Shown here: in pieces, positions 1 to 22,392 of the stretch
How positions within the stretch are numbered: the stretch's first letter is position 1
Layout of the letters: every line of letters begins with the position of its first letter
Source: a virus
DNA: 22,392 nt
IMG/VR virus record: IMGVR_UViG_3300037245_002208
Span: 1-22,392 of that record
Strand: one strand, 5' to 3'
Made by a program: the position numbers and the translations under genes
Notes under the pieces: generated by a model
What the model was told of the DNA's origin: nothing
Databases searched by the model: none
Seen by the model: only the letters and a program-made list of their open reading frames with translations

Positions 1-14
1 CAAAGAAGGATGAA

Positions 15-329
15 TCATCGATTTGTTTGAGACACTTTGTCAAATTGTTGCTGTAAAGCATTTATAAATTTTTGCATTCTACTTTTGGTTATAATCACAC
101 TTGAGACACATTCTGCATCAATTTCAGCAGGTGGTTCTCCTGATCCGAGATAAACTTCAGGCTTAAGCTCAAAAAACGAAACCCTGAATTCATCTTCTAT
201 AAACTGAACAGTCATATTGGAAGCAAAACGCGTAATTAGACTATCTGGTGTCTTGTATTTAATCTTCAAGGCTACTAATTCTTTTGTCTCATCCGGGGTT
301 GTTTCTTTAATATCTTTTGCTTTAGCCAT
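15..329 (-). CDS. Small DUF3467-like protein, third gene of a toxin-antitoxin operon
   Basis: A 104-residue soluble protein if translation starts at the ATG at 329-327; a GTG at 338 would add three residues. The pattern is an N-terminal charged stretch, then beta-rich segments (FASNMTVQFIEDEFRVSFFE, about residues 36-55), then a C-terminal amphipathic helix with IITKSRMQKFINALQQQFDK. This order, with an 'EF.V.F' strand followed by 'II....M..F..ALQ', resembles the small DUF3467 family, whose function is unknown. It starts inside the last codons of the antitoxin gene (8-nt overlap), so it is almost certainly co-translated with the toxin-antitoxin pair. By position it could be a third component, for example a chaperone as in SecB-containing toxin-antitoxin-chaperone operons, but it is shorter than those SecB-like proteins and I see no clear SecB motif. 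The family call is moderate; the role is inference. Confidence 0.6.
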   Translation of the reverse strand: MAKAKDIKETTPDETKELVALKIKYKTPDSLITRFASNMTVQFIEDEFRVSFFELKPEVYLGSGEPPAEIDAECVSSVIITKSRMQKFINALQQQFDKVSQTNR

Positions 330-810
330 TAGATCCACTCATCATTCTAATAGTTGAAGCACCAGTGGTAGAAGATAGATCCATCCTTACGGGTAGGGGT
401 GTCTTGGAAGGAATGTTTAGCTCGATTTCCATACCACTTATTTCAGCTATATTACGTACTAATTTTACTGATTCTATATCGGTATCTTCTCTCCTCTTAT
501 ATTGAGCGATTACATCTTCCACTGGTTCTATAGTAACCCTTAACCTTGCGCCTAGAGCTTCGGCAACACGGAATAATGTTGTAAAGCTCCATGACGAGTA
601 TTCAGCTTGTTCAACTCGAGAAATAGCAGACTGCTTCATACCTGATTTATTTGCAAGGTCACTTTGGCGCAGTTTTCTTTTTTCTCGCAATCCCCTTATA
701 CTCATTGCGATAATATCTTGTACCTGACCTCTAAAAAATCGGTTCCTGAAACCTTCATCTTTTTCGAGTTTTTCTGCAATACTTAATTTAATGGGTGTAA
801 TTAAGGGCAT
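322..810 (-). CDS. XRE-family helix-turn-helix antitoxin (HigA-like)
   Basis: A 162-residue DNA-binding protein. A Cro/cI-type helix-turn-helix covers about residues 33-92, with the typical run LREKRKLRQSDLANKSGMKQ, then SAISRVEQ and TLFRVAEALGARLRV. In HigB/Gp49-type modules such a protein neutralises the toxin and represses the operon. It has a strong Shine-Dalgarno sequence (GAGGAGG, nine bases before the ATG) inside the 3' end of the toxin gene and overlaps that gene by 23 bases, the toxin-first order usual for higBA. The ~70 residues after the HTH (to MMSGSNG) are longer than in minimal antitoxins and have no motif I recognise; they could contact the toxin or the third gene product. Likely autoregulated through the palindromes at 1160-1209. 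Confidence 0.85.
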   Translation of the reverse strand: MPLITPIKLSIAEKLEKDEGFRNRFFRGQVQDIIAMSIRGLREKRKLRQSDLANKSGMKQSAISRVEQAEYSSWSFTTLFRVAEALGARLRVTIEPVEDVIAQYKRREDTDIESVKLVRNIAEISGMEIELNIPSKTPLPVRMDLSSTTGASTIRMMSGSNG

Positions 811-1150
811 CTAATATATCCTCCTCATTTTTTATTTTATCTCTTGTTTTCTTAGCTTGTGTAATACGCTTTGCTTGAAATTTTTTATCCTTCTTATAAA
901 AAGCATCAACAAATATTATTTTTTCACCTTTCCCAAAATAAAATAGAAGCCTTGCCTGATTATTTCTTGCTACTGCCAATAGTTCAAACAGACCATAGCC
1001 TAAAGGCGCAGTAACCGGTCGCTCGCAATTATTTCCATTTTCAAGTAATAAGTCTAGTCTGCTCATGAGCTTTTCTTTCATTGCTTCATCACACTGATCG
1101 AGAAACAAAGATACTACGTTACGATACTCCCAAAATGTCCAAGCGCACAT
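788..1150 (-). CDS. HigB/Gp49-like (RelE superfamily) toxin
   Basis: A 120-residue basic protein of the phage-derived Gp49-like/HigB family, ribosome-dependent mRNA interferases of the RelE fold. Visible landmarks are the N-terminal strand WTFWEYRN, the helix DEAMKEKLMSRLDLLLENG, the strand pair PLGYGLFELLAVARNNQARL, LFYFGKGEKIIFVDAFYKK with the family's 'F.KK' near residue 86, and a lysine-rich C-terminal helix. It is the first gene of the operon and overlaps the antitoxin. The ATG at 1150 is the only plausible start because a stop codon lies two codons upstream; no Shine-Dalgarno sequence precedes it, so translation may be weak or leaderless. Family assignment is firm; mRNA cleavage is inferred from family membership. 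Confidence 0.85.
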   Translation of the reverse strand: MCAWTFWEYRNVVSLFLDQCDEAMKEKLMSRLDLLLENGNNCERPVTAPLGYGLFELLAVARNNQARLLFYFGKGEKIIFVDAFYKKDKKFQAKRITQAKKTRDKIKNEEDILDALNYTH

Positions 1151-1216
1151 ACATTATCTCAATATTGTGATATTGTCAACAGGAATACCTTGTGTGCATA
1201 TCACGATATTGTTATA
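1151..1216 (-). promoter_or_regulatory. Toxin-antitoxin promoter region with two palindromic operators
   Basis: On the minus strand a consensus -35 TTGACA (1179-1174) is followed by -10 candidates GATAAT (1158-1153, 15-bp spacer) or TAATGT (1156-1151, 17-bp spacer). Between the boxes is the perfect palindrome CAATAT-TGTG-ATATTG (1160-1175). A second palindrome, ATATC-AC-GATAT (1198-1209), lies upstream, and both share ATATC/GATAT half-sites. This is the arrangement expected for autorepression by an XRE antitoxin. The exact transcription start is uncertain, because either -10 box lies almost against the toxin ATG; a further candidate -10 TATAAC is at 1216-1211. Confidence 0.6.
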
Positions 1217-1244
1217 TCCTCCATATGTAATAACATGTAAATTT

Positions 1245-1273
1245 TTGCAACGAATATTTATATAAAGTATAGG
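1245..1273 (+). promoter_or_regulatory. Possible transposase promoter
   Basis: TTGCAA (1245-1250) and TATAGG (1268-1273) are separated by 17 bp in an AT-rich stretch ahead of the transposase gene. The intergenic region is 192 bases long and shared with the divergent toxin operon. The -10 match is poor at its last position, so this is a weak call. Confidence 0.3.
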
Positions 1274-1342
1274 TAAAAATAAATGAGAAGGGAATTGATT
1301 TCTTGCTTGACTTTCCTTAAGCGGTCAAGCCTAGCGGTCATT

Positions 1343-2170
1343 ATGAACAGGAGGTCAATTAAGGAAAAAGCTCGAATTCTCCATTGTCTGGTAGAGGGAA
1401 ACAGCATCCAGGCAACATCCAGAATGACAGGAGCCTCTAAAAGCACGGTTGCAAAGCTCCTTGTGGATGTGGGACAAGCGTGTGGAGAGTACCAGAATGA
1501 AGCTCTTAGAAACCTTACCTATGAGCGTATTCAGGTAGGTGAAATCTGCTCTTTTTGCTACTCAAAAGAAAAGAATCTGCCTGAGGAGAAAAAGGGCATA
1601 TTGGGCTATGGGGATGTATGGACGTGGACGGCTATTTGCGCCGATACAAAACTTGTTCCTTCATGGCTCATTGGTGGCAGGGATGCTGATTACGCTAATA
1701 TCTTCATGCATGATCTAGCTTCTAGGTTGGCTAATAAAATTCAGCTAACCTCCGATGGGCATGGAGCATACCTTCAAGCCGTTGAAAATGCCTTTGGGGA
1801 GAATATTGACTACGCCCAACTTATAAAAATGTACGGAGCGTCACCTGAACAGCCTGAAAAACGATATAGCTCCGCTGGTATTATTGGAGCTAGAAAAGAA
1901 GCTGTAACCGGTACACCTGATAAAAGGGAAATTTCGACAAGCTATGTGGAAAGAAACAATCTCACTATGAGAATGAGTATGCGCCGATTCACGAGACTAA
2001 CAAATGGATTCTCGAAAAAGATTGAAAATCTTGAACACGCCGTTGCTCTACACTTTATGCATTACAATTTTGTCCGAATTCATAAGAGTCTTAGAGAGAC
2101 CCCTGCAATGGCGGCAGGAGTGACAGATACGCTAATGACTATAGAAGATATTGCGAGGTTGGCAGAATGA
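1343..2170 (+). CDS. IS1-like DDE transposase, first catalytic Asp replaced
   Basis: A 275-residue transposase from the ATG at 1343 (MNRRSIKEKARIL). Another in-frame ATG at 1283 would add 20 residues that do not look like the family, whose members start 'MN.L...R..I...LVEGNSI'. An N-terminal HTH (SIQATSRMTGASKSTVAKLL) is followed by the catalytic core. The family signature near residue 65 is normally 'V..DEIWSF.Y.K.KN', but here it reads IQVGEICSFCYSKEKN, so the first catalytic Asp is Gly and the following Trp is Cys; each is one base change from the expected codon. The second acidic residue (TSDGHGAY) and the Glu region (SYVERNNLTMRMSMRRFTRL) are intact. No matching terminal inverted repeats or target-site duplication were found. 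It may be an inactive remnant or a domesticated DNA-binding protein. Confidence 0.85.
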   Translation: MNRRSIKEKARILHCLVEGNSIQATSRMTGASKSTVAKLLVDVGQACGEYQNEALRNLTYERIQVGEICSFCYSKEKNLPEEKKGILGYGDVWTWTAICADTKLVPSWLIGGRDADYANIFMHDLASRLANKIQLTSDGHGAYLQAVENAFGENIDYAQLIKMYGASPEQPEKRYSSAGIIGARKEAVTGTPDKREISTSYVERNNLTMRMSMRRFTRLTNGFSKKIENLEHAVALHFMHYNFVRIHKSLRETPAMAAGVTDTLMTIEDIARLAE

Positions 2171-2204
2171 TTGAAACTGACCCACTACCTAAAAAAGTAA
2201 CCCC

Positions 2205-2233
2205 TTGACACATCCCCCTGAATAGGGGATACT
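2205..2233 (+). promoter_or_regulatory. Strong phage promoter with operator-like palindrome in the spacer
   Basis: TTGACA (2205-2210), a 17-bp spacer and GATACT (2228-2233). An inverted repeat, ATCCCC (2212-2217) and GGGGAT (2225-2230) around a 7-base centre, fills the spacer and overlaps the -10 box, which suggests a repressor site. A start about seven bases after the -10 box would fall at about 2240, right at the ATG of the next gene. It lies only 35 bases after the transposase stop and points into the phage small-gene region. Confidence 0.65.
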
Positions 2234-2240
2234 GTGGCGT

Positions 2241-2630
2241 ATGGGAAATAAAGAGAAGAGCCTTTATGGGGTGTGCATTGAATTCAGGAATGCCATATTA
2301 GGGCTTCGTGACGCAGTGGTCGAAGGCTTAGGCGTACGAGCTTTAATGAATAGAATGGTTGCAGGGTCGAACAAGTCGAACCCATTCCCATCGGATTACG
2401 ACAGGGCGAAAGAAATACTGAGTATAGCATCACTCACTAACCGAGGCATCATCTCATCAATTGGTATTTATGCTGAGGTCTATAATAATGCGCCTACCGA
2501 AGCCCCATCCTTGACCGCCAAAGAGTGCGAGGCACTATCAATGGTAACCCAGTTTTCATACACAGAAATCAAGGCAGTATTTTATGCGCATAAATTGGGA
2601 GGCATGTTGTGGAAAAGCTATACCAAGTAA
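2241..2630 (+). CDS. Hypothetical protein, first gene of the small-gene region
   Basis: A 129-residue protein with no family I recognise. It is predicted soluble and largely helical, with few Cys. It has a basic N-terminus (MGNKEKSLYG), a central SNPFPSDYDRAKEIL segment and a C-terminal helix ending MLWKSYTK. No Shine-Dalgarno sequence precedes the ATG, and the upstream promoter predicts a transcript beginning at or next to it, so translation may be leaderless. It overlaps the next gene by 22 bases. By position it could be an early regulatory protein, but nothing in the sequence shows a DNA-binding motif. Confidence 0.6.
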   Translation: MGNKEKSLYGVCIEFRNAILGLRDAVVEGLGVRALMNRMVAGSNKSNPFPSDYDRAKEILSIASLTNRGIISSIGIYAEVYNNAPTEAPSLTAKECEALSMVTQFSYTEIKAVFYAHKLGGMLWKSYTK

Positions 2631-2830
2631 AGATTGCATCCGGCGATATCATTGCGGAAACTCACTCTTGGCAAGAAGCCGAGGAGGTAGTGAAAACCAA
2701 ACTATCTAAGCGTCCGATAGGGTCACGGCTTTACATAACTACCGTGCCATTAATGGATTTCTACACTTACGAGAAGATGGCTTGCGGTGTGCGTGAATGC
2801 TCGACACCGCCAGTAGGCGCAAACTTTTAA
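2609..2830 (+). CDS. Hypothetical small protein
   Basis: A 73-residue protein starting at GTG 2609, chosen because GGGAGG ends seven bases upstream. The start lies within the end of the preceding gene, so the two are probably translationally coupled. It has an N-terminal beta-alpha-beta-like pattern (LYQVKIASGDIIAETHSWQE, AEEVVKTKL, then SRLYITTVPL), two Cys near the C-terminus and no recognised domain. Confidence 0.6.
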   Translation: MEKLYQVKIASGDIIAETHSWQEAEEVVKTKLSKRPIGSRLYITTVPLMDFYTYEKMACGVRECSTPPVGANF

Positions 2831-2848
2831 GATCCAAGAAAGGGAAAA

Positions 2849-3214
2849 ATGAAAATTGATTATAAATCTATCGTCCTTAAATTCATCTACGAATTAACAA
2901 ACCATACCTACGTCGAAGATTCATTGGGCGAGATTGACTCTGTTATGAAGCAGATAGATTCAGGGTATGATGTTAAGAGCTTTCCCGGAGAGGATTATAT
3001 TTCCGAATTGAGGCAATATCTAAAGAGAGCGCACGAATTGATGACCCCGAAATGCTCGATAACGGGATGCGAGGAGAAAGCAATCAGGGGGGTAATAAGT
3101 CATCCCAGCCTCAAACCTGAAAACATAGATTTCACCAATTCTGAGCCTGTAGAGCATGTAGCCGTAACAAAGTACGCATGTGAAGAACACTTAAGTTCTC
3201 TGGAGATAGAATAA
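2849..3214 (+). CDS. Hypothetical protein with a C-terminal C-x4-C...C-x2-H module
   Basis: A 121-residue protein with GAAAGGG upstream of the ATG. The N-terminal ~62 residues are helical. The C-terminal half carries Cys69, Cys74, Cys111 and His114 in the layout C-x4-C-x36-C-x2-H, with the local motifs CSITGCEEKA and YACEEH. The same spacing occurs at the N-terminus of the gene at 5638 (Cys8, Cys13, Cys50, His53), which supports a shared zinc-binding fold. The function is unknown; nucleic-acid or protein binding are both possible. Confidence 0.7.
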   Translation: MKIDYKSIVLKFIYELTNHTYVEDSLGEIDSVMKQIDSGYDVKSFPGEDYISELRQYLKRAHELMTPKCSITGCEEKAIRGVISHPSLKPENIDFTNSEPVEHVAVTKYACEEHLSSLEIE

Positions 3215-3215
3215 G

Positions 3216-3509
3216 ATGGCTTGGCAGATAACGATGAGTGAGAAAGAGGTGAACGAGTCCTGCCGGTTTGACGCAGAGGAGTGTCTCTCGGCACCGTGGA
3301 GAGGGAGCTTTTGCTCGGCTTATATTATCCAGTTTGGCTACAATCCCCTGCTTAAATACAAGCAACGTAAAATCTTACTAAACTTCCTTCATCGTGCCGA
3401 GTATGCGGAGCTAAAAAACCCTGATCGTTCCGCCGACATTTTTGAGATCAGGAGGGAAGTAGTAAGAGTTGTGAAAGAGCGTATCATGACCGGCGAAGGT
3501 AGCATTTAA
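3216..3509 (+). CDS. Hypothetical protein
   Basis: A 97-residue basic, helix-rich protein with three Cys in its first third (SCRFDAEEC, SFCSAY). It starts at ATG 3216, one base after the previous stop, with a GGAGA element about ten bases upstream. An internal ATG at 3234 is a possible alternative start. There is no recognised family. Its place in a run of closely packed genes supports expression. Confidence 0.6.
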   Translation: MAWQITMSEKEVNESCRFDAEECLSAPWRGSFCSAYIIQFGYNPLLKYKQRKILLNFLHRAEYAELKNPDRSADIFEIRREVVRVVKERIMTGEGSI

Positions 3510-3523
3510 GCAAAGGAGAGATC

Positions 3524-3688
3524 GTGGAAGATATTCTATTTAGACAAATTGCCCAGAATCGGACATCCGGTTTTTACCCGCACGGGATAAAAGAACCGCC
3601 CCCGCTTTTCACTGAATCGCAATTAAAGCAAGGAGAGGTGCTGAGGCTTCTCATGAACAGGTCGGTAAAGAGCAGGAAGGCGAGATGA
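3524..3688 (+). CDS. Short hypothetical protein, GTG start
   Basis: A 54-residue open frame starting at GTG 3524, five bases after the Shine-Dalgarno AAAGGAGAG, and ending in an ATGA overlap with the next gene. The protein is Pro-rich in the middle (KEPPPLF) and ends in a basic tail (SVKSRKAR). The ribosome-binding site and the stop/start overlap are the main evidence that it is real; no function is visible. Confidence 0.55.
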   Translation: MEDILFRQIAQNRTSGFYPHGIKEPPPLFTESQLKQGEVLRLLMNRSVKSRKAR

Positions 3689-3930
3689 AGCAAGTGAAGA
3701 GAGCTAAGACGTGTGGTAATTGTAGGTGGTGGCAAACACTAAGAGATTTCGAGCCAGGGGTAAGTAGGCACTCCACGGATACTACTGGCGGTGTTTGTCG
3801 GCGTTTATCTCCTGAGGCTATATCCGATGTTTACAGAGCGTGGCCTGGCACACAGATAACCGACTGGTGCGGTGAATGGAAAATGACAGAGGAGGCAGAA
3901 GCCGAGGCAAGGAAGGTGGTTACCAGATGA
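3685..3930 (+). CDS. Small Cys-rich, probably zinc-binding phage protein
   Basis: An 81-residue protein with the motif order CGNCRWW (Cys near residues 10 and 13), GGVCRR, WPGTQ and DWCGEWK. The pattern 'CG.CRWW ... G.CRR.P ... WP.T...DWCGEW' is common in small uncharacterised phage and prophage proteins; four Cys suggest a structural zinc site. The start overlaps the previous stop (ATGA) and the stop overlaps the next start. The function is unknown; the acidic/basic tail (EEAEAEARK) is helical. Confidence 0.75.
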   Translation: MKQVKRAKTCGNCRWWQTLRDFEPGVSRHSTDTTGGVCRRLSPEAISDVYRAWPGTQITDWCGEWKMTEEAEAEARKVVTR

Positions 3931-4157
3931 ATAAAGTATTCGTGGTTTATCTTGCATTTCCAGCAACAGGCATAACCTTAAACGACTTTATCCCAATCAA
4001 GGAGGCGATAGACTGGGATAAGCCTATATCTAATGGAGTGGCAACAGGGGAAGTAGAAAAAAAGATAGGGGAATCGCATAAAGAAGGAGTTACGATCTTG
4101 CTATTAAGCTGGCAGAGATTTGAAGATGAGGAAGACAGCAAGGAGACGATGATATGA
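3927..4157 (+). CDS. Hypothetical protein
   Basis: A 76-residue protein from ATG 3927, which overlaps the previous stop as ATGA and has GGAAGGTGG upstream. An in-frame ATG at 3876 lies inside the preceding gene and is less likely. The sequence begins with a hydrophobic strand (KVFVVYLAFPATG) and has a second core strand (GVTILLLSWQRF) before an acidic tail, which looks like a compact alpha/beta fold. No family was recognised. Confidence 0.6.
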   Translation: MNKVFVVYLAFPATGITLNDFIPIKEAIDWDKPISNGVATGEVEKKIGESHKEGVTILLLSWQRFEDEEDSKETMI

Positions 4158-4321
4158 CGGAAGAGAAAATCGGGGAAACCTGCAAACACCAGAAGCGCGA
4201 GAATGAACATATTTCAGTGTGCGGAAAATCTTCAAAGATACTGAAAATGATTTGCTTCGATGATGTCACTTGCTCTATCCGTGGGTTCCTCTGGGAGTCC
4301 AAGGAGGCGTTAGATGGCTGA
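4154..4321 (+). CDS. Short Cys-containing hypothetical protein
   Basis: A 55-residue open frame that begins in an ATGA overlap with the previous gene and ends eight bases inside the next. Four Cys (about residues 10, 23, 34 and 40) with His12 and His19 would fit a small metal-binding protein. The evidence is its translational coupling on both sides; codon use is like that of its neighbours. No function can be assigned. Confidence 0.5.
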   Translation: MTEEKIGETCKHQKRENEHISVCGKSSKILKMICFDDVTCSIRGFLWESKEALDG

Positions 4322-4997
4322 TAAATTGAATAACAAAGAGACGATAAGCGAGAATGAGTTAGCGTCCATAGGCATAACTCTTTGCAATCCCGACTTAAAG
4401 GAAGATGCGGTCGCTAGAGTTAATGTCGTGATTCTCGATAAGCTCGTAACGACCATTCGGAAACAACAGGAAGAGTTAGAAAAGGTGAAGGGACTAGAAA
4501 ATCACGATATTAAATTCACAGCCATGAACATAGTGAACCAGTTATTTGATGAAGCGGGAACATTTAAATCTATTAAAGATCGGCAGAATGCAAATGACAA
4601 CGCCACTGATTTCGTGGAAGTTCTCTTGAGAGTCGAGATTAAAAAGCAAGTCGGTGATGCTCAAGCCCAGATCGGCAGGCTAAAGAGCGAGAACGCCAAG
4701 TTGACCTCCACTATCCGAGAGCTACAGGGAGAAGTCAAAAGACAAGTCATAGACAGGCAACAGAAACAGTCCAAGATTAATCATTTGGAGCAGAATTTAT
4801 CCGACTCGTATAACGATATACAATGTCTCCAAGAAAAGATCGCCCACCTTAAACGCATCATGCCAAAGATCAATAAAACTTGTAAGCATTCTTCGCCGCT
4901 AGATGATTTCGATGCCAGCGAATGCGCAGTTGATTCAGATAAATGCTTTGGAGAAGAGTTGTGTTGCCGTAACGACAAATGGGGGCTGAAAGATTAA
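4314..4997 (+). CDS. Coiled-coil protein with a Cys-rich tail
   Basis: A 227-residue protein with AAGGAGG seven bases before its ATG. Residues 1-110 are mixed helical. Residues ~112-185 form a long coiled coil (QAQIGRLKSENAKLTSTIRE, then LEQNLSDSYNDIQCLQEKI). The C-terminal ~35 residues carry five Cys (CKHSS, SECAVDSDKCFGEELCC), suggesting a metal-bound cap. Such proteins often act as scaffolds or in early phage functions, but no specific role is visible. It ends in a TAATG overlap with the next gene. Confidence 0.65.
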   Translation: MADKLNNKETISENELASIGITLCNPDLKEDAVARVNVVILDKLVTTIRKQQEELEKVKGLENHDIKFTAMNIVNQLFDEAGTFKSIKDRQNANDNATDFVEVLLRVEIKKQVGDAQAQIGRLKSENAKLTSTIRELQGEVKRQVIDRQQKQSKINHLEQNLSDSYNDIQCLQEKIAHLKRIMPKINKTCKHSSPLDDFDASECAVDSDKCFGEELCCRNDKWGLKD

Positions 4998-5173
4998 TGC
5001 ATAAGCCTGCCGGATCCCCCATACGCCACCGTCCTCCATTCGTGCCACTTGCGCAAAAGAAACCTTTGAGCGATACGGAGAAGACATGGGAGATGGCAAT
5101 GGGAAGGCTCCACGAATCAATCAAATATAAATGCAAACAGTTTGTTGAACAGATCGGAGAAGAAAGCCACTAA
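4997..5173 (+). CDS. Short hypothetical protein
   Basis: A 58-residue protein from ATG 4997, in a TAATG overlap with the previous stop. An in-frame ATG at 4979 is possible, but coupling favours 4997. The N-terminus is Pro-rich and basic (RHRPPFVPLAQKKP); the rest is one amphipathic helix. It ends in a second TAATG overlap with the ribbon-helix-helix gene. The function is unknown. Confidence 0.5.
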   Translation: MHKPAGSPIRHRPPFVPLAQKKPLSDTEKTWEMAMGRLHESIKYKCKQFVEQIGEESH

Positions 5174-5325
5174 TGCCAGAGAAAAAAGTTAGAACAGATT
5201 TTTATGTGACTCAGAAGCAGTTCAAAGAAGTATCGGCATACGCCAAAAAGAACGAGATTAACAACTCAGAGGCGTTCAGGCGCATGATCGATGCGTTCTT
5301 TGAGAAGAGGATGAAGCAAAAGTAA
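5173..5325 (+). CDS. Ribbon-helix-helix (Arc/MetJ-like) DNA-binding protein
   Basis: A 50-residue protein matching the ribbon-helix-helix layout: a short beta strand with alternating residues (RTDFYVT), helix A (QKQFKEVSAYAKKNE), a turn (INNS) and helix B (EAFRRMIDAFFEKRMKQK). Proteins of this fold dimerise and bind DNA with the strand, and in phages act as small repressors such as Arc. The palindromes at 2212-2230 or 11413-11441 are conceivable targets, but that is speculation. It is coupled by TAATG overlaps to both neighbours. Confidence 0.65.
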   Translation: MPEKKVRTDFYVTQKQFKEVSAYAKKNEINNSEAFRRMIDAFFEKRMKQK

Positions 5326-5621
5326 TGGAATCAATAAAGCTCGTAGACGGAGTGCCGACACGGGTAGATACTAGATGGATATTCTGGGGGTATGCCACGC
5401 CCCCTGTTAAAGCCCCCGACCTGTTTCAGTGGTATTTCAGGATGTCCGAGAAACCTCCTGCGTTTAGGCGGTTGCAATTATATAGCGGAGACGAGCTACT
5501 AGATGAAGACTTTTCCCAGTTTGCCGACAATGTAGATAAGGCATGGGTGAATCCGCTCACAGGAGTAGCAGAGCTAACGATAAAAGGTGGAGATGTAGAG
5601 ATATTTTACAAGATAAACTGA
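5325..5621 (+). CDS. Hypothetical protein
   Basis: A 98-residue aromatic-rich, mostly beta protein (RWIFWGYATPPVKAPDLFQW, WVNPLTGVAELTIKGGDVEI). Its ATG overlaps the previous stop codon. There are no Cys and no recognised family. The stop is followed by AGGAGG, the ribosome-binding site of the next gene. Confidence 0.6.
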   Translation: MESIKLVDGVPTRVDTRWIFWGYATPPVKAPDLFQWYFRMSEKPPAFRRLQLYSGDELLDEDFSQFADNVDKAWVNPLTGVAELTIKGGDVEIFYKIN

Positions 5622-5637
5622 CAGGAGGAAAGAAGAG

Positions 5638-6810
5638 ATGGAAGCTGATTACTCTAGATGTTCGATGCTAGGATGCACCGAAAAACCTGTTAGCGGTAGA
5701 GTGGGTGAGATTCCCCACAGTGGATTCGACTACCCTATTCCTAAGCCGCATATCATTAATCTCAAGGTGAAAGGAATTTATCTGTGCGAAAAGCATTCTC
5801 AATGCCGCATAGACTCAACTGTATACAAAATAGTAAAAATAGAACCGCATCAAGATAAGGTGGGCGAAGCTCCCGTACCTATTCAGTACATGGTTACTGT
5901 TGATACAAGCCCTTCCACCCGACTCTCGTTTGGGCGAATCCTTGTAACGGAGTGGGGTGCGTGGAAATTTGAAGTATTGCTCACTCGCGCAGCCATGCCG
6001 ATGACATCCACAGCGGAGGATACTGCCACCTTTCAGACCATATCAAAGTTTGAGCCATCCAACGAGGTCAAGGAGGTTGCACAGGATGGGAAAGAAGCGA
6101 TAATCCCATTGCCGGAAGACTTTGACCCGTCTATATTTATGCCCCAGCCTCTCACCATCGCCGTAGATAAGCGCAACAAGCCACCAGAAGCAGAAGTTGC
6201 GAGAGAAAATAGGATCTATTGCAATGAGTGTGAGTTCTGTACTGAAAAGCCACGCAGCGGGCTTGCCGTCTTCAGACCTTACGCCCCGAATTGTCTGCAC
6301 GTTTTAAACGTGACGGAGAGGCAGGCTTTCTTAGCCGTAATGTACCAGCTAATCAAGCGTCCAAAAGATATCAACAGGGATAACGATTGCCAGTGGTTCG
6401 TCAAGAAGCGTGGCTTTATTGCTCGGCTGTTCAAGGGTTTCCACAAAGATCGTATAGGCAGCGGCGAAAAGATATATCTACCAGAGTGGGATAGCCCACC
6501 ACCGAGAAAGCTTGCCAACAAGTCACCCGTCAAAATATCTTTCTTCACGTCCCTCTGTAAAGTGAACGGGATAGAGTGTGAAGCCATTGCGGTAGAAGAA
6601 AGTGCTGACAGAAGAGGGCGATTGATAACTGTCAAGGGACACATCCATATTAGTTACAGAGAAGAGTACCGAGTGGAATACATGGGGAAAGCCTTCTTAG
6701 CTGAATGCGAGCATTACGCCACGGGCTACGGTTTAACAGAAGGGATAACCAGCGAAATGAAATTAAGAGAAAAGCTAGGAACGCAGGGAGGCATACGCCT
6801 TGTTGATTGA
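5638..6810 (+). CDS. Large hypothetical protein with two Cys/His modules
   Basis: A 390-residue protein with AGGAGG nine bases before its ATG, the longest gene of the small-gene region. An N-terminal module, Cys8, Cys13, Cys50 and His53 (C-x4-C-x36-C-x2-H, with CSMLGCTEKP and YLCEKH), has the same spacing as the one in the gene at 2849. A second cluster, Cys195, Cys198, Cys201, Cys219 and His221 (CNECEFC, NCLHV), looks like another metal site. A basic segment (RGFIARLFKGFHKDR) and a final domain with ECEHYATGYG follow. No nuclease, helicase or terminase motif such as Walker A is present. The function is unknown. Confidence 0.7.
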   Translation: MEADYSRCSMLGCTEKPVSGRVGEIPHSGFDYPIPKPHIINLKVKGIYLCEKHSQCRIDSTVYKIVKIEPHQDKVGEAPVPIQYMVTVDTSPSTRLSFGRILVTEWGAWKFEVLLTRAAMPMTSTAEDTATFQTISKFEPSNEVKEVAQDGKEAIIPLPEDFDPSIFMPQPLTIAVDKRNKPPEAEVARENRIYCNECEFCTEKPRSGLAVFRPYAPNCLHVLNVTERQAFLAVMYQLIKRPKDINRDNDCQWFVKKRGFIARLFKGFHKDRIGSGEKIYLPEWDSPPPRKLANKSPVKISFFTSLCKVNGIECEAIAVEESADRRGRLITVKGHIHISYREEYRVEYMGKAFLAECEHYATGYGLTEGITSEMKLREKLGTQGGIRLVD

Positions 6811-6830
6811 CCGGCGATAAGGTATATTCT
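6803..6830 (+). promoter_or_regulatory. Weak promoter candidate
   Basis: TTGATT (6803-6808), a 16-bp spacer and TATTCT (6825-6830), located four bases before the ATG at 6835. It overlaps the end of the 390-residue gene. The gene downstream has no Shine-Dalgarno sequence. The match to consensus is only moderate. Confidence 0.25.
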
Positions 6831-6834
6831 CTGA

Positions 6835-7146
6835 ATGGACATGGTTAAAGAGTTCGTCTCTTTTTGTAGAGAGCTAGGAATTGTATTCAGTATTCCTGTT
6901 GTGCTTATTGTATTTGTATGCACCTCAACAACCTTTAAGAACCTCGAAGGCACGAAAAGTTATGCAGAGAAGCACCGAGCATACATACCTTTCATATTCG
7001 GGATATCGACACAATTGTTATTCGATGCGAGCTACAAAGAGGTGGGAGTATCTTCTGCGTGGAATGGGATCATGGCTACCGTTGTAGCGGTGCTAGTTCA
7101 TTCGCCTCTGGAGGCGGGACTTAAAAAAATCGGGATAAAGCTGTGA
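6835..7146 (+). CDS. Small membrane protein, possibly holin-like
   Basis: A 103-residue protein with a hydrophobic segment at ~residues 15-33 (LGIVFSIPVVLIVFVCTSTT), a weaker one at ~50-64 (YIPFIFGISTQLLF) and another at ~78-92 (GIMATVVAVLVHSPL), ending in a basic tail (GLKKIGIKL). Size, membrane segments and basic C-terminus fit a phage holin or other small inner-membrane protein, but no lysin gene is adjacent to support that. Alternative start: ATG 6841. It overlaps the next gene by a GTGA. Confidence 0.6.
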   Translation: MDMVKEFVSFCRELGIVFSIPVVLIVFVCTSTTFKNLEGTKSYAEKHRAYIPFIFGISTQLLFDASYKEVGVSSAWNGIMATVVAVLVHSPLEAGLKKIGIKL

Positions 7147-7283
7147 AAAACAAGACAAAGAAAACAATCCGATTCTGGGAAGCGTTTACGGGCTCTTCCA
7201 TAGGGAAAGGGGCAAGGGAGCAAATCGAAAGGTTGAAGCGCAACCACAAAAAGCGGATACAAGAGACAAGGGCAAAGAGATGA
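7143..7283 (+). CDS. Very basic short hypothetical protein
   Basis: A 46-residue frame starting at GTG 7143 in a GTGA overlap with the membrane protein gene. Lys and Arg make up over a third of the residues (KNKTKKTIRFWEAF, KRNHKKRIQETRAKR). It could bind nucleic acid or be a cytosolic partner of the membrane protein. It ends in an ATGA overlap with the next small frame. The evidence is positional only. Confidence 0.45.
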   Translation: MKNKTKKTIRFWEAFTGSSIGKGAREQIERLKRNHKKRIQETRAKR

Positions 7284-7414
7284 TCTACACGCTAGGATAC
7301 GCCCCTGCTTACATCCCTAGCTATCACGAGGGTGTAATTCTTTCCTTGCGAGTCCATGCAAAATGTATGATAATGTTCGGTAATTATGGATTCAATACAT
7401 ACATGGCAGATTAA
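7280..7414 (+). CDS. Short open frame before the portal gene
   Basis: A 44-residue frame (begins MIYTLGYAPAY, ends FNTYMAD) whose ATG overlaps the previous stop and whose TAA directly abuts the portal ATG. It has no ribosome-binding site of its own, and its main argument is coupling on both sides. A promoter-like element lies inside it, so the stretch may be mainly regulatory. Confidence 0.35.
   Translation: MIYTLGYAPAYIPSYHEGVILSLRVHAKCMIMFGNYGFNTYMAD
7346..7374 (+). promoter_or_regulatory. Possible promoter for the head operon
   Basis: TTGCGA (7346-7351), a 17-bp spacer and GATAAT (7369-7374), about 40 bases before the portal ATG. The stretch 7350-7415 is more AT-rich than its surroundings. 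It would mark the change from the small-gene region to the structural genes, but the -35 box is only fair. Confidence 0.4.
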
Positions 7415-8818
7415 ATGAACTGGAAGTTCTGGGAAAAATCTACCCCTATCGCACAGGAATCCAAGTCGCACGATTACTTTAATATCTTTGAATATCTCTC
7501 AAGAACAGGTTGGGGGCGCATTACCGCCTTTCAATCCCTGCGCTATTACGAGCAAATATCACCGGTCGCCACCGGCATTGATCGAGTTGTAGACGAATTC
7601 AAGGCGTTACAGCCAAGCATCTTTGATACAAAGACCCGCCAGTACGAACCGGACCATCCAATGGTTACATTCTTGAAGCGTCCCAACGCCTCGCAATCAG
7701 GGGCTGATTTCTTTAAAGCATACGGCGTATATTATGAGGCTGCTGGAGAGGTGTATCTCGTTGCTACCGGCAACCCGAATCGCCCACCTCTTGAACTAAC
7801 GATTGTACCGCCTCAGTTTGTATCGATCGGTATGGGTACAGACGGGTTCCCAGATAAGTACACTGTAAGCACAGGATCGAATCAGACCCCGACCACGTTC
7901 ACGCGTAAAGAAGATAAAACGGGGTTGCGATATTTCAATGGTGCGGATAGAGAGATATGGCATGTCAAGGATTTCAACCCCAACGCATCGTCCAGTAATT
8001 TCCATGGGGCAAGCACCCTGAATGCGATTTACTACGAGATCGAACAGCACCTTTATAGCAGTAAACACAATCTATCATTGCTTAAAAAAGGCGGCAGGGT
8101 CGTAGGGGCTATAACTACGGAAGGTGTCCTTGACGACAAGGAATTCGATAGGCTCAAGCGAGAGATCGATACCGTGATAAAAGGCGCAGATAACGCAGGC
8201 TCTATACCGTTGCTTGAGGGCGGTACAAAGTTCGAGGGAATGGGTACATCTAACCGTGATATGGATTTCCTTAAACTCAAGCAAGATGTAGGGCAAAGCA
8301 TTTTTGGGCGTTTAAAGATACCGCTACCTCTTGTGACACCCGACAAGATGACACTATCGAACTACAGCACGGCAATCATAGCCTTGTATGATGATGCCGT
8401 TATCCCCCTCTCGAAGAAGATGTACGGGGAGATCACGCTATTCATCGGACCGAGATTTAAGCTTGAAGACACTGAAACGCTATCGACAGACCCTGCTACT
8501 ATCTCAGCATTAGAGCCTAGACGGTTAAAGAACCTTGCGTTGATAAACAAGCTGTATATCACATCTGATAACGAGCAACGTGGACAACTAGGGCGTGAAA
8601 GTCGAGAGGGTGGAGATACTATTTACAAGCCTACAAACTTAGTTGCCGATGGTCAGGATAGCGACACAACGGGTAACAGGGATAAGCCAGCAACTCGGAA
8701 AACATTTATCGAGATAGTGCGAGAGCAAAAAGACGCAGACGGCAAGCAGCTTTATACCGATAAGCAGATCGAAGCCTTTGCCGATACCGAGGGGTTAGTC
8801 AAGGAAGAAGTCAAATAA
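7415..8818 (+). CDS. Phage portal protein (HK97 family)
   Basis: A 467-residue protein forming the dodecameric ring at the capsid vertex through which DNA is packaged and ejected. Family features are the N-terminal MNWKFWEK, the segment SPVATGIDRVVDEFKALQPS, HPMVTFLKRPNASQSGADFF, GEVYLVATGN, a central NFHGASTLNAIYYEIEQHLY with the following KKGGRVVGAI, and GRLKIPLPLVTP. Length is typical for the HK97/PF04860 type. There is no Shine-Dalgarno sequence before the ATG, which abuts the stop of a short frame, so coupling or an upstream promoter must supply translation. No terminase large subunit lies before it, which is unusual for this module. Confidence 0.92.
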   Translation: MNWKFWEKSTPIAQESKSHDYFNIFEYLSRTGWGRITAFQSLRYYEQISPVATGIDRVVDEFKALQPSIFDTKTRQYEPDHPMVTFLKRPNASQSGADFFKAYGVYYEAAGEVYLVATGNPNRPPLELTIVPPQFVSIGMGTDGFPDKYTVSTGSNQTPTTFTRKEDKTGLRYFNGADREIWHVKDFNPNASSSNFHGASTLNAIYYEIEQHLYSSKHNLSLLKKGGRVVGAITTEGVLDDKEFDRLKREIDTVIKGADNAGSIPLLEGGTKFEGMGTSNRDMDFLKLKQDVGQSIFGRLKIPLPLVTPDKMTLSNYSTAIIALYDDAVIPLSKKMYGEITLFIGPRFKLEDTETLSTDPATISALEPRRLKNLALINKLYITSDNEQRGQLGRESREGGDTIYKPTNLVADGQDSDTTGNRDKPATRKTFIEIVREQKDADGKQLYTDKQIEAFADTEGLVKEEVK

Positions 8819-8819
8819 T

Positions 8820-9186
8820 TAACGGGTGACATCGTTAAAACAGTAGTAGCAGAAGGAGTAACGGAAAATGATTTTAAAAATTGGAACGAAGCATGGGTTC
8901 CGGTATTGCGATGAACTCGATGCGGTTCATGTAAAGCAAGGCTATAAGATCGTAGATCGAGGGAAAGAGACGATGCATTTCTTTGATGAAAATACCGGCG
9001 ATAAAGTTGGTATGTGGGATGTGTGTCTCGATACCGAAGACCCTAAAAAGGTTTTTGTTGTGGTGTCGGCAAGGCAAAGATCAACCGGCGCACATAAAAC
9101 GTTTATCTTTGATACGGGCGGTTATCTGATGGCAGATAACGGGGAAACAATACAGCACCTTTAATTAAGTAGCGTGTCACCCGTTA
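8820..9186. repeat. Perfect 12-bp inverted repeat flanking one small gene
   Basis: TAACGGGTGACA at 8820-8831 and its exact reverse complement TGTCACCCGTTA at 9175-9186 bracket the 98-residue gene at 8868-9164 in the two intergenic gaps. The copies are 343 bases apart. They may be ends of a small inserted cassette, or may pair in the transcript around that gene. Confidence 0.6.
8868..9164 (+). CDS. Hypothetical protein bracketed by inverted repeats
   Basis: A 98-residue beta-rich protein (KIGTKHGFRYCDELDAVHVK, FDENTGDKVGMWDVCLDTED, FVVVSARQ, FIFDTGGYLM). AGAAGGAGTA precedes the ATG, almost the same leader as the next gene has. No family is recognised. It lies between the portal and the head proteins, where phages often carry extra genes, and the flanking 12-bp inverted repeat suggests that it may have been acquired as a unit. 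Confidence 0.6.
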   Translation: MILKIGTKHGFRYCDELDAVHVKQGYKIVDRGKETMHFFDENTGDKVGMWDVCLDTEDPKKVFVVVSARQRSTGAHKTFIFDTGGYLMADNGETIQHL

Positions 9187-9210
9187 CAACTGACAGAGAA
9201 GGAGTAGGAC

Positions 9211-9510
9211 ATGAAAGATACGGAAGACAAGAAAGCGTCAACCCTCGGAGTCAACAGAGAGCGTTTCGGGAAATTTGAGATACCTTCACACTCGATACAT
9301 CAAGGCGGGTGGTCGGAGATGATGGCATTAATGGAAGATGTCCTTGTTGTTCGGTGCGAATATCTTTATCACAACGACTGCTTGAGCTATACTGCCATGA
9401 GTCCTCATTTTGACGAAGGCGGCGAGGGTAAGGGTGTGCCTGATTATCACCCGATATTAACGAAGCATAAAGATGATACCTATACCGTTAAATGGGAAAG
9501 GGAAGAGTAA
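9211..9510 (+). CDS. Hypothetical protein
   Basis: A 99-residue protein with AGAAGGAGTA upstream of the ATG. The sequence is acidic at both ends, with a central segment LMEDVLVVRCEYLYHNDCLS and a C-terminal DDTYTVKWER strand. The pattern 'VLVVRCEYLYHNDCLSY.A.SP.FD' looks like a small beta-barrel core; no family was recognised. It ends in a TAATG overlap with the membrane protein gene. Confidence 0.6.
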   Translation: MKDTEDKKASTLGVNRERFGKFEIPSHSIHQGGWSEMMALMEDVLVVRCEYLYHNDCLSYTAMSPHFDEGGEGKGVPDYHPILTKHKDDTYTVKWEREE

Positions 9511-9698
9511 TGACTGTCAGTGAGACCGGAATAAAAATACTGTTTGCCTCCTTGGCCGCGATAGCGATTCTTGCACCTTTCGGTATAGCGCATTTCCTTG
9601 TCATCGAGATAGAAGAAGCTGGCGGCATAGGTCAACTGATAGGAAATTTTAAAGGAGAAGTCCACCAAGGAATGGTGGCGATAGATGAAAAAGATTAA
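9510..9698 (+). CDS. Small single-pass membrane protein
   Basis: A 62-residue protein from ATG 9510 (TAATG overlap with the previous stop, GGGAAGAG upstream). One hydrophobic segment at ~residues 7-29 (GIKILFASLAAIAILAPFGI) is followed by an acidic and glycine-containing tail. It could be a spanin-like or regulatory membrane peptide, but nothing specific is visible. Confidence 0.55.
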   Translation: MTVSETGIKILFASLAAIAILAPFGIAHFLVIEIEEAGGIGQLIGNFKGEVHQGMVAIDEKD

Positions 9699-9718
9699 CA
9701 CATTACAAGGAGATTGCA

Positions 9719-9988
9719 ATGAAGAAGTTATGGTACGTTGGTAAATGGTTGGAATGTGCATCGTGCAAAAGTAGCACGGAGATGCAGGGGCTTTATGATG
9801 ATGAAAAACTGGCGGTAGCCTCGTGCGTTAAGGAAAGTTATTTTGTTGTAGAATTCAATGCGAATGAACCTCTGCCAGATGAAACAGTCTTTAATCTTGT
9901 CGCATGGTATCCTATGACGGAAACCAAGGAAAAGGGGATAAAGAGGATGGCGCAACTCGCCGAGAAAAGCGGAAAGGCTTTGTGGTAA
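9719..9988 (+). CDS. Hypothetical protein
   Basis: An 89-residue protein with AAGGAG eight bases before the ATG. It starts MKKLWYVGKWLECASCKSST, a short strand followed by a C-x2-C pair, has a hydrophobic core strand (SYFVVEFNANEP) and ends in a basic helix. No family is recognised. It is the last of four small genes inserted between portal and head genes. Confidence 0.55.
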   Translation: MKKLWYVGKWLECASCKSSTEMQGLYDDEKLAVASCVKESYFVVEFNANEPLPDETVFNLVAWYPMTETKEKGIKRMAQLAEKSGKALW

Positions 9989-9992
9989 ATAG

Positions 9993-10568
9993 ATGACATG
10001 TATAGTAGCGTGCAAGGATAGTAATGGTGACATCTGGATGGGGGGGGATAGTGCTGGCTCTCAAGGCACTACCCTCACCACGCTCAGAGAACCTAAAGTA
10101 TTTACTGTAAAAAATAAATTTATAATCGGGGGTACTGGTCATCCAAGAGCAAGTCAACTCCTTAAGTACAGATTGAAGGCTCCGACTCAGAAGCCCGGTC
10201 AGGCTGACCACGAATACATGTGTACTGATTTTGTAGACGCAATCAGAAAGTGCTTGTTTGAGGGTGGGTACGCTACAAAAAGCAACGAAGCAGAAGAAGG
10301 TGGTAACTTTTTAGTTGGGTACAAAAGTAATATATATGAGGTCGAGAAAAACTTTCAAATCATTCAGCGAGTCCATGACTATGATGCGATTGGTTGCGGT
10401 GAGTCCTTCGCATTAGGGGCGATAAGTGCCGTGATGGATGTCGGTACATGCGACTATGACTCGGAACAAATAGTGGAGGCTGGATTAGATGCGGCAAAAA
10501 CTTTCTCACCCCAAGTCCAAGAGCCATTCCATATCATTAAGCTAAAGGCAGGCAAGAGAAAGGGATAA
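9993..10568 (+). CDS. HslV/proteasome beta-like Ntn-hydrolase of phage
   Basis: A 191-residue protein with the layout of HslV and proteasome beta subunits, peptidases whose N-terminal Thr becomes the nucleophile after Met removal. Thr2 opens the strand TCIVACKD, followed by GDIWMGGDSAGS with Asp19, REPKVFTV with Lys35 in the place of the catalytic Lys, FIIGGTGHPRAS, and a C-terminal half with YDAIGCGESFALGAISAVMD and SEQIVEAGLDAAK, the usual glycine loop and two-helix pattern. No ATPase partner (HslU/ClpX type) is encoded nearby. It sits directly before the MuF-like gene, three bases apart, so a role in head maturation or in turnover of host proteins is possible. Family call is good; activity is inferred. 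Confidence 0.75.
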   Translation: MTCIVACKDSNGDIWMGGDSAGSQGTTLTTLREPKVFTVKNKFIIGGTGHPRASQLLKYRLKAPTQKPGQADHEYMCTDFVDAIRKCLFEGGYATKSNEAEEGGNFLVGYKSNIYEVEKNFQIIQRVHDYDAIGCGESFALGAISAVMDVGTCDYDSEQIVEAGLDAAKTFSPQVQEPFHIIKLKAGKRKG

Positions 10569-10570
10569 GA

Positions 10571-11392
10571 ATGCCAACTCCTTTTGCCATCCGCCAACTC
10601 GCCAAGAAGCTACGTCTTGAAGCCTCGGTTATTCCAAGGCTCAATAAATTTTTCCGTGAAATAGCTAGCACCATTCGACCCGTATGGAACTCCACGGGGC
10701 GAGTGCCAGACGTATCGGTTTTTCAGGATGAGCTTATGAAGTTACTCGCCGATCATTACGACCGTGTGGCAAAAGCTTTTCATAAAGACGCACTTGATGA
10801 GTTCAAGAAAAGCCTGCCTGCTGATATGGAATTAAAACAAGATGCGGAAGAGGCTGTAGACGAATCGGCTGACAAGATAGATGAAATGTTGCTACTCTTG
10901 ATCGCCGCAAGGGCAAGCACTCATGCTGGGATTATTCTCAATACCGTACAGGGAGAACTCGATACATCGGTCGAGGCAACCGTCAAGAAAGCCGGTAAAG
11001 AAGGGGTGATATTGTCTTCCCGTGAACATGGCAGGCGAATAGAGCAGGATTTCGAAGGCAGGATACAAGGTAAATCTAATCTTATCGCTATGACAGAAAC
11101 GCAGGGCATGGCAGAGGATACAAAACTCACAGAGGCAGAGACGCTTTTACTCGCCGGTGTTGTTATCGGCGGTGTTGCAGTTGCCATCGCCATGCAGAAA
11201 GTATGGGACGCTATCTTGGATGACAAGACAAGGGATCATCACGCTATGGCAAGCGGACAGGTGAGAAGCATGGGAGTGCCGTTTATCGTGGGCGGCGAGA
11301 TGCTGAAAGTCCCAGGGGACACAAGTTTAGGTGCCTCGGCGGGGAACGTGATAAATTGTCGGTGCTCTGCAAGGTACACGCTGACCCCATAG
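10571..11392 (+). CDS. MuF-like minor head protein
   Basis: A 273-residue protein with a helical N-terminal domain, a Gly/Ala/Val-rich hydrophobic stretch (LLLAGVVIGGVAVAIAMQKV, ~residues 192-213) and a C-terminal segment typical of phage Mu F-type proteins: VWDAILDDKTRDHHAMASGQ, then MGVPFIVGGEMLKVPGD and ASAGNVINCRCSARY, ending the protein. MuF proteins sit at the portal inside the head and often travel with the DNA. The C-terminal Cys pair and His pair are conserved in the family. It is followed by an 85-base gap that holds a promoter. Confidence 0.85.
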   Translation: MPTPFAIRQLAKKLRLEASVIPRLNKFFREIASTIRPVWNSTGRVPDVSVFQDELMKLLADHYDRVAKAFHKDALDEFKKSLPADMELKQDAEEAVDESADKIDEMLLLLIAARASTHAGIILNTVQGELDTSVEATVKKAGKEGVILSSREHGRRIEQDFEGRIQGKSNLIAMTETQGMAEDTKLTEAETLLLAGVVIGGVAVAIAMQKVWDAILDDKTRDHHAMASGQVRSMGVPFIVGGEMLKVPGDTSLGASAGNVINCRCSARYTLTP

Positions 11393-11404
11393 TGCAGAAA
11401 ATAA

Positions 11405-11441
11405 TTGTTTACTTTCGGTAAAGTGTGTATACTAACCGAAA
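11405..11441 (+). promoter_or_regulatory. Promoter with overlapping inverted repeat before the protease gene
   Basis: TTGTTT (11405-11410), a 17-bp spacer and TATACT (11428-11433). The arms TTTCGGT (11413-11419) and ACCGAAA (11435-11441) form an inverted repeat around the -10 box, with partial extension inwards (AGT/ACT). Transcription would start near 11440, leaving a leader of about 38 bases with GAGGG before the ATG at 11478. This could give the capsid genes their own regulated transcript. Confidence 0.55.
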
Positions 11442-11477
11442 ATGTATGCAAAAAGTTAACCTATTGTGAGGGACGAT

Positions 11478-12257
11478 ATGCCGAAAAAGGAAAAATCAGA
11501 CACCGTAGAGACTAAGTATATCGGTGGTCAAATATCGGAGGTCAAGCAGGAGGAGCGCAACGGAGTTCCTGTTGGTCTTATTTCGGGGTACATCGCCACA
11601 TGGGATTTAGATCGAGGGGATGACCAGTTCACAAAAGGGGCATTCAAAGAATCCATCGCAGATCACAAAAAGAAAAATCGCCCGATTCGATTCAAGGATA
11701 GTCATGGTCGTACAGTCGGAGGCTTTCCTATTGAAACCGTCAAAGAGGATTCCATGGGGCTTTTTGGGATCGCCGAAGTTAATCTCGATATCCAGCAGGG
11801 CAAGGAGTTGTACTCCCTCGTGAAGCAAGGCGTAATATCGGATTTCAGTATCGGTTTCAGTGTCAGGGATTTCGAGATAAGGGATGGCGTTAGGATTATC
11901 AGCAAGGCGATAGTCTGGGAGGGATCGGCGGTCGATGAGCCGATGAACGTAGCCGCCAATATCACCGATGTAAAAAATGACGCAGACGGAAAAGACGGCT
12001 TAGGTATTACAGAGCTTGAGGCTATGAGCGCAAAAGATATCGAAAAATATTTACGCGATTCGGGGATATTTTCCCGGAAAGCATGCACAGTGATAACTTC
12101 ACATTACATCAAAGGGCAGAGTGATTCTGTTGGAGATGACCAGAGTGATTCTGGTGAGAGTGGAAACCCACTTCTTGAAGAGCTTCGTGGTTTACACGGG
12201 GTTCTTACAACTTCAACAGGAGGAAACAATGCCGGAGATGACGAAAGAGGAACGTGA
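11478..12257 (+). CDS. HK97-type prohead protease (serine protease)
   Basis: A 259-residue protein from ATG 11478 with GAGGG eight bases upstream; an in-frame GTG at 11466 is less likely. Family S78/U35 features are GLISGYIATWDLDRGDDQFTKGAF at ~residues 33-56 in two parts, a His in KDSHGRTVGGFP (His76), DFSIGFSVRDFE with the nucleophile Ser124, and VWEGSAVDEPMNVAA with Asp153/Glu154 in the third position. It cleaves the scaffold or delta domain of the capsid protein during maturation. The C-terminal ~80 residues are acidic and Gly/Ser-rich and may act as a scaffold region. It overlaps the capsid gene by 29 bases. Confidence 0.9.
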   Translation: MPKKEKSDTVETKYIGGQISEVKQEERNGVPVGLISGYIATWDLDRGDDQFTKGAFKESIADHKKKNRPIRFKDSHGRTVGGFPIETVKEDSMGLFGIAEVNLDIQQGKELYSLVKQGVISDFSIGFSVRDFEIRDGVRIISKAIVWEGSAVDEPMNVAANITDVKNDADGKDGLGITELEAMSAKDIEKYLRDSGIFSRKACTVITSHYIKGQSDSVGDDQSDSGESGNPLLEELRGLHGVLTTSTGGNNAGDDERGT

Positions 12258-13416
12258 GGAACAGGCAAGGCTCGTAAAAGAGATACGAGAAGCCACAGAG
12301 AAAAATGATGCGGAGTCCAAAGAGAAAGAAGGGAAGCTCAATGCGCGCCTTGATGAGCTTGAAGGAAAGAATCAGGAGCTTGTAGCCAAACAACTCGAAG
12401 CCGAGAAGAAGGACGCTGAGACCAAAGAGGCTATGGAGTTGCTTGAGAAAAAGCTTCTCCGTCTCCCCGCTGGTGGCGAAGATGCGCACGAAGCCAAGGA
12501 AGCTACTAAGGCTTTCGAGAAATTCATCGTTAAGGGCGAAGGCGCGCTTTCGGATGAAGAGCGGAAGTATCTCCGCACGGATTCCGACCCAGACGGCGGT
12601 TATCTTGCACCGGTAGAAACATCTACCGATATTATTAAGAGGATTACGGAGATCAGCCCTGTTCGGCAACTAGTGCGTATCCGCACAACTTCCAGGCGGT
12701 CTTTCGAGATCCCAAAGCGCAAAGGCATTCCAACAGCATACCGTGTAGGGCAGGGGCAGACGGACACGCAGTCCCAGAGTTCTTACGGTATGGAGACAAT
12801 CAACGTAGAGCGCGCTACCGTTGATGTCCCTATCTCAATCGAGATGCTTGCCGATCCAGCGTTCAACATGGAGACCGAAATCAATCAGGATTCAGCGGAA
12901 GCCTTCGCAAAGCTGGAAGGCACTGAGTTTATTTCTGGTACTGGTGTTGGGCAGATGGAAGGTATCCTCACAAATGCCGATGTAGCGGAATTCAACTCTG
13001 GCGTTGCCGACAGTTTTGGTGGCGATGATCTTATTGATCTCACAGGCGAGCTAAAGGATGGCTATATTGGAAGGTTCCTCATGAACCGGAAGACCTTAGC
13101 TTTTACCCGTAAACTTAAGGACGGACAGGGGCAGTACCTGTGGCAGAATGGTCTTGCGGCGGGGCTTCCTAACACCATTAATGGCGATGCCTATGTTTCC
13201 GCTATTGATATGCCGGATATTGCGGCGAACGCATATCCTGTGGTATATGGTGATTTCATGAGGGCTTACCAGCTAGTAGACCATACCCAGACCAGCACCA
13301 TAAGAGACATATTCAGCCTAGCGCGAGAAGGTAAAGTGCTGTTCATTATGCACAGGCGTTTCGGTGGCAAGGTCGTTCTCGCAGAGAGCCTTAAAAAGCT
13401 AAAACTTTCGGTATAA
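12229..13416 (+). CDS. Major capsid protein (HK97 fold)
   Basis: A 395-residue protein. The start is set by AGGAGG six bases before ATG 12229. Residues ~1-95 form a charged coiled coil (REEQARLVKEIREATEK), the delta/scaffold domain removed by the prohead protease. The mature shell begins near LRTDSDPDGGYLAPVE (~residues 115-130), followed by the HK97 pattern IIKRITEISPVRQLVRIRTT, VDVPISIEMLADPAFN, EFISGTGVGQMEGIL and a C-terminal PVVYGDFMRAYQLVD, VLFIMHRRFGGKV. Length and domain order are those of HK97-like capsids. A G5/C5 hairpin follows the stop. Confidence 0.93.
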   Translation: MPEMTKEEREEQARLVKEIREATEKNDAESKEKEGKLNARLDELEGKNQELVAKQLEAEKKDAETKEAMELLEKKLLRLPAGGEDAHEAKEATKAFEKFIVKGEGALSDEERKYLRTDSDPDGGYLAPVETSTDIIKRITEISPVRQLVRIRTTSRRSFEIPKRKGIPTAYRVGQGQTDTQSQSSYGMETINVERATVDVPISIEMLADPAFNMETEINQDSAEAFAKLEGTEFISGTGVGQMEGILTNADVAEFNSGVADSFGGDDLIDLTGELKDGYIGRFLMNRKTLAFTRKLKDGQGQYLWQNGLAAGLPNTINGDAYVSAIDMPDIAANAYPVVYGDFMRAYQLVDHTQTSTIRDIFSLAREGKVLFIMHRRFGGKVVLAESLKKLKLSV

Positions 13417-13422
13417 TTTGCA

Positions 13423-13441
13423 GGGGGGCTTTAAGTCCCCC
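13423..13441 (+). other. G/C-rich hairpin after the capsid gene
   Basis: GGGGGGC and GTCCCCC pair (one G-U) around the loop TTTAA, six bases after the capsid stop. No run of T residues follows directly, so it is a poor intrinsic terminator and may instead protect or limit the transcript. Confidence 0.6.
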
Positions 13442-13470
13442 GCTTTAACTTAATTTAAGGAGAGATTAAA

Positions 13471-13875
13471 ATGCAGAGAGACATGCATAACAACGTTGAT
13501 GATAGAGTAGCCTTGAACATTCAGGCGATTTCTACCGACACTACCACAGCAGGGGCGATCATAGACACGGCGGGATATGAGTCAATTGAATTCATTATCC
13601 AGTCCGCAACTCTTACCGACGGTACATACACTGCGGTTTTGCAGGATGGCGATGATTCCGGTCTTTCTGATGCGGCTAACGTAGCCTCTGATTTTGTGCT
13701 TGGCACTCTGCCGGTCTTCGCTCTCACAGAGGATAACGTGACTAAGCGCGTTGGTGCTGTTCCGAAGAAAAGATATATTCGGCTTTCGCTGACATCCGCA
13801 TCTACTTCAAGTGGTGGAACGCTTGGTGCTGTGGCTGTTCTTGGTAAACCACACTCTGCTCCAGTAGCGCAGTAA
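13471..13875 (+). CDS. Capsid decoration-like protein
   Basis: A 134-residue beta-rich protein with AAGGAG eight bases before the ATG. The pattern of alternating strands and Ser/Thr/Gly loops (IIDTAGYESIEFIIQSATLT, DGTYTAVLQDGDDSGLSDA, KKRYIRLSLTSASTSSGGTL) is typical of the small proteins found directly after HK97-type capsid genes, which coat the shell. It is flanked by strong RNA hairpins on both sides, as might suit a gene that needs its own expression level. Function is inferred from position and composition. Confidence 0.7.
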   Translation: MQRDMHNNVDDRVALNIQAISTDTTTAGAIIDTAGYESIEFIIQSATLTDGTYTAVLQDGDDSGLSDAANVASDFVLGTLPVFALTEDNVTKRVGAVPKKRYIRLSLTSASTSSGGTLGAVAVLGKPHSAPVAQ

Positions 13876-13884
13876 CGGAATAAC

Positions 13885-13900
13885 GGGGGCGCAAGCCCCC
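13885..13900 (+). other. Strong hairpin with GCAA tetraloop
   Basis: GGGGGC, loop GCAA, GCCCCC: a perfect 6-bp stem closed by a GNRA tetraloop, nine bases after the decoration gene stop. It is followed by TTAATT rather than a T run, so it is a weak terminator at best; an mRNA-stabilising or processing role is possible. Confidence 0.7.
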
Positions 13901-13919
13901 TTAATTACAAGGAGGGACT

Positions 13920-14186
13920 ATGAAAATAGAATGTACAAGAGATTCCAAGTGGGGTAACCCAAGGAACGGAGGCTCACAGACCTTTAAAAAAGGGCAGGTT
14001 CTTGTTTGCGGCGAAGATGTAAAAGAGAGCCGTGCGGAGGATATGCTTCGTTGCGATTACGCCGTAAAGGTTGGTGATACAGAGGTCAAAGAGACCAAGG
14101 ACAACAAGGGCGAAAAGGACGAAAAGACGGTGAAGGGCAAAGCCGAGGCGGAGACCAAGGACAACAAGAAGGGAACAACTAAATGA
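13920..14186 (+). CDS. Hypothetical head-region protein with Lys/Glu-rich tail
   Basis: An 88-residue protein with AAGGAGGG before the ATG. The first ~50 residues form a small domain (FKKGQVLVCGEDVKESRAED, MLRCDYAV), the kind of short SH3-like unit often found near capsid genes. The last ~35 residues are almost all Lys, Glu, Asp, Thr and Asn (KETKDNKGEKDEKTVKGKAE) and are probably disordered. The tail coding sequence is repetitive (GAGACCAAGGACAACAAG-like units at 14091 and 14151). Function unknown. Confidence 0.6.
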   Translation: MKIECTRDSKWGNPRNGGSQTFKKGQVLVCGEDVKESRAEDMLRCDYAVKVGDTEVKETKDNKGEKDEKTVKGKAEAETKDNKKGTTK

Positions 14187-14635
14187 GTAACGTAGAGAAC
14201 GGATATCGACCAGCTGTTTCGGGTGATAAAAACGCCCCATTTGTAGAGGGTGTCAATACACCTACGTCATTCAGCTTTGCCTTTACTGCTGGAGCGGCGA
14301 ACGTAGCAGAAGTCGCTATCTCCGTCCTTGATGGTACAGCCGCTTTGCTTGCAGGCGCAAGACCATTCAAGGTGTGGCTAACCGACTCCGCTACAGGCGT
14401 AGGGCTTACCGCCACAGGTGCATCCGGCACGGTACAAGCTAAGTCTGCTTCCGGTGTTGACTTTGGTGTGTTAACGGCTAAGAAGGCAATAGAGGTACAG
14501 CCGCTGGCTACAGGGATCTACACACTAGAGATAACCGATACCTCCAAAACAGCGTTCTATGTTGCTGTTCAGTGTCCTTATAGTGGGCATGTAATAGTGT
14601 CACGGGTAATGGTCACTGGCGATTATGGTGCATAA
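14183..14635 (+). CDS. Probable virion surface (head fibre-like) protein
   Basis: A 150-residue Ala/Gly/Ser/Thr-rich beta protein that starts in an ATGA overlap with the previous gene, with AAGGG upstream. The middle (GARPFKVWLTDSATGVGLTA) and end (GIYTLEITDTSKTAFYVAVQ) look like an immunoglobulin-like or fibre-type beta fold. Related short proteins are common among head genes. No enzymatic motif is seen. Position argues for a virion role. Confidence 0.6.
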   Translation: MSNVENGYRPAVSGDKNAPFVEGVNTPTSFSFAFTAGAANVAEVAISVLDGTAALLAGARPFKVWLTDSATGVGLTATGASGTVQAKSASGVDFGVLTAKKAIEVQPLATGIYTLEITDTSKTAFYVAVQCPYSGHVIVSRVMVTGDYGA

Positions 14636-14641
14636 TCAGGC

Positions 14642-14663
14642 GTGGTCGGGTAATGACGACCAC
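14642..14663 (+). other. 7-bp stem-loop in the gap before the paralogous structural genes
   Basis: GTGGTCG and CGACCAC form a perfect stem around the 8-base loop GGTAATGA, six bases after a stop codon. No T run follows. It is the third hairpin in the gaps of this head-gene run. Confidence 0.55.
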
Positions 14664-14690
14664 TACCTTATAAGCAGAAAGGGTTGATCA

Positions 14691-15461
14691 ATGGTATGGT
14701 CTGGTAATGCTGGGATTGATTGGTATAGCGCAGTATCGCTAGGGCTTGTTCCCGGCATGTCAATTGTTCATAAATATGGTCGAAATGGGGCTGTTCCTAA
14801 TGGTTCTTGGGAGGCAATAACTCCTTCGGGGGCTATTAACTTCCTGCAAGCCGCAACACCAGTAAGAATAAAGGCTGGTGGAAATGCCGCTGATACAGCC
14901 GCTGGGGCAGGAGCGCGAAAAATCACAGTCGAGGGGCTTGACAGTAATTTAGCCCTAGCGACAGAGGAGATCGTAACGGCTGGCGCAAGTGCAAGTTCTG
15001 TTACAGCCATATCATTTTGGCGTATATTCAGGGCTTATGTAAGCGATGATAGCACAGGTGCCTATGGAGGTTCGAATACAGGCGCAATCACTGTTGAAAA
15101 TGGAGCAGGGGGAACCGATTTAATACAAATAGGATCGGGTGAAGGGCAAAGTCAATTCGGTAGCTATTCAATACCTGTGGGCAAAACGGGCTATGTTATA
15201 GGTGGCGATGCAACCGTGAATGGGGTGAAGGCGGCAAGTGTTAGAGGTTTTGTCAGGGCGAACCTGAATAAGGTCACTACTCCTTTTTCACCTAAGAAAT
15301 TAAAAATACAGAGTGACGGTATCTTAGGCCAATCTGTTTTAATCTCTAAATCGGCGAGAATAATTCTCCCCCAGCTTTCTGATATATGGTTTGAGGCGAA
15401 TGGTGGCGGAGCGGCTACAGAGGCAAGCGTTGATTTTGAGATTCTTTTGGTGGACAACTGA
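14691..15461 (+). CDS. Virion structural protein, first of a tandem paralogous pair
   Basis: A 256-residue protein with AAAGGG nine bases before the ATG. It shares with the next gene the opening MVW.GN.G.D, GHSIVHK-like (here GMSIVHKYG), AADTAAGAGARKITVEGLDS, the motif GEGQSQFGSYSIPVGKTGY and the C-terminus FEILLVDN. The content is Gly/Ala/Thr-rich and mostly beta. The signature 'G.GQSQ...Y.IP.GKT.Y' occurs in uncharacterised structural proteins of marine and environmental phages, as far as I can recall. Role in the virion (head surface or neck) is inferred from position. Confidence 0.7.
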   Translation: MVWSGNAGIDWYSAVSLGLVPGMSIVHKYGRNGAVPNGSWEAITPSGAINFLQAATPVRIKAGGNAADTAAGAGARKITVEGLDSNLALATEEIVTAGASASSVTAISFWRIFRAYVSDDSTGAYGGSNTGAITVENGAGGTDLIQIGSGEGQSQFGSYSIPVGKTGYVIGGDATVNGVKAASVRGFVRANLNKVTTPFSPKKLKIQSDGILGQSVLISKSARIILPQLSDIWFEANGGGAATEASVDFEILLVDN

Positions 15462-16214
15462 ATGGTTTGGCAGGGGAATCCAGGTTCAGACTATTACTTA
15501 GAGTTGGCAAAGGGAAGGGTCGAGGGTCATTCCCTCCTTCATAAATTTTCTCATGCCGATGCTCTCGGAACAACACTTATAGATTTATGGTCTGCCAATA
15601 TAGCTTATCCGTGGCTTACAGCAGCAAGCATTTTGAAAGTGTCTAGTACGGATGCAACGGATACATCGGCTGGCGCAGGCGCAAGAACGGTAGAAATATT
15701 CGGTTTAGATTCTGATTATAAGGAGATAAACGAGACTGTCAACCTGAATGGTCAAACATCGGTAGATACCACTGAGGAGTATCTTCGCATTTACCGAGTT
15801 ATTGTAAGGTCTTCCGGTACGTTCGATTCTGCTAATGCAGGTGAAATCTGGGTAGGAACAGGAACAGTGACAGCAGGTGTTCCCGCTGTTAAGCTTTCTC
15901 ATGTAGAAGTAGGAAAAGGGCAATCTCAGATGTCTCAATATACTATACCTGCGGGCAAAACAGCATATCTTGTTACTTCTGTGATTACAACCAATGGTGA
16001 TAAAGAAGTAGAATTTCAGTATTATGTGAGACCGCTTAATGAAGTATTCCAAGTAAAATTCGAAAATCATCTTTATAGAGATAGCCTGCCTGCAAATTAC
16101 AAAGTACCGCATCTGATGATTGCAGAAAAATCAGATATTACTATCAAGGCAAAAGTGGGTTCTGGCACAGGCGCAGTCTCGTATGAATACGATCTTGTTT
16201 TGGTAGATAATTAA
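15462..16214 (+). CDS. Virion structural protein, second of a tandem paralogous pair
   Basis: A 250-residue protein that begins directly after the stop of its paralogue, with GGTGG inside the end of that gene. Shared landmarks are MVWQGNPGSDYY, EGHSLLHKFSH, TDTSAGAGARTVEIFGLDSD, GKGQSQMSQYTIPAGKTAYL and the final YDLVLVDN. The conserved blocks lie in the same order and spacing as in the first copy, but the sequences between them differ, so the duplication is old. The two may form a hetero-oligomer or act at different virion positions. Confidence 0.7.
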   Translation: MVWQGNPGSDYYLELAKGRVEGHSLLHKFSHADALGTTLIDLWSANIAYPWLTAASILKVSSTDATDTSAGAGARTVEIFGLDSDYKEINETVNLNGQTSVDTTEEYLRIYRVIVRSSGTFDSANAGEIWVGTGTVTAGVPAVKLSHVEVGKGQSQMSQYTIPAGKTAYLVTSVITTNGDKEVEFQYYVRPLNEVFQVKFENHLYRDSLPANYKVPHLMIAEKSDITIKAKVGSGTGAVSYEYDLVLVDN

Positions 16215-16226
16215 AGGTCTAAGTGT

Positions 16227-17072
16227 ATGAGCATAGTAAGCTTAGCTGATGATCTACTACCATTCCTGGAGCTGTCTGCCGATGACTCTAATGGCAATGT
16301 CGCACGAGTACAGGACGGCGTAGAGGGATTCCTTAAGAGCTACACCGGTCGAGAGTGGGAGTCAGCGTCTTTCAAAGAGGAGATCCCTTGCAATACTCGG
16401 AATAGCATGTATTCGGTATTCGTAAAGAATGCTCCGATAACCAAGATAACTAAGGTGGCGATAGGCACTAACACAGCCCTGATTATCACGAATACAAATG
16501 CATCGACATCGGCAATCGTGAACGTGAGCGCGCTTGGAGTAGTGCTTACCTACAACGGATCGGACACATCCGGTGATTTTACTTTCGTCAACAATGTGAC
16601 AATAGCCGCTCTCGCGACATCGATTAATGGTGCGGGTAGCGGGTGGTCTGCGACCGTGATATCTGGATTCGAGTCTTATCTATCAACCGAGCTAGTGCCA
16701 CGCTTTGGGGCGGAGTCTATCAACTCTACCGAGATAGGAGTCGAGTTACCGGCGCAGGGGTTGACGGACATCGAGGTGAACGCCGATATAGGTGAAATAT
16801 CACGCGTAGCAGGATTTAGAAGCATAAGCAATAGCCTGCACGGTTCAAAAGTATATGTTCATTACACAGGCGGTTATTCGGCAGCGGATATGCCTAACGA
16901 TATTAAACATGCGGTAATGACGATGGTCTCGTATATCTACAAGAAACTTATATCAGGAGAGTTTGGCGTAGAGCAATGTAGTATTGCCGGAATATCAGCA
17001 ACCTTTACAAAGGACGGTTTCCCTAAAGAGGCGATGGACACTATGAACATGCGCCGAAAGAGGAGGCTGTAA
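16227..17072 (+). CDS. Head-tail connector (adaptor) protein with a central insert
   Basis: A 281-residue protein. The N-terminal ~70 residues (LADDLLPFLELSADDSNGNV, VEGFLKSYTGREWE) and the C-terminal ~90 (VYVHYTGGYSAADMPNDIKH, AVMTMVSYIYKKL) match the helical-bundle head-tail adaptor of the HK97 gp6/SPP1 gp15 type, which is usually 100-200 residues. Between them, about residues 75-185, is an inserted beta domain (TSAIVNVSALGVVLTYNG, TIAALATSINGAGSGWSATV). The adaptor ring binds below the portal. It ends in a TAATG overlap with the next gene. Confidence 0.8.
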   Translation: MSIVSLADDLLPFLELSADDSNGNVARVQDGVEGFLKSYTGREWESASFKEEIPCNTRNSMYSVFVKNAPITKITKVAIGTNTALIITNTNASTSAIVNVSALGVVLTYNGSDTSGDFTFVNNVTIAALATSINGAGSGWSATVISGFESYLSTELVPRFGAESINSTEIGVELPAQGLTDIEVNADIGEISRVAGFRSISNSLHGSKVYVHYTGGYSAADMPNDIKHAVMTMVSYIYKKLISGEFGVEQCSIAGISATFTKDGFPKEAMDTMNMRRKRRL

Positions 17073-17434
17073 TGAGTTGCCTTCGTGGGGATAGGGTCTC
17101 TGTTGTTTTACAGACAAGCACTCCCACGCAAACACCCGAAGGTAGCTGGGAGCCAAACTGGTCAAACACAGAAACCATGTCCGTCATATTGCAACCAATA
17201 AGAGGTGGCAAGTCATACATGCAGGGCAAGGATAGCGTGATCGCTAATTATCGCATGTGGGTAGACGGCAAAAAAGATGATCGTACAGCGAGAACAATAT
17301 CTGAAAGCCAGCAAATAATATATGGTTCACGCCGGTTTAATATTTTGTTTGTAGCCGACCAGCTCGAACAAGGCTCTATGTACGTTGTCGATATGGTGGA
17401 AGTGCCATTTGACAAAGGAGCCTCTGATGATTAA
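17072..17434 (+). CDS. Head-tail joining (head closure) protein
   Basis: A 120-residue beta protein of the SPP1 gp16/phage head-tail joining type: LRGDRVSVVLQTSTPTQTPE, SWEPNWSNTETMSVILQPIR, then SQQIIYGSRRFNILFVADQL and MYVVDMVEV. It closes the head channel after packaging and gives the surface for tail attachment. Order (adaptor, closure, gp10-like, DUF3168) supports the call. The start overlaps the previous stop, and its end overlaps the next start. Confidence 0.8.
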   Translation: MSCLRGDRVSVVLQTSTPTQTPEGSWEPNWSNTETMSVILQPIRGGKSYMQGKDSVIANYRMWVDGKKDDRTARTISESQQIIYGSRRFNILFVADQLEQGSMYVVDMVEVPFDKGASDD

Positions 17435-17843
17435 TTGGAAGGGCGATAAGCTTAGGAAAGTATACGAAGACCTGGCTATGATGAGACTAATAAAAGCCGG
17501 AAGACTTGTGGAAAAAATGGCTAAACATATAGCGGCGGTTGACACAGGTAAAATGAAGGCAACTATTACCACAAACTGGACGGGCGGTAAAGAGTCTAGC
17601 AAGGTGGGAAGGCTGGCTAGGAAGACCAGGCTGACAAGCAGTAAAACGGGGCGCATTGTAACGAGTGAGCCTGTCACAGGGATAAGCCCACCTCTTACAC
17701 CGTTCACCGTTATCATAGGCTCTAACGCTAAGTATGCGCCCTTCGTAGAGCTAGGGACATCGAAGATGTCTGCCCAGCCTTTTCTAAGACCCGCATTATT
17801 CGGCGCAAGAAATGCGATACGAAAAATCATGGGGGTAGGGTAG
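17427..17843 (+). CDS. HK97 gp10-like tail component
   Basis: A 138-residue protein from ATG 17427, with AAAGGAG seven bases upstream; an in-frame ATG at 17385 lies deep inside the preceding gene. A helical N-terminus with VEKMAKHIAAVDTGKMKATI is followed by the family hallmark GSNAKYAPFVELGTSKMSAQ and PFLRPAL near the C-terminus. HK97 gp10-like proteins act at the head-tail junction or tail terminus. Adjacent genes agree. Confidence 0.9.
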   Translation: MINWKGDKLRKVYEDLAMMRLIKAGRLVEKMAKHIAAVDTGKMKATITTNWTGGKESSKVGRLARKTRLTSSKTGRIVTSEPVTGISPPLTPFTVIIGSNAKYAPFVELGTSKMSAQPFLRPALFGARNAIRKIMGVG

Positions 17844-18254
17844 GTGGCGACAAAGGAATTATTCGGGGCCATTCTTACGCATTTCAACGTAACGAATGAT
17901 TTTAATACGGCCGTAAGCGGTCAACTTGCCGCCTATAAGGCGGAGAACGCTCCCTCGTTCCCACACGCTGTCTTCACACTGATTAGCGATGATCCCGAAT
18001 ATACATTCACTGGCAATAATCTTGAAGTGGCATTAATGCAATTCAGCATTTATGACAACAAGGCGGCTATTGGTACGGTACAAGACGCACAGCAGAAGTT
18101 GTGGGATTTATTCGATGATGCGGTAATAACGATGGCAGGATTTACGCAACTGGCATTTATTCGAGGGCAAACACTCCTCAAGCGAGGCGAAGTAGATCGA
18201 CCGGAAATATGGGCAAGTCACACAGTATACGAAATAACGTTTCAAAAAACATAG
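17844..18254 (+). CDS. Tail completion protein (DUF3168 family)
   Basis: A 136-residue protein starting at GTG 17844, directly after the previous stop, with GGGGGTAGGG upstream. The pattern LFGAILTHFNVTNDFNTAVS, PHAVFTLISDDPEYTFTGN and a middle LMQFSIYD.KAAIGTVQDAQ followed by TVYEITFQK at the end matches DUF3168/lambda gpU-like tail terminators, which cap the tail tube and fit it to the head. Confidence 0.85.
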   Translation: MATKELFGAILTHFNVTNDFNTAVSGQLAAYKAENAPSFPHAVFTLISDDPEYTFTGNNLEVALMQFSIYDNKAAIGTVQDAQQKLWDLFDDAVITMAGFTQLAFIRGQTLLKRGEVDRPEIWASHTVYEITFQKT

Positions 18255-18263
18255 GAGGTAACA

Positions 18264-18632
18264 ATGGCTAAAATTCATGGTAAGGGCGGGGACGTAGATA
18301 CAGGATCGAGTGTATCGGGTATCAACGCATGGACACTCTCGCACGATGGTGAGGCAGCGGAGACAACGGATTTCGCATCCGCTGGGACAAAAGAGTACAT
18401 CCCCGGATTAACGGGTTGGGCGGGAACATTCGCGGGGTTTAAAGACGGTCCGCCGATAGCACCTAATAGCATTGTATCGTTAAGCCTCGAAGAGGTAGCG
18501 GGTAGTGCGACTGAAAAATACACTGGCTCTGCCATTGTCACCAACCATTCGGTAGATACTAATACTGCTGGGGTAGTGACATATACCTATACATTCGTAG
18601 GAACGGGCTTGCTTACACCGGCATCGGCGTAA
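18264..18632 (+). CDS. Major tail (tube) protein, short paralogue
   Basis: A 122-residue protein with AGGAGG six bases before the ATG. It starts MAKIHGKGGDV, continues GINAWTLSHDGEAAETTDFA, then GTKEYIPGLTGWAGTFAGF and ends TYTYTFVGTGLLTPA. The order of strands, the 'AWTL..DGEAAETTDF' motif and the position between the tail terminator and the chaperones fit a siphovirus tail tube subunit. Its C-terminal 104 residues are closely related to those of the next gene: 41 of 46 residues from GINAWTLS to DGPP are identical. It is probably the basic tube subunit. Confidence 0.8.
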   Translation: MAKIHGKGGDVDTGSSVSGINAWTLSHDGEAAETTDFASAGTKEYIPGLTGWAGTFAGFKDGPPIAPNSIVSLSLEEVAGSATEKYTGSAIVTNHSVDTNTAGVVTYTYTFVGTGLLTPASA

Positions 18633-18647
18633 TAAGGAGATAAGAGT

Positions 18648-19454
18648 ATGGCTAAAATTCATGGTAAGGGCGGAGATGTTTACGGTATCGATGTAGTCGT
18701 TGATGACTGCGAAGACGCATGGGATGAAGGTGGTGCGGATGCAGGATCTACCCCAAGCACTACGGCGGGTAAAGTAGGGACAAATGCGGCACGGGCTACG
18801 ACAGTAGCTGTAGGAGCGGTTGCCACGTTAATGAATGAGGCTGTGGCGAGTACCGACTACTCGGCTTATGGAGCGGCGGTATTCTGGGCGAGATCGAGTC
18901 TGGCGAGTCTTATTGCGGGTGACCTGCAATTGCGAGTTGACGATACAGCGCAGACAGTCAGCCCGCTAGAAACGCTTGATCTTGGGGCTATGGCTACAGC
19001 AGATACATGGTACAGGCATCTAAGCAAGTTTGTCACCCCCGCTAATCTAACGGCGGTAATAAGTCTTGGGCTAGGGCAAGTAAACGATCTGGGTGATGGC
19101 ACGTTCGATATAGACGATGTGAGGTTCGTCAAGCGGATAGCCGGTATAAATGCTTGGACGTTGAGCTATGACGGTGAGGCGGCCGAGGTAACTGACTTTG
19201 CCTCTGACGGTACGAAAGAATATATCCCTGGCGCAAGTGGTTGGGCGGGAACGTTTGCAGGATTCAAAGATGGTCCGCCTCTCGACATCAATGCCGAGGT
19301 TGTAATGGCGTTCCAAGAAGGTCCGGCTGTAGGGCAAAGCTATCTAGGGAATGTTATTATCACAAACCAATCGACGGACGTGAACAGTGCGGGTGTTATA
19401 ACGTATTCGTATACCTTTACCGGCACTGGCGACCTACAAATACCAACGGCTTAA
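18648..19454 (+). CDS. Tail tube paralogue with inserted beta-sandwich domain
   Basis: A 268-residue protein with AAGGAG before the ATG. Its first 11 residues (MAKIHGKGGDV) and its last 103 (from GINAWTLSYDGEAAEVTDFA) repeat the short tail tube protein. Between them are ~154 residues (about 12-165) that resemble carbohydrate-binding or galactose-binding-like beta-sandwiches: VVDDCEDAW, TTVAVGAVATLMNEAV, AAVFWARSS, LQLRVDDTAQ, TWYRHLSKFV and a closing FDIDDVRFV. The insert would project from the tube surface and could bind glycans at the host surface or decorate the tail. The duplicated tube domain implies a tube of two subunit types. Confidence 0.8.
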   Translation: MAKIHGKGGDVYGIDVVVDDCEDAWDEGGADAGSTPSTTAGKVGTNAARATTVAVGAVATLMNEAVASTDYSAYGAAVFWARSSLASLIAGDLQLRVDDTAQTVSPLETLDLGAMATADTWYRHLSKFVTPANLTAVISLGLGQVNDLGDGTFDIDDVRFVKRIAGINAWTLSYDGEAAEVTDFASDGTKEYIPGASGWAGTFAGFKDGPPLDINAEVVMAFQEGPAVGQSYLGNVIITNQSTDVNSAGVITYSYTFTGTGDLQIPTA

Positions 19455-19759
19455 TGAATGGCGATTGCGGGATATTTTACGATGGTGACCGTCAAGTGGG
19501 CGGTTGCTACAGTTGGGTTGTCGATACCAAGCTCGGCGTTCAACCGTCCGACAAGTGGAAAAACTTTAAGGTGCTTAGCCGGTCAATAAAAACTGAGCGA
19601 TGGTGGTTATTTGAGAATATTACAGCGTTTACGGTTAAGCTATACGAGATGAAAGGCGATGATCTTATATACGCTAATAGTGCGGATATAAAAAGCATCG
19701 TTGTCTCGCCATTTGAATTGGGCGAAGAACAGTCGCACGAATTGCTAATGAAATTTTAA
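19454..19759 (+). CDS. Hypothetical tail-region protein
   Basis: A 101-residue protein from ATG 19454 in a TAATG overlap with the previous stop. An in-frame ATG at 19241 would run through the tube gene and is rejected. It has a beta-rich pattern (GIFYDGDRQVGGCYSWVVDT, WWLFENITAFTVKLYEMKGD) with three Trp clusters and ends SHELLMKF. No Shine-Dalgarno sequence is seen, so it depends on coupling. Position between tube and chaperone genes suggests a minor tail function; no family is recognised. Confidence 0.65.
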   Translation: MNGDCGIFYDGDRQVGGCYSWVVDTKLGVQPSDKWKNFKVLSRSIKTERWWLFENITAFTVKLYEMKGDDLIYANSADIKSIVVSPFELGEEQSHELLMKF

Positions 19760-19773
19760 AGGAGGGAACTGAT

Positions 19774-20202
19774 ATGCCAATAGGCGAAATTGCTGGAGCC
19801 GAAACAGCTACGATTAAACTTGGCGATAAAGAGTACACTCTATCGGCGTTGACATTGAATGATTACGCTGCGGTAGAGAACGACATGAAAGAAGCTGAGC
19901 GCAAAGAACTGGTCAAGCTCACAGAGGGAATGGGATTTTCTCCTACTGAGAGGGTGGAGTATATCGGTGAAAAGCTTGCCAAGATAGACATTGTTACAGC
20001 CATGTCCTCGCAGTCCAAGAGAAGCATCGTCTTCCTTGCATACCATTCTATTAAGCGCAAACACCCTGATATTGAATATGACGATGTGGCAAGCCATATG
20101 ACCGTAGACAAGATGACAGAGATAGCAGGCAATGTATCGATCATCATGGGAACAAGCTCAAAAAAAGCGAAGGGGCGAGCGAAGAAAGCAACGAGGAAAT
20201 AA
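19774..20202 (+). CDS. Tail assembly chaperone, unshifted product
   Basis: A 142-residue protein with AAAGGAGGG before its ATG. It is helical after an N-terminal strand pair (TIKLGDKEYTLSALTLNDYA), with FLAYHSIKRKHPDIEYDDVA and a basic tail (KKAKGRAKKATRK). By position and size it is the G-type chaperone that wraps the tape measure protein during siphovirus tail assembly. A slippery run of seven A residues near its end gives a longer product by -1 frameshifting. Confidence 0.8.
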   Translation: MPIGEIAGAETATIKLGDKEYTLSALTLNDYAAVENDMKEAERKELVKLTEGMGFSPTERVEYIGEKLAKIDIVTAMSSQSKRSIVFLAYHSIKRKHPDIEYDDVASHMTVDKMTEIAGNVSIIMGTSSKKAKGRAKKATRK

Positions 20203-20429
20203 GCTGGGATTTATCGTTTGCCCTGTTAAGCAGGTATTATGGAATGTCGCCAAGCGAGATTCTGGGATTAACGTTCAAGCAATTTACTTTGTATATGGAT
20301 AATATAAACAGGATAAGCAAGATGGAGAATGGTGGCGGTGATGGTGAACAGCAATCGTCCACTACGTCTCCGTCCGCTCTCCGAAATGCCATGATTAGCC
20401 GTGGCGCGAGAATGCCTAAGAGGAAATGA
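19774..20429 (+). CDS. Tail assembly chaperone, -1 frameshift fusion (GT-like)
   Basis: Reading 131 codons from 19774 to 20166, then slipping back one base and continuing to 20429, gives about 218 residues. The extension is SEGASEESNEEISWDLSFAL, then LSRYYGMSPSEILGLTFKQF and a Gly/Gln/Ser-rich tail ending ARMPKRK. The extension is open from the slip point onwards and carries a chaperone-like helical pattern. No Shine-Dalgarno sequence stands before the internal ATG at 20244, which favours frameshifting over separate initiation. In lambda, the G and GT pair is made in this way; the ratio matters for tail assembly. Confidence 0.8.
20160..20166 (+). promoter_or_regulatory. Slippery heptamer A-AAA-AAA for -1 frameshift
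   Basis: In the zero frame the codons are TCA AAA AAA GCG, so the seven A residues lie in the X-XXY-YYZ phase needed for tandem slippage. The site is 36 bases before the zero-frame stop, and the -1 frame is open to 20429. A possible downstream stem pairs GGGC (20173-20176) with GCCC near 20219-20222, but it is weak. Confidence 0.8.
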
Positions 20430-20430
20430 T

Positions 20431-22356
20431 ATGCCAGAGAAATTAGCCGAAGCCTTTGTCGAACTCAAGCTCAAAGTAGATGAGCTAGAAAAGGGCTTAA
20501 AGAAGGCAGAGAAAAAAACCGAGAGTTCGGCGAAGAGGATGGCGAAATCTGCCGCAAAGATTGCTATTGCGTTCACGGCGGTAGCCGCAACAATTGGCGC
20601 AGTAATGGGCGCAAAGTTGGTCGAAATAGCTTCTGACTTTGAAGAGACAGAGGCTAAATTCAAAACTGTATTTGAAGGACTGGAAAGCAAGGCAAGATCT
20701 TTCTCCGATGAACTTGTAGCATCTTTTGGTGTATCCACGAGGGAGGCGCAGTTCTTCCTTTCGTCAATACAGGATTTGCTTGTGCCGATGGGCATTGCAT
20801 CCGATAAGGCTGCCGATCTATCGTTTGAAACTGTCAAACTTGCTACCGATCTCGGCTCCTTTAACAACTTACCAACAGCACAGGTATTGGCAGACATGCA
20901 ATCTGCGCTTGTCGGTAATTTTGAGACGATGAAAAAATATGGCGTTGTCTTGAACGAGACTGTTATAAAGCAGAGGGCGTTAGAGTTAGGGCTGGGTGAC
21001 GCAACAGGCAAGGTGAATGCCGCCGAAAAAGCTCAAATAGCCCTAATGCTCATAACTGAGAGTAGTGCGGCGGCTATCGGTGACTTCGCGAGAACATCGG
21101 ATGGGTTTGCTAATACGCTGAAAATTGTTAAAGCGAGGCTTGAAGATGCGGCAGGGGAAATGGGGAAAGCATTACTACCTGCGGCTAAGGAGTTGCTAAC
21201 GATCACATTAAAATTAATACCGGTAATGCTTGATTTCGCCAGGGCTGTCGGTCTGGACGGAAGAACCGCCACGCAGAAACTGATTAAAGAGATCGAGGTG
21301 CTGAAAAACCGACAGGGAGAATTGCTACAAAGCCTACGCTCATTATCGCCACAAACAGAGCTATACGCCGCCAGAGTTTTAGCCTTAAAGAATGTATCCA
21401 ATAAACTCGAAGCCGCACAGAAAAAAGTAAACGAGGAGAGTGGTAAGAACAAGGATATTGTCACCAAGAACATTGTTGCTATCGAAAAGTTGAACGTAAC
21501 CACTGATAAAGCAAAAAACTCTGGGAAGGAACTAGAAAAAACATTCACAGAAACATGGGACTCCTTCGCCGAGGGTGCAAAGTTTGCCGCCGACACCGCA
21601 AATGACCAGTTTACAGCAATGGCACAGGCTGGCAGAGACTTTACAAGCGGATTCAGAAGAGAGCTATCTAGCACTTTCGTGGATGCAATGAAAGGTGATC
21701 TCGGTACAGCCGAAGAGATTTTCAATAAATTTGGTGGGGTAGTTGTTGGGGTGATCGCTAATATGGCGGCTGAATGGGTAGTCGCTACGATTGCCACTAA
21801 TGGTTTCGCTGTAGCCGCACAACTGGCGTGGGCATCTACTCTCGGACCTATCGTATTGGTCATCGCCGCTATTGCGGTAGTGGCTAATAATTTCGATGCA
21901 ATAAAGGAAAAATTCGATGCCTTCTTTATTGCAATTGGTGACGTTATAGGCTTCCTTTTCCAGATGTTTAAAGATATCGCTATTAAAATGAAAGAGGTCT
22001 GGACGGGTGGCGAGAAGGGGACTGGTGAGACAGCTCTCGGAATAAATGTACCTTTTGTAAAATTCGCAGACGGTGGTATCGGCGAAGGCTTCGATCCCGG
22101 CATAATACGCCAGCCGACCTTCAATGCGGGTGGTAGCCAGCTAGCAGGTGAAGCCGGACCGGAAGCTATCGTACCGTTAAAGAATGGGGCAATCCCTGTA
22201 TCCATGAGTGGCGGTGGCGGTGCAAGTACTATTACTCTCGTGTTAAAAGCAGGCGATGATGTTATGGCGGCTATTGCCTCTGGTCTTGAAGCGATGTCAG
22301 AGGATGGCAGACTTAAGCTCGACAAAAGCGCGATTCACGACAGGGCGGCAATTTAG
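20431..22356 (+). CDS. Tail length tape measure protein
   Basis: A 641-residue protein from ATG 20431, one base after the chaperone fusion stop, with AGAGGAAA upstream. An N-terminal coiled coil (VELKLKVDELEKGLKKAEKK) is followed by an Ala/Gly-rich hydrophobic segment (~residues 45-65), the tape-measure core (TKFKTVFEGLE-like, DMQSALVGNFETMKKYGV), a long hydrophobic region (~436-488: VVVGVIANMAAEWVVATIAT, TLGPIVLVIAAIAVV) and the usual end GGSQLAGEAGPEAIVPLKNG. At about 0.15 nm per residue the tail would be near 95 nm. Such proteins fill the tail tube and are released ahead of the DNA. The gene is complete. Confidence 0.92.
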   Translation: MPEKLAEAFVELKLKVDELEKGLKKAEKKTESSAKRMAKSAAKIAIAFTAVAATIGAVMGAKLVEIASDFEETEAKFKTVFEGLESKARSFSDELVASFGVSTREAQFFLSSIQDLLVPMGIASDKAADLSFETVKLATDLGSFNNLPTAQVLADMQSALVGNFETMKKYGVVLNETVIKQRALELGLGDATGKVNAAEKAQIALMLITESSAAAIGDFARTSDGFANTLKIVKARLEDAAGEMGKALLPAAKELLTITLKLIPVMLDFARAVGLDGRTATQKLIKEIEVLKNRQGELLQSLRSLSPQTELYAARVLALKNVSNKLEAAQKKVNEESGKNKDIVTKNIVAIEKLNVTTDKAKNSGKELEKTFTETWDSFAEGAKFAADTANDQFTAMAQAGRDFTSGFRRELSSTFVDAMKGDLGTAEEIFNKFGGVVVGVIANMAAEWVVATIATNGFAVAAQLAWASTLGPIVLVIAAIAVVANNFDAIKEKFDAFFIAIGDVIGFLFQMFKDIAIKMKEVWTGGEKGTGETALGINVPFVKFADGGIGEGFDPGIIRQPTFNAGGSQLAGEAGPEAIVPLKNGAIPVSMSGGGGASTITLVLKAGDDVMAAIASGLEAMSEDGRLKLDKSAIHDRAAI

Positions 22357-22358
22357 AG

Positions 22359-22392
22359 ATGAGATTCATGTATGATAACGATGCTGACAAAG
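22359..22392 (+). CDS. Start of a distal tail protein gene, cut by the window edge
   Basis: ATG 22359 opens a frame reading MRFMYDNDADK to the end of the window, two bases after the tape measure stop. Many siphoviruses have a gene here whose product starts with a similar '.Y(D)N.AD' motif. Only 11 codons are visible, so the call rests on position and this short motif. Confidence 0.5.
   Translation, partial: MRFMYDNDADK

Follow-up and report, generated by a model that had tools for sequence, protein, structure and literature searches.

The original work on the mixed tail tube of phage SPP1 is said to be that of Auzat et al. from 2008. Plain (gp17.1) and domain-bearing (gp17.1*) tube subunits of this phage are reported to be present at 3:1 in one tail (PMC8718954). 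For TpeX, the domain-bearing tube subunit of the 936 phages, binding to the host cell has been demonstrated (PMC6669499), host-cell binding has likewise been shown for the Ig domains of the Douge tube (PMC13033339), and several actinophage clusters have been reported with two major tail proteins (PMC11080557). The field has yet to explain why extra domains occur on tail tubes (PMC8718954, PMC9022992).

A related arrangement, encoded by two neighboring genes, is evident in the window, by which we mean the whole stretch of viral DNA that was analysed (22,392 nucleotides, IMG/VR record IMGVR_UViG_3300037245_002208). The following features define the pair, referred to here as A and B:

18264..18632, + strand: tube subunit A, a plain tail tube (major tail) protein of 122 aa, from PHROG, profile and AF2/Foldseek matches and from relatives
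18648..19454, + strand: tube subunit B, a second tail tube protein with an inserted domain, 268 aa, from PHROG, AF2 and Foldseek
18264..18289 and 18648..18673, + strand: identical 26-nt starts of A and B, by direct comparison

Both genes lie on the + strand, separated by 15 bases, and each has its own start codon and Shine-Dalgarno site, making them two separate genes. The 26 identical bases begin exactly at the ATG and specify the common protein start MAKIHGKGGDV, after which A continues with seven residues (DTGSSVS) and B with 154 (residues 12-165) before the two rejoin at GINAWTLS, with 41 of the next 46 residues matching. This layout had been claimed in an earlier, sequence-only reading of the locus, and every one of its figures proved exact on re-check. 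From GINAW onward the cores are 63% identical, and the comparison of the two proteins (E 1.6e-42) places their likeness far above chance. The third codon positions of the 46-codon stretch, however, are identical in only 16 of 46 cases, and the duplication is therefore not recent. The identical start is an oddity in its own right, since codon identity elsewhere in the pair is about 0.30 (19 of 63 identical residues) and the chance of seven identical degenerate codons is then about 2e-4; in other A/B pairs, 7-24 of the first 30 bases are identical. We propose either a short conversion tract or a constraint at the ribosome-binding end. Folding at the gene start is slightly weaker for A than for B (p 0.025), and the Shine-Dalgarno sites show no significant difference in strength (p 0.17), so that the A:B ratio cannot be predicted from them.

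Several lines of evidence indicate that A and B are tail tube proteins, as the sequence-only reading had supposed. Both A (E 3.8e-10) and residues 161-267 of B (E 1.1e-9) match phrog_1407, a major tail protein family, and a profile built from A and related sequences (A3) matches the solved monocin tail tube MttP (8qhs, E 1.3e-5) and the major tail protein of siphophage R4C (8gtb, E 9.9e-4). Structure prediction of both monomers, which that reading had put forward as a check, gave tube-like models: mean pLDDT is 75.9 for A and likewise 75.9 for B (pTM 0.73 for B), and Foldseek relates the two models to tail tubes with probabilities of 0.97-1.00, with E-values above 0.001 throughout. Within this range A reaches a probability of 1.00, and the core of B matches the GTA, monocin and R4C tubes at 0.99-1.00. 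The tube fold, including its long beta2-beta3 loop, is present in both predicted models. In cultivated relatives, the homologous gene at the same genomic position as A is annotated as tail tube or major tail protein, and the gene order of terminator, tube, chaperone and tape measure is as in the window, where the matches of the terminator and the chaperone are weak. The genes flanking the pair are:

17844..18254, + strand: probable tail terminator, upstream of A, from weak matches to the tail terminators phrog_347 and phrog_78
19454..19759, + strand: conserved gene of 101 aa that overlaps the end of B, from phmmer relatives
19774..20202, + strand: probable tail assembly chaperone, from a weak match to tail protein phrog_2115 (E 0.012)
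20431..22356, + strand: probable tape measure protein of 641 aa, from phrog_991 (E 2e-4) and phrog_167 (E 9e-4)

Roseobacter phage CRP-821 has a tail terminator at the equivalent position, and the placement of the chaperone candidate between tube and tape measure is also as in that phage. The phmmer search with the 101-aa protein gave 52 matches, redundant loci included, and in the majority of the 12 loci examined a relative directly follows B. The first part of the protein shows a weak likeness to the beta1-beta2 region of the tube (hhalign P 0.0046, probability 7.6%), and the gene may encode a shortened third tube-like protein. By the usual rule of about 1.5 Å per residue, the tail length expected from the tape measure is roughly 95 nm.

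The window holds further features outside the pair. A second tandem pair of paralogs (14691-15461 and 15462-16214, 31% identity, E 1e-35, both phrog_8198 of unknown function) is located in the same structural cluster as A and B, between the capsid and head-tail adaptor genes. Between the portal and a Mu F-like gene, positions 9993-10568 encode a protein of 191 aa that begins with MTCIVACKDSNG and matches Pfam Proteasome below the threshold (E 0.005), a possible phage proteasome-like Ntn hydrolase. Gp49-like (HigB-type) and Cro/CI-HTH genes at 322-1150 (- strand) and 1283-2170 (+ strand) resemble a toxin-antitoxin pair and adjoin an IS1-like transposase.

The region that distinguishes B from A comprises two features:

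18297..18317, + strand: DTGSSVS of A, the beta1-beta2 hairpin turn and the slot that holds the domain in B, from the A model and the alignment
18681..19142, + strand: inserted domain, B residues 12-165, a predicted jelly-roll beta-sandwich that resembles CBMs in fold only, from AF2 and Foldseek

The model of A has strands at residues 9-12 and 17-27, and it is between these same two strands that the domain is placed in B; the insert is thus predicted to replace the turn of the first beta-hairpin, and the AF2 models bear out the earlier claim of a precise insertion. The insert is all-beta in the AF2 model, with strands in its region of B at residues 34-36, 47-49, 59-69, 76-83, 93-98, 108-111, 122-127, 137-144 and 151-166. 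Its Foldseek matches include CBM11, CBM16, CBM4-2 and CBM6 (probability 0.89-0.96, E 0.01-0.06) and also an agarase, the CBMs and the agarase together covering probabilities of 0.89-0.99 at E 0.01-0.06. At the sequence level, the insert matched no Pfam entry and no PDB sequence, and its 11 relatives likewise matched no CBM family in Pfam, so that the CBM label derives from the fold alone. Of the proposal that the insert is a CBM-like beta-sandwich, the predicted all-beta fold and the CBM jelly rolls among its matches stand. "CBM-like by fold" is a fair description of the predicted domain, and by analogy we infer that it would bind glycans. Its identity is 45-58% to the inserts of other tube B proteins and 36-58% to homologs in other phage proteins. 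The same domain occurs in two further kinds of phage protein, of 290 aa (L109 4698-5567) and 259 aa (L113, L115, L116 and L117, 4818-5594), indicating that the domain moves between proteins.

The sequence-only reading had suggested looking for the same pair in other phages. Pooling searches with the insert and with the plain tube as query yielded 83 distinct viral contigs with the A/B tube family, some of them near-copies, such that the counts refer to contigs and not to species. The plain-tube search, in which the domain was not part of the query, supplied most of these and gave the count that is independent of the insert. A plain gene is followed by a tube gene with the same domain in 61/83 contigs, by one with a different domain in that position in 9/83 (L008, L043, L089, L166, L190, L191, L192, L194 and L196) and by an undecorated B in 4/83 (L132, L133, L142 and L162). 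Only 2/83, both of one phage type (L009 and L010), have a single tube gene despite room for a second, 1/83 (L195) has three tube copies with C-terminal extensions, and 6/83 are cut. With the insert alone as query against viral contigs, 13 tube genes carried the same domain in the same place, and all 13 directly follow a plain tube gene (two are cut by the contig end, and in one the genes are about 660 bases apart). The pair of plain and decorated tube genes is thus kept across dozens of related uncultivated phages, and this suggests a tail of mixed bricks with binding domains displayed along its length. Searching 50,697 phage records with tblastn gave no match to A, B or the insert of the window; with A of the relative L106 as query, eight records were retrieved from the same set, all from cultivated or named phages. 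A related-locus search with A alone as query found nothing, alignments and the insert being required, and one candidate relative (L003) was rejected as spurious, since it rested on a short FDIDD-like match inside an unrelated gene cluster.

Some of these loci show additional variation. In the B tube gene of L196 (3506-4630), a CBM_4_9-like stretch (E 1.2e-4, below the cut-off) is nested inside the other type of insert; this domain differs from that of the window and is the only approach to CBM_4_9 that was found. Three tandem tube genes are present both in L195 (3974-6515), where two have long Ser/Thr-rich C-terminal extensions, and in L052 (8290-11775), where the first is longer by about 590 residues at its C-terminus.

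Evidence on whether the two proteins share a tube comes from a loop that is common to both:

18345..18419, + strand: long beta2-beta3 loop of A, residues 28-52, the presumed ring-stacking loop, from AF2, within-phage matching and homology
19170..19244, + strand: beta2-beta3 loop of B, residues 175-199, 84% identical to the loop of A

The model of A has no strand and low pLDDT between residues 27 and 53. We compared this loop and other regions in 49 non-redundant A/B pairs. At residues 28-52, A and B of one phage are 73% identical, as against 46% for A-A and 42% for B-B comparisons between phages; outside the loop the within-phage excess is 10-15 points or absent, and in 45/49 phages the loop shows a greater excess than the remaining core, although these phages are related and the permutation counts should not be interpreted as independent probabilities. 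Residues 70-84 behave in the opposite manner, as B is closest to the B of another phage in 49/49 pairs and A to another A in 46/49, and by keeping A and B distinct across phages they indicate that the pair did not arise separately in every phage. Within the window, identity is 84% between the loops and just 14% at residues 70-84. At matched residues, codon identity is barely raised (0.41 vs. 0.36), which favors matching at the protein level and disfavors recent gene conversion as the main cause of the likeness in core and loop; an older conversion with a decayed synonymous signal could account for the loop match.

In lambda and T5 the beta2-beta3 loop makes the contacts between rings, and in JBD30 the corresponding hinge loop makes contacts between discs (PMC8718954 and PMC11445458, respectively). 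Given this role of the loop together with its within-phage match, the most economical reading has A and B stack in one tube, a reading favored by the sequence comparisons, from which the two would be expected to co-assemble. The earlier suggestion of a tube with plain and domain-bearing subunits thus gains evidence in the matched loop.

We consider it probable that A and B both serve as subunits of one long non-contractile tube, on which B displays a beta-sandwich domain outward that is likely to hold glycans. A would be the plain block, and B an old paralog with the same core, a matched stacking loop and a beta-sandwich placed in the first beta-hairpin; rings of A and of B, or mixed rings, would stack on the tape measure. 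In lambda, the beta1-beta2 loop touches an exterior Ig domain (PMC8718954), and by this analogy the domain of B would point outward, so that the outer surface of the tail would carry copies of it. Through the displayed domains the virion would most likely attach weakly to host-surface glycans, ahead of receptor engagement by the tip. For a broader reading we lean only slightly towards acceptance: that two obligate, co-evolving tube subunits exist in widespread uncultivated phages, with the hairpin of B as a socket for swappable binding domains and the tube as a modular display rod. As part of this broader reading, the stacking loop would be kept alike within each phage and the beta4-beta5 region would keep A and B distinct, and the domains plugged in would comprise a CBM-like type, a second beta-rich type, a third type and a domain nested within a domain.

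The most serious alternative, which we regard as possible but doubtful, is that B forms one or a few special rings that carry the domain, at the head-proximal end or the tip of the tail, comparable to the neck passage structure or an "evolved Dit". The beta4-beta5 region of B (residues 70-99) is distinct from that of A in nearly every phage, as expected if its neighbor differs, and even a single ring of B would have to match A in its stacking loop; Dit and neck passage proteins with CBMs are also known (PMC6669499). Against this, the position of B after the plain gene and just before the chaperone and tape measure, the closeness of its core to that of A in the window and the similar strength of the two Shine-Dalgarno sites would all suit an abundant subunit, though none of these is decisive.

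Somewhat less likely is that the insert is structural, bracing neighboring subunits without glycan binding. Domain 2 of YSD1, which packs onto the next subunit (PMC8718954), would be a precedent, and the good conservation of the insert among tube B proteins is compatible with such a role. Yet the same slot holds unrelated domains elsewhere and none in the B of four contigs, and a tube whose slot may vary or stand empty needs no one particular brace; moreover, the occurrence of the insert-type domain in unrelated phage proteins (L109, L113-L117) is typical of mobile binding domains. That B acts outside the tail, for example as a soluble or capsid-bound binding protein on a tube scaffold, seems very improbable, as its core keeps the full predicted tube fold and its stacking loop is matched to A, which would be pointless outside a tube. 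A recent duplication with chance capture of a domain and no selected function can be set aside almost entirely, for although A and B of the window group as sisters in the core tree (100/99) and share their 26-nt start, it is mainly the first part of the core that produces this grouping, the two are saturated at third codon positions, the pair and its insert recur across dozens of diverged phages, and A/B identity at residues 70-84 is kept throughout.

If A and B do form one tube, as we think probable, the encoding of plain and decorated subunits by separate genes means that their ratio, their placement and the need for each could be tested by deleting single genes. Within-phage matching of the loop provides sequence-based evidence for two paralogs in one tube and is applicable to other phages with several tube genes, and the hairpin socket marks where natural tubes tolerate foreign domains.

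Among the known systems, a tandem arrangement of tube paralogs is also found in Microbacterium phage DizzyRudy (cluster EL), whose gp17, gp19 and gp20 all belong to phrog_2645 and include one protein with a large extra region; it differs in that the tube family is another one, the extra region of about 360 residues is C-terminal, and the description is by annotation only. The DizzyRudy paralogs lie at L199 2783-6803, and this cultivated isolate is suited to testing the idea of a mixed tube. A homologous plain tube gene occupies the corresponding genomic position in Roseobacter phages CRP-811 and CRP-821, Pelagibacter phages HTVC112P and HTVC026P, and phage DSL-LC06, but one tube-family gene was found per record, with no domain-bearing partner annotated alongside. 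"Evolved" Dit proteins with CBM insertions resemble B in carrying a binding domain within a ring-forming tail protein (PMC6669499); Dit, however, is an adaptor at the tip, whereas B is a paralog of the main tube encoded upstream of the tape measure.

Closer in architecture are domain 2 of YSD1 and the decoration domain of JBD30, both of them beta-sandwiches inside a siphophage tube protein (PMC8718954, PMC11445458). In the relevant passages, which mention no plain partner gene, the insertion lies between alpha1 and beta4 in YSD1 and at residues 88-175 in JBD30, as opposed to the first hairpin in the window. The 936 lactococcal MTP-TpeX system shares with the present one that a fraction of the major tail proteins carries a carbohydrate-binding domain for host binding, but TpeX is a frameshift product with a C-terminal extension of another domain family (PMC6669499). 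A two-gene tube of plain and domain-bearing subunits was not described in the literature searched, whose coverage excluded most subscription papers, nor did we find described a conserved two-gene tube with a swappable first-hairpin domain and a matched stacking loop; mixed tubes as such are known from SPP1. The two systems are alike in having a plain subunit and one that shares its core and bears an extra beta-sandwich (PMC8718954). They differ in that SPP1 uses one gene, a frameshift and a C-terminal FN3 domain, whereas the window has two genes and places the domain inside the first beta-hairpin.
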